Part shown: one piece after another, positions 1-64,000 of the stretch
Position numbering within the stretch: the stretch's first letter is position 1
Layout of the letters: each line of letters begins with the position of its first letter
Virus record (IMG/VR): IMGVR_UViG_3300029448_007456
Coordinates: 50,779-114,778 of that record
From: a virus
Length of the DNA: 64,000 nucleotides
Direction: 5' to 3' (one strand)
The notes under the pieces: model-generated
What the model saw: the letters and a program-made list of their open reading frames with translations, nothing else
Told to the model about the DNA's origin: nothing
The model's database searches: none
Made by a program: the position numbers and the translations under genes

Positions 1-572
1 TTCCTGATCCGGAAAATTATTATGCTCTGTTGAATGAAAGTGGAGCAGAAGGACTTACTATAGGTATTGAGTCTGGCAGTAACAAAGTTTTGGCTGAAAT
101 GAAAAAACACTGCACTGTGGATGATATTCTCACTGAAATCAATTATTTTTCCTCACATGATGTGTCTTGTGGTATATTATTGTTTCCTGCATTTCCATCT
201 GAGACTAGACAAGATTTTTTAGCCACAGTGAAAATGTTGAAAAAATTACAACCATATTGGTGCAACGGTACAATAAATCTTGTAAACTTCAACACATTTT
301 ATGGCAATGAAAATTACAGTGAATGGGGTAAAAAGACAGAACAAGACGGCATGTATTCACATCCCAATGATCATAGTTTATGGTGGTATAAAAATAATCC
401 AAAACTAGATTACAAAGAGATTGTGTTTAGGAGACTGGTATTGAATAAGTTGGTTGAAACTCTCAATATTCCAACCAATCACGAATATGACTACATGACC
501 CAAATTCATAATTATTTTACAACAAACATAGGAAAGGTAAAAAAGTTTCATGCTGACATTAAAAAACATTGA
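1..572 (+). CDS. Radical SAM protein, C-terminal part (cut by window edge)
   Basis: The frame is open from base 3, so the true start lies left of the window. The stretch GLTIGIESGSNKVLAEMKK is typical of the C-terminal half of radical SAM barrels of the B12-binding type (the 'GIESGS' strand). The CxxxCxxC cluster motif must lie upstream and is not seen. The 3' end overlaps the next gene by 23 nt. The pairing with that gene is repeated at 48.0-49.8 kb, where another radical SAM gene is followed by a homologous small protein, so the two products probably act together. Substrate unknown. Confidence 0.75.
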   Translation, partial: PDPENYYALLNESGAEGLTIGIESGSNKVLAEMKKHCTVDDILTEINYFSSHDVSCGILLFPAFPSETRQDFLATVKMLKKLQPYWCNGTINLVNFNTFYGNENYSEWGKKTEQDGMYSHPNDHSLWWYKNNPKLDYKEIVFRRLVLNKLVETLNIPTNHEYDYMTQIHNYFTTNIGKVKKFHADIKKH

Positions 573-1119
573 ATCAGAGATTGATAAATGTGTTGCTCTA
601 GCAGATGAGTATTCCTATAGATTTGAAATTGAACTGCAAGGTGTATTGTGCAACGGAGATCCTAACACATTTATAAAAATTAATCAAACCACATACTATG
701 AAGAAAAGTTTAATGGTGACAAAAGTTTTGTGATCGATTGTGTGTTGCCAAAAGATAGTGTGTGCAACATTGTGATTGGATTACAGCACAAACAAACTTC
801 CAACACAATACTACAGAACAATAAAATCATACAAGATCAATTTGTCAAAATACGAGACATAAGAATCAATCAAATCAGTTTAGTAAAAAATAATTTATAC
901 TTTTGGGACCATTCCAAGTTTGTGATGCAAAACAATGGTGAAGTCCTGCACAACAGAGATGGAGCATATTTTAATGGTGAATTCATATTGTCGTTGCAGA
1001 CACCTATATTTCCTTATCTCAGTAAATTGTTTCAGGACAATATAAAAAATTACAATGTTGAAAACAAATTTTTGTCATCTGAACACAGACAGGAATTGAT
1101 TCAAGCAGTGTATGATTAG
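550..1119 (+). CDS. Hypothetical partner of radical SAM protein (189 aa)
   Basis: Unknown family. The middle resembles the 136-aa product at 49415-49825: both have a 'V/I-x-DQ-x-(V/I)KI' segment followed by a strand-rich region and an aromatic '[10 protein letters not shown]' or 'QFDEPHFLNL' stretch. No signal peptide or membrane segment is visible; composition suggests a mostly beta protein. It overlaps the radical SAM gene before it by 23 nt and meets clpP tail to tail with a 4-nt overlap. Function is not inferable beyond the conserved gene pairing. Confidence 0.7.
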
Positions 1120-1712
1120 ATGTCTTCTCTGTGAGCGATAATTTTATCAACTAATCCAAACTCTAATGCTTCTTCAGGAGACATGAATTTATCACGTTCC
1201 ATAGAATCATTAATAGTTTCGATTGTTTGCCCTGTATGGTCAGCATACATTTGGTTGAGTTTTTTCTTGATCTTTGTGATTTCTTCTGCATGGATAAGGA
1301 TGTCAGTGGCTTGACCTGATGCTCCTCCTGATGGTTGATGAATCATGATGCGTGAATTTTTCAGTGCATATCGTTTTCCTTTGGTACCTGCCATAGCCAG
1401 TAGGGATCCTGCTGAACAAGCTTGTCCTATGACTAGTGTTGATATGTCACACTTGATAAACTGCATTGTGTCATACATGGCTAGACCTGCTGTGACCAGT
1501 CCGCCTGGCGAATTAATATACATAAAAATGTCTTTGTCAGGTGCCTGTGATTCCAAAAATAGTAATTGTGCTGACACAATAGAGGACACTTGTTCGTTGA
1601 TGCCTCCAGTCAAAAATATAATTCTTTCTTTTAATAAACGTGAAAATATATCATAGGACCTTTCGCCCTTTGATGTCTGTTCTATAACAACAGGTACTAA
1701 ACTCATATCCAT
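1116..1712 (-). CDS. clpP: ClpP serine protease
   Basis: ATP-dependent Clp protease proteolytic subunit, 198 aa, full length for the family. Catalytic triad visible as Ser100 in GQACSAG, His125 in MIHQPSGG and Asp174 in [11 protein letters not shown]; the oligomerisation and substrate-groove segment YINSPGG is intact at 66-71. It should form the tetradecameric chamber fed by ClpX or ClpA; a clpX gene (17151-18332) and a clpS gene (15305-15610) are in the same window. The start is a TATAAT box 6 nt from the ATG with no clear Shine-Dalgarno, suggesting a leaderless message. A functional enzyme is likely because all catalytic residues are kept. Confidence 0.95.
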
Positions 1713-1724
1713 GCTAATATTATA

Positions 1725-2108
1725 CTACTCCTCTACAGTCTCGTCAACTGGTTGACGTTGTTCCGTTGGTTTTTCACATGCCCAACCTGTTCCATCAAAC
1801 CACCTACCATCATCACACAGATAATAGTAACCCCAAAAACCAGGCTTGTATCTTCCACATTCATCTTTGTATCTTCTATAAAATTTTTTTCTACGCACTT
1901 TGCCTTGATAGTGAGATCCATCTGGTTCAACAACATAGTTGCTTCCGCCAAAAGATTCATACATCCTTGCTACAAATGTGCCATTGATATCAATGTTGGA
2001 TAGTAGTTTAGGAAATGCTAATCGTTTCTTAAGTTCTTGCTTGGCTAGATAATCTTTATATTTTTCAGGATCGGTTACCCTTAAAAATGCGAGTTCTTTA
2101 TCTTCCAT
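1725..2108 (-). CDS. Hypothetical protein, 127 aa
   Basis: No family recognised. The N-terminal 35 residues are charged and helical (LRVTDPEKYKDYLAKQELKK). The rest is rich in Tyr, Trp, Gly and Arg (GFWGYYYLCDDGRWFDGTGW), which looks like a small beta domain. The gene lies 12 nt downstream of... that is, upstream of clpP in the same direction, so co-transcription with clpP is plausible. Confidence 0.65.
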   Translation of the reverse strand: MEDKELAFLRVTDPEKYKDYLAKQELKKRLAFPKLLSNIDINGTFVARMYESFGGSNYVVEPDGSHYQGKVRRKKFYRRYKDECGRYKPGFWGYYYLCDDGRWFDGTGWACEKPTEQRQPVDETVEE

Positions 2109-2134
2109 TATCTAACCAAACTGTATATTTTCAT

Positions 2135-2320
2135 TTACTTGGACGAAGCAGCTGCCTTCTCTTCAAGTATTTCTTTTCTTCTTGTCTTGATCAACTTGCC
2201 AAGTTCTTGTAAAGCCTTTCTGGCTCTTGTTGCAGATGCTTTAACACCCTTTTCAGCAAACTTAGTATTTTCTGCCATGTAAGCTTCCATTTGATTTTGT
2301 ATTTCATCCGTTGTTGACAT
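2135..2320 (-). CDS. Hc1-like (histone H1-like) basic protein, 61 aa
   Basis: I chose the ATG at 2320 because AAGGAG sits 9 nt upstream; the longer frame to 2374 has no ribosome site. The stretch KFAEKGVKASATRARKALQEL followed by GKLIKTRRKEI matches the pattern of bacterial histone H1-like Hc1 proteins ('F.EKGNKAAGTRARKALQEL', family knowledge). A lysine/alanine tail follows. Such proteins bind DNA non-specifically and could compact phage or host DNA. Resemblance is by eye only. Confidence 0.7.
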   Translation of the reverse strand: MSTTDEIQNQMEAYMAENTKFAEKGVKASATRARKALQELGKLIKTRRKEILEEKAAASSK

Positions 2321-2388
2321 ATTAATATATCTCCTTATTGCATTATTATATGCTCTGTAGACTGTTTCATGCAAGAAAAAGATTATTG

Positions 2389-3066
2389 TTAATTAAAAAT
2401 TAATCCAGTAAATGACACAGTGAACTGTGGACAGTAGCCAAAATTGCTTGATGCATGGCCATGCCCCCATGGGATATGATACACTTGTCCTGCTTTCCAA
2501 TGTGTTAACACAGTCTTTGATATTTGAAATGCATGACCATCACTCCACTCATTAACAGACCACCACAGTCTTTTGAGTTGGCCTTGCTCATTTGTTTTAG
2601 TGACCGGATCCAAATTGATGTGTGGAAACTTTTTTGCATATGATCCTGCATCATCTTGATGCCATGCAACACCATGTCCTGGAAATTTTACTAAAAGTCT
2701 TATTAATATTGAAGCCGGATCCACATTAAGTTTTGCAATGTTCTCCTTACCCAAAAGATCTTTCAGTTGTTCGTTGGTGTCTCCAAGTATGCCATAGTTT
2801 AATTCAAAGGTATTGTGTTCATTTCTGCCTAACAAATTATTAATATTGGCCCATTGTTTAGCATGTGCAGGATAATGGTCCTTTGGCATTTCCCATTCTT
2901 GTTTTGCATTATGGAAATTTTCTATGGTAAAGTCAATCCATTGTTGAGGATTAATAGATAGTTGTGTAATTGATTTAACTGTTACAGGATCTAGGGAATC
3001 AAAATGTTTTTGCATTTCTGCCCATGGCTTATTGGCAAGCAAATCAACGTATTCATCTTTGTTCAT
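2389..3066 (-). CDS. 2OG-Fe(II) oxygenase superfamily protein
   Basis: 225 aa. A jelly-roll iron site is visible: HxD at His136/Asp138 (GVAWHQDDAGSY) and the distal histidine in WGHGHASSNFG (His204 or His202). The spacing and the aromatic/positively charged C-terminal strand fit Fe(II)/2-oxoglutarate-dependent hydroxylases of the kind common in marine T4-like phages. Substrate unknown (protein side chain or nucleobase). Its start overlaps the stop of the small DUF3553 gene by ATGA, so the exonuclease, DUF3553 and oxygenase genes form one translationally coupled operon. Confidence 0.8.
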   Translation of the reverse strand: MNKDEYVDLLANKPWAEMQKHFDSLDPVTVKSITQLSINPQQWIDFTIENFHNAKQEWEMPKDHYPAHAKQWANINNLLGRNEHNTFELNYGILGDTNEQLKDLLGKENIAKLNVDPASILIRLLVKFPGHGVAWHQDDAGSYAKKFPHINLDPVTKTNEQGQLKRLWWSVNEWSDGHAFQISKTVLTHWKAGQVYHIPWGHGHASSNFGYCPQFTVSFTGLIFN

Positions 3067-3239
3067 AACAATTTAAATTTCTCATAATCAACTTTTAAAA
3101 CTTTTTTGCCTGTGTTTTGAAAATTTATTGTCACAGTGCCGTTAATACAGGATTGAACCTGTCCTTGACCCCATTCTGGATAGTCTACATGTTCAACAAC
3201 TGCGCCAGGCACTAGTATTGATTCTGATTGTCCAAGCAT
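3063..3239 (-). CDS. DUF3553-like small protein, 58 aa
   Basis: Short gene with start ATG overlapping the exonuclease stop (TAATG) and stop overlapping the oxygenase start (ATGA). The sequence 'VPGAVVEHVDYPEWGQGQVQ ... VTINFQNTGKKVLKVDY' has the pattern of DUF3553 (P-G-x-x-V-x-H-P-x-W-G-x-G-x-V plus V-N-F-x-x-x-G-K-K), a tiny KOW/Tudor-like beta barrel also found at the end of UvrD-type helicases. It may bind nucleic acid or a protein partner; role unknown. Confidence 0.8.
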   Translation of the reverse strand: MLGQSESILVPGAVVEHVDYPEWGQGQVQSCINGTVTINFQNTGKKVLKVDYEKFKLL

Positions 3240-3754
3240 TATACTTTTAATTTAGCATAAGATTGTTGGACTGCTTGAGTTTGTGCCACAGCATCTGTAA
3301 GTGCATTGTGTTTGCCTTCTATCTTTACACTGACATCAGCAAGATCAAACAGTGTGCGTGTGTCTCTCACTTCCCAAAACTTCCAAGTGACTGCTTGTTG
3401 CAATGATCGACAGACATCTTCTATGATCACAACATCAAAAATTGCGCCATGACTCCACACATTAGAAGTGCCAAGGCCAAATGTATATAATTTTTTCATT
3501 GCATCTTTAAGATCAATTCGATCATCACCTTCACCGAATGCATCTTCTTGTATCTGTTTGTCTTGTTGGCTCCACCAACCAAGTGTGTCTTCATTGATCA
3601 CTCTGCCATAACTTTCTTGTGTTTCAAGAATAATTCTTTCATAATAGGTAGACTCTATATCTGTTGCATGTGGATCAAATCTACATGCTCCAATGGTCAA
3701 TATGGCCGCATTGGGCGATGTTGCCAGTGTTTCTAAATCAATCATTAAATGCAT
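3239..3754 (-). CDS. DEDDh 3'-5' exonuclease (DexA-like)
   Basis: 171 aa RNase H-fold exonuclease. Motif I Asp6/Glu8 (MIDLETL), motif II Asp107 (SHGAIFD) and motif III His149/Asp154 (HNALTDA) are all present, giving the DEDDh set. Length and 'MIDLET' start match the phage T4 DexA/exoribonuclease-like family. Likely degrades single-stranded DNA or RNA 3'-5', for host DNA breakdown or mRNA turnover. A strong sigma70-type promoter lies just upstream (3761-3789), so expression is probably early. Confidence 0.88.
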   Translation of the reverse strand: MHLMIDLETLATSPNAAILTIGACRFDPHATDIESTYYERIILETQESYGRVINEDTLGWWSQQDKQIQEDAFGEGDDRIDLKDAMKKLYTFGLGTSNVWSHGAIFDVVIIEDVCRSLQQAVTWKFWEVRDTRTLFDLADVSVKIEGKHNALTDAVAQTQAVQQSYAKLKV

Positions 3755-3760
3755 AATTTG

Positions 3761-3789
3761 AGTATATAAGGAAAAAAAGATACTGTCAA
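3761..3789 (-). promoter_or_regulatory. Sigma70-type promoter for exonuclease operon
   Basis: Minus strand TTGACA (3784-3789), 17-nt spacer, TATACT (3761-3766); the ATG at 3754 is 6 nt after the -10 box, so the message would be essentially leaderless. Confidence 0.7.
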
Positions 3790-4008
3790 CACTGCTTGGA
3801 GGGCCTTGCTATGAACTCACCCCCAACGTCCGGCTAGCAGATCACATCATCTCTATGAAGTTTAAATGTGAGCCTACTTCCAACCATCCCCTTGCAAACT
3901 TAGCCATTGGGCCATCTAAAACAAGGTCATGTGCGTTATCCCCCTGCCGAAGGATTATTCCGCCACAAGCTCTAAAAAGTTGCAACTAATTAGAATGCGT
4001 TGTTCAGT
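3785..4008 (-). ncRNA. Candidate structured non-coding RNA (~220 nt)
   Basis: The interval has no credible ORF on either strand and is clearly more GC-rich than its surroundings, with many short complementary blocks. One is the pairing of GCTTG near the 5' end with CAAGC at the 3' end; another is a local hairpin with arms CACAT and ATGTG. A dedicated minus-strand promoter (4015-4042) points into it. It is not a tRNA, RNase P RNA or SRP RNA by eye (their conserved cores are missing). A 6S-like regulator or one of the marine metagenomic RNA motifs is possible. Ends are approximate; no terminator is seen before the exonuclease promoter. Confidence 0.55.
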
Positions 4009-4014
4009 AATAGT

Positions 4015-4042
4015 ATAATAGCACTTTTATTAAATGCGTCAA
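4015..4042 (-). promoter_or_regulatory. Promoter of candidate ncRNA
   Basis: Minus strand TTGACG (4037-4042), 16-nt spacer, TATTAT (4015-4020). This is the same geometry as the early promoters at 43.2-59.9 kb. It has no coding gene directly downstream, which supports an RNA gene. Confidence 0.6.
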
Positions 4043-4096
4043 CCATATAAAAAATCATTGTTTTTTGCAGTTTTTTTGCCTGGAAAATCTTAATCC

Positions 4097-4103
4097 ATAA
4101 ATA
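4097..4103 (+). promoter_or_regulatory. Late-type promoter box
   Basis: ATAAATA, like the T4 late -10 element TATAAATA, placed 11 nt before the ATG at 4115. Confidence 0.5.
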
Positions 4104-4114
4104 TTTGACTTATC

Positions 4115-6031
4115 ATGCTTAATTTAGTGTTAGCACAACCTGGTTTCAGTTGGGGACCATCTCATCTGAATGCTCATTATCTTCCTTATTCAGTTGGTTG
4201 TTTGTGGGCGAAATGTCTAGACAATCAAACAATTGTTGAAAATGTTGAACTTTTAGACATGATTGCTGTGCGTGAAGATATTCAACACTTTGTTGACAAA
4301 TATGATAAAATTGATGTTATTGGTTTTTCTTGCTATGTTTGGAATTACAATTATGTCAATGCTTTAGCCAAAGCAATCAAACGCAAGTTTCCTGAGTGTG
4401 TTGTGGTTTTCGGAGGCCCAGAACCAGAACACAGTGATCAAGACATATTTGTCAATAAACCTTGGCTTGACTGTGTGGTGGTGCAGGAAGGCGAAGTTAG
4501 TTTTGAAAGAATTCTTGAATGCTTGATTACTAAAAAAAGTTTGGAAACAATTCCTGGATTGGTAATCAACAAACGGGGTCAAAGACTGGTTACACCCATA
4601 TCACAAAGAATAACTGATCTTGAGTCCTTGCCTTCACCCTACATCAAGGGCGTGTTTGATCATTTGTTTCACAAACACCCTGATATCACTTGGACAGCCA
4701 TAATGGAAACCAACAGAGGTTGTCCTTACAAATGCACATACTGTGATTGGGGTAGCCTCACATTAAGCAAGATCAAAAAGTTTTTGCTGGACAAAGTGGA
4801 ACAAGAAATCAAATGGATGAGTGATAAAAAAATAGACTTTGTTAACATAGCAGATGCCAACTATGGCATTTTCAAAGAAAGAGATTTAGCCATCACACGA
4901 CTATTTGGCAAATATAGATCAATCACTGGATGGCCAAAAGCAGTCACAACCAATTGGACAAAAAATGCCAAGAAGCATGTGTTGGACATTGCTCAAGAAT
5001 TCAAGGATCAAGGCATTGCAAACAGTGTGACAGTCAGTTTACAGAGTCTACACGATGATGTGTTGGATGCTGTTGAAAGGAAAAATTTTGAACTCAACAA
5101 TATCGAAGAAATGTCCATGGCTTGTTTTGAAAAACAATTACCAGTGGCTGTTGATTTAATTTTGGGATTGCCTATGGAAACAAAAAAATCTTGGAGGCAG
5201 ACATACTACAAGTTATTTGATCTAGACATTCATCAAGATTTTTACACACATCAAGCCATGCTGTTGGAAAATGCACACATGAATCAAAATCAATTGCATC
5301 AGTATGGTATGGAAAAATTTACAAGGCCCATCAAGTTTACTGAAGACAATATGCAACACACTGAATACGCAACCTTTGTCAAAAGCACAAACACAATGAC
5401 GTATGATGATATGATTGACTGTGCAATGCACACCAATTGGATTTATGCTCTGCATCACACTGGCCTAAGTTCTGAGCAGAGCAAATTTTTGCACAAACAC
5501 AGCGGGATACCTTATGCAACTTTTTACAATGGTCTGATTGAATTTTTGTTGCAACATGATTTTATGCACAATTGTTATCAGCAAAGCGTTGAGCAAATCA
5601 AGATGTCCTACAGTGATATAAACCAACCCACTTTGGAACAAATTGACCTTAGCCTAAGTGGTGAGTTTAATATACTTGAATGGAATATTATTAATAAAAA
5701 GATTGAAACTGATATACAAAATTGCATCAAAGAGTTCATTGACACACGATTTACAATTGACAAGGATCTAGTTGATCAGTTGGACGTATATGCACAACTC
5801 AGTTACTTGACATTTGAAAATCATACGAAGTTTGATCAACTGTCACATGAATTTGATTATAATTTTTATGAGGTCAACAATTTAAATGCTGACATGGCAA
5901 AAGGCAAACATACATATGTTTTTAAGAAAAAGTTATCACAGACTTTTGAAAACACTGTGGACTATGCAAATTACATGATTGTGCGAAAACGTAACATTCC
6001 TTCAAAGAACATCATCACACAACAAGATTAG
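4115..6031 (+). CDS. B12-binding-domain radical SAM enzyme
   Basis: 638 aa. The N-terminal ~170 residues form a Rossmann-like cobalamin-binding domain (ending 'VVVFGGPEPEH...VVVQEGEVSF', the usual 'GG.....E.......GEGE' pattern). The radical SAM barrel then carries Cys203-x3-Cys207-x2-Cys210 (CPYKCTYCDWG), which binds the 4Fe-4S cluster. The C-terminal ~200 residues are alpha-helical and unassigned. Such enzymes methylate unactivated carbons or modify cofactors, lipids or natural products; the substrate here is unknown. It is one of six radical SAM genes in the window. The gene stands alone on the plus strand and meets a DUF2061 gene tail to tail with a 4-nt overlap. Confidence 0.9.
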   Translation: MLNLVLAQPGFSWGPSHLNAHYLPYSVGCLWAKCLDNQTIVENVELLDMIAVREDIQHFVDKYDKIDVIGFSCYVWNYNYVNALAKAIKRKFPECVVVFGGPEPEHSDQDIFVNKPWLDCVVVQEGEVSFERILECLITKKSLETIPGLVINKRGQRLVTPISQRITDLESLPSPYIKGVFDHLFHKHPDITWTAIMETNRGCPYKCTYCDWGSLTLSKIKKFLLDKVEQEIKWMSDKKIDFVNIADANYGIFKERDLAITRLFGKYRSITGWPKAVTTNWTKNAKKHVLDIAQEFKDQGIANSVTVSLQSLHDDVLDAVERKNFELNNIEEMSMACFEKQLPVAVDLILGLPMETKKSWRQTYYKLFDLDIHQDFYTHQAMLLENAHMNQNQLHQYGMEKFTRPIKFTEDNMQHTEYATFVKSTNTMTYDDMIDCAMHTNWIYALHHTGLSSEQSKFLHKHSGIPYATFYNGLIEFLLQHDFMHNCYQQSVEQIKMSYSDINQPTLEQIDLSLSGEFNILEWNIINKKIETDIQNCIKEFIDTRFTIDKDLVDQLDVYAQLSYLTFENHTKFDQLSHEFDYNFYEVNNLNADMAKGKHTYVFKKKLSQTFENTVDYANYMIVRKRNIPSKNIITQQD

Positions 6032-6267
6032 GATTTTTTGGTATTAGATGTCCAAATTTTGTGCAACACATAGAACCAAACTGAATTAATGGCTGGTTCG
6101 ACAATGGCCACAGTACCAGCTTCCCATAAACTTGCTCCAGTCATAATACTAACCACTATCATTGCAATGATAATGTGCCCAATAAAAAATATTACTGCAA
6201 GAGATATGCTTGATGTGCCTGCTACATTTTTAAATGTATTCCATATGCCATTTGTTAATTCTGTCAT
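6028..6267 (-). CDS. DUF2061-like membrane protein, 79 aa
   Basis: Two predicted transmembrane helices (about residues 22-45 and 48-70). The pattern 'GHIIIAMIVVSIMTGASLWEA' followed by 'GTVAIVEPAINSVWFYVLHKIW' matches the DUF2061 small membrane family, in which an E-P-x-x-N-x-x-x-Y-x-x-H-x-x-W signature is kept. Role unknown, inner membrane. It lies downstream of the curli cluster in the same direction, with a 52-nt gap. Confidence 0.75.
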   Translation of the reverse strand: MTELTNGIWNTFKNVAGTSSISLAVIFFIGHIIIAMIVVSIMTGASLWEAGTVAIVEPAINSVWFYVLHKIWTSNTKKS

Positions 6268-6319
6268 TTACTCTTCCCAAAAAGTTAGCTTGGTCTAATT
6301 TTAAGATATTTATAAATGG

Positions 6320-7687
6320 CTAATTGCCCTGGGTGGTAGAAAGAGTGCAACCTGCTTGTGTGCCACAGGTCATGTCAATGCTGTAATCTTGATCAGTGGA
6401 TCCTTGCTGTGACAGATCAAAATCAGTGGAATAGCCATCTAGATCAACACGAGCCGCATGGTTACCAGTGCCAGTTTGACTGATATCCACATCATGTGCA
6501 TAACTGCCTGTACCAAGTGTTAGATCTAAATAGTGTTCACCTGTGCCTGACTGATTGATATCAACAGTGTTGTTGCCATTGTCTATGTCCACAAACAAAA
6601 ACTTATCCCCATCGTTTAACTGTTGCATGGTGATCACATTAGAAGAAGAATCTAAATCCACACTCATGAAGTGCTCTGAAGATGTTGTACCATCATTGCG
6701 TTGTTGTAAAGTCAATGTGTTGGTTGATCCATCAATATCAATCAGCATTCTGTGATCTCCTACATCAGTGGCATAGTCACCTTGGGATAGATTCAGTGTG
6801 TTGGTATTGCCTGTGATGTCTAGTCCTATGCCGTTCCTACCACTGCTTCCAGATGTAGTCACATTGCCTTGATCAATATTGAGTGTGTTGTCGTTGCCTG
6901 TGATTTGTGAATCACTGGACCAATCACTGCCAACAACAAAATTATCATTGCCTGCTTGTTCAATATTAATTGTGTTGTTGTTGCCTTGCACATTCATTTT
7001 AATCCCGCTGTCTGATGTGCCTTTGGCTGTGTTCACTGCTGTGGTTTGTGAAGATGTGATTGTAACATTAACTGTGTTTTGGTCAGTGGTTGCAAAACCA
7101 GAGTTAGGCATATCTAACCAACCACTTGTAGAGTTTAAACTTAAATTAGATAAACTATAATGTATATCCATATTAGCAGAACCACCCCATTCATACCAGT
7201 TAATTTGTATTGGGTACCATTGACCACCAACACCAGAAAATGAACCACTAGAGTTCCAATATGTTGGTCCTTGTTGAGCCCAGTCAGATATTACTTTAGT
7301 ATTATTGATGTTTACAATAAGTCCATCATCATTACGACCAGCAAAATAAACTGTTGATGTTTGACCTGTGGTTCCTGGATGTTGCCAATAACCGGTGATA
7401 ACTACCATTCTCTGATTAGCACCATAATTATTATTATGAAGAACTATATTTCCACTATTCCAGTTGTAATTTAAACTGTCAGTAGTACCAGTTCCTTGTG
7501 ATAGACCTACATAACTTGGACTAGAATTATTACAGGTAGAGAGATATGTATAGTTGTTAAAACAAGGTGACTCTACATAAGGTGCATAATGACTAATTGC
7601 AAATACTTCATAATTTAAACTTCCTGCATATGCACTTGAACAAAGCAAAAACAAGATGCTACTGATTTTGAAGAATGCTAATTTCAT
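6320..7687 (-). CDS. Secreted PA14-like/curlin-repeat protein
   Basis: 455 aa with a clear signal peptide (cleavage after ...CSSAYA, about residue 21). Residues ~25-200 look like a PA14/GLEYA-type carbohydrate-binding beta domain (DGLIVNINNTKVISDW, WYPIQINWYEWGGSANMDI). Residues ~230-450 are curlin-like repeats of ~22-26 residues built on 'N-T-(I/L)-x-(I/L)-x-Q-x-x' (NNTINIEQAGNDN, TNTLNLSQGDYA, TNTLTLQQRND). The fusion suggests an amyloid fibre subunit with an adhesive head. The repeats are richer in Asp than E. coli CsgA. Last gene of the csgF-csgG-curlin-FecR cluster; overlaps the FecR gene by 29 nt. Confidence 0.8.
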   Translation of the reverse strand: MKLAFFKISSILFLLCSSAYAGSLNYEVFAISHYAPYVESPCFNNYTYLSTCNNSSPSYVGLSQGTGTTDSLNYNWNSGNIVLHNNNYGANQRMVVITGYWQHPGTTGQTSTVYFAGRNDDGLIVNINNTKVISDWAQQGPTYWNSSGSFSGVGGQWYPIQINWYEWGGSANMDIHYSLSNLSLNSTSGWLDMPNSGFATTDQNTVNVTITSSQTTAVNTAKGTSDSGIKMNVQGNNNTINIEQAGNDNFVVGSDWSSDSQITGNDNTLNIDQGNVTTSGSSGRNGIGLDITGNTNTLNLSQGDYATDVGDHRMLIDIDGSTNTLTLQQRNDGTTSSEHFMSVDLDSSSNVITMQQLNDGDKFLFVDIDNGNNTVDINQSGTGEHYLDLTLGTGSYAHDVDISQTGTGNHAARVDLDGYSTDFDLSQQGSTDQDYSIDMTCGTQAGCTLSTTQGN

Positions 7688-8756
7688 TTTCCTGTCCGTT
7701 AATGGTGTAATCTATTATTTCGTAATCTTGTTGTTGCACATTTAATATATAAGTGTTTTCTTTGTCCAGCCTTAATTCAATAAAGTTGCCTGCCGCATCT
7801 TCTCTGCTCCACACAAAATGTGGATCTTCGTCTAGCAGTATAATTCCTGTTGTTGGATCTTTTCCAAACCGCTGTCCTTCGACTTTTTTGTCAAATTCAC
7901 TTCTCATCTGTTTGGCCAGTTCTTCGTTGATTTGTTTTAGAATATCCACAAGAAAGTTTTGTTCTAAAAAATCAATATCCAATCCCGTTGCCCAATTTTC
8001 AATTTCTTCTTCTAAAGCATCGACATTAAGATCATCAAATTCCAAAAAGTCAATGTCAAGTGCATTGGCCACAGCATTATAGGATGAATTGTCCTGTTGT
8101 TCTTGGATTTCTTTTGGCTTGCTAATAATTAACAAATTGTTGATCATATCTTCTTCTAAACTAAGAATCACTGGCCGCATGGGCACACTTGCAACAGTAT
8201 CAACAACTGTAGCCTGGAATGCCTGGTTCATTATGACTTGACCAGCATCTGATTCAACTGATATTTCCCCCACATAACATTTTCCATCTGTGTTGCAACT
8301 TGGCAATAATATAATTGTGCTACTTCCTATTTCGTCCACTGTCATGGCAAAATCAGTGCCTCTAACTCCTATGGTTGCTGTTGGAGTTTGTATCAATACA
8401 TTCTGTTTGGAGTTTTTGGCAATTTGTCCTGATGCATAACGCACAGTGCCAAGACCTGCTTTAAGCGACAACTTGCCTGTGCCACTGGCAGGATCATACA
8501 CAAATTCATCAATAACAAGTTTTGAATGTTGGGTGATATCTACTCTGGTTTCATCAACAAATTCAATGGCAGTCTTGCCTTTGCCAGTTCGGACTGTGTC
8601 GTATGAAAACACATCAAGGTCAATTTCAGTGACTGCTTCTTCGCCATCAGTACGCTCCACAGCACCAGTGCCTTCGTGCAGTATGACATTCCCTATACTG
8701 GCCCATGAGTTTACTGTCAGCACAAAACTGCACAGCAAATAAAAAAGAAAGTTCAT
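7659..8756 (-). CDS. FecR-domain secreted protein
   Basis: 365 aa with an N-terminal signal peptide (ends ...TVNSWA). Residues ~20-160 match the FecR/LysM-less periplasmic domain: 'DTVRTGKGKTAIEFVDETRV', 'SKLVIDEFVYDP', then 'VRYASGQIAKNSKQNVLIQTPTATIGVRGTDF', in which the TPTATIGVRGT strand is diagnostic. The C-terminal half is acidic and helical with no known domain. Free-standing FecR-domain proteins often accompany surface adhesins; here it lies between two curlin-like genes (4-way overlaps of 1 and 29 nt), so a role in anchoring or assembling the fibre is likely. Confidence 0.8.
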   Translation of the reverse strand: MNFLFYLLCSFVLTVNSWASIGNVILHEGTGAVERTDGEEAVTEIDLDVFSYDTVRTGKGKTAIEFVDETRVDITQHSKLVIDEFVYDPASGTGKLSLKAGLGTVRYASGQIAKNSKQNVLIQTPTATIGVRGTDFAMTVDEIGSSTIILLPSCNTDGKCYVGEISVESDAGQVIMNQAFQATVVDTVASVPMRPVILSLEEDMINNLLIISKPKEIQEQQDNSSYNAVANALDIDFLEFDDLNVDALEEEIENWATGLDIDFLEQNFLVDILKQINEELAKQMRSEFDKKVEGQRFGKDPTTGIILLDEDPHFVWSREDAAGNFIELRLDKENTYILNVQQQDYEIIDYTINGQENEISILQNQ

Positions 8757-9439
8757 TAGTCTGTTTGACTAATGTCTATATCCGCGTTATCACCTGATGT
8801 TGTTAGTGTAATCATTTGATCGTTGATGCCACTCTGTACAATGTCCACATCTGCGATGCCACCTGTATGTGTGTGTATTAAAGTGTGTCCATTTACATCA
8901 CCGTTGCCATCAATGTCAACCAACCAGTTGTTAGTGTCACCGTCAACTGTGATTGTTAATATAGCACTGGTACCGTCGATGGTTGCCGCAATAACGTTTG
9001 AGTCATCATCACCTGCAGATGTAATTGTTGCAGTTGTGTTTGATGCATCTGATGTTTCGCCAATATCTAAATCAATATCATTGCTGTTTCCTACCATGGT
9101 CACATTAGCTGTTACAGTGCCACAAGAACTGTTATTTCCTGTGCTGTCACACATGATATCAATATCATTGCTGTTTCCTGTAACATTAAATGTACCAGTA
9201 TACGAAGCACCATTGATATCAAACTTTAATATGTTAGAGTTACCAACTTGATCAATATCAATTGTTGTGGTAGCTCCAGTGACAGTTGATGCAGTAGTCG
9301 AGTTACCCACTTGGTTGTTTTGACCATCTTGTGTGATGTCCAAATCCAAAGTAGCACCTGATTGTGTCACATAGATATCATTGGCGTTTGCAGATGTTAC
9401 AAACAAAAACGATAGTATTAATGTTATTAGTTTTGTCAT
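8756..9439 (-). CDS. Curlin-like (CsgA/CsgB) secreted amyloid subunit
   Basis: 227 aa, signal peptide ending ...VTSANA, then repeats built on 'N-x-(I/V)-x-(I/V)-x-Q/V-x-G-x-x-N' (DLDITQDGQNNQVGN, TIDIDQVGNSN, DIDLDIGETSD, DVDIVQSGINDQ, DIDISQTD). The Gln and Asn ladders are those of curli subunits, with Asp enrichment. Probably exported by the CsgG pore encoded next door and polymerised outside. First subunit gene of the cluster; stop overlaps the FecR start by 1 nt. Confidence 0.85.
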   Translation of the reverse strand: MTKLITLILSFLFVTSANANDIYVTQSGATLDLDITQDGQNNQVGNSTTASTVTGATTTIDIDQVGNSNILKFDINGASYTGTFNVTGNSNDIDIMCDSTGNNSSCGTVTANVTMVGNSNDIDLDIGETSDASNTTATITSAGDDDSNVIAATIDGTSAILTITVDGDTNNWLVDIDGNGDVNGHTLIHTHTGGIADVDIVQSGINDQMITLTTSGDNADIDISQTD

Positions 9440-9454
9440 TTATTTGTGTATCCC

Positions 9455-10252
9455 CTAAAAATATTTAATTTTCCATAACCCTTCTTTATCACCCAGTTTT
9501 AATAATTCCAGCACACAATATTCAATTGCACTGCGTACCGCATAATTTACTGGTTCATTTGTAGCAACACCGGTCTCAACTTCAAATGCTTTTGTGCTCA
9601 TGTCTAAAAACCTAAACACATCAGCCGACGTCTTATGGCTTGCAATTGTTTTTGTTGCTTCTGCTGTTAGTAAAACTTCTCCAGTTTGCACAGCAACTAA
9701 TCTCATGCTGACTGTGACTTGATCTATTCTGTATTCTTCTGACAGGCCGATGCCGAAATATCTAGCACCATCACCACCAGAAGCCACATTTGCATCATAT
9801 CCAATGATGCCTCCTTCAACAAGTAGTCCTGCAAACACAAGCGGTTTTAAAACATTTCCTACTTCTTGACTTCCATCATACAGTTCTCTAGTTGATCTTA
9901 TCAACTGTCTTTCTTTGACCAAACTGTCTAAACCTTTTCGTTCAACCACTCTGAACCATGTGCCTTCGCCCACTGCCTTGAGTGCTGAAATCACCCAGAC
10001 ATCTGCACCTTGTGAAACTGCCATAGACAGTTGACTAAACTTTGTGCTTGGCTTACGCTGTCCTGTAAGATCAGGAAACTTATATACAGCAATGGTTATC
10101 ACTGGTTGTTCAACAAGTGGAGGCAATGATTGTAAAATTTGCATTGTGGGTGTGCCTTCGATGAAAGGATCATCACCACTTTTAACTGTGTTCTGTGTGG
10201 TAGCACAAGATGTCAATATCAAAAGCATGCCTATTATAATAAAATTTTTCAT
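9455..10252 (-). CDS. csgG: CsgG curli export pore lipoprotein
   Basis: 265 aa, close to E. coli CsgG length. Lipoprotein signal with lipobox LTSC (Cys16). Family hallmarks: 'ITIAVYKFPDLTGQRKPS', 'WFRVVERKGLDSLVKERQLIR', 'GGIIGYDANVASGGDGARYFGIG', 'VTVSMRLVAVQTGEVL'. CsgG forms the nonameric outer-membrane channel for curlin secretion. A phage copy could export the two curlin-like proteins encoded downstream. Lies 1 nt after csgF and 15 nt before the curlin gene in one operon. Confidence 0.92.
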   Translation of the reverse strand: MKNFIIIGMLLILTSCATTQNTVKSGDDPFIEGTPTMQILQSLPPLVEQPVITIAVYKFPDLTGQRKPSTKFSQLSMAVSQGADVWVISALKAVGEGTWFRVVERKGLDSLVKERQLIRSTRELYDGSQEVGNVLKPLVFAGLLVEGGIIGYDANVASGGDGARYFGIGLSEEYRIDQVTVSMRLVAVQTGEVLLTAEATKTIASHKTSADVFRFLDMSTKAFEVETGVATNEPVNYAVRSAIEYCVLELLKLGDKEGLWKIKYF

Positions 10253-10253
10253 G

Positions 10254-10712
10254 TTAAAAATTAAAGTCTCCTAGTGGAACAGACATTGTGGTTACATTGT
10301 TGTTGGGGTCTGTAATTGTTAGTGTTATTATTTCGGTTGATGTGTCCTTGACCCAATAAATTGTTGATCCTTCAACGTTTGCTGTGCCTGAAGTCGGACA
10401 TGTGCCTGTGCATGATGTTCCAAACATGTTGTCCACCAATTGTTTGGACAGGTTTGCATATATTCTTGATTCAACATTCTTAATAAATTTGTTTATGGTT
10501 GTGTTGTTTGCTAATCTTTCAGCCGCAGCTGCCGCAGATTTTCTTTCATCTTTGAGATCATTCTTTCTGCTATACTGCAATTGTTCAATTGATAACACAT
10601 GAGAAGAATATCCCTGCTTGCTGAAAGAAGGATTTCCAAATTCATGATGCAACTGATCAGCATGTGCAGAAGTCATAATAATAGCCAGTGTAATAACCAA
10701 GGTTTTTAACAT
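10254..10712 (-). CDS. csgF: CsgF curli assembly factor
   Basis: 152 aa from the ATG at 10712; I prefer this to the longer frame (10790) because it gives a proper signal peptide (MLKTLVITLAIIMTSAHA) and a TAAATA box lies 5 nt upstream. After cleavage the mature N terminus 'DQLHHEFGNPSF' matches the CsgF pattern 'x-F-x-F-x-N-P-x-F' that plugs into CsgG. The C-terminal half has an unusual Cys pair (TSCTGTCPTSG) and strands 'IITLTITDPNNNVTTMSVP' as in CsgF. First gene of the curli operon. Confidence 0.87.
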   Translation of the reverse strand: MLKTLVITLAIIMTSAHADQLHHEFGNPSFSKQGYSSHVLSIEQLQYSRKNDLKDERKSAAAAAERLANNTTINKFIKNVESRIYANLSKQLVDNMFGTSCTGTCPTSGTANVEGSTIYWVKDTSTEIITLTITDPNNNVTTMSVPLGDFNF

Positions 10713-10716
10713 GCTT

Positions 10717-10784
10717 GTATTTAATGGTTTTTGAACCCAAATGATGTGCAGACACTTATGAACAGTTGTGCAAAAGTTAAATAC
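10717..10784. promoter_or_regulatory. Divergent pair of late-type promoter boxes
   Basis: Minus-strand TAAATAC at 10717-10723 is 5 nt (after TAAATA) from the csgF ATG. Plus-strand TAAATAC at 10778-10784 is 7 nt from the ATG at 10791. No Shine-Dalgarno fits between box and start on either side, so both messages look leaderless. Confidence 0.6.
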
Positions 10785-10790
10785 ACACAT

Positions 10791-11069
10791 ATGGAGTTTT
10801 TAAAAATAGTAGGCGAAGTTGGATTTCCCATAGCAGGAGCCATCGCCGCAGGATATTTTGTGTTTCTCACAATCAAGTTCATACTGGCAGGAGTTACTGG
10901 CGGTGTAAATGGACTTAAAAATATCATCACAGCACTAGACAATCGAGTGCAAACCATGAACAACGACTTAGTGCAGATTGATGCTAAAATGAGTCATGTG
11001 TTAGGAGTAAAACCAAACGTAGAAAGAATAGCTGCCAATGAAGGCAAGGAGGATGCAAGACGTGATTAA
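10791..11069 (+). CDS. Small membrane protein with coiled-coil tail, 92 aa
   Basis: Start chosen at 10791, right after a late box; the longer frame to 10731 runs into csgF's promoter. One transmembrane helix near the N terminus (VGFPIAGAIAAGYFVFLTI), then a heptad-like tail (LDNRVQTMNNDLVQIDAKM). It is a paralogue of the product at 11396-11671: both have '(V/Y)GFPI.(A)......GYFVF' and a downstream 'L.(N/D).(V/I)..(M/L)(N)NDL(V/I)'. First of five genes leading to the cyclase. Holin-like topology is possible, but function is unknown. Confidence 0.7.
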   Translation: MEFLKIVGEVGFPIAGAIAAGYFVFLTIKFILAGVTGGVNGLKNIITALDNRVQTMNNDLVQIDAKMSHVLGVKPNVERIAANEGKEDARRD

Positions 11070-11259
11070 GAATTTGAAAGACCTAATAGTGGTAGCATTA
11101 GTGGTAGGCGTATTAACTTTGTTGGGCGTGATCATCATTGGTGACTATTACGTGGCACTACAAGAAAATAGACCAGTTGACGAGTCAGTGATCACACTGA
11201 TGAAAATGGCTCTCACAGGACTAATTGGCATCATAGCAGGCTACATAGGATCGAAATGA
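11053..11259 (+). CDS. Two-helix membrane protein, ~68 aa
   Basis: Two hydrophobic helices (DLIVVALVVGVLTLLGVIII and MALTGLIGIIAGYIGSK) joined by a polar loop. Start uncertain: ATG 11038, ATG 11053 and GTG 11062 are all in frame. AAGGAGG directly abuts 11053 and would best serve the GTG at 11062. Overlaps the preceding gene and is coupled by ATGA to the next. Size and topology fit a holin or a membrane anchor; no family assigned. Confidence 0.6.
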   Translation: MQDVIKNLKDLIVVALVVGVLTLLGVIIIGDYYVALQENRPVDESVITLMKMALTGLIGIIAGYIGSK

Positions 11260-11399
11260 AAATAGTGCATGTAAAAGAAGAACAGTTATACTGTGATGGT
11301 GAAGATCACGATCATCCTAGAGTGTATTACAACCTAGCCAAAAAAGGTGAGGCCATCTGTGGATACTGTAATATAAAGTATGTGTTGGATAAAAAATGA
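11256..11399 (+). CDS. zf-CHCC-like zinc-binding protein, 47 aa
   Basis: Short gene coupled on both sides by ATGA overlaps. Sequence pattern C-D-G-x5-H-P-R-V-Y-x8-G-x-x-x-C-x-Y-C is the zinc-finger CHCC signature (Cys13, His20, Cys35, Cys38) seen in small alphaproteobacterial proteins and in the mitochondrial complex I subunit NDUFS6. Likely binds one Zn. Its role beside membrane proteins and a cyclase is unknown. Confidence 0.75.
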   Translation: MKIVHVKEEQLYCDGEDHDHPRVYYNLAKKGEAICGYCNIKYVLDKK

Positions 11400-11671
11400 G
11401 TGGACCAATAGTAGAAGCAATCAATCAATATGGATTTCCAATCATTGCCGCAATGGGTCTTGGATACTTTGTGTTTTACATTTGGCAGTGGGTGACCACT
11501 GAGATAAAACCTGTGCTAGGTGCGGCCAACACCACATTAATTGCACTCATAGACAGAATTAGAATGTTGGACAATGATCTAATCAGACTCAACACCAAAC
11601 TTAAAATGATCGAAGAACTGCAAAACAAATCCAACAAAGAGATTGCTGACAAAGTAAAAAATAAAAAGTGA
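11396..11671 (+). CDS. Small membrane protein with coiled-coil tail, 91 aa
   Basis: Paralogue of 10791-11069: membrane helix 'YGFPIIAAMGLGYFVFYIWQW' and an amphipathic tail (LIALIDRIRMLDNDLIRLNTKLKMIEEL). Charged Lys-rich C terminus. Starts within the stop of the zinc-finger gene and ends overlapping the cyclase start. Possibly a regulatory or scaffolding partner of the cyclase, by context only. Confidence 0.7.
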   Translation: MSGPIVEAINQYGFPIIAAMGLGYFVFYIWQWVTTEIKPVLGAANTTLIALIDRIRMLDNDLIRLNTKLKMIEELQNKSNKEIADKVKNKK

Positions 11672-13707
11672 CCAAACTTCTAACACATTGGCTAACTGTT
11701 TTGATAACCCTTGCTGTGTTAGTAGGGTTGAGATTTCAAGATGGTGGACTTACTGAAACTGCTAGACTAAAATCCTTTGACTATCTTCAGTCAACAGATG
11801 CTAAGGAGATGTCACAAGACATTGTCATTGTTGAATTTGACGAAAAGGCAATAGAAGGCTTTGGACAATGGCCATGGCCAAGGGATTATCTTGCTGATGT
11901 GATCAATCATTTGCGGAGTCAAGGTGCTGGGTTAATTGTGATGCCCATACTGTTTTCAGAAGAAGACAGAGCAGGCATGGACGATGTGCTTGCACAAACA
12001 CTGCAAGGCAATGGAGTCATCATTGCACAAACAGGAACCACACAAACAAATAAAAATGCAGTGCCAAGAGGCATTGCCAAAATAGGTGATCCAATACCAT
12101 ATCTTTTTCAATGGCCAGGCATGTTGGGTCCTATACCTAAATTAGGTCAATCAGCAGATGGTGTTGGTGTATTAAACATTGCTCCTGAAAGAGATGGAGT
12201 TGTAAGACGTATGCCACTCATCATGACAGTGTCAGGAGAAACATATCCTGCATTAGCCATTGAAACAATTCGTGTGGCCACACAGGCACCATCCTATCAA
12301 GTCAAAGCAGGCCCAACAGGAGTGCAGGCAGTGAGGGTGCCAGGTTATAATGTTATCACAACTGATGCCAATGCTAGAATTTGGTTACGTTGGAACAAAC
12401 AGTTTCCTTCTGTTAGTATCATGGAAGCCACACAAGAGCATGTGCAAGGCAAAATTGTTGTGATTGGACTCACAGCAGAAGGCATTGGATCCACCATTGC
12501 CGCACCCACAGGCACAGAATATGCCCACACACCAGTGGCTGTATCCTTGCAAACTATCATTAATGGTGACAACATTGTTAGATCCGATCTAGCAGACACA
12601 TACGAACTTGCATATCTGTTTGTGATTGGACTGTTATTGATCATTGCCGCAAGATTCTTTCACTATGGTGTGGTGGCAGGACTTATTGTATTAATTGGTG
12701 TGGGCACAGTGTATGGTTCTGTTCACATATATTCAACAAGACTGTTGCTGTTTGATTTTTCATGGCCTGTAATCACAACTGTGTTAGTAGGACTTCATGC
12801 TGTGTTCAATCGTTTTGTTTCTGAATACATGCAGAAGCAAGCCATAAAAAAACAGTTTGGTGGTTATGCATCGCCCACAGTGGTTAAGATGCTACAGGAA
12901 AATCCAGCACTTATCAAAGAAGGTGTTAAAAAAGAAGTGTCAATATGTTTTTCAGATCTACGTGGTTTTACACCACTTGGTGAATCGTTCGGCGATGATG
13001 TGAAAGGTTTGACTCAAGTGATGAATGGATACATGGACGCCATAACCAAACCAGTGCTTGATGCAGATGGCATGATTATCAAGTATATTGGAGATGCAAG
13101 TATGCACATCCACAACGCACCAATTGATGATGCTGATCATCCACGCACTGCTGTGCAAACTGGTTTGAATATGTTGAAAGCAGTTGAACAATTTAACAAC
13201 AAGATCACAGCAGAAGGTAGACCACCTGTTGGTATGGGTGCTGGTATTAACACAGGCCTTGGTTATATTGGTGAAATGGGATCAACTGAAAGACATTCAT
13301 ATGATGTGTTAGGCGATGCTGTGTCCACAACTGCAAGATTAGAATCACAGTGCAAGTCATATGGGGTGTTATTGATCATTGGGCCTGAAACTGTAGCAAG
13401 GACAAAAAACGATTTCTTCTATTTGAAACTAGACGATCTTGCTGTGAAAGGTAAAACAGTTGGACTAGATATCTACACGGTGTTGGACAAGTCATATACA
13501 CAAGCCAAAGCAACGCATGATGAAATGCATGAACTGTATGGCAAACAAAAATTCAAAGATGCTATTAGATTATGCAACAGACTCAAAGGAGAGTTTGATT
13601 CACAGATGGACAAATATTATGACATGTGGATTGAACGTTGCGAATACATGACCACACAAAAATTACCAAAAGATTGGAATGGAGTGTTTGTGGCCACAAC
13701 CAAGTAG
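11668..13707 (+). CDS. CHASE2-domain class III adenylate/guanylate cyclase
   Basis: 679 aa. GTG start overlapping the previous stop. Order: N-terminal membrane helix; CHASE2 extracytoplasmic sensor (~30-300; 'IVIVEFDEKAIEGFGQWPWPRDYLADVI'-like start is diagnostic); three membrane helices (~310-380); then a class III cyclase domain. Metal aspartates are seen at about 429 (CFSDLRGFT) and about 475 (KYIGDASMHI). The purine-specifying position carries Asp (SYDVLGDAVS), typical of ATP users. The transition-state Asn position looks like Ser (GDAVSTTARLE) while the Arg is kept, so activity needs testing. A phage-encoded membrane cyclase would let the virus raise cAMP or cGMP in response to a periplasmic cue. 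Followed by a strong terminator. Confidence 0.9.
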   Translation: MTKLLTHWLTVLITLAVLVGLRFQDGGLTETARLKSFDYLQSTDAKEMSQDIVIVEFDEKAIEGFGQWPWPRDYLADVINHLRSQGAGLIVMPILFSEEDRAGMDDVLAQTLQGNGVIIAQTGTTQTNKNAVPRGIAKIGDPIPYLFQWPGMLGPIPKLGQSADGVGVLNIAPERDGVVRRMPLIMTVSGETYPALAIETIRVATQAPSYQVKAGPTGVQAVRVPGYNVITTDANARIWLRWNKQFPSVSIMEATQEHVQGKIVVIGLTAEGIGSTIAAPTGTEYAHTPVAVSLQTIINGDNIVRSDLADTYELAYLFVIGLLLIIAARFFHYGVVAGLIVLIGVGTVYGSVHIYSTRLLLFDFSWPVITTVLVGLHAVFNRFVSEYMQKQAIKKQFGGYASPTVVKMLQENPALIKEGVKKEVSICFSDLRGFTPLGESFGDDVKGLTQVMNGYMDAITKPVLDADGMIIKYIGDASMHIHNAPIDDADHPRTAVQTGLNMLKAVEQFNNKITAEGRPPVGMGAGINTGLGYIGEMGSTERHSYDVLGDAVSTTARLESQCKSYGVLLIIGPETVARTKNDFFYLKLDDLAVKGKTVGLDIYTVLDKSYTQAKATHDEMHELYGKQKFKDAIRLCNRLKGEFDSQMDKYYDMWIERCEYMTTQKLPKDWNGVFVATTK

Positions 13708-13711
13708 CCAT

Positions 13712-13745
13712 AAAAAAAGGGCGATGCCGAAACACCGCCCTTGAA
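13712..13745. terminator. Bidirectional rho-independent terminator
   Basis: Stem AAGGGCG/CGCCCTT with a 13-nt loop between the convergent cyclase gene and the gene at 13757-14074. The A-run on the left serves as U-tail for the minus strand. Confidence 0.8.
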
Positions 13746-13756
13746 AGCAAATTATA

Positions 13757-14074
13757 TTAAGCTACTGCTTGATTGATAATTGTTTTACCAGCAGATGCTA
13801 ATAATCCAATTGTTGCAGATCTTAATGACTTAGCACCTGCTAAATCACTCTTTGCTAATACTCTTACGTTGAAGTCATAACCTCTGTTAATGAGTTGTGT
13901 TGTAGGAGTTTTTCTTGTCATTGCAAGGTTCTTGTGTTTAATAACACCACCGTTGATGTTACCATTCTTGTCCATTGCAGTTTTAGCTTCGTCGATGAAA
14001 ACACCAACTTTTGAGTTTACGTTACCTTTTGTAAACTCTCTTGTGTATACCACGTATTGCTTAGTTCTTGCCAT
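13757..14074 (-). CDS. Hypothetical basic protein, 105 aa
   Basis: No family recognised. Basic N terminus (MARTKQYVVYTREFTKG), then a mixed region with many Lys and Asn and a C-terminal 'LRSATIGLLASAGKTIINQ' helix. It is a monocistronic unit: strong early-type promoter (14117-14145), AAAGG ribosome site and its own terminator. That suggests abundant expression, as for a DNA-binding or accessory head protein. Function unknown. Confidence 0.7.
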   Translation of the reverse strand: MARTKQYVVYTREFTKGNVNSKVGVFIDEAKTAMDKNGNINGGVIKHKNLAMTRKTPTTQLINRGYDFNVRVLAKSDLAGAKSLRSATIGLLASAGKTIINQAVA

Positions 14075-14116
14075 TTGTATTTGTTACCTTTCAAATGTAA
14101 GTTAATAGTTAATATT

Positions 14117-14145
14117 ATAATACACTCAGACTGTGTATAAGTCAA
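14117..14145 (-). promoter_or_regulatory. Sigma70-type promoter
   Basis: Minus strand TTGACT (14140-14145), 17-nt spacer, TATTAT (14117-14122); drives the 105-aa gene with a ~40-nt leader. Confidence 0.7.
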
Positions 14146-14151
14146 CCCCTG

Positions 14152-15291
14152 CTAGAATCCAAGCATATCAACAAGTTCTGGAAACACATCTTCAAACTTT
14201 TCATTTCTGTATGCATCTTGTTTTTTGGTAATCTTGCGGAATTTTGGCAACAGATGGCTGTTGTTGTCTGATAACCATCGGCTGACATTTCTCACATCTT
14301 GCCATTCACTCTTTTCTAGTTGTTGTTGCAGTTTCTGTCTGGGTGTGGTTGGTATTACACTACATTGGTAAAAGTCAGGATTGTGTAATCTACCTAACCA
14401 TGGTTTTGGTAATTTATTTGTGTGATAGTAGTCAAATATTTCTTCAAGATATCTGATGGTAAAGATAGACACCACACAGGCAATGCTCAATTGGAAATTG
14501 GGTGCGACCAGGGCGTTGTATCTTAACAAGTTTTCTTCAACCACTGACCAGTCAGCGCCTTTTCGATTGTACTCGAATCTCTTACCAATATCATCTATGC
14601 TGGGTTGTACATCAATGTGTTTAAATTTTTTCCATATTGATCTCACAGATTCACTTGGAAATGTTGTGGCATTCGTGGAATAATGTATTCTCACTTGATC
14701 AGCACCCGTGCTCACAAGTGATTCCAGAAACTGCATGTGGATGTCATTGTCCAACAAGAATGGCTCACCTCCGTGTATGTGTATTTCTAACATATCTTTA
14801 GAATGATTCACAAGATCTTTCCAAATCTCTGGATTATTTGCCCAATCACTCTTTGCAAATTCTTTCCCGTATAAATCTTTCCACTCTTTAATCCATTTGC
14901 TTGAATTTACAGGTGAACATATTCTGCACTTGAGATTACATAAATTTCCAATTGGTATAGACAGTAGGTTTAGTTTTTGTGAATCCAGATCATATCTTTC
15001 AAATTCTGCTTGCCATCTTTCATTGTGCAATTGTCTTTGACTTGGATAACCAGCATCTTCATCTTTCCAACACAACACACAACCTTTTGGTTTTTGTTTT
15101 AGTTGAAATTTCATCTGTAAATTTTTAATGTAATGGCTGTTCTGAAATCTTTCAATGGCATTTGGTTCTTTGATGTTGATGGCTTTAGCCAGGGGATCTA
15201 GTTCTGGACGATATTTGCAACAGGGTCGCAGATTGCCATCGTGGTTCACAAACAATCCGTTCCAGGGTTGATAGCAGAAAGAATCTTTCAT
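14152..15291 (-). CDS. Radical SAM protein with N-terminal twitch/SPASM-like cysteines
   Basis: 379 aa. Residues 1-80 hold an auxiliary-cluster-like region (DGNLRPCCKYRPE ... GCVLCWKDEDAGYPSQRQ) placed before the barrel. The radical SAM motif is CNLKCRIC (about 118-125), followed by 'HIHGGEPFLLD' (the GGEP strand that binds SAM). This architecture is found in peptide- or sugar-modifying enzymes and is frequent in marine viruses. No peptide substrate gene is adjacent. Next gene in the same direction is clpS, 13 nt away. Confidence 0.88.
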   Translation of the reverse strand: MKDSFCYQPWNGLFVNHDGNLRPCCKYRPELDPLAKAINIKEPNAIERFQNSHYIKNLQMKFQLKQKPKGCVLCWKDEDAGYPSQRQLHNERWQAEFERYDLDSQKLNLLSIPIGNLCNLKCRICSPVNSSKWIKEWKDLYGKEFAKSDWANNPEIWKDLVNHSKDMLEIHIHGGEPFLLDNDIHMQFLESLVSTGADQVRIHYSTNATTFPSESVRSIWKKFKHIDVQPSIDDIGKRFEYNRKGADWSVVEENLLRYNALVAPNFQLSIACVVSIFTIRYLEEIFDYYHTNKLPKPWLGRLHNPDFYQCSVIPTTPRQKLQQQLEKSEWQDVRNVSRWLSDNNSHLLPKFRKITKKQDAYRNEKFEDVFPELVDMLGF

Positions 15292-15304
15292 ACTATAATT
15301 TATT

Positions 15305-15610
15305 TTAACTGGCTTCTACTTTGACTTCTAGTGGGTAACCATGCTGAACAGCATCAACTTTGACTTCTGTGGCTTTTTGTTCTGCAATTTCAAATGAGTA
15401 CAATGCTACCACACCTTTGCCATCATTGTGAATGGTGGTGGTCATCTTATTGGCTTGTTCTTGATTGTATTGAAAGTGTTTGATCAAAGTATTGACTACA
15501 AAATCCATAGGAGTTTTTTCATCATTTATATAAATTACAGCCCATTTGCTAGGCTCTTTTAGTGTTACTTTTACTTTCTCTTCTACTTGTATATCGCTTT
15601 GTGTCATCAT
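15305..15610 (-). CDS. clpS: ClpS N-degron adaptor
   Basis: 101 aa, family length. The substrate-binding region 'VIYINDEKTPMDFVVNTL' matches the ClpS 'NDDxTPMxFV' loop, and the C-terminal 'IHNDGKGVVALYSFEIAEQKA' matches 'H..G.G..G.Y..EIAE.K'. ClpS delivers proteins with bulky N-terminal residues to ClpA/ClpC and blocks SsrA-tag delivery to ClpA. No clpA is in the window, so it may act on host ClpA and bias host proteolysis toward or away from tagged substrates. Two adjacent start codons (15610 and 15607); early and late promoters both precede it. Confidence 0.93.
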   Translation of the reverse strand: MMTQSDIQVEEKVKVTLKEPSKWAVIYINDEKTPMDFVVNTLIKHFQYNQEQANKMTTTIHNDGKGVVALYSFEIAEQKATEVKVDAVQHGYPLEVKVEAS

Positions 15611-15611
15611 T

Positions 15612-15647
15612 GTATTTAAATTATAAACTCTTTCAATTGTATGTCAA
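15612..15647 (-). promoter_or_regulatory. Overlapping early and late promoters of clpS
   Basis: Minus strand TTGACA (15642-15647), 16-nt spacer, TATAAT (15620-15625), then TAAATAC (15612-15618) 2-5 nt before the ATGATG start. The gene should be transcribed both early and late. Confidence 0.65.
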
Positions 15648-15650
15648 TAT

Positions 15651-15675
15651 AAAAGGGGGTGTTGCCACCCCCTCT
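15651..15675 (-). terminator. Rho-independent terminator of hsp20
   Basis: Minus strand stem GGGGGTG/CACCCCC with GCAA-type loop followed by TTTTA, immediately after the hsp20 stop. Confidence 0.85.
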
Positions 15676-15679
15676 ATCA

Positions 15680-16135
15680 TTATTTGATGTTGATCAGTCT
15701 GGCTTTCTTCTCTTCTGGAATAATTCTTTCCAATTCAACAGATAGTAGGCCATCCTTTAATTCAGCACCTTTGACCACTGTGTCATCAGCAATGGTAAAT
15801 GTTCTTTCAAAGTGTCGCTTGGCGATCCCTCTGTGAATTACACTGCCATCGTCTGTCTCAACTTCCTGGTCTGTTTTATCTTTAGAGCGGATTAAAAGTG
15901 AGTTTTCTTTTACTTCAACTTCAATGTCGTCCTTAGCAAATCCAGCCAGTGCCAATTGTATTTGATATTGATGATCATTCTTTTTAATGATATCATATGC
16001 TGGGAATGAAGATGTTACAGCAGATGTTAAATTAAAGTCATCTGTGAAAAATCTGTCCCATTGATCAAATGCATTGTCAAAGCCAATTGAGTATGGTCTT
16101 AGTTTGTTAAAAAGTGATAGAGATGTTCTTGTCAT
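15680..16135 (-). CDS. Hsp20 small heat-shock chaperone (IbpA-like)
   Basis: 151 aa from the ATG at 16135, set by AAGGAGG 9 nt upstream; the longer frame to 16159 lacks a site. Alpha-crystallin domain at ~40-140 with 'FPAYDIIKKNDHQYQIQLAL', 'GFAKDDIEVEVKENSLLIRS', 'VIHRGIAKRHFERTFTI', 'GAELKDGLLSVELER', the A-x-L-x-x-G-L-L motif of the family; C-terminal I-x-I-like tail (LINIK). Holds unfolded proteins in the cytoplasm; T4-like marine phages often carry one. Own promoter and terminator indicate high expression. Confidence 0.93.
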   Translation of the reverse strand: MTRTSLSLFNKLRPYSIGFDNAFDQWDRFFTDDFNLTSAVTSSFPAYDIIKKNDHQYQIQLALAGFAKDDIEVEVKENSLLIRSKDKTDQEVETDDGSVIHRGIAKRHFERTFTIADDTVVKGAELKDGLLSVELERIIPEEKKARLINIK

Positions 16136-16231
16136 TGTATGTTCCTCCTTATAAAGCAAGTTCTCTTAATGTAGAACCCTAAGCATTCTACAACTATATT
16201 TATAATATAGTGTGTGTTTGAAAAATGTCAA
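16136..16231 (-). promoter_or_regulatory. hsp20 promoters and structured leader (possible RNA thermometer)
   Basis: Minus strand TTGACA (16226-16231), 16 nt, TATATT (16204-16209), overlapping a late-type TATAAATA. The ~60-nt leader has a hairpin with arms GTAGAA and TTCTAC. Just before AAGGAGG is TTGCTTTA, resembling the UUGCU strand that masks the Shine-Dalgarno in ROSE-type thermometers. Thermometer function is only inferred. Confidence 0.45.
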
Positions 16232-16902
16232 CCAACTATTTGAAGAATTTTTTGTGTCAATGTCTGGTGGCATTCATGACTAGGATGTAATTGGTCAGGC
16301 ATCAAGTGTTGTTGGTGTTTGGTAATTTCCATTCTTTTTTCACGTTGTGTAATTGCATCTATGACAAAGTGTTTGTCACTGTCTGTGAGTGATTCAGTGT
16401 TGAGCATTTCTAATGAAGCTGTGTCTATGCCAGATAGTTCACCCACAGGTCCTAATATGTCACTGAGCCAACTGCCAGTGCAAATTTGTATGTTGGAAAT
16501 ATGATCAAACGGATATAAATTTGCGTGCCCGCCTATCAGTAAGACATCGCATTTTTGTTGTTGTGTGATTTTTTTTAAATTGGTCAACCAACGTATAAAC
16601 AACAGTCTGTGTAGTTCATACAGTGATTCACCTTCACGCACCAAATATTTCATATTTTGTCCACGTAGACTGTCAGTGGCAAACACAACTAATATTTGAT
16701 CTTTTATTTTGTTTACAACTATTTGATGCAGAATGTCATCAGGTGATGCTCCACCTTCAGCAAAATTTTGCACTGAGTGATTTGCACGGCTAAGATAGTG
16801 TTGTGTGCCAGTGTGAGCAACATACAATGATTTGAGATTGCCTTGTTTTCTGTAACGCCATTCTCCACAACCAAAACTATCTCCAACTATGGAAATGTTC
16901 AA
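16228..16902 (-). CDS. SGNH/GDSL-family hydrolase
   Basis: 224 aa with TTG start directly after the bS21 stop (TAATTG). Block I 'SIVGDSFGCGEW' provides the nucleophile Ser; a Gly/Asn block 'LIGGHANL' and the C-terminal 'PDQLHPSHE' (Asp-x-x-His) complete an SGNH set. Family members are esterases, lipases or carbohydrate deacetylases; the phage could alter O-antigen acetylation or cleave a glycan. Part of the clpX-bS21-SGNH operon. Confidence 0.8.
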   Translation of the reverse strand: MNISIVGDSFGCGEWRYRKQGNLKSLYVAHTGTQHYLSRANHSVQNFAEGGASPDDILHQIVVNKIKDQILVVFATDSLRGQNMKYLVREGESLYELHRLLFIRWLTNLKKITQQQKCDVLLIGGHANLYPFDHISNIQICTGSWLSDILGPVGELSGIDTASLEMLNTESLTDSDKHFVIDAITQREKRMEITKHQQHLMPDQLHPSHECHQTLTQKILQIVG

Positions 16903-17151
16903 TTAGAGTAATCCGTCTCGTTCCATATCTTTTCTCTTGTTTTTAAGAGCCTGTCGCTTGAGACGTTTAGCTGTTTCTCTTTTGACTATTGATGGTTTGA
17001 CATAGTATCTACGTTCTTTTACTTCTTCTAGTATGCGAGCATTGGCTAATTTCTTTTTCATTTTGCGCCATGCTTTCATTACATCATCACCTTTGGCATC
17101 AACAGATATATTCATCTGTTTGAATTCAGATCTTGGTTTGAATGGTTTCAT
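16903..17151 (-). CDS. rpsU: Ribosomal protein bS21 homologue
   Basis: 82 aa, basic, with the bS21 core 'VMKAWRKMKKKLANARILEEVKERRYYVKPS' (compare A-L-R-R-F-K-R....G-I-L-x-E-x-R-R-R-x-x-Y-x-K-P) and a Lys/Arg-rich tail. bS21 sits next to the anti-Shine-Dalgarno end of 16S rRNA in the 30S subunit and is needed for initiation on many mRNAs. Phage copies are known in pelagiphages and can replace host bS21. Start overlaps the clpX stop. Its presence fits the unusual ribosome-site usage in this genome. Confidence 0.88.
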   Translation of the reverse strand: MKPFKPRSEFKQMNISVDAKGDDVMKAWRKMKKKLANARILEEVKERRYYVKPSIVKRETAKRLKRQALKNKRKDMERDGLL

Positions 17152-18332
17152 TATTTAAAATTATACTTGGGCAATGCACATTTGTCAACTGTGTCTTTGG
17201 TAATTTTGATTCCTAGTAATCCTTTGTTTTTCAATTGTTTGATATCATATATAGTTTGTTTGAGAGATCTATCAAAATAGTTTTTGATGCCTCTTGCTCC
17301 TATATCCGAGTTGTAACAATTATTTGCAATAAGTTTACTGGCAGTTTTGTCTATGTCAAGTAATATGTCTTCTGTTTCAAATACTCTTTGGTATTGTAAG
17401 AATGGCGATATTTTAGAATCATATATGATGCTCAACAACTCGTCAGCAGTTAGTTTTTGCAATTCGATGATGTTGCCTATTCTACCTACAAACTCTGGAA
17501 TAAGTCCATACTTGATCAAATGGTCAGTTGTTATAGTCTTTTGTGGAATAGATGAATTGCCTTGATGTATAAATCCAACACCAGCATCATGTGATCTAAT
17601 GGTGTCAATGCCAACAAATGCGCCTGAACAAATGAACAGTATGTTGGATGTATCAACTTCAATGGATTCACCTTGTGGATGTTTTCTATTACGTTTCATT
17701 TGCACTTTTAACTTGGTTCCTTCAATTATTTTCAAAAGTGCTTGTTGCACGCCTTCTCCTGACACATCTCTTGTGATTGAAACATTTTCAGACTTTCGGG
17801 CAACCTTATCAATCTCATCTAAAAACACAATGCCACGTTGTGCTCTTTCAATATCTCCATCCGCTGACTCAACTAGGCTTGCAATAACAGTTTCAACATC
17901 ATCACCAACGTAACCTGATTCAGTGAGTGTGGTTGCATCTGCGATGTAGAAAGGCACATCTAAATATTTTGCCACTGTTTTAGCAATTAATGTTTTGCCT
18001 GAACCAGTAGGGCCTATCAAACAAACATTTGATTTTTCAAGTATGTCTGGATTGGCCAACCTTTTGTAATGTAGATATACACTCACAGCAATCTGCTGTT
18101 TTGCATCTTCTTGGCCTACAACATTTACATTCAAGTATTCAGTGATTGTGTGAGGATCAATGTCTGTAACATCGTATTCTTTTTTCCCTGCATTGTCATG
18201 TAGTATATTGCCACATTTTTCAACACATTCGTCGCATATTGAAGATTGATCAGATGCAATTAGTTTGTTTACTTCTGATTTGTCTTTTCCACAAAAAGAA
18301 CATTTTTCTGTATAAGTTTTTTTACTTGGCAT
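17151..18332 (-). CDS. clpX: ClpX AAA+ unfoldase
   Basis: 393 aa. N-terminal zinc-binding domain with Cys11, Cys14, Cys33, Cys36; Walker A GPTGSGKT (107-114); pore-1 loop GYVG (140-143); Walker B VFLDEID (169-175); RKH loop at 216-218 (RNRKHP); a VGF tripeptide at 252-254 where the ClpP-docking IGF loop lies; Arg finger in FVGRIGN. All features needed to recognise SsrA-type tags and dock ClpP are kept. Pairs with clpP at 1116-1712 and the tmRNA at 24.2-24.4 kb. Slightly shorter than E. coli ClpX (424 aa). Coupled with a 79-aa gene upstream (11-nt overlap) and bS21 downstream. Confidence 0.95.
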
Positions 18333-18561
18333 TCTGAATTATGTATTCAATTGACGATTGTGAACAATCAAATATTATTTTACTTTGTTTACTTACTTTT
18401 TGCAACCATTTATCTGTTGAATCTTGTTCGATAAGATAAAATGCAATTGTATTTTCACACTGTGTTAAAATTTTTTTGATGTGTGCATTTGTATAATTTT
18501 TTAAGCCGTAGGTTGCACCTTGAATTGTATCAGGTTGTGAGACAAAAATTATTTTATTCAT
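18322..18561 (-). CDS. Hypothetical protein, 79 aa
   Basis: No family recognised. Alternating beta/alpha pattern ([11 protein letters not shown], helix, [11 protein letters not shown], helix, [11 protein letters not shown], helix), like a small Rossmann-type or flavodoxin-like fold. Overlaps clpX by 11 nt and the upstream coiled-coil gene by 8 nt, so it is translated with clpX; an adaptor or regulator of ClpX is a reasonable but untested guess. Confidence 0.65.
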
Positions 18562-19003
18562 TGATCAATTTTTGAACAATTTCAGCTTCGGCATGAGTTA
18601 ATGTTTGCAAGTCTAGTTTGCCTGCTCTGACTTCTTCAACTAGTCTTTGATATCTTTGTTCTATTTTTTGCTCAGCAGTTAAGTCATCAATTGATTTTTT
18701 TGATATATTTTTTGGCCTACCCCAATAATCAATGTTTGGTGATTTAAGTTGGGCAATTTGGGATTCAAGATCTGATATCTTATTTTCGTAAAACGCTTTT
18801 TGTTCAGGTGTAAGTTCTTTCACCACTTCCACTTCAACAATTTTGGGCACCTCAACAAACTCAGTCACAGGCACTTCTACTATCTGTTCAACTGTTTTTG
18901 GACGTTGTTCCAGTCGTTCTAGTGCGTCTGCCAACTGTTCAAGTGTGTGTTGGTACTTCTTCCAAAGTGCATCAATGCCTATTTTATTCTTCTGATTCTG
19001 CAT
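18554..19003 (-). CDS. Coiled-coil protein, 149 aa (duplicate A)
   Basis: N-terminal 'DALWKKYQHTLEQLADALERL' is paralogous to 'DELYAKYQKTLQLLDDALDQL' of the next gene upstream. It is followed by a Val/Glu/Pro-rich stretch (EQIVEVPVTEFVEVPKIVEV) and a second coiled coil. Soluble. Tandem duplication is evident; role unknown, perhaps bound to the membrane coiled-coil protein at 19216-20631. Confidence 0.7.
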   Translation of the reverse strand: MQNQKNKIGIDALWKKYQHTLEQLADALERLEQRPKTVEQIVEVPVTEFVEVPKIVEVEVVKELTPEQKAFYENKISDLESQIAQLKSPNIDYWGRPKNISKKSIDDLTAEQKIEQRYQRLVEEVRAGKLDLQTLTHAEAEIVQKLINE

Positions 19004-19214
19004 TGGCAGCTACTTTTTGTTCTACCTTACGTTCTAGTTCTGCAATAGCATCTGGAGTAGCAAGATCAATATCTGCTTCTACTTCTACTATCTTTTCAAC
19101 TTCGACTTCTTTTGGTTTTTCAGCAAGTTGATCTAATGCATCATCTAACAGTTGTAATGTCTTTTGATATTTTGCATACAGTTCATCTATTTGCTTTTGT
19201 TTGTCATCAGCCAT
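18984..19214 (-). CDS. Coiled-coil protein, 76 aa (duplicate B)
   Basis: Short version of the 149-aa neighbour: same N-terminal helix and a 'KPKEVEVEKIVEVEA' acidic linker, then one helix and an acidic tail. AAGGAG lies upstream of the ATG. Overlaps duplicate A by 20 nt. Confidence 0.7.
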   Translation of the reverse strand: MADDKQKQIDELYAKYQKTLQLLDDALDQLAEKPKEVEVEKIVEVEADIDLATPDAIAELERKVEQKVAANAESEE

Positions 19215-19215
19215 T

Positions 19216-20631
19216 TTATTCTCCTTTTACTTTGTTGTAAACCTGTCGTTCTAATCTAGTGATATGATTGGGTTGATTTAGATTAAGTTTTTTGTAATCT
19301 TTTTCTGTCATTGCATCAAGATCACCTTTGCCTTCAAATGACCATCCATATCTAGCCTTAAGACTCATGTTCACTGCAATCAACAGCAACACAGCCAAAG
19401 GATCAAACACAAACATGATAGTAATGATTAACCATGTCACAGCACGTTCTAGATCAACTTCGCCATCAGCATCAAAAAACTGTGCAATATATTTGATTGG
19501 TCCAACTTCTGCTTCTAGATCTCTGATCTTTGATTCTGCCACAAACTTATCTGAGTTTAGTCCATCTATTTTATCATACGCACTGTTGATTTGTATTTCA
19601 TATTGTGCAATTTGGTCGTCTGCATTCTCTCCTGCTGTAATCGCCGCAGTATTAATCTCATTTATTCTTTGCTTGGCAAGTGCTACTTCGTCAGCAACAG
19701 AGGCTTGTAAGGTGCTTATTTCAGCATTAAAACCGTCAATTTTCGCCCTTAATTGGTTTATTTGGCTGTCTGCTGATGCTTGTATGTCTGTGATTTTGGT
19801 TTCAGTTTGGGAGTTTATTTGTGCAACATCGCCTGCAAGTTTCTTCTGTGTTTGATTGATTTTGACATCAATGGTGTTGCGTTCTGACTTTTGTGTTTCT
19901 TTGAGTTCAGCTGCCGCTTTTTCTTCATTGAAAAATGATTTGTTGGAGTTTAACACATCACTCACTGCTTGATCTAGTTTGTTTAGTTTGTCCTGTTCTG
20001 CTACAACAATGCTGTCTGCATCTTTCCTTAGTTGTGCAATTGAATCTTTAGCATCTATTCTTGCAATATCAATTTTTTTATCTGCATCAGTTTGTATGTC
20101 ATCTATCTGTTTTTGCACATTGTCTATTTTCTTTTGTATCAGAGTAACTTCGCCTGCAATCTTCTCGTCTGCATTATCTATGATCTTTTGTTCTCTATCA
20201 ATTTGATCATCCACGTTGGCTGTGGCTCCACCACCTTGCAGTCTATCAATCTTGCTTGTAAGATTAGTAATGGTGCTTTCCTGTCTTAGGATCTGTTCAT
20301 TAATCCTGTCAATCTTTGCCACAGTTTCTGCCGCTGGCGTTGACTGTTCAACATGTGCTTTACTTAAAAAGCCAAATATTCCTAAGGATGTAATGATCAT
20401 TAAAATGCCCACTGCTGTGGTCAAATAAGTTTTAAGTAGGAAAGGAATGTTGTTCCAGTTTTGATATAGCCACGATGCTGTGACCAATTTGGCCACTTCC
20501 AACACACCACCCATGATGTAAATTGGCACTTTGGCTGCCGCAAATATGGCTCCTAGTCCTATCACAGAATAGAAAATTGCAACGCCAGATATGGTCAAGG
20601 CACAAATCAATGCAAGTATTATCAAGAACAT
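19216..20631 (-). CDS. Membrane protein with long cytoplasmic or periplasmic coiled coil, 471 aa
   Basis: Three hydrophobic helices in the first ~90 residues, a ~270-residue coiled coil (repeats of 'AQINSQTETKITDIQASADS' type), then a hydrophobic pair near 405-440 (AVTWLIITIMFVFDPLAVLLLI) and a basic tail. The fold class is seen as a hypothetical in marine T4-like phages. Could reorganise the host membrane or act in superinfection exclusion; no direct evidence. Confidence 0.7.
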   Translation of the reverse strand: MFLIILALICALTISGVAIFYSVIGLGAIFAAAKVPIYIMGGVLEVAKLVTASWLYQNWNNIPFLLKTYLTTAVGILMIITSLGIFGFLSKAHVEQSTPAAETVAKIDRINEQILRQESTITNLTSKIDRLQGGGATANVDDQIDREQKIIDNADEKIAGEVTLIQKKIDNVQKQIDDIQTDADKKIDIARIDAKDSIAQLRKDADSIVVAEQDKLNKLDQAVSDVLNSNKSFFNEEKAAAELKETQKSERNTIDVKINQTQKKLAGDVAQINSQTETKITDIQASADSQINQLRAKIDGFNAEISTLQASVADEVALAKQRINEINTAAITAGENADDQIAQYEIQINSAYDKIDGLNSDKFVAESKIRDLEAEVGPIKYIAQFFDADGEVDLERAVTWLIITIMFVFDPLAVLLLIAVNMSLKARYGWSFEGKGDLDAMTEKDYKKLNLNQPNHITRLERQVYNKVKGE

Positions 20632-20641
20632 AGTTTATTAT

Positions 20642-20890
20642 TTAATCTTCATCATCTACACACAATTGCCAAAGTGTTTTATACTTGTCCCATGCTTCTT
20701 GTAATGCAGGATGTTTTTTCCTTATTTGCACTGCTTCCCAGCCACACATTTTTTCATCGTCTTGTGCTTTCAACACACTTAACGCATAGTCATCTTCTGA
20801 TATCTTTACTTTTTTATCAGAGCCAAACTTGTGTTGATAAACTGTGTGTCCTCCATCAGGAGAAGTATAGATGTATTTAGGTGAACCCAT
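20642..20890 (-). CDS. Hypothetical protein, 82 aa
   Basis: Small acidic protein with aromatic residues. 'YIYTSPDGGHTVYQHKFGSDK' forms a beta hairpin-like start and 'QIRKKHPALQEAWDKYKTLWQL' a helix. No family name recalled. 10 nt upstream of the membrane coiled-coil gene in the same direction. Confidence 0.65.
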   Translation of the reverse strand: MGSPKYIYTSPDGGHTVYQHKFGSDKKVKISEDDYALSVLKAQDDEKMCGWEAVQIRKKHPALQEAWDKYKTLWQLCVDDED

Positions 20891-20934
20891 ATAAATGTTT
20901 ATGTGATAACGTTCTGCTAAAAGATTAATATGAA

Positions 20935-21657
20935 TTAGTTTTGGCTAGTTTTGAGGATTTGTGTTGAATCATCACCACCACTAATTGCAAGTGTGCCAGT
21001 TAGTTGGTTAACAACAATAGCCTCATATATTTCACCGTATGCTGTTGGATTACCACATTCGACTGATGCCACCACTGTGTCAGTTGTTGCGGCAAGATAA
21101 CGAGTTCTTAGTTCACTATATGTGTTTGTGCTTGAAAAGTCAACATCAGTTCCGCCACCGTTAATACCGCTGGCAATTAATGCTCTGAATCTGTTTGCTT
21201 GAGTGTTTGTTCCTGCTGTATCAACATTTCCTGCAAGTGCTCTTGTAGAACCATCTGGGATACCATCAGTGGTTGTTATGTTGATATGATCAGGTGATTC
21301 AACACTGATCGTAAATTCAAGCAATGTCGCTTGTGCATCACCGTTTGCTTCTTGAATCTCAATGTCAAGTATGTCCACCAGTGTGTCAGACTGTAAGTGC
21401 TGAACCATTTTTTCAAATCTCATCAATCCACGTTCTCTACGATCAGCAAGGGCATTAGTTGTTGCTCTTGTGACGTTTGTGGCTAGAGTTGATAAGTTTG
21501 TGATATATGGTCTATCTGAAGTAGGAAAGTTACCATTTGGTGACACAGCGCCGCCTGTTACGCCGTCTGTATTAGTGTCAAATGCAGACATGTCTATGCT
21601 CACTCTAAAGTAAGCTGGTTTTCTTGTATCACCCTTAACTGAAAAATAACTTGGCAT
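20935..21657 (-). CDS. Putative virion structural protein, 240 aa
   Basis: Thr/Asn/Ala-rich, few Cys/Trp, with a central 'NALADRRERGLMRFEKMVQHLQSD' helix and many short strands, as in decoration or tail-tube-like proteins. A late box (TAAATA) is followed by a leader with GAAGGA before the ATG, an arrangement shared only with other likely structural genes (34568-34942, 35570-36109). Exact role unknown. Confidence 0.55.
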   Translation of the reverse strand: MPSYFSVKGDTRKPAYFRVSIDMSAFDTNTDGVTGGAVSPNGNFPTSDRPYITNLSTLATNVTRATTNALADRRERGLMRFEKMVQHLQSDTLVDILDIEIQEANGDAQATLLEFTISVESPDHINITTTDGIPDGSTRALAGNVDTAGTNTQANRFRALIASGINGGGTDVDFSSTNTYSELRTRYLAATTDTVVASVECGNPTAYGEIYEAIVVNQLTGTLAISGGDDSTQILKTSQN

Positions 21658-21686
21658 TGTCTGTATGTTTCCTTCGTTTTATTTAT

Positions 21687-22004
21687 TTAGTGTATTCGCC
21701 AAACTTGATCTCGTCTACAGGCTATGCCATGGTAATATTTTGTTGGATCAAAATATGCAATTTCGAAGTGTCTGCAAGGACCTTTGTATTTGTATGAAGC
21801 ATACACTGGTTTGATGGTGCCACTTTTGCCTGTGTTTTTGTCGTGCCAATGTGATGCAATGCCGTCTTTGTTGTATTCTAAAGCATGCTGAAGTGTGCGT
21901 TCTATTTGTTCAGATTGACCCGAGTGTCCTGTAAGTGAGTAATAACTTGTGTTTGCACAGCCGATAAGCCAAACACTGCTGATGATTGCAATTAGTTTTC
22001 CCAT
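21687..22004 (-). CDS. Lipoprotein with 17-kDa surface-antigen-like domain
   Basis: 105 aa with signal and lipobox (LIGC, Cys16). The mature part 'SHWHDKNTGKSGTIKPVYAS ... CRHFEIAY ... YYHGIACRRDQVWRI' has the pattern of the C-terminal domain of rickettsial 17-kDa antigen family proteins (W-x-x-P-x-T-G-x-S-G-x-V-x-P; C-R-E-F; G-x-A-C-R). Overlaps the wall-hydrolase gene by 13 nt, so it could serve as an outer-membrane lysis or spanin-like protein or a superinfection factor. Confidence 0.7.
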   Translation of the reverse strand: MGKLIAIISSVWLIGCANTSYYSLTGHSGQSEQIERTLQHALEYNKDGIASHWHDKNTGKSGTIKPVYASYKYKGPCRHFEIAYFDPTKYYHGIACRRDQVWRIH

Positions 22005-22546
22005 CTGTAAAACAAGTGATCGCCCACTTGCCCTATGAATGTAAGATCATGTCTCCATGCTGGACTGACCCATGTTGCATGATAGTGAGTGGCGCCTTCT
22101 AGTATGCCTCTGTATTTTCCATCCAGTAATTGCAATCCAACAATTTGTGCCTTATACCAATTTTCTGTAGGATATATGTCATCAGACTTGCCATCACAAT
22201 ACCAAGAGAATTGACATCTGTTTTTTACAGGATAGTAAATTCTGTCTTCATCTGCAAGATCTGTGTCTTTGCGTGTCTTCCAAGATTCATACATTGGGCC
22301 TTGTTTGATTACTTCACATATTGTGTTGGGATAACGATTGTCGTTTACTCGATTCAACACCACTAACCCTACAGCAATTTTACCTGCCATAGGTTCCACT
22401 GACGCTTCAAACAATATGTTTTGCGCCATGCAGTATGCTTCTGGATTTTTTGTTTTGTCTATGATATTGTAGTCAAAGGCACTGCCAATTTTACACCACA
22501 TCATACCTAGCCAGAATGCTACCACCACTAATAGTATTCTCATCAT
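21992..22546 (-). CDS. SleB/Hydrolase_2-type cell-wall hydrolase (putative endolysin)
   Basis: 184 aa. N-terminal membrane/signal segment (ILLVVVAFWLGMMWCKIGSA), then the Hydrolase_2 domain: 'ILFEASVEPMAGKIAVGLVV' with the catalytic Glu, 'PNTICEVIKQ', 'CQFSWYCDGK', 'GATHYHATWVSPAW'. Family members cleave peptidoglycan as lytic transglycosylases. A signal-anchor start suggests export or SAR-type activation. Placed between a nuclease and a lipoprotein gene in a possible lysis cassette. Confidence 0.87.
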   Translation of the reverse strand: MMRILLVVVAFWLGMMWCKIGSAFDYNIIDKTKNPEAYCMAQNILFEASVEPMAGKIAVGLVVLNRVNDNRYPNTICEVIKQGPMYESWKTRKDTDLADEDRIYYPVKNRCQFSWYCDGKSDDIYPTENWYKAQIVGLQLLDGKYRGILEGATHYHATWVSPAWRHDLTFIGQVGDHLFYRWEN

Positions 22547-22580
22547 ACTGCTATTGTATGATATATTTGGTATTTGTCAA

Positions 22581-23006
22581 CTACAGTGCGACGATGCCTT
22601 TATCAACAAGGATCTTGCGATTTTTTTCATGCAATGCTTGAACTTCTTCTTTGGATCCGCCAAAATATGGAACAGCAAAACCTTCTTCACACATTATTTC
22701 AGTAGCCATTCTTGAGCCTACAACAAAGTCTCCTAAAATACGTCCAAACTTGCCTTTCATGTCTTCACCATTTTTGTTGACTTGTGTTTTAAGAACGCCT
22801 GTCTTGCCAAGCAATGACTTTAGTTTTTCTTTGGCCGCTAGTCCAAACTTCTTTTCAACTTTATCACGTGTTCTTGATTCTGGTGTGTCTATGCCCATAA
22901 CTCTCACACGTTCATCTTTCAGCCACACACCAAATCCTAGATCAATATCTACATCAACTGTGTCGCCATCAACTATTTTAACAATATTACACTTGTACTC
23001 ATACAT
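22581..23006 (-). CDS. Thermonuclease-like (SNase fold) nuclease
   Basis: 141 aa from ATG 23006, which overlaps the upstream stop (TAATG). OB-fold nuclease motifs: 'KIVDGDTVDVDIDLGFG' (Asp ligands), 'VRVMGIDTPESRT' (Arg/Asp/Glu), 'GKFGRILGDF' (second Arg). All catalytic residues of staphylococcal nuclease are represented. No signal peptide with this start, so it is probably cytoplasmic, degrading host nucleic acids, unless released at lysis. Confidence 0.85.
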   Translation of the reverse strand: MYEYKCNIVKIVDGDTVDVDIDLGFGVWLKDERVRVMGIDTPESRTRDKVEKKFGLAAKEKLKSLLGKTGVLKTQVNKNGEDMKGKFGRILGDFVVGSRMATEIMCEEGFAVPYFGGSKEEVQALHEKNRKILVDKGIVAL

Positions 23007-23197
23007 TACATTGCTCCAAACGTATGCATTAGGCCAGGACCAAATGATGACACAGCAAAGCCAAGTCCTACTAGTGCTCCTATTCCAACAATCAACCATT
23101 TCATTTTGAAATCATTCACTTCCATCTTAATTGCAATTAATTCATTTCCTAAAATTCTGATGGACAATTCAAGTTTGCCGTCTTCTTTATCTGCCAT
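23006..23197 (-). CDS. Small tail-anchored membrane protein, 63 aa
   Basis: Amphipathic N-terminal helix (LSIRILGNELIAIKMEVNDF) and one membrane helix (WLIVGIGALVGLGFAVSSFG). The topology resembles small holin/antiholin accessory proteins; GAGAGG serves as ribosome site. Coupled to the nuclease by TAATG. Confidence 0.65.
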   Translation of the reverse strand: MADKEDGKLELSIRILGNELIAIKMEVNDFKMKWLIVGIGALVGLGFAVSSFGPGLMHTFGAM

Positions 23198-23285
23198 TGT
23201 GGGTTCCTCTCATGTAGTGTTTGCTGGGATCATATGACAGAGGTCTGCCCAATTTTACAAATAATAATTTAATCCGCTGAAACAT
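23187..23285 (-). CDS. Small basic protein, 32 aa
   Basis: Short frame 'MFQRIKLLFVKLGRPLSYDP' then 'SKHYMRGTHNGR'. Supported by a TAAATAC box 7 nt before the ATG and by overlap with the next gene. The '(D/E)PSKHYMRG' ending is reminiscent of tiny conserved marine phage proteins, but I cannot name a family. Confidence 0.5.
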   Translation of the reverse strand: MFQRIKLLFVKLGRPLSYDPSKHYMRGTHNGR

Positions 23286-23291
23286 ATGTGA

Positions 23292-23298
23292 GTATTTA
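23292..23298 (-). promoter_or_regulatory. Late-type promoter box
   Basis: TAAATAC on the minus strand, 7 nt (after TAAATA) from the ATG at 23285; starts the small gene - membrane protein - nuclease - hydrolase - lipoprotein unit. Confidence 0.5.
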
Positions 23299-23299
23299 A

Positions 23300-24208
23300 T
23301 TAAGAACAGTGTTTTTTGCACAGACGCAATGGAGTTGTCAGCACCTGAGCGAAATTTTGGAACTGTGATGACTGCACAATGTGTTCCAACGTATGATGAG
23401 GTATTTTCATACGAGTTGGATCAGTCATTTTGAGCAACATTGAATAGTCTGTCTCTGTTTCAACTCCCGTGGACCATGCATGGAGTCCACCCAGATAACA
23501 ACAAGGATACACAGAGCCATCAGCATACACAAATAGTTCTTTTTTGTTCACACTCATGCAAGACACACAGCCTGTAGGCACTCTAACAGTTTGATCATCT
23601 GCTGGATATAGGCTGGTTTCTACAAAATTTCTATCTGAGTGCAAGGTTATGAAGTTTGAAAATGCAAGTTGCTGTGATAGTTGTTCACAGTCGTGCCATT
23701 GATGTTGATTGTGTTGGAATTTAATAAACTGCCAGTGTGCATTGCCACCATGGCCAATGAATGTTTTTGCATTTGCCAAAACTTTGTCATAGTCAGTTCC
23801 TATCCTATACATGCTATGTGTATCAGCCAATCCATCTATGCCAAACACAACCTTGTCATGGGAGTTTAATATTTCAGCCAGGCGTTGCCAATATGCATCA
23901 TTATGTAAGCCACCATTGGTTGCTATCCACACTTTTATCTTTGGATTGTGCTGTTTGAAATGTTGGACAATGTTCAAAAAGTCTTTAGCAATGATAGGAT
24001 CACCTGTGGTCCCTTTGAATATAACACTTCTAAGTCCTGATATGATTGTAGTATCAATAGACTGTTTGATGTCTTGTAGTGACAGTTCATCTTTGTTGAG
24101 TCCTTGTAGTAATCTACCTTTAGTGTATCTTGGACACTGTGGACATTTTGCATTACACTTGTTGGCCAGTTCAAACTCAATGGATTCTAATTGTTGTATA
24201 TCAAACAT
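23300..24208 (-). CDS. Radical SAM protein with SPASM-like C terminus
   Basis: 302 aa. Cluster motif CNAKCPQC at residues 18-25 (FELANKCNAKCPQCPRYTKG), 'GTTGDPI' strand, and C-terminal Cys-rich region (GCVSCMSVNKKELFVYADGS then YPCCYLGG; LCKKHCS) for auxiliary Fe-S clusters. The pattern 'G-S-V-x-P-C-C' matches SPASM/twitch enzymes that act on peptides. Starts 4-8 nt after the tmRNA coding piece and may be read from the same transcript. Confidence 0.87.
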   Translation of the reverse strand: MFDIQQLESIEFELANKCNAKCPQCPRYTKGRLLQGLNKDELSLQDIKQSIDTTIISGLRSVIFKGTTGDPIIAKDFLNIVQHFKQHNPKIKVWIATNGGLHNDAYWQRLAEILNSHDKVVFGIDGLADTHSMYRIGTDYDKVLANAKTFIGHGGNAHWQFIKFQHNQHQWHDCEQLSQQLAFSNFITLHSDRNFVETSLYPADDQTVRVPTGCVSCMSVNKKELFVYADGSVYPCCYLGGLHAWSTGVETETDYSMLLKMTDPTRMKIPHHTLEHIVQSSQFQNFAQVLTTPLRLCKKHCS

Positions 24209-24212
24209 TACT

Positions 24213-32871: not shown

Positions 32872-33303
32872 TCATAGTGTCATGGCTTTATATAAATCAT
32901 CAATTTTGCCTACAATGATTTCAAGTCTATCTTGTAGATACTCTAATGCATCTTGATTTGATATAGGTTTGTGCTTATGCCGTAAGCACTCTGCATAATT
33001 TACTGCATATTCTTTGTCTAGATGTAATAGCTTGTCTAATGTATCACGATGTGGTTCTGTGAACTGATTCATTAGGGTAGCAATACAAATAGCAACTTTC
33101 CTATTTGCAATGTCTCTTTTGATTGGTTGTCTTTGTTTGGAAAAAACATCATAGGTTTGTTGCTTGTTTAATAACACAGCACAATCGCCTATCACCACAC
33201 CGTTCTTAATGCTTTTTGGAATGTATTTTACTGTGTTTCCAGAACGAGTTAGTTTGTGGACTGCTCGCTTGATAAAGCTCTCAATACGTTTGACCTGCAC
33301 CAT
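32872..33303 (-). CDS. Hypothetical protein, 143 aa
   Basis: Basic start (VKRIESFIKRAVHKLTRSGN), a 'GVVIGDCAVLLNKQQTYDVF' strand pair and helical C terminus. Overlaps the neighbouring 81-aa gene by 55 nt. Resembles conserved small structural-module proteins of marine T4-like phages in context, but I cannot name the family. Confidence 0.6.
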   Translation of the reverse strand: MVQVKRIESFIKRAVHKLTRSGNTVKYIPKSIKNGVVIGDCAVLLNKQQTYDVFSKQRQPIKRDIANRKVAICIATLMNQFTEPHRDTLDKLLHLDKEYAVNYAECLRHKHKPISNQDALEYLQDRLEIIVGKIDDLYKAMTL

Positions 33304-33494
33304 GGTTGTATCTCAGGTTTCCTTTCCCTTAGTTTATCGTATATTACTATATGTTTTCGCCAAAGTAAATCAATAATGTGCCAGTCGTCTAGAGCAATCA
33401 TGTCAAGAGTAAAATTTTCATCCACAATGTTTTCTAACATTTTTACTTCAAGACTATCAAGTCCGATGGAATAGTATTTGAACTTTATATTCAC
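33249..33494 (-). CDS. Hypothetical protein, 81 aa
   Basis: GTG start next to the stop of the preceding basic gene. Hydrophobic/acidic: 'YYSIGLDSLEVKMLENIVDE' then 'DDWHIIDLLWRKHIVIYDKL'. The 55-nt overlap with the downstream gene is long for this genome, so either this end or the other gene's start may be misjudged. Confidence 0.5.
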   Translation of the reverse strand: MNIKFKYYSIGLDSLEVKMLENIVDENFTLDMIALDDWHIIDLLWRKHIVIYDKLRERKPEIQPWCRSNVLRALSSEQSTN

Positions 33495-33495
33495 T

Positions 33496-33780
33496 TTATC
33501 TTTTTCTGTTGAGGATTCTTAATCTGCGTGATGCTGGATTTGTTCTTTTGGTGCGTTTGGCTCTTCTTACCATGACAGCACCTTTTTGTGATCTTAGACG
33601 TCTCATTCTTATTCTGGCTTTGATGTTGATTGGTTTAAAACATTGATCAGGTTTAGCAACTATCCTGCCTTTTCTTTGTCCAGATGTGCAACGATACTTC
33701 CTTACCACTGAAGTGCCTTTGCGTCCCCAGATTTGTTTTTCGTCTAGGACTTCTTCTGCAAAAATTTCAAAGATTTTCAT
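33496..33780 (-). CDS. Basic protein with capsid-targeting-like N terminus, 94 aa
   Basis: Paralogue of 40373-40711: both have an 'MK(I/V)(F/Y)E(I/L)F.E' start and the core 'KYRCTSGQRKGRIVAKPDQC..KPI' followed by an Arg/Lys-rich tail. The start resembles the capsid-targeting sequence of T4 internal head proteins (MKTYQEFIAE, cut by the gp21 protease after L/I-x-E). Likely a DNA-associated internal head protein; inference from the sequence pattern. Confidence 0.65.
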   Translation of the reverse strand: MKIFEIFAEEVLDEKQIWGRKGTSVVRKYRCTSGQRKGRIVAKPDQCFKPINIKARIRMRRLRSQKGAVMVRRAKRTKRTNPASRRLRILNRKR

Positions 33781-33781
33781 A

Positions 33782-34024
33782 CTATAACATCATGACAATA
33801 GCAACCACTGTGGACAATAATCCACCTGTCACTGTTGCGGCTGACCCAATGATGATTTTTGATGTGCGTTTGGATTCTTCCAACATGGTGTCTTTCAATC
33901 CATGCACTGCTGCTTCAACACCTTCTATTCTTGTCTCCAAACGGTAGTAGCGTTCAGAACAAAGGTCAACGTGTGCTTCTAAACTTTTCTTTTCACTTGC
34001 ATATTGAACTGCTGTTCGTTCCAT
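33782..34024 (-). CDS. Tail-anchored membrane protein, 80 aa
   Basis: Charged helix (ETRIEGVEAAVHGLKDTML) and C-terminal membrane helix (IIIGSAATVTGGLLSTVVAI). Layout is like XhlA-type lysis proteins or small holins. One nt from the basic protein gene; TATAAT-like start region. Confidence 0.65.
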   Translation of the reverse strand: MERTAVQYASEKKSLEAHVDLCSERYYRLETRIEGVEAAVHGLKDTMLEESKRTSKIIIGSAATVTGGLLSTVVAIVMML

Positions 34025-34099
34025 TATATCATAGCGTCCTTTCCACGCTCAGTGGTGCCTATGATGCCTATGTTGTGCCTATACATGTGTATTTAGTGG

Positions 34100-34489
34100 T
34101 CATAGGTCCTGAATATTAAAATATATGTTTTTGGTCTTTGGATTCTTTGTGTCAAACACAGAAGGCTTGATGACCACAGACTCCATCAAATTGCAAATGA
34201 CAGGCACCTGATGACAGTCTTCAATCAACCCTCCGAGACTACTGAATTTATTTGCAAACACATCTATCTGTTCACACACAAACGACACCACCCATATGTT
34301 TTGATTACCACCAAATTCTTCACCAAAATCATATTCAGACATAGGCTGATTGCCTGCCGCATTCACATGCAGACTGAGAGGATTACCACGCAGGGCAATA
34401 GTTTGGATCAGTGAATTGTAGTTTTGTATTTGTAGGGCAGACGTCTGTGAAATATCCACAAGACTGTAACCCACAATGTGCTGATGCAT
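34100..34489 (-). CDS. Hypothetical protein, 129 aa
   Basis: Mixed alpha/beta: 'MHQHIVGYSLVDISQTSALQ', 'RGNPLSLHVNAAGNQPMSEY', 'NIWVVSFVCEQIDVF', ending 'NIYFNIQDL'. No family recognised. A TAAAATA variant late box lies 5 nt before the ATG. Confidence 0.6.
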   Translation of the reverse strand: MHQHIVGYSLVDISQTSALQIQNYNSLIQTIALRGNPLSLHVNAAGNQPMSEYDFGEEFGGNQNIWVVSFVCEQIDVFANKFSSLGGLIEDCHQVPVICNLMESVVIKPSVFDTKNPKTKNIYFNIQDL

Positions 34490-34518
34490 GTTAGTATTTT
34501 ATATGATGTTGTTGGAAG

Positions 34519-34553
34519 AGTAAAGCGGTCCTGAATAAAGAACCGCTTTGAAG
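34519..34553 (-). terminator. Rho-independent terminator
   Basis: Stem AAAGCGGT/ACCGCTTT just after the stop of 34568-34942 (minus strand), with flanking A/T-rich tail. Confidence 0.75.
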
Positions 34554-34567
34554 TATAATGTATCTTA

Positions 34568-34942
34568 TTATACAGCTGCCGCTGTTAAGATACCTAGATC
34601 TGTTGCTGTCACAGTTGCACTTGAAATAGTTGCTGTAATTGAACCATTTCCGTTGAGTGCTCTGATTGCAGTTTGTAGAGCCGCCGCAGTTGGGGCTGTG
34701 TCTGATCTCATAATGTAAGTCTTTTGAGTGTTTGTGTCTGTTAAAGGACCTTCAGCAAGAATGTTGCCGAATTGCTCAATTGTTCTTCTTACTATTTCAA
34801 GACCAGCCACTGCTGATGATGTGTCTGGATCACCTGTTTCTGCGTTCATGGCGCTGATAAAATCAACGATGAAAATGCTATACTCAGGATAGCCATGTTC
34901 TACGTTAGTAGTATGACTAAAGTTGTTTCTTGTAATTGCCAT
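34568..34942 (-). CDS. Putative virion structural protein, 124 aa
   Basis: Ala/Thr-rich, 'MAITRNNFSHTTNVEHGYPE' start, 'ATISSATVTATDLGILTAAAV' end. Late box TAAATAC followed by a ~35-nt leader holding a CCACG/CGTGG hairpin and a strong AAGGAGATAAACAAAATG site, plus its own terminator. That is the expression design of an abundant capsid or tail component. Identity not determinable. Confidence 0.55.
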   Translation of the reverse strand: MAITRNNFSHTTNVEHGYPEYSIFIVDFISAMNAETGDPDTSSAVAGLEIVRRTIEQFGNILAEGPLTDTNTQKTYIMRSDTAPTAAALQTAIRALNGNGSITATISSATVTATDLGILTAAAV

Positions 34943-35040
34943 TTTGTTTATCTCCTTATGCCCACGCTCCGTGGACTTTGCAAGTATTTATGTGGAATTT
35001 TGGTAAAAGTTAGGGGCAATGGTGCCACTGCCCCCATAGA

Positions 35041-35157
35041 TTATTCAGCCACTGCTTCGACCGGTACGTCGGCAGGAGTGAATATGCCGGACATGTAGCC
35101 AACAACAACAATAACTGCCACTGCCGCCCATACCCATTTGTTTTTTAGATGTTTCAT
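35041..35157 (-). CDS. Small membrane protein, 38 aa
   Basis: AAGGAGACTTAATG start; one membrane helix (WVWAAVAVIVVVGYMSGIF) and short acidic tail. Follows the 77-aa membrane gene by 9 nt. Confidence 0.6.
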   Translation of the reverse strand: MKHLKNKWVWAAVAVIVVVGYMSGIFTPADVPVEAVAE

Positions 35158-35166
35158 TAAGTCTCC

Positions 35167-35400
35167 TTACTTAGATTTGTAAATGTTATACAAAACCCAA
35201 ACTGCCACCAAGCCTAATAAGCCTTGTGCTGATAGTCCAGCCAATACTCCTGTGATATTATCAATCACAGATATATTTGGCCAAAACGGAATACCTTGTC
35301 CGTTGAACAATATCTCTAGGACAATGCCCAGAGCAACTAATGATACACCAACATCTGCTAGTGCTGATGCCCATCCTTTGATAGATTTTACAATCTCCAT
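35167..35400 (-). CDS. Two-helix membrane protein, 77 aa (holin-like)
   Basis: Helices 'VGVSLVALGIVLEILFNG' and 'GLLGLVAVWVLYNIYKSK' with a short loop; AAAGGAGACAAGATG start. A GTTGAC/GTCAAC hairpin lies in the leader. Size and topology suit a class II holin; not proven. Confidence 0.65.
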   Translation of the reverse strand: MEIVKSIKGWASALADVGVSLVALGIVLEILFNGQGIPFWPNISVIDNITGVLAGLSAQGLLGLVAVWVLYNIYKSK

Positions 35401-35525
35401 CTTGTCTCCTTTGTGGTTGACCTCCAGTCAACTTGTATATTTGCCGCAGGTAAGATCAGTTAATAAACTACCATATTTGGTTGTAGATGTCTGTGCAGTG
35501 GTGAAAAATCTTTATGTAGTCATAA

Positions 35526-35553
35526 AAAAAGGGGGATATACCCCCTTTTAATT
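35526..35553 (-). terminator. Strong rho-independent terminator
   Basis: Minus strand AAAAGGGGG / CCCCCTTTT with a 5-nt loop and T-run, 17 nt after the stop of 35570-36109. Confidence 0.88.
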
Positions 35554-35569
35554 TGTTTATCAAATGTTA

Positions 35570-36109
35570 TTAGGCGTCGCCTCTTCCGTCGAACATACCA
35601 ATAATTTCTGAGTTAGCGCCAGCTAATGGAGCTGAACCATCTGCAGGAAGTTTTGCTATCTTCACACCAACTGTGCCTGATGAGTCATCGGAGCCGGAAA
35701 TTGCAGCTAAGATTGCTGTTTCGATGTCTGCTTCTGATCCTGATTTAACAGTTGAGTCATCACCTGTGCTTGCACCTGCTGATGCTGGAGCATCAAACAA
35801 AGCTTCACCTTCAACAATGTATTGATACACATCAATGTCTACGCCTGCTGTGACGTTTGTGTTGATTAAAGCATCTTCTGAAGTTGCTGTTCTAGCTAGG
35901 TAGTAGTTTATTGCCAATAGTGTGCCACCATTACCAGCTGCTGAGTTGATAACATTGGTCACTGTTTGAAATGTTGAACCATCTGATTCAGGTGTTGTTG
36001 CTGAAGAGGCAAAGTCAGCGTTGAATATTACTTCAATAAAAGTTAAAGTCTTACCTGTGAAAGACTGTCTTCTGATCACGTTAGTTGATCTTGATTTAGT
36101 TGCGGGCAT
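35570..36109 (-). CDS. Putative virion structural protein, 179 aa
   Basis: Ser/Ala/Thr/Asp-rich, N-terminal 'RSTNVIRRQSFTGKTLTFIE', then low-complexity 'GASTGDDSTVKSGSEADIET'. A late box (TAAATAC near 36189) is followed by a ~80-nt leader with a stem, a CCCCCC run and AAAGGAGATCTCAAATG; a strong terminator follows. Monocistronic high-output unit; decoration or tail protein likely, identity unknown. Confidence 0.55.
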   Translation of the reverse strand: MPATKSRSTNVIRRQSFTGKTLTFIEVIFNADFASSATTPESDGSTFQTVTNVINSAAGNGGTLLAINYYLARTATSEDALINTNVTAGVDIDVYQYIVEGEALFDAPASAGASTGDDSTVKSGSEADIETAILAAISGSDDSSGTVGVKIAKLPADGSAPLAGANSEIIGMFDGRGDA

Positions 36110-36218
36110 TTGAGATCTCCTTTTCTATTTTTCAATTGTCCTAAGGGGGGTCAGTAAACTGGATATCTAGAATTGTTTACTCAACTAGATGTATTTAGTT
36201 GCATTTTAATCTTAGATC

Positions 36219-36932
36219 ATGTATAATTGGCAAGTGGACACTGTCTTAGTAATACCTGCTAGAATGCAGTCAACCAGACTGCCTCAAAAACCCTTACTGA
36301 AACGCAATGGCATCACACTGATTGAAACAGTGTGGCGCCAGTGTGTCCAAACAGGTTTTGATGTTATTGTTGCCACTGACCATGAAGACATTGCTCGTGA
36401 AGTAGATGCCTTCAGAGGACAAGTAGTGATGACAAAATCAGACACACCCACAGGCACAGATCGTTGTGCAGAAGCAGTGTATCAAACCAATTACAACTAT
36501 GTGATCAATGTGCAAGGTGACATGCCCTACATCACACCAGAACAAATTGTTGAGTGCCATTCATTGGTCAAACAATTTGATGTAGGCACACTCATCTATG
36601 ACATGGCTGATCAAGAACAAACCAATCCCAACTCTGTGAAATGCATAGGAGTTGAACATCATAAAGTGAAACATGATGTGTATGAATGCAAATGGTTTGG
36701 CAGAATGGCTGTGCCCTATGGGTTTCACCATGCAGGCATCTATGCCTACAGAATGAATGCACTGCGTCAATACAAAAGATTGCCTCAAGGCAAGTTTGAA
36801 CAGATAGAACGGTTGGAACAACTGCGTTGGCTAGAACGTGGCTTTAGAGTATTTGCAAAAGAAACCACTCCTATTCAAGGAGAAATAAACACTAGGCAAG
36901 ACTATGATGATTGGTGTTTAACAGATGCTTGA
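36219..36932 (+). CDS. kdsB: CMP-KDO synthetase (3-deoxy-manno-octulosonate cytidylyltransferase)
   Basis: 237 aa. 'VLVIPARMQSTRLPQKPLL' is the nucleotide-binding signature of CMP-sugar synthetases (P-A-R-x-x-S-x-R-L-P-x-K-P). 'IVATDHEDIAREV', 'TDRCAEAV' and 'NVQGDMPYI' (Mg-binding Asp) follow KdsB closely; 'QIERLEQLRWLE' is the conserved C-terminal helix. Activates KDO with CTP for LPS core. A phage copy may support remodelling of the outer membrane, in keeping with the lipase, SGNH hydrolase and glycosyltransferase-like genes here. Converges with a radical SAM gene, overlapping by 41 nt. Confidence 0.93.
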   Translation: MYNWQVDTVLVIPARMQSTRLPQKPLLKRNGITLIETVWRQCVQTGFDVIVATDHEDIAREVDAFRGQVVMTKSDTPTGTDRCAEAVYQTNYNYVINVQGDMPYITPEQIVECHSLVKQFDVGTLIYDMADQEQTNPNSVKCIGVEHHKVKHDVYECKWFGRMAVPYGFHHAGIYAYRMNALRQYKRLPQGKFEQIERLEQLRWLERGFRVFAKETTPIQGEINTRQDYDDWCLTDA

Positions 36933-37848
36933 TGCCTCCACACATCTGCACATTGTTGTTAGATAAAAAATTTAATTCATTCAATAACTTTTGATCAACT
37001 GCCACTTGATTATTATTCCACCATTGCTCTGTGTGATGGCCCCATCTATCAAGTAGTTGCATCGAAATAGTTTTGAATCCTAGCCTGTGTCCTAGTTCGT
37101 AATATTTTACAATCTCATTTTGATTGTTGCGTTGCAACACAAACTGTCCGTGTGTGACTATATCATTTTGTCGTAGCCATTCACAGTTGTCTATCACTTG
37201 ATCAAAGTTGCTGTTTCTAATCACTTGATAGGTGTTGGCTGTGCCAGCATCCAAACTGATCACCATGGAATGGATGTTTGCTTTGATTTTATTGATGAGG
37301 TTGTGATACTGATGTATGGTTGTACCATTGGTGGTGATGGTCAATTGCACATTGGTGGGCAGTGCAGTTTCTTGAAAAAAATCAAGATAGGACCTACTGG
37401 CAAAGATATCCCCATATCCATCACAAAATATTTCCACAGGCAGATCGTGTTTTACATAGAATCCAAACACATGATTCAATATGCGTCTTGCATCAGCACC
37501 CTGTTTGTCAATGACGGGTTGCAGTCTACAGGATGGACAGGCAAGATTACAACTTTGGTCAATGGTCAACATTATTCTGTTGGGCAAAGGTTGGGCAATC
37601 AAATCCTGTGTTTTGTCGGGCAGGTTGTGTAGATTGGGACACTCTTCAGCTGAGCAACGAGAAAAGTCTCCTTGATTAATCCCTTGCCTAATGTCCTTAA
37701 CTTTGTTGCTATGCCATACCTTAAAAAAGTCTTTGTCAAAAATATTTCCAATGCACACAGGCATCCATCTGTGGCACAGACATGAATATACCTCCCCACT
37801 TACATGTATGTTGCAGGTATCGAATGGTTGATTACAAATCTTAGACAC
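36892..37848 (-). CDS. Radical SAM protein with N-terminal SPASM-like region
   Basis: 318 aa, GTG start. Auxiliary cysteines come first ('CNIHVSGEVYSCLCHRWMPVC', 'CSAEECPNL'), then the cluster motif CNLACPSC (about 117-124) and 'EIFCDGYGDIFAS'. Same split order as the 14152-15291 protein. Overlaps kdsB's 3' end tail to tail by 41 nt. Substrate unknown. Confidence 0.85.
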   Translation of the reverse strand: MSKICNQPFDTCNIHVSGEVYSCLCHRWMPVCIGNIFDKDFFKVWHSNKVKDIRQGINQGDFSRCSAEECPNLHNLPDKTQDLIAQPLPNRIMLTIDQSCNLACPSCRLQPVIDKQGADARRILNHVFGFYVKHDLPVEIFCDGYGDIFASRSYLDFFQETALPTNVQLTITTNGTTIHQYHNLINKIKANIHSMVISLDAGTANTYQVIRNSNFDQVIDNCEWLRQNDIVTHGQFVLQRNNQNEIVKYYELGHRLGFKTISMQLLDRWGHHTEQWWNNNQVAVDQKLLNELNFLSNNNVQMCGGIKHLLNTNHHSLA

Positions 37849-37863
37849 AATGTAGTTTAATGG

Positions 37864-39084
37864 TTATTTCTCTTGTGCCCACAGTTTTTGGGCAGAGAAG
37901 TTGGCTTTGGAAAATGTTAGTCTGTCTACAATCTTGACTGCTTGCCCATCATTATCAATGGCCACATAGCCTTCTGGGTTGGTCACTTGATAGCCTTGAT
38001 CTGTTTTGAGAAATTGTTTGGTAGACTGCACATCATTGATTTGTTTGATAATTTTGTTTTTGATCTGCATGGTTGCATTATGAATACGAATGATAGCAGA
38101 AACTCCGCGTTCATTCTCAGCAAACAATTTGCCCATCACTGCCACTGCTTGGTCACGTTTCAGTTTGGCTGTGTCTGTCTTGAGTTTATCCTTGGCTTGT
38201 GCTTGTATGTCACGATAGTAGTTGATGTATTGTTGCATCATTTGTTTTGGATCTTGTGTAACTCCACCTTTTTTGATTTGTGAATTGATGAACTGCAACA
38301 TGTATTGAACAAAATCTTTGCTGGTGGATAATTTCATCCACAGAGGCATGGGCACTTCGTCTACCAATTGATCAATTTTTTGAATTGCAGTTTTCAGTGA
38401 CAAACTTTCACTCTGTTTGAAAGTTGCTGTGCCAGTGAAGTCTTTGAAGTAGGCATCGTCATACCATACATTACTGTCTTGACCAAATTCACTAACGTCA
38501 ACTCCAAAGGATGCTGACAGTGTGTCCATTGTATCACCATCATACTTGGTGTGAAACACAATGCCAATTTTAGACTTGGTGATTTGATCATACAATTTAC
38601 TTCCTTTTTGCACAGCATATGTAATTGTGTTAGGAGTAAATGTTAAAAACGCTTCGTCGTCTATTCTCTCAGGCTTTAACATGCCAGGAATATACATAAG
38701 GTCGCCTTGCACCACACCTTGAATGTTTAGGCCGCTAAGATACCTATGAGCATACTTGAGAACTTTTGCAAGTCCACCTTGATGATTCTTATCAATGTCA
38801 TCAAATGTGTAATTTATTTTTGGTGTGCGAGCATTGAACACTGATTTAGTGCCCACAAAAAACTTTCCGTTAAGCGGATCTTTGCCACACACAATGGCAG
38901 GTGCACCATCCCACTTCACTGTGGCTCTCACATCAGCATCTGCATTGCCTCCTAGCATGTCCACCAGCCCCATAAGATATCTTACTGCTGATTTGGCGCC
39001 TACTAATCCGTTGCGAATTATTTCTTCTTCAATGTGATAGAGATGTGTGTTGACGTCTTCTGTTAAAAATTGCTTAATTCTCAT
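37864..39084 (-). CDS. Nucleotidyltransferase/ligase-like protein (DUF6267-type), 406 aa
   Basis: Contains K-x-D-G ligase motif I at Lys57 (TVKWDGAPAIV), a motif III-like 'VVQGDLMYI' (127-131), 'IGIVFHTKYDG' and a motif IV/V-like pair 'EGYVAI' (371) and 'AVKIVDRLTF' (Lys384). This is the order of covalent nucleotidyltransferases (RNA/DNA ligases, capping enzymes). The N terminus 'MRIKQFLTEDV' resembles a capsid-targeting sequence. Function as a ligase is inferred from motifs only; common in marine T4-like phages as an unnamed family. Confidence 0.65.
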   Translation of the reverse strand: MRIKQFLTEDVNTHLYHIEEEIIRNGLVGAKSAVRYLMGLVDMLGGNADADVRATVKWDGAPAIVCGKDPLNGKFFVGTKSVFNARTPKINYTFDDIDKNHQGGLAKVLKYAHRYLSGLNIQGVVQGDLMYIPGMLKPERIDDEAFLTFTPNTITYAVQKGSKLYDQITKSKIGIVFHTKYDGDTMDTLSASFGVDVSEFGQDSNVWYDDAYFKDFTGTATFKQSESLSLKTAIQKIDQLVDEVPMPLWMKLSTSKDFVQYMLQFINSQIKKGGVTQDPKQMMQQYINYYRDIQAQAKDKLKTDTAKLKRDQAVAVMGKLFAENERGVSAIIRIHNATMQIKNKIIKQINDVQSTKQFLKTDQGYQVTNPEGYVAIDNDGQAVKIVDRLTFSKANFSAQKLWAQEK

Positions 39085-39322
39085 CTTTGCGAGCGAGACT
39101 GCGATAAAACTTTTTTGAATCTAGTGATTTAATGGAGTTGATGAATTTTTTATGTAGATCCATTGCCTCGTCCTTGTCATATACACTGTAAAATTCGTTG
39201 ACGATATTGATTGCTGACTCTAATACATGTTGACTTTTGTTCTCTACAATGTTCTTACGAGTTGATCCAGGAGATGACATGCTTATTTCTTCAAGAATTG
39301 AACGAGTGGTGCGTTTCATCAT
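39074..39322 (-). CDS. Hypothetical basic protein with targeting-like N terminus, 82 aa
   Basis: 'RSILEEISMSSPGSTRKN' then helical 'QHVLESAINIVNEFYSVYDK'. L-E-E resembles a gp21-type cleavage site (L/I-x-E). TAAATA box 2 or 5 nt from the tandem ATGATG. Overlaps the ligase-like gene by 11 nt. Confidence 0.6.
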   Translation of the reverse strand: MMKRTTRSILEEISMSSPGSTRKNIVENKSQHVLESAINIVNEFYSVYDKDEAMDLHKKFINSIKSLDSKKFYRSLARKDEN

Positions 39323-39324
39323 AG

Positions 39325-39344
39325 TATTTACTTCCTAATAAATA
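39325..39344. promoter_or_regulatory. Divergent late-type promoter boxes
   Basis: Minus strand TAAATA 39325-39330 serves 39322; plus strand TAAATA 39339-39344 is 6 nt from the lipase ATG at 39351. The two boxes nearly touch. Confidence 0.6.
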
Positions 39345-39350
39345 TTTGTG

Positions 39351-40097
39351 ATGTTACATGATTATACACTTCATTGCAAGCTGAGTGAACTGGTGTATCT
39401 TCCAGCAGAAGAATTCATGGGCAAAGTCAAGCGAGAGTATGGTTTATTCAGCGAATTTTCGTCAGTAGAAGGTTCAGATGTCGCTGTATGTTGGAACACA
39501 AGCAGAGTGATCATTGTGTGCAGAGGCACACAGCCTACATCGATGAATGATATCAAAGCAGATCTCAAAGCATATAAAACCAAATTCAAAGACATATGCT
39601 GGTGTCATGATGGTTTCAAAGACGAAGTGGAAAAAAATTTAGATTGGGCAATCAAAGTTGCCACCAAAAACAAAATGAACAACAAACAGATTTCTGTGTG
39701 TGGACATTCATTAGGTGGAGCCATGGCACATCTGTTTGCACTGTACATATCACATGAACTCAGCAATAATGTTAAATTGTACACATATGGTTCACCTAGA
39801 GTGGGTGGATGGTCATTCCACAAAGCATGGAAAAACTGCGACATTGAAGCACACAGATTTAGAAACAACAATGATGTTGTGCCTGGTGTACCGTTTGCCA
39901 TCATGGGATTCAAACACGTGGGCGAACTGCATTACATCAATCATTATGGTAATGTGCGTAAGATGTCATACTGGCAGAGAATGAAAGACAAACTTCGTGG
40001 ACGTTGGCGAGCACTGCAAAAAGGTCAACCCTTTGATGGTGTGTTTGATCACTCGATGGGTTTGTACGCCAACAAAATTTCCAAACAATTTAATTAA
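39351..40097 (+). CDS. Class 3 lipase (alpha/beta hydrolase)
   Basis: 248 aa from ATG 39351 (the GTG at 39348 is less likely because the late box fits the ATG). Nucleophile elbow GHSLGG at about residue 121, catalytic Asp in NNNDVVPGVP, His in VFDHSMGLY; 'VIIVCRGTQPTSMNDIKADL' is the typical lipase_3 'F-R-G-T' region. No signal peptide, so it would act on host inner-membrane lipids or be carried by the particle. Phage lipases are uncommon; possibly used for lysis or release. Confidence 0.88.
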   Translation: MLHDYTLHCKLSELVYLPAEEFMGKVKREYGLFSEFSSVEGSDVAVCWNTSRVIIVCRGTQPTSMNDIKADLKAYKTKFKDICWCHDGFKDEVEKNLDWAIKVATKNKMNNKQISVCGHSLGGAMAHLFALYISHELSNNVKLYTYGSPRVGGWSFHKAWKNCDIEAHRFRNNNDVVPGVPFAIMGFKHVGELHYINHYGNVRKMSYWQRMKDKLRGRWRALQKGQPFDGVFDHSMGLYANKISKQFN

Positions 40098-40315
40098 GAA
40101 TAGTCTTTGAGAGGGCCACCATACTTCTTGCCTTTAATTTTTTTGCCGCCCACTTTGACTCGTTTAGATCCAATCTTCTGTGACTTTTCGCCTGTGCGTG
40201 ATCTTAGTCCTTGACTCTTGCATGATGACAACCAGGATTTAGGCAGTGCTGAATCCGGTTTGGATGATCTACACACCTTGGCTGGTGCTGGACCTATTAC
40301 TTCTGACAAACGCAT
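40094..40315 (-). CDS. Basic protein, 73 aa, internal-head-like
   Basis: 'MRLSEVIGPAPAKVCRSSKP' then Ser/Lys-rich 'SKRVKVGGKKIKGKKYGGPL'. Strongly basic, compact, likely DNA-binding. A late box is 5 nt before the ATG. Converges with the lipase gene (4-nt overlap). Confidence 0.6.
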   Translation of the reverse strand: MRLSEVIGPAPAKVCRSSKPDSALPKSWLSSCKSQGLRSRTGEKSQKIGSKRVKVGGKKIKGKKYGGPLKDYS

Positions 40316-40320
40316 ATGTG

Positions 40321-40326
40321 TATTTA
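40321..40326 (-). promoter_or_regulatory. Late-type promoter box
   Basis: TAAATA (minus), 5 nt before ATG 40315. Two copies of CCCCGCTATT lie close by (40332 and 40364 regions). Confidence 0.5.
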
Positions 40327-40372
40327 ACAGACCCCGCTATTGTGATTATTGTTTTTGCTTGTGGCCCCGCTA

Positions 40373-40711
40373 TTAGGTTCGTTTGATGCCTTTGATTTTT
40401 CTTGCTTTGGCTCTTCTCAGCGGATTAACTTTCTTCAGAATTTTTGTGACAGGTGATGTTCTCATTGTTCTTGCTCGTTTGAATGATGCCTGACCTGCTT
40501 TTCTCTTTCTGGTCATCTTCGCCGCAATTCTTTTAGCAACATCAATGGGTTTGTTGCAGGTGGCAGGGTCTGCCACAATACGGCCTTTGCGTGGTCCTGA
40601 TGTGCAACGAAACTTTCTTTTGATCTTGGGGGCAGAAGTGCCCTGTCTATCACGGGCAAACACACCTCTGGATGCTTCTTCAACACCTTCGAACAGTTCA
40701 TAGACTTTCAT
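40373..40711 (-). CDS. Basic protein with capsid-targeting-like N terminus, 112 aa
   Basis: Paralogue of 33496-33780. 'MKVYELFEGVEEASRG' start, core 'RKFRCTSGPRKGRIVADPAT' then 'CNKPIDVAKRI', and a very basic tail (RRAKARKIKGIKRT). TAAATA lies 5 nt before the ATG (40709-40711). Likely a DNA-binding internal head protein. Confidence 0.65.
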   Translation of the reverse strand: MKVYELFEGVEEASRGVFARDRQGTSAPKIKRKFRCTSGPRKGRIVADPATCNKPIDVAKRIAAKMTRKRKAGQASFKRARTMRTSPVTKILKKVNPLRRAKARKIKGIKRT

Positions 40712-40754
40712 CAATATATTTATTGGCTTCAGGACACACGTCAGTATTACTTGT

Positions 40755-40809
40755 CAGTATGGCTTCAGTATGGCTTCAGTATGGCTTCAGTATGGCTTCA
40801 GTATGGCTT
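40755..40809 (+). repeat. Five tandem copies of an 11-bp repeat
   Basis: CAGTATGGCTT repeated five times without a mismatch, flanked on both sides by GGCTTCAGGACA. Lies upstream of the 112-aa basic gene in a gene-free stretch (40712-41021). Looks like replication-slippage expansion; may be polymorphic. Confidence 0.9.
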
Positions 40810-40906
40810 CAGGACATATGCCATACACTGATCACACACATGATTGATAGGGATATGAAAATTGCTATGGCCAGATAGAGGTCCCAATATATTTTCAAAT
40901 CTGGCA

Positions 40907-40947
40907 GTAATATTTTATTACTCCATCGTCGTAATATTTTATTACTC
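40907..40947. repeat. Two direct copies of a 17-bp palindromic element
   Basis: GTAATATTTTATTACTC at 40907-40923 and 40931-40947; each contains a self-complementary GTAATA/TATTAC core. Could be paired terminator-like hairpins or protein-binding sites between 41022 and 40711. The rest of 40810-41021 shows no gene; it holds a CGACCTCC copy at about 40999 outside any hairpin like those at 44603 and 59758. Confidence 0.75.
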
Positions 40948-41021
40948 ATTTTTAGTCCTCCTGTCTATTGGCAAGGCGTGAGGTGCCCTGTGAATATGCT
41001 TCACATCGACCTCCATGGTAT

Positions 41022-42218
41022 CTACAGTTTAAATTCATGTTTGAATCTGTCAACCACGTGATAGGTCCAAAAGATTGTGGGTCTGTTGGTGGTCAGTGTC
41101 AAGGCCTCTGATAAGATTTTCAATTGAGGTTTGAACAGTTCCAACCAATGATTGATGTCCATGGCCAGGTGATGATTGTGTTGTATGGCAGATACATTTT
41201 CACGCCAAAGAGTTTCAATTGCCTCATGGTCTGTGATTAATTCTTTGTTCAGTTCACAACCACCTATGGTTTGATAATATCTATCAAGTGAATCCAGATG
41301 ATCAGTGTGAAAACAATTGGCAAAGGTTTCTAATCCCAATTGGTGATATAGATCAAAAACTTTATAATTGCCAAACTGTAGAACCAAAGTCCCACCTGCA
41401 AATGATTCCCAAGTTTTTTCTCCAACATCTGTGTTGAGAGTGATGTCTTGCGGTTCAGTTTGCAGAGATAGATAGGATGTCAATTTATACTGTGGTATCA
41501 ATAAATTTATGCCAGTATCAAATCTCCTATAAGGAAATTCCTCTGGTTGTGATATGATGACGTCATCTTCTTGCAGTCGTCTCTCAACAGAATCTCTCTC
41601 AATGTAATTGCAACCACCATTGTCACTTGCAACAATGCGCCAAGATCTTGGCTTGTTGGTGATGGGTTTGCGGATTAGATCATTCCATTGCACGGGAAGA
41701 TTCTTGCGAGGTGACACGTGACTTCTATTGGCATACGAAGAATAATCAATCACTGGTTTAATCATAGATAGATCACTTTCTTCAGGTTTGGTGTAAGTCA
41801 ACTGGTCCAGCGGATAATTTTTTGCCAACCAATGCTCCAACAAGATGCGATTGATTCTATTCCTACCACCAAGATGATTAACAGTGAATCGTCTCGAGGA
41901 TTGCCAATCAACAGGCACATCCTGGCGGTCTTTTATCATGGTTGCAGGCCACATAAATGTCAGCGGAATCCAGATCACATTGTCACAGTCATCAAGAGAT
42001 GTCCTGTAGTGATCAAGAAAGAACACACAATTAGGATATTGTTTGACCAACTGATCCAGCAGATGAGGCTGACCTTGGAGATACTGTTTGGCACGGGGAC
42101 CTCCTGTGGTTTCAGTGTTGGTATGATCAATCACTACCACATATTTGGTGGTGGATGTAATGCCCTGCAGAATCTCATCATCCGTCATAGTAGGCCATAA
42201 TATAAAAGTCTCTGCCAT
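41022..42218 (-). CDS. Putative glycosyltransferase-like protein, 398 aa
   Basis: C-terminal half 'DVGEKTWESFAGGTLVLQFG' followed by 'NYKVFDLYHQLGLETF' and 'HLDSLDRYYQ' resembles the acceptor/donor region of GT10/fucosyltransferase-like enzymes (T-E-K-x-x-x-P-x-x-A-G-x-P). This is also the shared signature of the three tandem genes at 44.7-47.9 kb, though the rest differs. The N-terminal half (VVVIDHTNTETTGGPR) is unassigned. Likely involved in surface glycan synthesis; weak assignment. Confidence 0.5.
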   Translation of the reverse strand: MAETFILWPTMTDDEILQGITSTTKYVVVIDHTNTETTGGPRAKQYLQGQPHLLDQLVKQYPNCVFFLDHYRTSLDDCDNVIWIPLTFMWPATMIKDRQDVPVDWQSSRRFTVNHLGGRNRINRILLEHWLAKNYPLDQLTYTKPEESDLSMIKPVIDYSSYANRSHVSPRKNLPVQWNDLIRKPITNKPRSWRIVASDNGGCNYIERDSVERRLQEDDVIISQPEEFPYRRFDTGINLLIPQYKLTSYLSLQTEPQDITLNTDVGEKTWESFAGGTLVLQFGNYKVFDLYHQLGLETFANCFHTDHLDSLDRYYQTIGGCELNKELITDHEAIETLWRENVSAIQHNHHLAMDINHWLELFKPQLKILSEALTLTTNRPTIFWTYHVVDRFKHEFKL

Positions 42219-42232
42219 ACTTTAATTATTGA

Positions 42233-42340
42233 TCAACTGATCACAGTGAATCCCCATTCTGAAAGGATTCTGATGCCTGTGACTGTGATGGATACTGCCT
42301 CAATTAATATTAATGTTCCTATAAATGCTATTGTTTCCAT
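42233..42340 (-). CDS. Small membrane protein, 35 aa
   Basis: 'METIAFIGTLILIEAVSITV' then 'TGIRILSEWGFTVIS'; one membrane helix. A TTGACA/-10 promoter lies directly upstream on the minus strand. No family. Confidence 0.45.
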   Translation of the reverse strand: METIAFIGTLILIEAVSITVTGIRILSEWGFTVIS

Positions 42341-42408
42341 ATCTGTATTATGAAGTCTTATAATAATATGTCAACAGGGGTTGACGAATTTGAACATGGA
42401 CTTATTAT
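42341..42408. promoter_or_regulatory. Divergent early promoters
   Basis: Plus strand TTGACG (42381-42386), 16 nt, TATTAT (42403-42408) drives the first early block. Minus strand TTGACA (about 42370-42375) drives the 35-aa gene. The two -35 boxes are back to back, separated by 5 nt, marking the late/early boundary. Confidence 0.65.
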
Positions 42409-42434
42409 AATATGTATAAACCAGGAGGTTGAAC

Positions 42435-42866
42435 ATGACAATGAGTTATAAGACTAAACAAACAGACACTTTCACACAATTTGTGAAGGGTGACGACAAT
42501 CCAGTATTTGCTGATAGATTGGCAAAACTACAAGAAGGCATTGTGATCATCATGAATGAACACAAATTAAGATATAAACACCTTGCAGAAAGAAACGCCA
42601 GAATAGAATACAACACAGGCAAGAGATACATCAAAATGATCTACTTGGATGGTGGATCCTACTCACGCAGAGTGCATGGCTTCATCGACAGGACCAATGG
42701 TGATGTGTTGATGCCCGCTGGCTGGAATGCTCCTGCCAAGTCAGGTGCTAGAGGTAATATATGGAATGATGACTATGGATTGAATGCCATGAATGAATAT
42801 GGTGTGAACTACAAAGGTCATGTTTCCAACAATGATTGGATCGTGGAGATTGTAAATGAAGGATAA
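42435..42866 (+). CDS. Conserved phage early protein, 143 aa
   Basis: Start set by AGGAGG 6 nt upstream. 'RIEYNTGKRYIKMIYLDGGS', 'RRVHGFIDRTNGDVLMPAGW' and 'NAPAKSGARGNIW' match a pattern found in small proteins of many unrelated phages (...VHGF-x-x-x-x-x-G-D-V-x-x-x-A-x-W-x-x-P-A-K-x-x-R-G-N). Function unknown. First gene of the early block. Confidence 0.75.
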   Translation: MTMSYKTKQTDTFTQFVKGDDNPVFADRLAKLQEGIVIIMNEHKLRYKHLAERNARIEYNTGKRYIKMIYLDGGSYSRRVHGFIDRTNGDVLMPAGWNAPAKSGARGNIWNDDYGLNAMNEYGVNYKGHVSNNDWIVEIVNEG

Positions 42867-43221
42867 TAAGAAAACTTTTTTTTATCAAACAGTGAAATGG
42901 GCCACTTGGTTCTGGGCCTTGTTTGGTATGGCCACGATAATATATGCCTACACCTTGTTATGGGACTTCAAACAACACGCCGAAACCTACAACGACTTTA
43001 ATGCAGTTCAATTGTCATGGGAAAAACCATACATCAGTGAATTAGAGTCATGGCACGTGGTGGTCGACTACTGTATGGATGAGGCCTGTGGCCGAATGCA
43101 AGGCGCAGACATTTATCACAGTAAGGACATCTGTGATGTCAACAGACAAGAAATTGTGGCAGATACCATAGATGTAGGAGGAGTTTGGGCCTACAGATGT
43201 GTTGAAAAACAAGACATTTAA
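42856..43221 (+). CDS. Single-pass membrane protein, 121 aa
   Basis: Membrane helix at ~15-35 (TWFWALFGMATIIYAYTLL); the C-terminal domain has four Cys (VVDYCMDEACGRM, DICDVN, YRCVEK), probably extracytoplasmic with disulfides. Overlaps the preceding gene by 11 nt. An early membrane protein with an exported domain could act in superinfection exclusion; unproven. Confidence 0.65.
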   Translation: MKDNKKTFFYQTVKWATWFWALFGMATIIYAYTLLWDFKQHAETYNDFNAVQLSWEKPYISELESWHVVVDYCMDEACGRMQGADIYHSKDICDVNRQEIVADTIDVGGVWAYRCVEKQDI

Positions 43222-43226
43222 CATGG

Positions 43227-43254
43227 TTGACAGATTACCAACAGGAAATATAAT
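43227..43254 (+). promoter_or_regulatory. Early promoter
   Basis: TTGACA (43227-43232), 16 nt, TATAAT (43249-43254); leader then AAAGGAGGTCGTGTATG. Confidence 0.8.
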
Positions 43255-43287
43255 AGTATTATCAAACAAAGACAAAGGAGGTCGTGT

Positions 43288-43581
43288 ATGATACAAAAAT
43301 ACAACTTTAAAAGAGGCGAACTTATCACAGCCATTCACGAGATGAGCAGAGATGACTTAGACTTAGTCGTTGAAGCCGTGAAGTTGAGAAGAACTTATCT
43401 TCACAAACAGAATGCCAGAGAAATGCAGATAGGTGACTATGTGGAGTTTGATGGCAAACATGGCATGTCCATGAAAGGCAAAGTCGTCAAGAAGGCAATC
43501 AAATATCTCAACGTCGATTGCACCATGCATGGTGGATCTATTTGGAGAGTGCCAGCAGGTGCATTAAGGAAAGTGGCATAA
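43288..43581 (+). CDS. Early protein with SH3/KOW-like domain, 97 aa
   Basis: Helical first half ending 'KLRRTYLHKQNARE', then 'MQIGDYVEFDGKHGMSMKGK' and 'VVKKAIKYLNVDC...IWRVPAGALRKV', a small beta-barrel pattern (G-D-x-V-x-F ... G-x-V) seen in T4-like cyanophage proteins. Extended ribosome site AAGGAGGTCG. Probably nucleic-acid or ribosome binding; unknown role. Confidence 0.7.
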   Translation: MIQKYNFKRGELITAIHEMSRDDLDLVVEAVKLRRTYLHKQNAREMQIGDYVEFDGKHGMSMKGKVVKKAIKYLNVDCTMHGGSIWRVPAGALRKVA

Positions 43582-43796
43582 TGCTGATTAAAATCAACGA
43601 CGACATCAAGGTGGGGCCCCTAGAGGGCACCATCACTTCTATCTCAATCGGAGTCACACAAGGCGATCCAGCAGGTGAACTTGGCCCCAAGGCAGTTGAA
43701 TATGACACTGAACTAGGTTATCAAGGTGCAGTCACTTACATCACAAGAGCAGGCGACAGCAAGTGGGCCTACTTTAGACAGATTGAAGAAGCATGA
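43581..43796 (+). CDS. Hypothetical early protein, 71 aa
   Basis: ATG overlaps the previous stop (TAATG). 'DDIKVGPLEGTITSISIGVT' and 'YQGAVTYITRAGDSKWAYFR' suggest a small beta protein. No family. Confidence 0.65.
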   Translation: MLIKINDDIKVGPLEGTITSISIGVTQGDPAGELGPKAVEYDTELGYQGAVTYITRAGDSKWAYFRQIEEA

Positions 43797-43915
43797 GTCA
43801 TCCTGGCAACGATGAATTGATGGAAAGATATTATGATGAAGGCCTTGACCTTGGTCTATCAGAAGAGGAAGCAGAAAAATATGCCCAAGAAAAATTCGAA
43901 CAAGAATCCTACTAA
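43793..43915 (+). CDS. Small acidic early protein, 40 aa
   Basis: ATGA overlap with the preceding gene; 'MERYYDEGLDLGLSEEEAEK' then 'YAQEKFEQESY', one or two acidic helices. Overlaps the next gene by 35 nt. Confidence 0.55.
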   Translation: MSHPGNDELMERYYDEGLDLGLSEEEAEKYAQEKFEQESY

Positions 43916-44234
43916 GGACGAAGGTGTTTATACTGTGGACTCAGACAAACTGTCTTATGGCTATGTTTCAGGCACATATCGAGATCAAGGTTGCATCACA
44001 GTGACATTCAATGATAGAGTGCAACAAGCATGGCATCCTCATCACAATCACAAAGGCGGTGACTTCAAAATCAAGCCAGAATTGATTGTGGACTTCTTGC
44101 AGAAGATAGGAGTCACTTTACATTTTCACACAGACCGAAAACATTCATACTGTAATAAAATTGAATTGAAGCCATGGTCTGAATTTGAACAAACTTTGAG
44201 ACAATCAATTGACAAAAACAAAGAATACAATTAA
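43881..44234 (+). CDS. Hypothetical early protein, 117 aa
   Basis: Start at 43881, preceded by AGAGGAAGC. Middle 'GCITVTFNDRVQQAWHPHHN' and 'LHFHTDRKHSYCNKIELKPW'; His-rich, possibly metal binding. No family recognised. Confidence 0.6.
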   Translation: MPKKNSNKNPTKDEGVYTVDSDKLSYGYVSGTYRDQGCITVTFNDRVQQAWHPHHNHKGGDFKIKPELIVDFLQKIGVTLHFHTDRKHSYCNKIELKPWSEFEQTLRQSIDKNKEYN

Positions 44235-44243
44235 AATATAATC

Positions 44244-44471
44244 ATGGCTATCATTATACAAAAAAATCAAAAGTTTTTTGATGAAGTGTCCAAGTTCAAT
44301 CCTAAACTTGCAAGACTTTTGGAGCATGAACATGGATGGACAGATAAATTAGTGCATAGGAGTGACGATGGAAGTATACCACAACCCAGAAGACGACAAG
44401 AAGGAACTAAAGCGATTGCAGATGATGATCCGATTAAAAACTTGGTTCCAGACAAGATGGGAAGAAATTAA
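44244..44471 (+). CDS. Hypothetical early protein, 75 aa
   Basis: 'FFDEVSKFNPKLARLLEHEH' is a convincing helix; the Arg/Asp-rich second half lies over the start of another frame (44368-44499), so the real end could be earlier through frameshift or the frames overlap. No family. Confidence 0.5.
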   Translation: MAIIIQKNQKFFDEVSKFNPKLARLLEHEHGWTDKLVHRSDDGSIPQPRRRQEGTKAIADDDPIKNLVPDKMGRN

Positions 44472-44499
44472 ATCCTTATGTGGTGGCTTGAAGCCATAG
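44368..44499 (+). CDS. Small basic early protein, 43 aa, in overlapping frame
   Basis: ATG preceded by AGGAG at 5-nt spacing. 'HNPEDDKKELKRLQMMIRLK' then 'TWFQTRWEEIKSLCGGLKP', an amphipathic helix. Overlaps the 75-aa gene by 104 nt and the 38-aa gene by 22 nt in different frames. Confidence 0.5.
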   Translation: MEVYHNPEDDKKELKRLQMMIRLKTWFQTRWEEIKSLCGGLKP

Positions 44500-44594
44500 G
44501 AGCCACACTACTCTTAGGAGCCATTATTGTATTAAACTGTTTGGTTTTATTCGATGATGGCAAACGCAATGGGTCGAAGTCCCGCAAGGACTAA
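44478..44594 (+). CDS. Small membrane protein, 38 aa
   Basis: 'MWWLEAIGATLLLGAIIVLN' then 'CLVLFDDGKRNGSKSRKD': one membrane helix and a basic tail. Last gene of the early block; 8 nt before the anti-Shine-Dalgarno hairpin. Confidence 0.55.
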   Translation: MWWLEAIGATLLLGAIIVLNCLVLFDDGKRNGSKSRKD

Positions 44595-44602
44595 GCAACA
44601 AA

Positions 44603-44628
44603 TTTCATTCGACCTCCAATCAATGAAA
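44603..44628 (+). ncRNA. Anti-Shine-Dalgarno hairpin, copy 1
   Basis: Perfect 7-bp stem TTTCATT/AATGAAA with 12-nt loop CGACCTCCAATC. The loop is the exact complement of GGAGGTCG, the extended ribosome site of many early genes here. Same 26 nt recur at 59758-59783, also just after the last stop of an early operon and just before a terminator. Likely a 3'-UTR element or the 5' part of a small RNA. Confidence 0.7.
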
Positions 44629-44630
44629 GC

Positions 44631-44660
44631 AAGGCTCGGAACTAATCTTCCGGGCCTTTG
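44631..44660 (+). terminator. Rho-independent terminator
   Basis: Stem AAGGCTCGG/CCGGGCCTT (one G-U pair), 10-nt loop, short T-rich tail; ends the early block 42.4-44.6 kb. Confidence 0.75.
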
Positions 44661-44665
44661 TCATC

Positions 44666-44673
44666 TATAAGTA
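44666..44673 (+). promoter_or_regulatory. Late-type promoter box
   Basis: TATAAGTA, 6 nt before the ATG at 44680. Confidence 0.5.
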
Positions 44674-44679
44674 TTTTTT

Positions 44680-45807
44680 ATGAACCTAGACAGCATAGAT
44701 CTTATCAAATTGACTGACGTGCAAAGACTTAAACTCAATTTAAGATTGCCAAAACCAGATCAAGAAATCATAGGCGATATGTCAGTTTTGCCTATGACCT
44801 TGCTAATGGGATGTCAAATAAAAATTTTGCCTGAAAATGATCTCAGGCAATGGTTGAAAAAAGAAAATTGTTTTTTATTGGATGGTAAAAAAATATCATA
44901 TCCTAGTTTTTCAAATGACGCCAGTGATGCCACACAAGATTTTATTGACATAGGTGGAGATCACTTTTGTATAGGTGACTCAAGTTTGGGTGGGAGATAT
45001 AAAAATCACGTTGACAGTTTTTATCCTTCAACATTTTTTGGATTTAGTGAAAAAAATTTATTAGATATACCAATTGAGCAAAGACAAGGCTGGTGTTGCA
45101 CGGTGTCAAAAAGACGTCCCACGAGAGATTGTATAATTGATATTATAAAATCCAAACATATGAACAAATTCCAAGGTAATGAATGGCTATGCTATGATGG
45201 TATCGATGAAAGTCAAAAAGAGATCATTGATTTGATGTTCAGAAGTCCTCAAGGAGGTAAAGCCGCTTTCATTGAATCTTGTGATGGTATAGATAACCAA
45301 CCATCAAGAAACTGGAGTGATCGCACGTTCACAGACACATTTGATAAGCACCAATCACACACAAATCAATTCCTAGGAGGCATCAAAAATTCCGCAGGTG
45401 GAGACCTAGGACATTTATTAGGTCCATGGCATAGGACAAGTTTGATTGAATTAGTATCAGAAGCAACAGTTGATTGGTTTGACCCATCTGAAAAAATGGC
45501 AAAACCTCTCAGAGCAGGTATGCCGTTTGTGGTGGTTGCCAGTCATAGATTTCTATACCGTCTGCGTAAAATGGGTTTGAAAACTTTCCATCCCTACATC
45601 AACGAATCATATGATACACAAGACAATTGGCGTAAACGCACAGAAATGGCAGTGGACGCCATGTTTGATTTTTCAAAATCTCCACAACAACTAGAACAGG
45701 TTGCAGAAATATGCAAACACAATCAAAACATCATGGTCAAGATTGGAAAACACAATAACCTTAAAAGAACTGCAAAAAAATTGAAAAGGCTCATAACTTT
45801 TTCTTGA
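44680..45807 (+). CDS. Glycosyltransferase-like protein, tandem copy 1 (375 aa)
   Basis: First of three adjacent paralogues. Shared blocks: N-terminal 'LPKP(D)Q.(I).GD......(T).(L)(M).GC.I', central 'RQGWCCTVSKR..RD.I...I..KH', then 'WFDPSEKMAKPLRAGMPFVV', 'FLYRLRKMGLKTFHPYINES', 'RTEMAVDAMFDF'. The 'S/T-E-K-x-x-K-P-x-x-A-G-x-P-F' and 'L-G-F-x-T-F' blocks resemble GT10-type and other GT-B transferases that use the E/K pair for donor binding. Specificity unknown. Stop overlaps copy 2 start (4 nt). Confidence 0.6.
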   Translation: MNLDSIDLIKLTDVQRLKLNLRLPKPDQEIIGDMSVLPMTLLMGCQIKILPENDLRQWLKKENCFLLDGKKISYPSFSNDASDATQDFIDIGGDHFCIGDSSLGGRYKNHVDSFYPSTFFGFSEKNLLDIPIEQRQGWCCTVSKRRPTRDCIIDIIKSKHMNKFQGNEWLCYDGIDESQKEIIDLMFRSPQGGKAAFIESCDGIDNQPSRNWSDRTFTDTFDKHQSHTNQFLGGIKNSAGGDLGHLLGPWHRTSLIELVSEATVDWFDPSEKMAKPLRAGMPFVVVASHRFLYRLRKMGLKTFHPYINESYDTQDNWRKRTEMAVDAMFDFSKSPQQLEQVAEICKHNQNIMVKIGKHNNLKRTAKKLKRLITFS

Positions 45808-46832
45808 TGGATATCAATAAGATAGATACAACTAATTTGTCTCTTAGAGAGCAAATCCTTATCAATCAAAAACTACCACGGCCTAAACAAAATGTATTTG
45901 GTGATATCCAAGCATTTCCTGTCACATTCAGATTGGGTTGTAGAATAGAACTGTCTGACAAACCACAATGGCACGATGGCAACGCTCCTGCCATACTAAT
46001 TGATGGCAAAAAAGTAAATTGGGGGCCCGATTCAACCTTAGATTTTGAAAAAAATCCAAATGAATATCTACTGTGTATTGGAGAATCTTCACTTCACGCC
46101 AAATACTCCAATCATATTGATCATCTTTATTCGCCTTATCTTTGGAAGACTGGAGTGATGCAGGAACAGATATCACTGGCTCAAAGGCAAGGGTGGTGTT
46201 GCACCATGTTCCGTAAAGATCAACACAGAGATTATATCAGTGAACTGTTGATAACCAAGTACCAAAATCAATTCACAGGCTCGGAATGGTTTTGTTATGA
46301 TCAAGGCCACAACTTCAAAGATCTATTCAAACATATGTTTCGCAAACCTCATCGCAAAAGTCTACAAAATCTGCTTGGCTCGGGCAATATGGAATTATTG
46401 AAAACATTTCCAGTGATATCTGGCGATGCAGATCACAAATCATTAGGACCATGGCACGCACAGACTCTGGTTGAGTTGGTGCCCGAAACGACCACAAGAT
46501 ATTTTGACCCCACTGAAAAAATCTACAAACCAATATCAGCAGGTATGCCGTTTGTGATGGTTGCTAGTCAAGGATTTTTATATCGTCTGCGTAAAATGGG
46601 ATTCTGCACGTTCCATCCGTGGATAGATGAATCCTATGATCAAGAACCTAATTGGAAGATCAGAACAGAAATGGCTGTGGCGGCTATGTTTGAATTTGTT
46701 CAATCTCCAAACAATCTTGAACATATTCAATCTGTGTGTGATCACAATCAACAGACTTTCCGTCGCATCAGACGGCATGATTACTTGTCAAGGATTGCCA
46801 AAAAACTTCGGCCACTAATTACTATTGAATGA
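45804..46832 (+). CDS. Glycosyltransferase-like protein, tandem copy 2 (342 aa)
   Basis: Paralogue of the flanking copies. 'RQGWCCTMFRKDQHRDYISE', 'GSEWFCYDQ', 'YFDPTEKIYKPISAGMPFVM', 'FLYRLRKMGFCTFHPWIDES'. It is shorter by a central insertion found in copy 1. Coupled to both neighbours by 4-nt overlaps, so the three are probably one expression unit. Confidence 0.6.
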   Translation: MMDINKIDTTNLSLREQILINQKLPRPKQNVFGDIQAFPVTFRLGCRIELSDKPQWHDGNAPAILIDGKKVNWGPDSTLDFEKNPNEYLLCIGESSLHAKYSNHIDHLYSPYLWKTGVMQEQISLAQRQGWCCTMFRKDQHRDYISELLITKYQNQFTGSEWFCYDQGHNFKDLFKHMFRKPHRKSLQNLLGSGNMELLKTFPVISGDADHKSLGPWHAQTLVELVPETTTRYFDPTEKIYKPISAGMPFVMVASQGFLYRLRKMGFCTFHPWIDESYDQEPNWKIRTEMAVAAMFEFVQSPNNLEHIQSVCDHNQQTFRRIRRHDYLSRIAKKLRPLITIE

Positions 46833-47893
46833 AAACACTCACAGGCATTGACATAGACTCGTTGGATGAACGACAACTCATTCTGATCAACCAAAGGCTG
46901 CCAAAGCCTTGTGAACACATTATAGGTGATGTCAAATGCCTACCTGTCACACTAAGATTAGGATGTAGAATCGAAGTGAGCAATCATCAGGACCTTCATG
47001 GAGGCAGATGCAGAGTTCTTTACATCGAGAACAAAAAAATAGGTTTTGGATTTGATGCCACTAGAGATTTTCTATATGCAGACTATCACAAAGACTTTGA
47101 AATAGTGTATGGTGACGCTTGGTTGACTCCTCCACAATCTGGCCACGTCAATACTCTGTTGACTTGGTCGTTCTATCACACACAATGGTTGGATTCTGTG
47201 CCTTCTATTGCAGAACGCAGGGGTTGGTGTTGCACCATGACACGAGCAGATCGCCACAGGCACAAGATATTGGATGTCATAGCAGACAAACACATGACAG
47301 GATTCACAGGCTCAGAATGGTTTTGTTATGATGAGGCCACTCATCAAGGCCATCACAGACCTGAACTGTATCCTTTTATGTTCAGACAGCCTGCAGGCAT
47401 TGATCACACAAGTCTGACCAGAGATGAAAGGCAGAGATTTAGACACTACAAAAGGTTGTCAAACTATAATCCACACCCTTTTCACAATCATGGCCATAGT
47501 TTGGCTGAATGGCATCTGACCAATCTGGTTGAACTGTGCCCCACCGCCAACTTGGAATATTTTGAATTTGACGAAAAGATTGCCAAACCAATCGCCGCAG
47601 GTATGGCCTTTGTGGTGGTGGCCGCACAGAACACTCTGGCAAGACTTAGAAGGATTGGTTTTAGAACCTTTAATCCTTTGATTGATGAATCATATGATCA
47701 AGAACCTGATTGGCAAAGCCGCACAGAGAAGGCAGTGGATGCGATGTTTGAATTTGTCAGCGGAGCACACGATCATCAACAATTACAAGAAATCTGTGAT
47801 CACAACAGATCAGTGATGGCTAGACTGCAACGATACACCTATGAAGACCGAGTGGCCAAAAGACTTAGACCACTTATATCTTGGCCTTCATAG
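46829..47893 (+). CDS. Glycosyltransferase-like protein, tandem copy 3 (354 aa)
   Basis: 'RRGWCCTMTRADRHRHKILD', 'GSEWFCYDEATHQGHH', 'EFDEKIAKPIAAGMAFVVVA', 'ARLRRIGFRTFNPLIDES'. Keeps the E-K...K-P...A-G block. Divergence among copies (clear by eye at most positions outside motifs) indicates old duplication, perhaps for different acceptor sugars. Confidence 0.6.
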   Translation: MKTLTGIDIDSLDERQLILINQRLPKPCEHIIGDVKCLPVTLRLGCRIEVSNHQDLHGGRCRVLYIENKKIGFGFDATRDFLYADYHKDFEIVYGDAWLTPPQSGHVNTLLTWSFYHTQWLDSVPSIAERRGWCCTMTRADRHRHKILDVIADKHMTGFTGSEWFCYDEATHQGHHRPELYPFMFRQPAGIDHTSLTRDERQRFRHYKRLSNYNPHPFHNHGHSLAEWHLTNLVELCPTANLEYFEFDEKIAKPIAAGMAFVVVAAQNTLARLRRIGFRTFNPLIDESYDQEPDWQSRTEKAVDAMFEFVSGAHDHQQLQEICDHNRSVMARLQRYTYEDRVAKRLRPLISWPS

Positions 47894-47911
47894 ACAGCGA
47901 TAATTACTTGT

Positions 47912-48007
47912 ATGACCTTACCTTTTGTTCAATCTTGTATAGATTGTGGTGCCATTGTGTCAGATTCTGACATCTGTCCTCAGTGTGGTCAAATCATGCC
48001 TAAATAA
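47912..48007 (+). CDS. Zinc-ribbon microprotein, 31 aa
   Basis: 'FVQSCIDCGAIVSDSDICPQ' then 'CGQIMPK': two CxxC pairs with 13-residue spacing, a minimal zinc ribbon. Its stop overlaps a TAAATA box of the next gene. No clear ribosome site. Confidence 0.55.
   Translation: MTLPFVQSCIDCGAIVSDSDICPQCGQIMPK
48001..48006 (+). promoter_or_regulatory. Late-type promoter box
   Basis: TAAATA, 5 nt before ATG 48012; lies inside the end of the zinc-ribbon gene. Confidence 0.5.
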
Positions 48008-48011
48008 CACG

Positions 48012-49418
48012 ATGACCATATGGCTTCTACAACTGCCCAGATTAGATGACACCTTCTCATGGGGTCTCAAAGAAATCGAACACATCCTCACAGAATTGAA
48101 TCAACCAGTCAAGGTGTTGGATATCAATCATGCCATCACCAAACGATTCCATGACACAGAACATTGGAACATCATAGAGGATTATGGCATTTTAGGCAAG
48201 TCATTACTGCCAATCGAAGATGTGAGATCCTCTGTTGCTGAAGTGATTGATGTGATTGCACCAGAGGACATTGTGTTGTCTTGTGTGTTCACGGTTGAAA
48301 GCAGAGCCTGGTTAACTTTGGTACACTCAATGCTGAGACTCAGGCACGGCAAGGAGGTGTTGTTAGGCGCAGGAGGACAAGGTGTGAGAGCACCTGGAGA
48401 AGAAGGCAATCAGAGTGAATGGGCAGACTGGACCTTGGCCATAGGCTTAAGTGACGTGATGTTCCTAGGCGAAACAGTCAAAACCATGGCAGATTGGGTT
48501 TCTAGTGGATTTTCACAGCGTGGCAAACAATATTTCGCACACGATGCCTTTCCTCATCTTGGATTTTTGCCACCACAATCACTGCAAGATGATCTAGACA
48601 GAAAAATTAATATACCTAATTATTATCACTATGATTATCGTCATGAAGGACAACGTGGTATCAAGATACATTTCACTCAAGGTTGTGTCAAACAATGCAC
48701 CTTCTGTGATGTTTGGCACACTTGGCCAAAATTTGTGATGCGAGAACCACTTGATGTGATCAAAGAGATCAACCATTACGACAAGAATGGTCAGGTCAGT
48801 CACATATCTTTTCCAGACAACACCATCAATGCAAGTAATTCTAAATTCATTGAACTGTTAGAAAGATTTTATGACTGGAAGGATCAACACAATCGCCATG
48901 ACATCACTTGGAGTTCACAGTTTGCAGTCAAACCTATCAATCAATTTGGAGATAAGATGTTTGAGTTGATTGCCGCCACCAAAGGACACCTGTCAGTTGG
49001 TTTTGATCACGTGAGCGACTCTGTGTTGACACACATGAAAAAATTGTATGGATGGCAAGACATCACAAGTTTTATTGAAAGATGCAATCAACATCAAAGC
49101 ATCATCTCAGTGGCTGTTTGGTTGGTAGGTTATCCCACTGAAACTGATCAAGACTTTGATCAATATCGCAAGTTGATTCCTTTGCTTCAACGCAAAAATA
49201 CCATTCTATCACATAACGTATCCATCACAGGCATCAATAGAAATTCTCCTTTGGAACGTATAGTCACAGTTGATCATTCTCGTCCAATGGATTGGCACAA
49301 TGCTTTGGTCAACAAACAAACCAGACAACAGAGAAAACACATCCTGGACAAGATGTTGTTGGAACACAATGCAAGTTATATGATGTATAGATCAACCTTG
49401 AAGAGAGCAGAAGCGTGA
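48012..49418 (+). CDS. B12-binding-type radical SAM protein, 468 aa
   Basis: Start chosen at 48012, 5 nt after a late box; the longer frame to 47946 overlaps the zinc-ribbon gene. N-terminal cobalamin-like domain (PVKVLDINHAITKRF; VLLGAGGQGVRAPGEEG), cluster motif CVKQCTFC (FTQGCVKQCTFCDVWHTWP), then 'HISFPDNTINASN' and 'LSVGFDHVSDSVLTHM', the 'G-x-E-S/H-x-S' strand. Followed, with a 4-nt overlap, by the small partner related to 550-1119. Confidence 0.85.
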   Translation: MTIWLLQLPRLDDTFSWGLKEIEHILTELNQPVKVLDINHAITKRFHDTEHWNIIEDYGILGKSLLPIEDVRSSVAEVIDVIAPEDIVLSCVFTVESRAWLTLVHSMLRLRHGKEVLLGAGGQGVRAPGEEGNQSEWADWTLAIGLSDVMFLGETVKTMADWVSSGFSQRGKQYFAHDAFPHLGFLPPQSLQDDLDRKINIPNYYHYDYRHEGQRGIKIHFTQGCVKQCTFCDVWHTWPKFVMREPLDVIKEINHYDKNGQVSHISFPDNTINASNSKFIELLERFYDWKDQHNRHDITWSSQFAVKPINQFGDKMFELIAATKGHLSVGFDHVSDSVLTHMKKLYGWQDITSFIERCNQHQSIISVAVWLVGYPTETDQDFDQYRKLIPLLQRKNTILSHNVSITGINRNSPLERIVTVDHSRPMDWHNALVNKQTRQQRKHILDKMLLEHNASYMMYRSTLKRAEA

Positions 49419-49825
49419 TCACATCTGGCGAGTTTGTGGTGCACATTGATTATGATTTGTCTCCCATTGTGATGATATCTGCAGACAAAAAAATTCTCAT
49501 CAACAAAACATTGCCTGACCAAGGAAGCATCACTGTGACCATACCAAATCAAACCAGCCTTGTGAGAATGTTCATACAAGGCAAACTCAATGACACCATT
49601 GTCAAGGATGGTGTGATTGTGAGAGATCAAATGATCAAGATCGTTGGTGCAGAACACCAAGGCATTCAGTTTGATGAACCGCACTTTCTCAATCTTGTCA
49701 AACCACGTCTGCATCATCAAGACACAGTGATGCCCTCTGTGTATCTTGGTTATAATTTTCCTTCGTATCTTGAATTCAAACCTCGTGCTTTGGCTGACGC
49801 ATTAATTGACTCCACTGTTGGTTGA
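49415..49825 (+). CDS. Partner protein of radical SAM enzyme, 136 aa
   Basis: GTG start inside the upstream stop. Beta-rich 'VVHIDYDLSPIVMISADKKI', 'SITVTIPNQTSLVRMFIQGK', 'VIVRDQMIKIVGAEHQGIQF'; related to the middle of the 189-aa product at 550-1119. The repeated pairing argues for a shared complex. Function unknown. Confidence 0.65.
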   Translation: MITSGEFVVHIDYDLSPIVMISADKKILINKTLPDQGSITVTIPNQTSLVRMFIQGKLNDTIVKDGVIVRDQMIKIVGAEHQGIQFDEPHFLNLVKPRLHHQDTVMPSVYLGYNFPSYLEFKPRALADALIDSTVG

Positions 49826-49849
49826 CACAATACCAACTGGCTTTACAAT
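49822..49849 (+). promoter_or_regulatory. Early promoter
   Basis: TTGACA (49822-49827), 16 nt, TACAAT (49844-49849); AGGAGT then ATG at 49856, 6 nt after the -10 box. Confidence 0.75.
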
Positions 49850-49855
49850 AGGAGT

Positions 49856-50083
49856 ATGAAAGTTGACAAACAAACACTTCGCCACTTCAAAGTCTTTCTG
49901 GAGCAACAGAAATCAGTGATGGAAAGTGCTATGGATGGTGACGAACTCAATACCAATACAAGTTATTATGGTTGGTATGAGGCCACTAATCATTACATCA
50001 AAGTCATTGAAAAATCTGAAAAAAACCCCAATTATTCGTTCTTTTACGGGGACTTGACAGATTGGAAAAAGGAATTATTATAA
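49856..50083 (+). CDS. Hypothetical early protein, 75 aa
   Basis: 'KQTLRHFKVFLEQQKSVMES', 'YYGWYEATNHYIKVIEKSEK', 'YSFFYGDLTDWKKELL'. Helical, aromatic. No family. First gene after the late island; probable leaderless start. Confidence 0.6.
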   Translation: MKVDKQTLRHFKVFLEQQKSVMESAMDGDELNTNTSYYGWYEATNHYIKVIEKSEKNPNYSFFYGDLTDWKKELL

Positions 50084-50111
50084 TATTAATTAATCGACAA
50101 GGAGGTCGCAA

Positions 50112-50321
50112 ATGGGAGAAGTAAAATCCTGGGCAATGGATCAAGAAGATGAATTCTATGAAATTGCTATTAGAGAATCAAACAATCACATAGACTATCA
50201 GACATTTGAAACACACATGGTTGAGACCTATGGTGATATGATTATTAGTGCCCCAGAAGAAGTCTTACAGAATCTTGGCATGATATATGGAGAGCATACA
50301 CAGGAGGTGGGTCATGCCTAA
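50112..50321 (+). CDS. Hypothetical early protein, 69 aa
   Basis: AAGGAGGTCGCAAATG start. Acidic, helical: 'AMDQEDEFYEIAIRESNNHI', 'VETYGDMIISAPEEVLQNLG'. No family. Confidence 0.65.
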   Translation: MGEVKSWAMDQEDEFYEIAIRESNNHIDYQTFETHMVETYGDMIISAPEEVLQNLGMIYGEHTQEVGHA

Positions 50322-50958
50322 TTGGTGTTCCAACACAGTTGAATTCATAGGCAGTCCTTCAAAAATTGAAAAGATTAGAAAGGCTGTAGAAGAAGATGGT
50401 TTGTTTCAGTCTTTGGTTCCTATGCCTGATGCATTAAAAGACTCGGTATCTGGTTCTGAATCGGCTAAGCCTGATTGGCAGAAGGAAAATTCTGCTCAAC
50501 TAATAAAGGAACATGGTGCAGACAATTGGTATGATTGGAATATAAAAAACTGGGGGACCAAGTGGGATGCCACAGAACCTTGTATTGATGACATATCCAT
50601 TGATTGGCTAAATCCGAAATTATCCAGCATCCAAGTTAGTTTTGAAACTGCATGGTCACCGCCAACTAGATTCTATGATGCATTGTTAGATCAGATGACT
50701 GCAAAAGGCAAGGACTTTTCAATCTATGCCACATACTATGAACCAGGTGTTGACTTCATGGGGGTGTGGTCAGATGGTGACGATAGAACTTATAGTGTTG
50801 AAGAGCAAGAGGATGAGTTCTTCACAGATCACGAAGATGGCGAAAGCATTAATGCTCATTATAGTATACTTGAACAAAGGATTACGGACCGTGAAAACGA
50901 ACTTGAAGAAGTTCAAGAATGGTATGAAGATGGTAAGAAGGAGTTGAATCTTGCTTAA
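50314..50958 (+). CDS. YubB/Api92-like ferredoxin-fold protein, 214 aa
   Basis: Start at 50314 (AGGAGG 8 nt upstream). 'MPNWCSNTVEFIGSPSKIEK', 'LVPMPDAL', 'WYDWNIKNWGTKWDA', 'VSFETAWSPPTRFYDAL' fit the Api92-like/YubB ferredoxin-like domain (M-P-N-W-C-x-N...W-x-x-x-N-W-G-T-K-W). A coiled acidic C terminus follows. Common on plasmids and phages, function unknown. A related domain is at 58031-58993. Confidence 0.75.
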   Translation: MPNWCSNTVEFIGSPSKIEKIRKAVEEDGLFQSLVPMPDALKDSVSGSESAKPDWQKENSAQLIKEHGADNWYDWNIKNWGTKWDATEPCIDDISIDWLNPKLSSIQVSFETAWSPPTRFYDALLDQMTAKGKDFSIYATYYEPGVDFMGVWSDGDDRTYSVEEQEDEFFTDHEDGESINAHYSILEQRITDRENELEEVQEWYEDGKKELNLA

Positions 50959-51115
50959 CCTACTAGAAGTTTTGAAAGCAGATCTTAAGATATTAAAGTC
51001 TGCTATCAAGAATCCAGATGCTCCTCACTCCACCGATGAGCAGATCAATAGGATGATTAAGATGGTGGATCAAATGATAAAGGAGGCTAAGAATGGCAAT
51101 AAACGGAAAAGTTGA
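50951..51115 (+). CDS. Small helical early protein, 54 aa
   Basis: TTG start with AAGGAG at 7-nt spacing inside the end of the previous gene. 'NLLEVLKADLKILKSAIKNP', 'STDEQINRMIKMVDQMIKEA'. Codes across what would otherwise be a 130-nt gap. No family. Confidence 0.5.
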   Translation: MLNLLEVLKADLKILKSAIKNPDAPHSTDEQINRMIKMVDQMIKEAKNGNKRKS

Positions 51116-51356
51116 TACATTGAAGTTTTGGTTCTTACCAAGAAAATGTAGAACACTATTAGAGCAACACAAGGCACACCCATTAGAAAAGGCAGTGGCC
51201 AAACAGATCCCAATCAGTGGCAATGAAGAAACCATTGAACAGTTGGTGCAGATGTTGAAACTGAAAAGGCGTTTCAGAGGTCCTAGAACACAACTGACAT
51301 TCATGAGAGATTGTGTCAAGGCAGATGCTGAACGTGTTTCTCTTTATAACAAATAG
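51093..51356 (+). CDS. Hypothetical basic early protein, 87 aa
   Basis: AAAGGAGGCTAAGAATG start. 'VDTLKFWFLPRKCRTLLEQH', 'EETIEQLVQMLKLKRRFRGP', 'CVKADAERVSLYNK'. Basic and helical; no family. Confidence 0.65.
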   Translation: MAINGKVDTLKFWFLPRKCRTLLEQHKAHPLEKAVAKQIPISGNEETIEQLVQMLKLKRRFRGPRTQLTFMRDCVKADAERVSLYNK

Positions 51357-51541
51357 TGGCAAAGTCAAAAACACATTACAAAGATCCTAACAGACGATCC
51401 AATTGGTTCAAAGGGGAGCAGGTGCCTACAAGGCGTCTTCCCCAGGAACGAGCCAAACGGTTTGATGAACTAATAGAATCTGGCCTATCTGAAGCAGAAG
51501 CATTGGCTAGAGCATTGGAAATTATCCCAAAACATCGCTAA
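51356..51541 (+). CDS. Hypothetical basic early protein, 61 aa
   Basis: GTG start overlapping the previous stop. 'YKDPNRRSNWFKGEQVPTRR', 'AKRFDELIESGLSEAEALAR': basic N terminus and a UBA-like helix. No family. Confidence 0.6.
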   Translation: MAKSKTHYKDPNRRSNWFKGEQVPTRRLPQERAKRFDELIESGLSEAEALARALEIIPKHR

Positions 51542-51562
51542 AATCAACAGTTCTCGTGGTGG

Positions 51563-51590
51563 TTGACAGATTACCATATGGTAATACTAT
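51563..51590 (+). promoter_or_regulatory. Early promoter with palindromic spacer
   Basis: TTGACA (51563-51568), 16 nt, TACTAT (51585-51590), 6 nt, ATG 51597. The 16-bp perfect palindrome ATTACCATATGGTAAT (51570-51585) fills the spacer and recurs at 59875-59890: a candidate operator. Confidence 0.75.
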
Positions 51591-51596
51591 AATAGT

Positions 51597-51983
51597 ATGA
51601 CAACAACAAACACATTCATCAAAGAGAACTTTTCTTACTCAGGTGGATATTTGACATATGATGATGGAGTTGATAGACATTTTATCGCTCGTTTCAAGTA
51701 TGTTCCTAAATCATCTGCCACAAAGTTTATGAACTTTTTGATCAAAAACTTCACTTGTGAAGAATACTTGGAGAGAGCCAATCAAGAGGCTCCGCTCACA
51801 ATATTGGAGAGCAAAGGTTATTGCTCTCCTGAAATGGCCAGATTGGCTCGTAGATGGGGATATGCTCCTACTCTTGCAAATGCTCATCAGGCTCTGATTG
51901 ATCAAACCAATCAGGATTTGGTTGGAATGGGTAAAGATCCAATAACACCACAGCAGGCGGAGGAATTTTTACAGTCTGCCTAG
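51597..51983 (+). CDS. Hypothetical early protein, 128 aa (leaderless)
   Basis: Starts 6 nt after the -10 box without any Shine-Dalgarno. 'FSYSGGYLTYDDGVDRHFIA', 'TKFMNFLIKNFTCEEYLERA', 'ITPQQAEEFLQSA'. Mixed alpha/beta; no family. Confidence 0.65.
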   Translation: MTTTNTFIKENFSYSGGYLTYDDGVDRHFIARFKYVPKSSATKFMNFLIKNFTCEEYLERANQEAPLTILESKGYCSPEMARLARRWGYAPTLANAHQALIDQTNQDLVGMGKDPITPQQAEEFLQSA

Positions 51984-52011
51984 TTGACAGATTGTAGATT
52001 GGTAATATTAT
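51984..52011 (+). promoter_or_regulatory. Early promoter
   Basis: TTGACA (51984-51989), 16 nt, TATTAT (52006-52011); AAGGAGGTCG before ATG 52044. Confidence 0.8.
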
Positions 52012-52043
52012 AATAATAAGACAACAACAAGGAGGTCGTTGAT

Positions 52044-52343
52044 ATGGGATTTGAAAGAAGAGCAAACATTACAATAAAAGAAGAGTTCATCGAACATTTT
52101 GGCTTTGATTGCACTCCAAGACTAGAATGGACAAACGGATGTCTGTTCGCAGATACTTCTAGCAAAGAAGAAGTTCAATTGATTAAAGAAACACTCGAGT
52201 GGTATTCCGGTGGCTACAAGGTGATTGTATCTTGTTTGAAGGCCACAGACACTGAACCATGGGATCAGTATGCATTTGACATCACTGACGAAAAGTTTGA
52301 AAGCACATGGTCAGAATTTTCAGAGGAAGGATTATTAGCATGA
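52044..52343 (+). CDS. Hypothetical early protein, 99 aa
   Basis: Extended site AAGGAGGTCG. 'NITIKEEFIEHFGFDCTPRL', 'YSGGYKVIVSCLKATDTEPW'. Alpha/beta acidic protein; no family. Confidence 0.65.
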   Translation: MGFERRANITIKEEFIEHFGFDCTPRLEWTNGCLFADTSSKEEVQLIKETLEWYSGGYKVIVSCLKATDTEPWDQYAFDITDEKFESTWSEFSEEGLLA

Positions 52344-52519
52344 TTAAACAGATAGTTGGCATCAACGAAAACTTCAGCAAAAGGGATCAAGAATATGTCT
52401 CTGAACTGATATGGGAAACTGTCCAAGAACAGGACGCATTCAAAGACTCAAAGGGCATCACAGGTATTTCATATACCATAACAGTGGATGTCCAAGAAGA
52501 GGAGGAAGACCATGCTTAG
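52340..52519 (+). CDS. Hypothetical early protein, 59 aa
   Basis: ATG 52340 overlaps the previous stop (ATGA). 'NFSKRDQEYVSELIWETVQE', 'GISYTITVDVQEEEEDHA'. Acidic tail carries the ribosome site GAGGAGG of the next gene. Confidence 0.6.
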   Translation: MIKQIVGINENFSKRDQEYVSELIWETVQEQDAFKDSKGITGISYTITVDVQEEEEDHA

Positions 52520-52877
52520 ATGGGACAACAGAGAGCGTCAATACCATGCACCCTTTGACATCATCATTCAAACAATACCAGAGGAAGTCCGCATCAGAGA
52601 CATGTTTGATGATTCCATCAATCCAGACACAGGCAAATCATACTATGATGTTGACTACATGGAACAACAGGTTGAGAATGGTTCAGCAGAATGGTCAGTG
52701 GTTAATGTTCAGTGTATGCTGAATGGCGTTGAATTAGGGTCATTTGCCATAGGGGGTGCTTATCTGGATGAACACTATGATTTGATGTCATTTGTTTACG
52801 ACAATGGCATGATTGACGAAGCGAAGAATGATGCTAAAATATGGTTAGACAACACAAAGGAGGTCGTGTATGCTTAA
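52512..52877 (+). CDS. Hypothetical early protein, 121 aa
   Basis: Start at 52512, 9 nt after GAGGAGG. 'YHAPFDIIIQTIPEEVRIRD', 'WSVVNVQCMLNGVELGSFAI', 'DEAKNDAKIWLDNTKEVVYA'. No family; its end contains the AAAGGAGGTCG site of the next gene. Confidence 0.65.
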   Translation: MLRWDNRERQYHAPFDIIIQTIPEEVRIRDMFDDSINPDTGKSYYDVDYMEQQVENGSAEWSVVNVQCMLNGVELGSFAIGGAYLDEHYDLMSFVYDNGMIDEAKNDAKIWLDNTKEVVYA

Positions 52878-53028
52878 AGAACATGAAGAATATGTGGATC
52901 CAGGAGAAGGATACTCATCAGAAAACAAATGGAAAGTGGCCTATCAGATACTGATGGACTATTTTGAAGACTTGCCTGAACAGACTCAACAGGAAGCAGA
53001 TGAAAGATTGAAGGCGGTGGATTTATGA
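52870..53028 (+). CDS. Small early protein, 52 aa
   Basis: AAAGGAGGTCGTGTATG start. 'HEEYVDPGEGYSSENKWKVA', 'QILMDYFEDLPEQTQQEADE'. Acidic helical; overlaps neighbours by 8 and 4 nt. Confidence 0.65.
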   Translation: MLKEHEEYVDPGEGYSSENKWKVAYQILMDYFEDLPEQTQQEADERLKAVDL

Positions 53029-53270
53029 GTGATATCATTACATCAGACGGTCTGACTCGTCAACAACTCATCGATCGTTTGGTTGCAGACGATGTAAGGC
53101 TGATGATGAAAGGTGCTGGAGCAAATGACTTTGGATTTGTGGCACACAGATTTGAACATGGCTTCAAAGGTTATGACAATATGTCTGATGGTGAATTAGC
53201 CTTGGAATGGCGTGAGATCAGTGAATATTGGAATGACACAGAACAGGAGAGAATGTATGATGTGGCTTAA
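53025..53270 (+). CDS. Hypothetical early protein, 81 aa
   Basis: ATGA overlap with previous gene. 'GLTRQQLIDRLVADDVRLMM', 'GFKGYDNMSDGELALEWREI'. Helical; no family. Confidence 0.65.
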   Translation: MSDIITSDGLTRQQLIDRLVADDVRLMMKGAGANDFGFVAHRFEHGFKGYDNMSDGELALEWREISEYWNDTEQERMYDVA

Positions 53271-53475
53271 AGGAGACAGAGTTAAGACTATCACAGAACC
53301 ATACATCACAGGCATTGTGGTTGAAGATCTTGGCAACAAGGTTGTGATTGAAGATGATCACGCAGAAACTGATGATTGCAGACTAGAGTTTCACAAAAGT
53401 GATTTGGAAGTATTCAAAGGTGGCCAGTATCATCCAGTAGATGGCAACACATGGAAAGAGATCATAGGTTATTAA
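53257..53475 (+). CDS. Small beta-barrel (SH3/KOW-like) early protein, 72 aa
   Basis: ATGATG start preceded by AGGAG. 'KGDRVKTITEPYITGIVVED', 'NKVVIEDDHAETDDCRLEFH' follow the G-D-x-V...G-x-V-x-x strand pattern of KOW/SH3-like barrels. No specific family. Confidence 0.65.
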   Translation: MMWLKGDRVKTITEPYITGIVVEDLGNKVVIEDDHAETDDCRLEFHKSDLEVFKGGQYHPVDGNTWKEIIGY

Positions 53476-53530
53476 ACGTGAGACTTGTGAACTTGGTGTT
53501 TGGGGCACACAAAATTGGCAACTCGATCCT

Positions 53531-53899
53531 ATGGCTTCTTGGCTATGGAACCGCCAAGGTACGCCATGGTGGGAAACAAAATATATGGGGCATTTTGGAC
53601 AAGTGAAAGATCCTAAACATTCAGAATTGATGGAGTTAAGATCATCTGCATCAATCAAAACATCAGCAGAATATGGAGGCATAACCTTCCAGCATCAAGA
53701 TGGTGAAATAGAAGAATACGATGGGTGGCAAGTCAGATTAAATGGCTACAAGTTTCCTAGGCCAAGATATGACTTTCATTCTGAAACATGGGATTGGAAA
53801 GCAAGATATGAAACACCTAATACTCCTGAAGGCAAACAAGAGGCCATTGACCTTGCTGTGCGTCAAAGTGGGCATTGGTGGGGAGAAATGTTGAGATGA
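53531..53899 (+). CDS. Hypothetical early protein, 122 aa or more (possible ATT start)
   Basis: Trp-rich: 'MASWLWNRQGTPWWETKYMG', 'EYDGWQVRLNGYKFPRPRYD'. The 20 codons upstream in frame also look coding (CELGVWGTQNWQLDP) but hold no ATG/GTG/TTG start; an ATT at 53471 overlaps the previous stop (TATTAA) and could be a rare start, giving 142 aa. No Shine-Dalgarno near the ATG at 53531. Confidence 0.6.
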   Translation: MASWLWNRQGTPWWETKYMGHFGQVKDPKHSELMELRSSASIKTSAEYGGITFQHQDGEIEEYDGWQVRLNGYKFPRPRYDFHSETWDWKARYETPNTPEGKQEAIDLAVRQSGHWWGEMLR

Positions 53900-55056
53900 C
53901 AGAAGAGAACAAACAGGTTGAGGAATTAAGTTATCCTTTCAATCCAAAACTGCGAGACAGAGAGGACTCAAAATTAGAAATTTTGAATCCATTGCAGAAT
54001 ACAAAAAAGAAACTGGTGCCATTAGCAGATAGAGTTAAACAATTGAGAAGGTCTAACCTATGGAAGGCCCAAATGAGAAATTGGAAAGATAATAACAAGT
54101 TTATGAATGTGGACTTACTCCCTAAGATTAAAAAGTTTAGATTAGGTGACACTATGATTGATGAGGACATACAAAGACTCTTAGTGACTGAGGCTTGTTC
54201 AAATAGAATATGTCATTATCAGAAGTTTGGTGAATATTACATACAAACACCTTATGTTCAAGTGATGTCAGATGGAACAATTAAGAATATTAATGGTCAA
54301 CATACCACAACGGTTGTGGCTACTTTAATAGAAGAAGGACGAGTAAAAGGATATACAGGTGCTTGGCAAGACTTTGAATTGGAAATGGCTTATATAGAAA
54401 CAGACAATGATGCCATTGCTAGAAGAGCCTTTAATCTTTGGAATGGTGCAGGGCAAGAAAAACAGACACCATTTAATATTTTGAGAGGTAAAGTTCTTTC
54501 AGTAAGAGTTGATGGAGATAGAACTTTTGAAGACGAAGTTGAAGCAGAAGAAAGACTTTCGGCTGTTGAAGAAAATTTAAGTTTTCCTGTTCCAGCAGAA
54601 AATTCATTGGCTCATCTTCCTGGGGCTTTCACTAACTTTGGAACATACAATTTAATGGATAAGACGGCAGTGGCAGAGGCATCTAGATGGCACAATGAAT
54701 ATTTCCATCATAAGACAATCCATGTATCTTTGTGGTTCATATTTAAAGACTTTGGTGATGCAGAAGGATTCAGTTATGACAACAAATTTTTGAAAGAGAT
54801 TGCAGGGTTGGTTAAAACTTATTTTGATGATTTAAGTGAATTTGCTTTATCTTACAAGAATGTCTATCAAAAATATTATTTAGATATCAACAATGTAAAG
54901 GTGAAGACTGCTCCGGACAAAGGATATGCCTGTGCCTTATTGCAATTATACAAGGCAAACGGTGGTAAACAGAAATTGCCTGCAGAAATATTGAATAGAT
55001 ACCCAGACCTTGTTGACTATTGGGATGATAGTTATAAGCAGGGTGGCGATGAATAA
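53896..55056 (+). CDS. ParB/DGQHR-like domain protein, 386 aa
   Basis: Start at 53896 by ATGA overlap. Middle 'VQVMSDGTIKNINGQHTTTV' followed by 'VATLIEEGRVKGYTGAWQDFE' resembles the (D/N)-G-Q-H-R/T loop of DndB/DGQHR and ParB-fold proteins. Then a helical region 'DAIARRAFNLWNGAGQEKQT'. DGQHR proteins are linked to phosphorothioation control and host takeover; here only the fold is suggested. Longest early gene of the block. Confidence 0.55.
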   Translation: MTEENKQVEELSYPFNPKLRDREDSKLEILNPLQNTKKKLVPLADRVKQLRRSNLWKAQMRNWKDNNKFMNVDLLPKIKKFRLGDTMIDEDIQRLLVTEACSNRICHYQKFGEYYIQTPYVQVMSDGTIKNINGQHTTTVVATLIEEGRVKGYTGAWQDFELEMAYIETDNDAIARRAFNLWNGAGQEKQTPFNILRGKVLSVRVDGDRTFEDEVEAEERLSAVEENLSFPVPAENSLAHLPGAFTNFGTYNLMDKTAVAEASRWHNEYFHHKTIHVSLWFIFKDFGDAEGFSYDNKFLKEIAGLVKTYFDDLSEFALSYKNVYQKYYLDINNVKVKTAPDKGYACALLQLYKANGGKQKLPAEILNRYPDLVDYWDDSYKQGGDE

Positions 55057-55438
55057 AAATTATAACCTATATACCATAATCAATAGGATAGGTAGGCCTG
55101 GGTTTGGCATAGCCACAGACCTAGATGGTAGACAATGGCACTATATTGATCACTCCGGTGATTGGATGTATATGCCTATAACCTGGAGCGGCAATGAACA
55201 TCATATTAGATCGTTGGAGAAGGATTGCAAAAGACAATTTTTTGATGTTCGATGGAAACCACACGAAGCAAAGAAAAAGAGAGAATGGCTAGACGACAAT
55301 TACCTAGGTCCTAAAGGAACAGAGTTTGATCAGACAGGAGTAAAGACTATCATTGATTATATCAAATCAGAAATTGAAAAAAGTGATTTAGATATCCAAA
55401 TACTTCATGAAAATTATAAAGTCCACGAAATATATTAA
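55049..55438 (+). CDS. Hypothetical early protein, 129 aa
   Basis: Start 55049 (8-nt overlap). 'LYTIINRIGRPGFGIATDLD', 'DWMYMPITWSGNEHHIRSLE', 'GVKTIIDYIKSEIEKSDLDI'. No family. Terminator follows. Confidence 0.6.
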   Translation: MNKNYNLYTIINRIGRPGFGIATDLDGRQWHYIDHSGDWMYMPITWSGNEHHIRSLEKDCKRQFFDVRWKPHEAKKKREWLDDNYLGPKGTEFDQTGVKTIIDYIKSEIEKSDLDIQILHENYKVHEIY

Positions 55439-55441
55439 TAA

Positions 55442-55468
55442 AAAGTCATATTTTATGCGACTTTTTAG
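55442..55468 (+). terminator. Rho-independent terminator
   Basis: Stem AAAAGTC/GACTTTT with 11-nt loop and T-tail, directly before an early promoter. Confidence 0.75.
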
Positions 55469-55472
55469 TAGG

Positions 55473-55500
55473 TTGACACATTACCATCAGAATATATTAT
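55473..55500 (+). promoter_or_regulatory. Early promoter
   Basis: TTGACA (55473-55478), 16 nt (contains ATTACCAT, half of the palindrome), TATTAT (55495-55500); AAGGAGGTCG before ATG 55535. Confidence 0.8.
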
Positions 55501-55534
55501 AATATTAACAACAAAAACAACAAGGAGGTCGTTT

Positions 55535-55921
55535 ATGTTAGATACTTTAGAAAAGAACAAAGAATTACTTCAGTTTAATGCTGGAGGCGTTGAACCAGGT
55601 AGAATATGGATCGAGGCTAGTGAGGCTGGCAAGAAAGCGGTGCATGATTACCTCGCTGAACATGAAGAGCCAATGTATTGTGGTTTTGCCAATGTTAAGA
55701 TTCGTCCTGCAAAAGGATCATTTGTGAAATGGTTGAAAGAAAGAAAAATTGGTGACAAAGGTTGGAATGGTGGATACTCCATATCCTACTATGACTTCAT
55801 GGGTGATGTCCGTGAGTCTTTCACACAGTCAATGGACTTGAAAGAAATGGGTTGTGATGCATTTGTGGCCGTGTTGAGAAAGTATGGCATGGATGCTTAC
55901 ATGGAAAGTAGGGCAGACTAG
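55535..55921 (+). CDS. Hypothetical early protein, 128 aa
   Basis: Extended site AAGGAGGTCG. 'GRIWIEASEAGKKAVHDYLA', 'ANVKIRPAKGSFVKWLKERK', 'MGDVRESFTQSMDLKEMGCD'. Alpha/beta; no family recognised. Confidence 0.65.
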   Translation: MLDTLEKNKELLQFNAGGVEPGRIWIEASEAGKKAVHDYLAEHEEPMYCGFANVKIRPAKGSFVKWLKERKIGDKGWNGGYSISYYDFMGDVRESFTQSMDLKEMGCDAFVAVLRKYGMDAYMESRAD

Positions 55922-55949
55922 TTGACAGATTGTTGATTGGTTTTATAAT
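55922..55949 (+). promoter_or_regulatory. Early promoter
   Basis: TTGACA (55922-55927), 16 nt, TATAAT (55944-55949); AAGGAGGTCG before ATG 55986. Confidence 0.8.
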
Positions 55950-55985
55950 AGTATTAAGAAAACATTTTACACAAGGAGGTCGTAA

Positions 55986-56501
55986 ATGGCAACAAGAGCA
56001 AGAATAGGATTACAAAAAGAAGATGGCACAATCATTGCCTCATATCAACATTGGGATGGTTATCCTGGTGGACTTGGATACAATCTAGAAGATCACTGGA
56101 CCGATTCTCAGAAAGTCGGTGAAGCAATTGAATTGGGCAACTCATCCAAGTGGGGTCAGTTCATTGGCACCAAGATTGATTTTGATGATAGGGATTGCGA
56201 GACTTATGAATATCAGAATGTCTACTACATGAGAGACAGAGGTGAAAAAGATCAAGAGGCAAGAGTCTACAAAGACGAAGCAGACTACTTGGCAAATGGC
56301 TTCAACTCAGGCGAAGAATACATCTATCTCATGAAGGTGGACACAGGCAAGACTGACTACTTGGGCAAGGCCAGAGGCGAATGGTTCTATGCTGACTACA
56401 ACAATCAGACAATGAAGCCATTAGAAGCAGACGCCATCCATGAGCATATTGAAATGCTCAAGAGACATCTTGAAAGAATGAAGGAAAGGAAGGTGGCATA
56501 A
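55986..56501 (+). CDS. Conserved phage early protein, 171 aa
   Basis: 'MATRARIGLQKEDGTIIASY' plus 'QHWDGYPGGLGYNLEDHW' is a start shared by small proteins of many phages (A-R-I-G-x-x-x-x-D-G-T-I-x-S-x-Y-x-H-W-D-G-Y-P). Helical C terminus. Function unknown; strong promoter and site imply abundant early expression. Confidence 0.75.
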   Translation: MATRARIGLQKEDGTIIASYQHWDGYPGGLGYNLEDHWTDSQKVGEAIELGNSSKWGQFIGTKIDFDDRDCETYEYQNVYYMRDRGEKDQEARVYKDEADYLANGFNSGEEYIYLMKVDTGKTDYLGKARGEWFYADYNNQTMKPLEADAIHEHIEMLKRHLERMKERKVA

Positions 56502-56983
56502 TGCAGTGGTATCACAAAGACAAAGATCCAAGAATGGATGAAAGGTCAGCAAGACTACACGCAAGAATGATCAAGAAACATCTTGTGGCACAAAACTATC
56601 ACGATGACGTCAATGTGGCCAGAGCCTCAACTTATGTGACTTGGGACTATGGCAAGAAAAAATGGTGTGAAGTGGATCATCTCATGTTTCATGTATTGAC
56701 TGTGGCTCAACCCACAGACACAAGACAGCAACTGGAGGATAGAGTATGTGGCGATGTGGCAAAGTATCTTAAAAATTTTAGTCTTTACAAAAGTGCCAAG
56801 ATCTATGTGACCACAATGGACATGGAACATCCTGAATGGGACTATGGCAAGGACAAAGGTCAACCAAAATATTATCAAACCACTCTTCATATTCAAGAAT
56901 GTAATGCCACAGACTTGGCCATTAGAGGACATGATCATGATTACTTTGATTTAGGTGGTGAAAACTTGTTAGAAGTGGCGTGA
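56501..56983 (+). CDS. Hypothetical early protein, 160 aa
   Basis: ATG shares a base with the previous stop. 'ARLHARMIKKHLVAQNYHDD', 'HLMFHVLTVAQPTDTRQQLE', 'DLAIRGHDHDYFDLGGENLL'. No family. Confidence 0.65.
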   Translation: MQWYHKDKDPRMDERSARLHARMIKKHLVAQNYHDDVNVARASTYVTWDYGKKKWCEVDHLMFHVLTVAQPTDTRQQLEDRVCGDVAKYLKNFSLYKSAKIYVTTMDMEHPEWDYGKDKGQPKYYQTTLHIQECNATDLAIRGHDHDYFDLGGENLLEVA

Positions 56984-57204
56984 ACAAATACATCAAATTC
57001 AAAACCAGATACATTGATATCCCAGGTGTTAATTTGAAAGGACATCCTTTTGTGGGTGTCACTTATCCTTTTGAATCTAAATCATCGCCAGGCAAGACAC
57101 ATCATGTCCATGTCACAGAACAAGGACTGACCTGCGAATGTATTGGATTTTCACGTCATGCCAACTGTTGGCACTCCAAGAAAGTGGCCAGCAAGATAAG
57201 ATGA
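56980..57204 (+). CDS. SWIM-like zinc-finger protein, 74 aa
   Basis: GTG start overlapping previous stop. C-terminal 'LTCECIGFSRHANCWHSKKV' fits the SWIM pattern C-x-C-xn-C-x-H, which binds Zn and DNA or protein. N-terminal beta half. Confidence 0.65.
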   Translation: MNKYIKFKTRYIDIPGVNLKGHPFVGVTYPFESKSSPGKTHHVHVTEQGLTCECIGFSRHANCWHSKKVASKIR

Positions 57205-57383
57205 AAACTTGTCCCAAATGTGAATCATACATTGATGATGAACAAGACAAATGTCTTAAATGTGAAGAAGACCACACTTTTTCTTTTGGTATCAAAGTAT
57301 CAAGGAGCAAAAAAGAAGAAGCCAAGAAGATTGAATGGGACGAAAAACCAAATGAACAGAATTGTGGAGTGAGAAAAAATTGA
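57201..57383 (+). CDS. Zinc-ribbon protein, 60 aa
   Basis: 'MKTCPKCESYIDDEQDKCLK' with two CxxC pairs (Cys4/7, Cys18/21), then a Lys/Glu tail. ATG overlaps the previous stop (ATGA). Confidence 0.65.
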   Translation: MKTCPKCESYIDDEQDKCLKCEEDHTFSFGIKVSRSKKEEAKKIEWDEKPNEQNCGVRKN

Positions 57384-57454
57384 ATTTTGAAAAACTATTT
57401 GGATTGATCACGTTGGTATTGATATCAATAATCCTTTTGACTCATTTGATGTGA
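57380..57454 (+). CDS. Possible membrane micropeptide, 24 aa
   Basis: TTG start overlapping the previous stop; 'NFEKLFGLITLVLISIILLT' then 'HLM', almost entirely one membrane helix. Very short; GGAG lies about 10 nt upstream. Confidence 0.35.
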   Translation: MNFEKLFGLITLVLISIILLTHLM

Positions 57455-57482
57455 TTGACAGATACAAGATATAGTGTATCCT
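57455..57482 (+). promoter_or_regulatory. Early promoter (weak -10)
   Basis: TTGACA (57455-57460), 16 nt, TATCCT (57477-57482); leader to AAAGGAG before ATG 57531. Confidence 0.55.
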
Positions 57483-57530
57483 ATGCATAGGAGGAACAAT
57501 TTTATTAACCCGCAACCAAAGGAGTTTGCA

Positions 57531-57833
57531 ATGACCAAAACACTAAGAACAATGGATTTCGGCAGTGTATTGTTTGGTGCCTCGATTGTGATATTGGCTA
57601 TCACTGTTTTTCTAGGCTCTGCTTCAATCACCAAGAACTCTATACAAAAAAAAGAACGCATGAACAATCTCGAAGGAGACATTGATTATCTAATGATGGA
57701 GGTTGATTACTTGGAACAAAGAATCGACGAAATGATGTTGAGAATTAAGAGTAGGGACAATGAGGCAGGACGTGTGTTTGAAAGACTATTTGATGAAATG
57801 ATGACACATGGATCAAAAGCCACAGACAAGTAA
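57531..57833 (+). CDS. Membrane protein with coiled coil, 100 aa
   Basis: Start 57531 (AAAGGAG, 6 nt). Membrane helix 'VLFGASIVILAITVFLGSAS', then heptads 'MNNLEGDIDYLMMEVDYLEQ'. No family. Confidence 0.65.
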   Translation: MTKTLRTMDFGSVLFGASIVILAITVFLGSASITKNSIQKKERMNNLEGDIDYLMMEVDYLEQRIDEMMLRIKSRDNEAGRVFERLFDEMMTHGSKATDK

Positions 57834-58038
57834 TGACAACAGTCAAGCCAGTGGCAAGACCATCCGTAAAGGCATGATCATCACTGGCTTGGGCACAGAA
57901 ATAACCAAATGGATGTTTGACGATTTTGAACAGGTGGAAGACTTTTATATTAATAATATCGATAAATGGAGACTCCAAGATAAAGTGACTAAAGTGATAG
58001 GAACAAATATTTTGGTTTACAATAAAACAAATGGCTAA
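57808..58038 (+). CDS. Hypothetical early protein, 76 aa
   Basis: Overlaps the previous gene by 26 nt. 'GKTIRKGMIITGLGTEITKW', 'DKVTKVIGTNILVYNKTNG'. Beta-rich; start may be slightly later. Confidence 0.55.
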   Translation: MDQKPQTSNDNSQASGKTIRKGMIITGLGTEITKWMFDDFEQVEDFYINNIDKWRLQDKVTKVIGTNILVYNKTNG

Positions 58039-58993
58039 TCATGTTGGTTCACATCTATATTTTTTAAGAATTAATGCCAAGGCCAAAGAAAAGTTGGCCA
58101 TGATGCTGAGATGGAACGAAATGCAACAAGGCAGAGGGCAATTAGAAAACTTTCATGAACTAATGGAACACGCCCCAGAGCATCCAGACTATGAATGGTA
58201 TCATGACCACATAGGACCCAAATGGTGCTTCTTCGAAGAGTATGACCTTGATCGAATTCACTGCACGTCTGCATGGGGCTGGCCTGAAAAAGGATTCAAC
58301 TGGATTGTGTCTGAATTGAGAAAAGAGGATCCAAATCTGTTGGCACAATGCACCTATGAAGATGAAGCACCTTGTTTCTATGGCGTGGCAGGATGGGGAC
58401 CTCGAGGCTATGAGGATTACTATATGGATATTGAAGAAGGCAAGGATTGTTTTAAAAAATTAGGCGATAGATTCAACTTTATACAGCCATATCTACAAGA
58501 AAATGAAGACGAGGAAATGCCAGAAGAATATCATGAGAATTTGTGGGAAGCAATTGAGATTCATCAAGACATGATGTGGCAAGAGTGTAGAGGGGATGTT
58601 GAACCATATGAAGAAGATGAAATACAAGAAACAGATAGATTTCCTACTGCTGAAGAAAGATGGCCCAGAGCAGGCGAAATAATACCAGAAGATAGAAAAG
58701 TTAAAGTGCCTTTTAGATTCGACTCAAAAGGATATGATCAATCAGGGCAAGAATATATTGAATTAGTGGATGGTGGTTCCGATGGTTATGATGATGGCAA
58801 AGACTTTCATGGTGCATGGTGGGAAACAATTCCTGATTCAAAAGAATATGGCACGATACGAAATTCTGTTGATGCTCAACAAGGTGACTATGATAGAAAG
58901 TCCGACGCTTCTGGTATACAATGGTTGGATCATCATGCACAGGCTTACAACGACGAATTCAACCGTTCGAAAAAGAAAACCAAGGATGATTGA
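58031..58993 (+). CDS. Api92/YubB-like domain protein, 320 aa
   Basis: N-terminal 150 residues 'MANHVGSHLYFLRINAKAKE', 'GPKWCFFEEYDLDRIHCTSA', 'WGWPEKGFNWIVSELRKEDP' resemble the ferredoxin-like domain of 50314-50958 (W-G-T-K-W...S-A-W-x-P). The acidic C-terminal half (about 175-320) is low in structure. 8-nt overlap with previous gene. Confidence 0.6.
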   Translation: MANHVGSHLYFLRINAKAKEKLAMMLRWNEMQQGRGQLENFHELMEHAPEHPDYEWYHDHIGPKWCFFEEYDLDRIHCTSAWGWPEKGFNWIVSELRKEDPNLLAQCTYEDEAPCFYGVAGWGPRGYEDYYMDIEEGKDCFKKLGDRFNFIQPYLQENEDEEMPEEYHENLWEAIEIHQDMMWQECRGDVEPYEEDEIQETDRFPTAEERWPRAGEIIPEDRKVKVPFRFDSKGYDQSGQEYIELVDGGSDGYDDGKDFHGAWWETIPDSKEYGTIRNSVDAQQGDYDRKSDASGIQWLDHHAQAYNDEFNRSKKKTKDD

Positions 58994-59017
58994 CACATTT
59001 GGAAACGGTGTTAAAAT
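58990..59017 (+). promoter_or_regulatory. Early promoter
   Basis: TTGACA (58990-58995), 16 nt, TAAAAT (59012-59017), 6 nt, ATG 59024: leaderless geometry. Confidence 0.7.
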
Positions 59018-59023
59018 ATTAAT

Positions 59024-59233
59024 ATGAACATCACAGGAATAGTCACAGGCTTTTGGATGGCCCTATCAGGTGGCAATGATGGCAACATCACTGCTGGACA
59101 AGTTCTGCAAACTGCTCAAACAGTTTATGCCATTCAACAGAAAACAGAAGCAGGCACTTGGGATGAATCGTGGCATGAAGAGTCACATCAAATGGTCAAA
59201 GACACATTGAGGAGGATACAATATGAACAGTAG
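59024..59233 (+). CDS. Hypothetical early protein, 69 aa (leaderless)
   Basis: 'MNITGIVTGFWMALSGGNDG', 'ITAGQVLQTAQTVYAIQQKT', acidic end. Starts 6 nt after a -10 box. No family. Confidence 0.6.
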   Translation: MNITGIVTGFWMALSGGNDGNITAGQVLQTAQTVYAIQQKTEAGTWDESWHEESHQMVKDTLRRIQYEQ

Positions 59234-59438
59234 AACCGTAGAGCGATGCAATAATATGTTGAGAGCATTGTATGATGAAAGAACAGAACTAGAAACAGAC
59301 ATTGAGTTGGCTGGAGGCAATTGGTTAGCCATTCTGGAAGACCAACTGCATGATCTCAATAATTCAATCAAAGAACTTGAAAGACAACTGCATGAAGCAG
59401 AAGCAGAAAATTTAGAACAGATGAGGCAGGTGATCTAA
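59223..59438 (+). CDS. Coiled-coil early protein, 71 aa
   Basis: 'ERCNNMLRALYDERTELETD', 'LHDLNNSIKELERQLHEAEA'. AGGAGG precedes the ATG; 11-nt overlap with previous gene. Confidence 0.65.
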   Translation: MNSRTVERCNNMLRALYDERTELETDIELAGGNWLAILEDQLHDLNNSIKELERQLHEAEAENLEQMRQVI

Positions 59439-59572
59439 TGAAATTGATCATTGGTTTTGCCATAGGTTATTTTGTGGCCACCACACCCATTGGACAGGAG
59501 ATGCTTCCCACCGTGCAGGCATATTCTGTGCAACTGTTAGAATGGATTACCAACACAGTAAGGAGTATATGA
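59438..59572 (+). CDS. Small membrane protein, 44 aa
   Basis: TAATG coupling. 'MKLIIGFAIGYFVATTPIGQ', 'VQAYSVQLLEWITNTVRSI': N-terminal membrane helix and amphipathic helix. GGCAGG upstream. Confidence 0.55.
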   Translation: MKLIIGFAIGYFVATTPIGQEMLPTVQAYSVQLLEWITNTVRSI

Positions 59573-59754
59573 TGGCAGATGTAAAAATTAAAATGAGTGC
59601 CGACGATCTTTCGCAGGCCATAGGAGAATATCTCTACAACAGGAAGAAACTGCCTGTGGGCATGGAAGAAGCATCAGTTGGTTTCAAAGTGGAGGACGGA
59701 GAGTTCGTAATCACAGTATCAACAGATCAGATACCGTCGATGACTCTAAATTAA
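59572..59754 (+). CDS. Hypothetical early protein, 60 aa
   Basis: AAGGAG 6 nt before ATG 59572 (another ATG at 59569). 'KIKMSADDLSQAIGEYLYNR', 'VEDGEFVITVSTDQIPSMTL'. Helix plus beta hairpin. Followed by the second anti-Shine-Dalgarno hairpin. Confidence 0.6.
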   Translation: MADVKIKMSADDLSQAIGEYLYNRKKLPVGMEEASVGFKVEDGEFVITVSTDQIPSMTLN

Positions 59755-59757
59755 CAG

Positions 59758-59783
59758 TTTCATTCGACCTCCAATCAATGAAA
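59758..59783 (+). ncRNA. Anti-Shine-Dalgarno hairpin, copy 2
   Basis: Identical in all 26 nt to 44603-44628 (stem TTTCATT/AATGAAA, loop CGACCTCCAATC), 3 nt after the stop of the last gene of the operon and 5 nt before a terminator stem. Flanks differ from copy 1, so the identity is not a recent large duplication. Confidence 0.7.
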
Positions 59784-59788
59784 CTCGT

Positions 59789-59832
59789 GGGCGGACTTTC
59801 GTCATGAATGCTAGTTCGCCTGCGTTTTATTT
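59789..59832 (+). terminator. Rho-independent terminator
   Basis: Stem GGCGGACT/AGTTCGCC (one G-U) with a 15-nt loop and TTTTATTT tail. Confidence 0.65.
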
Positions 59833-59867
59833 CAAAAAAACCCTTAATAATCAGCCGTTTGCATTGG

Positions 59868-59895
59868 TTGACAGATTACCATATGGTAATATTAT
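59868..59895 (+). promoter_or_regulatory. Early promoter with palindromic spacer
   Basis: TTGACA (59868-59873), 16 nt, TATTAT (59890-59895), 6 nt, ATG 59902. Same palindrome ATTACCATATGGTAAT (59875-59890) as at 51570-51585. Confidence 0.75.
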
Positions 59896-59901
59896 AATAG
59901 T

Positions 59902-60015
59902 ATGAACACAAGGAACAATGGTCTAATATTATTTTTGTTCATAATTTTCCTTTCTTATTTTTCTACTGTTTCTTGTGTTCATCAGTTGACACATTCCAAA
60001 GGAGAAGTAAACTAA
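59902..60015 (+). CDS. Possible small membrane/lipoprotein leader peptide, 37 aa
   Basis: ATG 6 nt after the -10 box. 'MNTRNNGLILFLFIIFLSYF' then 'STVSCVHQLTHSKGEVN': a signal-like helix ending in a lipobox-like TVSC. It overlaps a nested inverted repeat (59904-59982), so it may instead be a leader or attenuator; both readings are possible. Confidence 0.4.
   Translation: MNTRNNGLILFLFIIFLSYFSTVSCVHQLTHSKGEVN
59904..59982 (+). promoter_or_regulatory. Nested inverted repeats in leader of the AAA+ gene
   Basis: Outer arms GAACACAAG and CTTGTGTTC (9 bp) enclose inner arms GAACAA and TTGTTC; together a long stem-loop in the leader of 60020-61075. No T-run follows, so it is a structural or regulatory leader rather than a terminator. 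Confidence 0.55.
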
Positions 60016-60019
60016 AAAC

Positions 60020-61075
60020 ATGACAACAAACACACAACAATTCATCCGTATTAAAAACGGCGATTACGGACGCCATGTTATTGCTGACGAAGTATTTCCA
60101 CTGGTTGGCTCATTATCAAGGAATCCAAAAGGACAACTATACGTCACAGTGGATGGTTCACAAACAGAAGTGCCTGGCATTGAGCCAAGAAACTGTCGCA
60201 TCAAGGTGAAGTCACCTGAATCCATTCAGATCATTTCCAAAGATGAATTTGAAAGCAACAAGACATCTACAATCCCTGCTCCACGTAAACAACAAAAGAC
60301 TGAAGCAGAAAGATTGGCAGACATCCAACAGAGATTTGATATCCTGGATGACATGGCTGGAGGATGCTCAGAAGGCACAGTGAGAGCATTGATACTATCA
60401 GGCCCTCCAGGTGTTGGCAAAAGTTATGGCGTGACCAATCAACTGCAAAAGGCCAACTTGTTCAACACACTACAAAACAAACAGAGATGGGAAGTGGTGA
60501 AAGGTGCTACATCTGCCATTGGACTCTACAAAAAATTGTATGAGTATTCTGCCAAAGGCTCTGTGATAGTGTTTGACGATTGTGACACAGTTTTATTCGA
60601 TGATCTATCTTTGAACATACTGAAAGCCGCATTGGACTCAGGCAAGAAGAGAATGATACAATGGAACACAGAATCCAGAGTGTTGGACAGAGAAGGCATA
60701 CCTGACAAGTTTGAATTTGAAGGTGCTGTGATATTCATCACCAATGTGAAGTTTGATTCTGTGAGATCCAAGAAACTGCAGGATCATCTATCTGCACTGA
60801 TGTCAAGATGTCACTACATTGATCTTACCATTGACTCTGCAGAAGACAAGATGTTGAGGATCAAGTCAGTGATTGATCAAGGTATGTTGAATGAATACAA
60901 CTTTGATGATGTCAAGTCAGTGGAACAACAGATCATGGACTACATGGCAGACAACATGAATAGGATCAATGAACTTAGTTTGAGAATGGCCATCAAGTTG
61001 GCAGAACTTATTAAGATGAGACCAGATTCATGGAAAGTAGTGGCAGACGTCACTTGTATGAAGAGAGGACACTAG
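60020..61075 (+). CDS. AAA+ ATPase, 351 aa
   Basis: N-terminal ~75 residues form a KOW-like beta domain (IRIKNGDYGRHVIADEVFPL). AAA+ core: Walker A GPPGVGKS (128-135), Walker B VIVFDDCD (182-189), sensor I 'AVIFITNVKFDSV', Arg-containing 'LSALMSRCHYIDL'. Helical lid at the C terminus. Resembles single-ring AAA+ proteins of T4-like marine phages (unknown target; MoxR or protease-like remodelling is possible). Strong early promoter with structured leader. Confidence 0.85.
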   Translation: MTTNTQQFIRIKNGDYGRHVIADEVFPLVGSLSRNPKGQLYVTVDGSQTEVPGIEPRNCRIKVKSPESIQIISKDEFESNKTSTIPAPRKQQKTEAERLADIQQRFDILDDMAGGCSEGTVRALILSGPPGVGKSYGVTNQLQKANLFNTLQNKQRWEVVKGATSAIGLYKKLYEYSAKGSVIVFDDCDTVLFDDLSLNILKAALDSGKKRMIQWNTESRVLDREGIPDKFEFEGAVIFITNVKFDSVRSKKLQDHLSALMSRCHYIDLTIDSAEDKMLRIKSVIDQGMLNEYNFDDVKSVEQQIMDYMADNMNRINELSLRMAIKLAELIKMRPDSWKVVADVTCMKRGH

Positions 61076-61076
61076 T

Positions 61077-61310
61077 ATGAACAAAAAAGAAATAGATCAG
61101 TTGATGGACTTGTTCAACAAGATCAAGTTAGACCTGTCCGATGATGGTTTTCCTACAAGAACTAACAGATTAGAGGCCGTGGAGAATATGGCAAAGGTTC
61201 TGAAGATACATGGATGGATGGCTGTCAAAGGCCCCCTAATATGGACTGAACCAAGCAAGAGTGAAAGAGAAGAAGGCAAAGATATTGAAAGAAGGGGGAT
61301 CTTTTCATAA
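61077..61310 (+). CDS. Hypothetical early protein, 77 aa
   Basis: 'KKEIDQLMDLFNKIKLDLSD', 'AKVLKIHGWMAVKGPLIWTE', charged tail. One nt after the AAA+ gene stop; no family. Confidence 0.65.
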   Translation: MNKKEIDQLMDLFNKIKLDLSDDGFPTRTNRLEAVENMAKVLKIHGWMAVKGPLIWTEPSKSEREEGKDIERRGIFS

Positions 61311-61540
61311 TGGACAAAAAATTACGAGCAATCATTTACAATCTCAAGCCAAGGGATCAATACTCCACTGACATCATTGAAGGGCGTCAGTGCCAGTATG
61401 TCTTTGGTGGCAAAGATCAAGAAGATAATTTCTACTGTGGTCACAAAACGGTGCAGACTGGTGTGCCCTACTGTGAAGAACACTATGCACTCTGCTACAG
61501 AGGCACTGCCGCCAAAAAGAAATTGAAACAATTGATATGA
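61310..61540 (+). CDS. GcrA-like C-terminal (sigma70-interaction) domain protein, 76 aa
   Basis: 'GRQCQYVFGGKDQEDNFYCG' then 'HKTVQTGVPYCEEHYALCYRG' matches the C-terminal C-x-x-(P/F)...F-x-(F/Y)-C-G...P-Y-C-x-x-H region of alphaproteobacterial GcrA (Cys28, Cys43, Cys55, His58). The N-terminal helix-turn-helix of GcrA is absent. In Caulobacter GcrA that part binds domain 2 of sigma70, so this protein may redirect host RNA polymerase. Similarity is by eye. Confidence 0.65.
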   Translation: MDKKLRAIIYNLKPRDQYSTDIIEGRQCQYVFGGKDQEDNFYCGHKTVQTGVPYCEEHYALCYRGTAAKKKLKQLI

Positions 61541-61659
61541 TGCAGTTTATTCAATCTGTGTGGGCCGTGGGATGGCCTGTGCAATTTGCGAGCATGATGA
61601 TGCTGGCAATAATTGTGGCCGGGGTGTTGGTGCATCTAGACGTTCATAAAAAAGATTGA
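61537..61659 (+). CDS. Small membrane protein, 40 aa
   Basis: ATGA coupling. 'VQFASMMMLAIIVAGVLVHL' membrane helix with short cytoplasmic tail. Last gene before a terminator. Confidence 0.55.
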   Translation: MMQFIQSVWAVGWPVQFASMMMLAIIVAGVLVHLDVHKKD

Positions 61660-61667
61660 ATTAAAGA

Positions 61668-61726
61668 GACTCCTAGATGATAGGAGTGTTTGTTGTGTGA
61701 GGGGGCAGGCAACTGTCCCCTTTTTT
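61668..61726 (+). terminator. Double-hairpin terminator of the last early operon
   Basis: First stem ACTCCT/AGGAGT, second GGGGCAG/CTGTCCCC followed by TTTTTT. Confidence 0.85.
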
Positions 61727-61855
61727 CTTGACTGCAAATGCCTACAAAATTGAATCATTTGATTGTGATGATGTGATGGTAATTGGACCATTTTTAGAGG
61801 CATCGCACGATGAGGTCATCATCAAAAATGAATCATTTTCTGGGTCCGAGTTCTA
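61727..61855 (+). CDS. Possible small acidic ORF, 42 aa (TTG start)
   Basis: Open frame 'TANAYKIESFDCDDVMVIGP' then 'FLEASHDEVIIKNESFSGSEF' reads like protein but begins with TTG right at the T-run of the terminator and has no ribosome site. The stop overlaps the late box of the next gene. Could be non-coding or a remnant. Confidence 0.25.
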
Positions 61856-61859
61856 AATA
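61854..61859 (+). promoter_or_regulatory. Late-type promoter box
   Basis: TAAATA, 6 nt before the ATG at 61866; marks return to late genes. Confidence 0.55.
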
Positions 61860-61865
61860 TACATA

Positions 61866-62717
61866 ATGACTCATATTGCAATAATTTCTGCCACACAAGA
61901 ACAGATAGACATTGAATTTGTCACCAAGGAATTGGCAGATGCATGGTGTTCACTGTATGCAGGTCAACCCTATTCACTGGCACAGGACCCTGTGTTTAAT
62001 CTGCCTGTGCTACCTGATCAACAGATGGTGGCAGATCGATTTGACATCATTCGCGATGCCTATGCACAGATGCAGGCATGGGGTTATCACTGTGATGCAG
62101 GTGAACTGGAGTTCACTCATGAATGCCTCAATCGACTGCACAGAGATTTCACCACAGCAGAACAACACACACCTGATGATCGTTCCTTTGAAGAATGGTT
62201 GGCTGTGGTGGATCACATCAATGAATCTGTGCATGATCTTGAACGATATGTTCACACACCACACCGCACATGGGCCAACCAACAGTTTCCACATCACACA
62301 GACCTGCTGATTTGGCCTGCACGTTGGGACAACACTCGCTCAGGGCAATGGCTGGATCTCACTGATCTTAGATCACAATGCTTGGGATGGCCCACAGATG
62401 ATCCACAGGCAGTGTATCTCAACACATCCATTCGAGGCAAATCAGTGATGCAGGCCTTTCTGGAGCATGATGACCCCAGAGAAGACGATGTTCAAGGCCA
62501 ATGGGGCACATTTGGTGCTCTGTGCATACCGCAAACCATGGCCAGACGTGAAGTGTATCAATCTGCTGAATTCACTGCATGGTGCCGTCAACACACAGTG
62601 ATGGCTGAAGATCTGCCCTTGGAGTTCTGTGTGGGTCGTGTGACTAGATCATCCAAACCACTCAATCAATTCACTGCCAAAGACTGTGGCTATGCCTGTG
62701 ATGTGGTTAAATATTAA
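61866..62717 (+). CDS. Hypothetical late protein, 283 aa
   Basis: No family recognised. 'IAIISATQEQIDIEFVTKEL', 'DRFDIIRDAYAQMQAWGYHC', 'LIWPARWDNTRSGQWLDLTD', ending 'FTAKDCGYACDVVKY'. His/Asp/Trp-rich, slightly higher GC than the early genes. No signal peptide. Confidence 0.65.
   Translation: MTHIAIISATQEQIDIEFVTKELADAWCSLYAGQPYSLAQDPVFNLPVLPDQQMVADRFDIIRDAYAQMQAWGYHCDAGELEFTHECLNRLHRDFTTAEQHTPDDRSFEEWLAVVDHINESVHDLERYVHTPHRTWANQQFPHHTDLLIWPARWDNTRSGQWLDLTDLRSQCLGWPTDDPQAVYLNTSIRGKSVMQAFLEHDDPREDDVQGQWGTFGALCIPQTMARREVYQSAEFTAWCRQHTVMAEDLPLEFCVGRVTRSSKPLNQFTAKDCGYACDVVKY
62708..62713 (+). promoter_or_regulatory. Late-type promoter box
   Basis: TAAATA at the 3' end of the 283-aa gene, 5 nt before ATG 62719. 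Confidence 0.5.
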
Positions 62718-62718
62718 C

Positions 62719-62829
62719 ATGTCAAACGGTATATGTATTACTTGTTCACACGCCTGTCACTGTTCCAACGGTGGGTCCTGCTCATCATGTGGTTGTGGTG
62801 CCTGCGCCTGTGACACTTCAGGTTGCTAG
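62719..62829 (+). CDS. Cysteine-rich microprotein, 36 aa (metallothionein-like)
   Basis: Ten Cys in 36 residues: C6, C9, C13, C15, C21, C24, C26, C29, C31, C36, mostly in CxC and CxxC pairs (SCSSCGCGACACDTSGC), with two His (HACHC). No Lys/Arg and no signal peptide. Composition and spacing suggest a metal-thiolate cluster binder; a disulfide toxin-like or post-translationally modified peptide is an alternative. The late box at 5 nt and the exact fit between flanking genes argue that it is real. Confidence 0.65.
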   Translation: MSNGICITCSHACHCSNGGSCSSCGCGACACDTSGC

Positions 62830-63044
62830 TCAATAGCAATTGGTATTGAAATCTCAGCACTCACTCCAGGGGTGATTTCTCCTGAATCAATGGTGTCTTG
62901 CACTGCCTCTTCAGACGGCCTAATCACAATCTCAGCATCCATTTCACCAGAATCATTGTAGTAGGACATCTTCACACATGATGTCAACATCCACCACATG
63001 ATGCAGGCATACATTATGAATATTGCAATTTGTCGCGTGGTCAT
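62826..63044 (-). CDS. Small lipoprotein, 72 aa
   Basis: Signal segment 'IAIFIMYACIMWWMLTSC' with lipobox LTSC (Cys23), then acidic 'SGEMDAEIVIRPSEEAVQDT'. Converges with the Cys-rich gene (4-nt overlap). Confidence 0.6.
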   Translation of the reverse strand: MTTRQIAIFIMYACIMWWMLTSCVKMSYYNDSGEMDAEIVIRPSEEAVQDTIDSGEITPGVSAEISIPIAID

Positions 63045-63065
63045 CGTGTGTATGTAAGCCTTTGT

Positions 63066-63260
63066 CTATGAATTTGATGTGAACAGTTTAAAAGGGATTG
63101 GTTTGTGATTGGCATCTCGAATGATGGAAAATTCATCATCCTTGTAGCGAGCCGCAATGGTGCCGCCAGGCATCATCTTGATGGGCACAATTTCACGTTC
63201 TTGATGAAACTTCTTTTGAATGGCACCTCTGTTGGGATTGTTGTTTCTGGAGCCTGCCAT
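63066..63260 (-). CDS. Hypothetical basic protein, 64 aa
   Basis: Start at 63260 gives 'MAGSRNNNPNRGAIQKKFHQ' then 'PIKMMPGGTIAARYKDDEFS'. An upstream in-frame ATG at 63287 overlaps the sulfotransferase stop and is also possible. No ribosome site for either. Confidence 0.5.
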   Translation of the reverse strand: MAGSRNNNPNRGAIQKKFHQEREIVPIKMMPGGTIAARYKDDEFSIIRDANHKPIPFKLFTSNS

Positions 63261-63268
63261 GCTGATAG

Positions 63269-63946
63269 TTATGCTGGTGCACACCATTGCTCACACTGAG
63301 TGAGATTGCGAATCACACTCCTTGCACCGCCTAGATCCACAGAAGGCACAGACTGCACACGTGAATGAGGCTCAATCAACCATGCATCAGAGTCTGGCGC
63401 CACAGCACCCACAAGGTCTTCTGTGTAGATGATGTGATCACAGGGCCACACATCCTGCTGACTCAGTTGATCATCAATGCTCAGTCTGGCCGCTTCACAG
63501 TCTGATTCAGTGAGGGTGATGTCATGCTCAAGCCATTGATCTCTGATGCTGACATCATGAGTGTTCCATCGATCTCTCACTCTGGCCACTGCCAAACTCA
63601 GTATCTGACCCACACGATCACGCCTGCGTAGATGCCAAATGTCTGGCCATGCATCACGCAGTTGATCAGGTGTTGACGAAATGTCTTTGATCAGTGTTTT
63701 CACACACACAGGTGATTCAGATGTTGATTGACCATAGTGTTCTGACCAAGGATTCCATGGTTCTGACACACAGTGATGAGATGCTCCATGCAACTGTAGA
63801 CTGTAGGTGGATGCTGTGCGTTGAGTGGCAATGATCAGCCTGTTTTTTGTGCATTTAAGCGTCACTGAGACACCTTCACAATGACCACATGAGTGTTTGG
63901 CCATGCCCTCATCATTTGAACTTGTTTTTGATCCACTCTTTGGCAT
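63269..63946 (-). CDS. Stf0-like sulfotransferase, 225 aa
   Basis: 'LIIATQRTASTYSLQLHGAS' is a 5'-phosphosulfate-binding P-loop variant (Q-R-T-x-S-T), and 'LRRRDRVGQILSLAVARVRD' then 'RWN' matches the Stf0 'R-R-x-D-K-V-x-Q-A-V-S-L-x-x-A' helix. Transfers sulfate from PAPS to a sugar or lipid; phage copies may decorate surface glycans. Short N-terminal Cys/His segment (MAKHSCGHCEG) is extra. Confidence 0.7.
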   Translation of the reverse strand: MPKSGSKTSSNDEGMAKHSCGHCEGVSVTLKCTKNRLIIATQRTASTYSLQLHGASHHCVSEPWNPWSEHYGQSTSESPVCVKTLIKDISSTPDQLRDAWPDIWHLRRRDRVGQILSLAVARVRDRWNTHDVSIRDQWLEHDITLTESDCEAARLSIDDQLSQQDVWPCDHIIYTEDLVGAVAPDSDAWLIEPHSRVQSVPSVDLGGARSVIRNLTQCEQWCAPA

Positions 63947-64000
63947 AATATGTGAACAGGGCCCACAGTGATATGGTGATCATCACTAAAAATGCCAACA
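63912..64000 (-). CDS. Membrane protein C terminus (cut by window edge)
   Basis: Open frame entering from the right edge: 'LAFLVMITISLWALFTYYAK' then 'EWIKNKFK' and stop at 63912-63914. One membrane helix with basic tail; overlaps the sulfotransferase start by 35 nt. Confidence 0.45.
   Translation of the reverse strand, partial: LAFLVMITISLWALFTYYAKEWIKNKFK

Follow-up and report, generated by a model that had tools for sequence, protein, structure and literature searches.

Small RNAs of the RsaE type and LhrC carry anti-Shine-Dalgarno (anti-SD) motifs in loops, with several motifs per RNA, and act on many targets. These RNAs with C-rich or UCCC loops belong to staphylococci and Listeria (PMC4132741, PMC3861533). 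A motif of this kind was also described in the 3'UTR of the icaR mRNA of Staphylococcus aureus, where the sequence UCCCCUG pairs with the SD and blocks binding of the 30S subunit; RNase III is involved, and the authors left open whether the pairing takes place in cis or in trans (PMC3868564). In phages P1 and P7, the loops of the c4 antisense RNA are complementary to a ribosome-binding region, and the RNA blocks translation (PMC12197685). In T4, early mRNAs are shut off by RegB and RegA; according to a review of 2010, no small trans-acting RNA from this phage had been functionally characterised (PMC3014915). A limited literature search disclosed no published case of a phage RNA matched to a private early SD.

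The stretch of DNA analysed here (the window, 64 kb) is the last part of a 114.8-kb phage contig. Its gene set is of the T4 type and marine in character, and the adenylate cyclase at 11668, which is adjoined by curli-type genes, shares 62% identity with its counterpart in Methylophilales phage Melnitz and 46% with that in Pelagibacter phage HTVC008M. Tandem repeats aside, the longest exact dispersed repeats of the contig include an early promoter (27 nt), an anti-SD hairpin (26 nt) and an early leader (18–19 nt), all of which look like control elements. One early promoter, at 51563–51597 (TTGACAGATTACCATATGGTAATACTATAATAGTATG), has the first ATG at or near the expected transcription start, and the gene following it is probably a leaderless early gene; the spacer of this promoter, ATTACCATATGGTAAT, is palindromic and may serve as an operator. 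Three tandem paralogous genes of unknown family occupy 44680–47893, with a fragment of one of them at the end of the relative G001, and at 40754–40812 TCAGTATGGCT (11 bp) is repeated in tandem in a stretch that looks intergenic.

The hairpin reported in the initial annotation was confirmed, as the 26-mer TTTCATTCGACCTCCAATCAATGAAA occurs exactly twice in the 114.8-kb contig, at 44603–44628 and 59758–59783, with no third copy at up to three mismatches and an expectation of 0 from shuffled sequences. Copy 1 (44603–44628, plus strand), defined by the exact repeat and by folding, has a 7-bp stem (TTTCATT/AATGAAA) and the loop CGACCTCCAATC, within which CGACCTCC, the complement of the early SD GGAGGTCG, lies at 44610–44617 (plus strand). 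The last open reading frame of early unit 1 (44478–44594, plus strand), predicted to encode a hydrophobic protein of 38 aa, has its stop 8 nt 5' of copy 1, and a terminator-like hairpin with a weak U tail follows directly 3' of it (44629–44662, plus strand; fold of 44594–44668). Ahead of the next gene (44680) there is a box, TATAAGTA (44666–44673, plus strand), which by resemblance only is of the T4 late-promoter type; its location after the first terminator is consistent with early unit 1 ending there. Copy 2 (59756–59785, plus strand; identical 26-mer at 59758–59783) displays the same loop on a 9-bp stem (AGTTTCATT/AATGAAACT). It lies 3 nt past the stop (59752–59754) of the last reading frame of early unit 2 (59542–59754, plus strand, up to 70 aa), and is followed by a terminator hairpin (59786–59824, plus strand; fold of 59750–59832) and a U-rich tail; an early promoter is located after this second terminator. 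The annotated placement between the last stop and a terminator in two operons was therefore correct, both copies lying 3–8 nt past the stop. Each hairpin folds jointly with the adjoining terminator hairpin, with −21.5 kcal/mol for copy 1 (z −4.3 against shuffles) and −27.3 kcal/mol for copy 2 (z −4.6). On sequence and folding, this location at the mRNA 3' end with a shared terminator is that of a type II 3'UTR-derived sRNA. A third CGACCTCC on the plus strand, at 41007, is outside any such hairpin, and a third early unit, ending near 61722 with another hairpin pair, has neither the anti-SD loop nor any GGAGGTCG start.

The loop had been noted as a perfect 8-nt complement of an SD shared by at least six early genes, and this match of CGACCTCC with GGAGGTCG was found at all six named ATGs. 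The SDs lie on the plus strand at 43277–43284 (gene 43288), 50101–50108 (gene 50112), 52031–52038 (gene 52044), 52859–52866 (gene 52870), 55524–55531 (gene 55535) and 55975–55982 (gene 55986, the orthologues of which led to the relatives described below), each 11–13 nt 5' of its ATG. Counting both strands, GGAGGTCG has 9 sites against 0.2 expected. A seventh early start, 42435, with GGAGGTTGAA, gives equally good loop pairing: its SD, GGAGGTTG(AA) (42424–42431, plus strand), pairs with the loop via a G-U pair, and the duplex is worth −16.1 kcal/mol. All seven matching starts fall within the two early regions closed by the hairpin, upstream of one of its copies, and the loop-pairing starts are the top of 3863 candidate starts. 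The duplex of loop and leader amounts to about −16 kcal/mol, as compared to −12.4 to −13.3 kcal/mol for the 16S anti-SD with the six GGAGGTCG leaders. The CG of the extended SD is not complementary to the usual 16S rRNA 3' end, as had been annotated.

The leaders in the window also form a weak hairpin of their own that involves the TCG extension, with GGAG in the small loop and with differing stems, which is another possible reason for the conservation of this extension. The probability of GGAG being in the loop is 0.49–0.99, against about 0.4 in shuffles, and covariation of the leader stem in the window (12 of 720 permutations) is suggestive only. With GGAG so placed, the early leaders between 43277 and 55982 are possible sites for a RegB-like nuclease.

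The 26-mer had no relative in IMG/VR, and exact scans found no close relative of this early region there. Exact hairpin matches, one in IMG/VR and three in GTDB genomes, were at about chance level, and the single IMG/VR match turned out to be an SD plus start on the opposite strand. Reading the 26-mer itself as a minus-strand start (GGAGGTCG A ATG AAA) was rejected, only 5-codon frames following it and minus-strand starts being inconsistent in the relatives. The early promoter pattern matched only coding-like sequence in IMG/VR, and the leader pattern ACAAGGAGGTCGNNNATG picked up unrelated phages with self-complementary leaders, for example GCGAC[AAGGAG]GTCGC, so that GGAGGTCG alone can also come from a leader hairpin. 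In the unrelated phages L279, L266 and L233 the latter leader hairpin, with the SD in its loop, is sometimes present several times per contig. Contigs of relatives found through the cyclase or NrdA stop before the early region or have no such hairpin. The search of INPHARED with the early genes gave no close cultured relative; no hairpin matching a private shared early SD was identified in Melnitz and HTVC008M, and PA5oct has no such element 3' of the orthologous gene. The protein of gene 55986, on the other hand, was found in IMG/VR at 58 loci of uncultured phages, about thirty of them at 50–74% identity. None of the relatives found has the SD family of the window, and the 26-mer is not conserved as sequence. 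The conserved feature is the match of loop and SD, and conservation of the element in the window would be that of functional counterparts in related phages.

Analysis of the leaders of the gene 55986 orthologues revealed that the early SDs differ between phages, the other shared SDs being GGAGCGA (8–12 starts), AGAGAGGT (14–15 starts) and GAGGGCA (10 starts). The hairpins of the relatives were first seen in a scan for CTCC-containing loops; the count is fairer when the shared SD is read from the gene starts first and its complement is then sought along the entire coding strand of the record. In each relative the complement of its own SD is scarce, with 1–3 coding-strand occurrences per record, and lies in a hairpin loop of an early-gene 3'UTR, beside or inside the terminator. 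GGAGCGA precedes 12 starts in G137 (116 kb), 11 in G110 and 8 in G119; TCGCTCC occurs twice in G137, once in the loop of a 14-bp hairpin, and a single time in G110 and G119, in the loops of a 14-bp and a 13-bp hairpin, respectively. GAGAGGT is shared by 14–15 starts in G114 and G138 (124 kb), and ACCTCTC, with two and three occurrences, is found twice in tandem 9-bp hairpin loops after the same gene, the third occurrence in G138 being in another 3'UTR hairpin. In G127 (81 kb), GAGGGCA is at 10 starts, and the only TGCCCTC is in the loop of a 15-bp terminator hairpin, the loop proper being 6 nt plus the closing pair; UAGCCCUC also occurs there at the stop codon. The gene carrying the 3'UTR in these relatives is the orthologue of window gene 60020.

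Loop and SD have thus changed together over four SD types, and the stems differ yet still pair. The three GGAGCGA-type hairpins retain 13 of 13 stem pairs although both partners differ at nearly all of them, and no run of columns other than TCGCTCC is invariant. Each matched 3'UTR complements all leaders of its own phage by at least 7 nt, whereas for leaders with another SD type the average is mostly 4–6 nt, the exception being the L354 3'UTR against the G127 leaders, with an average of 7 nt. Per 2000 trials, between 0 and 22 shuffled 3'UTRs equalled the observed leader match, and in 6 of 6 records the pairing of loop and leader is stronger than that of the 16S anti-SD by 2 to 5 kcal/mol. A loop seed complementary to initiation regions, also in separate units, is kept through covariation, as in a type II sRNA. 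The phage-specific pairing of the loop with the phage's own SD, as originally annotated, thereby gains independent support from relatives whose loops are altered to match other early SDs.

For the GGAGTTG group (shared SD at 3–7 starts) no matching loop was found, nor was a matching hairpin found in the AGAGAGGC-type contigs, which are fragments without that region; the model would predict for the latter phages a 3'UTR hairpin with GCCTCTCT in its loop. In relatives without a single dominant early SD, including some of the GGAGTTG group, a generic hairpin loop, ACCTCCCT (or CCTCCC), is present on unlike stems directly before terminators (G117 minus strand 82758; L353 19276; L372 19173; L368 18668), which may be a less specific, generic anti-SD form of the same element. 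A long conserved loop, CCTCTCTCTGCTCTT, is shared by two 3'UTR hairpins, one in G138 (minus strand 67097) and one in G121 (plus strand 3930); their stems are unrelated, and both come after genes that look orthologous. The G138 copy also includes ACCTCTCT, the complement of the SD of this phage. The early region of L351 contains a glutamine riboswitch (Rfam RF01739) at 13818–13865.

A 3'UTR that merely folds back onto the SDs of its own mRNA, as in icaR, would make the finished transcript silence itself with no free RNA, and it has a proven precedent (PMC3868564). It would agree with the position of all seven matching starts of the window upstream of the hairpin, apparently in the same two units, the borders of which are putative, and with L349, L351 and L360, where the gene carrying the 3'UTR has the SD itself. 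In L354, however, the carrier gene is not among the starts listed with the SD, and genes that have the same SD and their own promoters are located past the terminator in L349 (10988, 11355), L351 (10516, 11204), L354 (12371, 12907, 17130) and L360 (16215). Because these genes appear to be in separate downstream units, pairing in cis is probably not the whole story, and as a complete explanation it is unlikely. Action in trans, annotated at first from the window, is favoured by these genes of the relatives. The other earlier suggestion, a decoy that mimics the ribosome, has less in its favour, because the loops of all these phages pair with bases outside the core that is complementary to 16S rRNA.

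Recognition of both the leader SD hairpin and the 3' hairpin by a phage translational repressor or nuclease, with incidental complementarity, would account for the placing of GGAG in the leader loops of the window, and T4 RegB alone can cut GGAG with GGA unpaired (PMC3014915). Such a protein-binding element is improbable, however, as leader and 3' loop are complements and not copies in four SD types; besides, RegB and RegA (PF10715, PF01818) had no match in G000 or six relatives, the contigs of which are likely incomplete. Still less probable, and about equally so, are two further explanations. The 3' hairpin, which always adjoins or forms part of the terminator, might chiefly stabilise the mRNA end or aid termination, the anti-SD loop being a by-product, but no particular loop would then be needed, and only the loop of the hairpin is conserved among the GGAGCGA phages. 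Alternatively, a terminator-linked hairpin duplicated in the genome might happen to hold an anti-SD-like stretch, in keeping with the lack of a homologue of the 26-mer. Loop complementarity spans no more than 7–9 nt, and among permuted 7-mers about 4–9% (9 of 104 at most in a record) also end up in a hairpin loop by chance, so that the weight is carried by position and recurrence; coincidence is opposed by the return of the arrangement for four different SDs, with a strong 3'UTR hairpin holding the matching complement in each case, and by the covariation of the stems.

The best explanation, to which we assign a probability of about two in three, is that the 3'UTRs encode an anti-SD antisense RNA by which the phage represses early genes of its own. 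The early units would end in a short stable RNA end made of the anti-SD loop and the terminator, so that the loop is displayed beside the terminator on a presumably abundant RNA. Pairing over 7–9 nt with the SD common to the early genes would block ribosome binding, probably also in trans, and early translation would fall once enough early RNA ends have accumulated. The SD would have two parts, a core read by 16S rRNA and a phage-specific extension (TCG in the window; CGA, AGA or GCA in relatives) read only by the phage RNA, by virtue of which the RNA would prefer phage early mRNAs over those of the host. It is also conceivable, though with somewhat less than even odds, that these T4-type marine phages form a clade in which the early genes carry a private and rapidly changing SD extension as a mark, read by the loop of a trans-acting RNA. 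In that case a phage would switch off its own early regulon with host translation untouched, and through the co-evolution of SD and loop the regulons of co-infecting phages would be orthogonal to one another. The antisense model would also explain why bases of the early SD are kept though 16S rRNA does not read them, and it yields sharp, testable target predictions.

Among the known systems, icaR is the nearest worked case, likewise with a 3'UTR motif complementary to an SD and pairing over 7 nt. In icaR, however, a single mRNA has a single target, the 3'UTR is long and bacterial, and RNase III takes part, while the phage element has many early genes as predicted targets, holds its motif in a hairpin loop beside the terminator, and changes loop and SD together. 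The nearest phage case is the c4 RNA of P1 and P7, the loops of which match the ribosome-binding region of a phage gene; these phages are temperate, however, the RNA has one target (ant mRNA) and a role in immunity, and there is no SD barcode across many genes. At the Rfam gathering score, neither the window nor the 3'UTRs of four relatives gave any hit, C4 antisense RNA included. RNAs of the RsaE type and LhrC share anti-SD motifs in loops and many targets with the phage element, but these regulators belong to the host, and their anti-SD motif is generic and is not known to be adapted to a private SD. The shut-off by RegB and RegA in T4 likely serves the same purpose, early mRNAs losing translation through their initiation regions, but is done by proteins and not by RNA. 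Anti-SD pairing by bacterial RNAs is thus already known, but it is usually generic or confined to a single gene; in these phages one private SD is common to a whole early regulon, and its complement is encoded by the phage itself, in at least four versions in which loop and SD have changed together, and this would constitute an RNA route to early-gene shut-off and a natural orthogonal SD/anti-SD pair.
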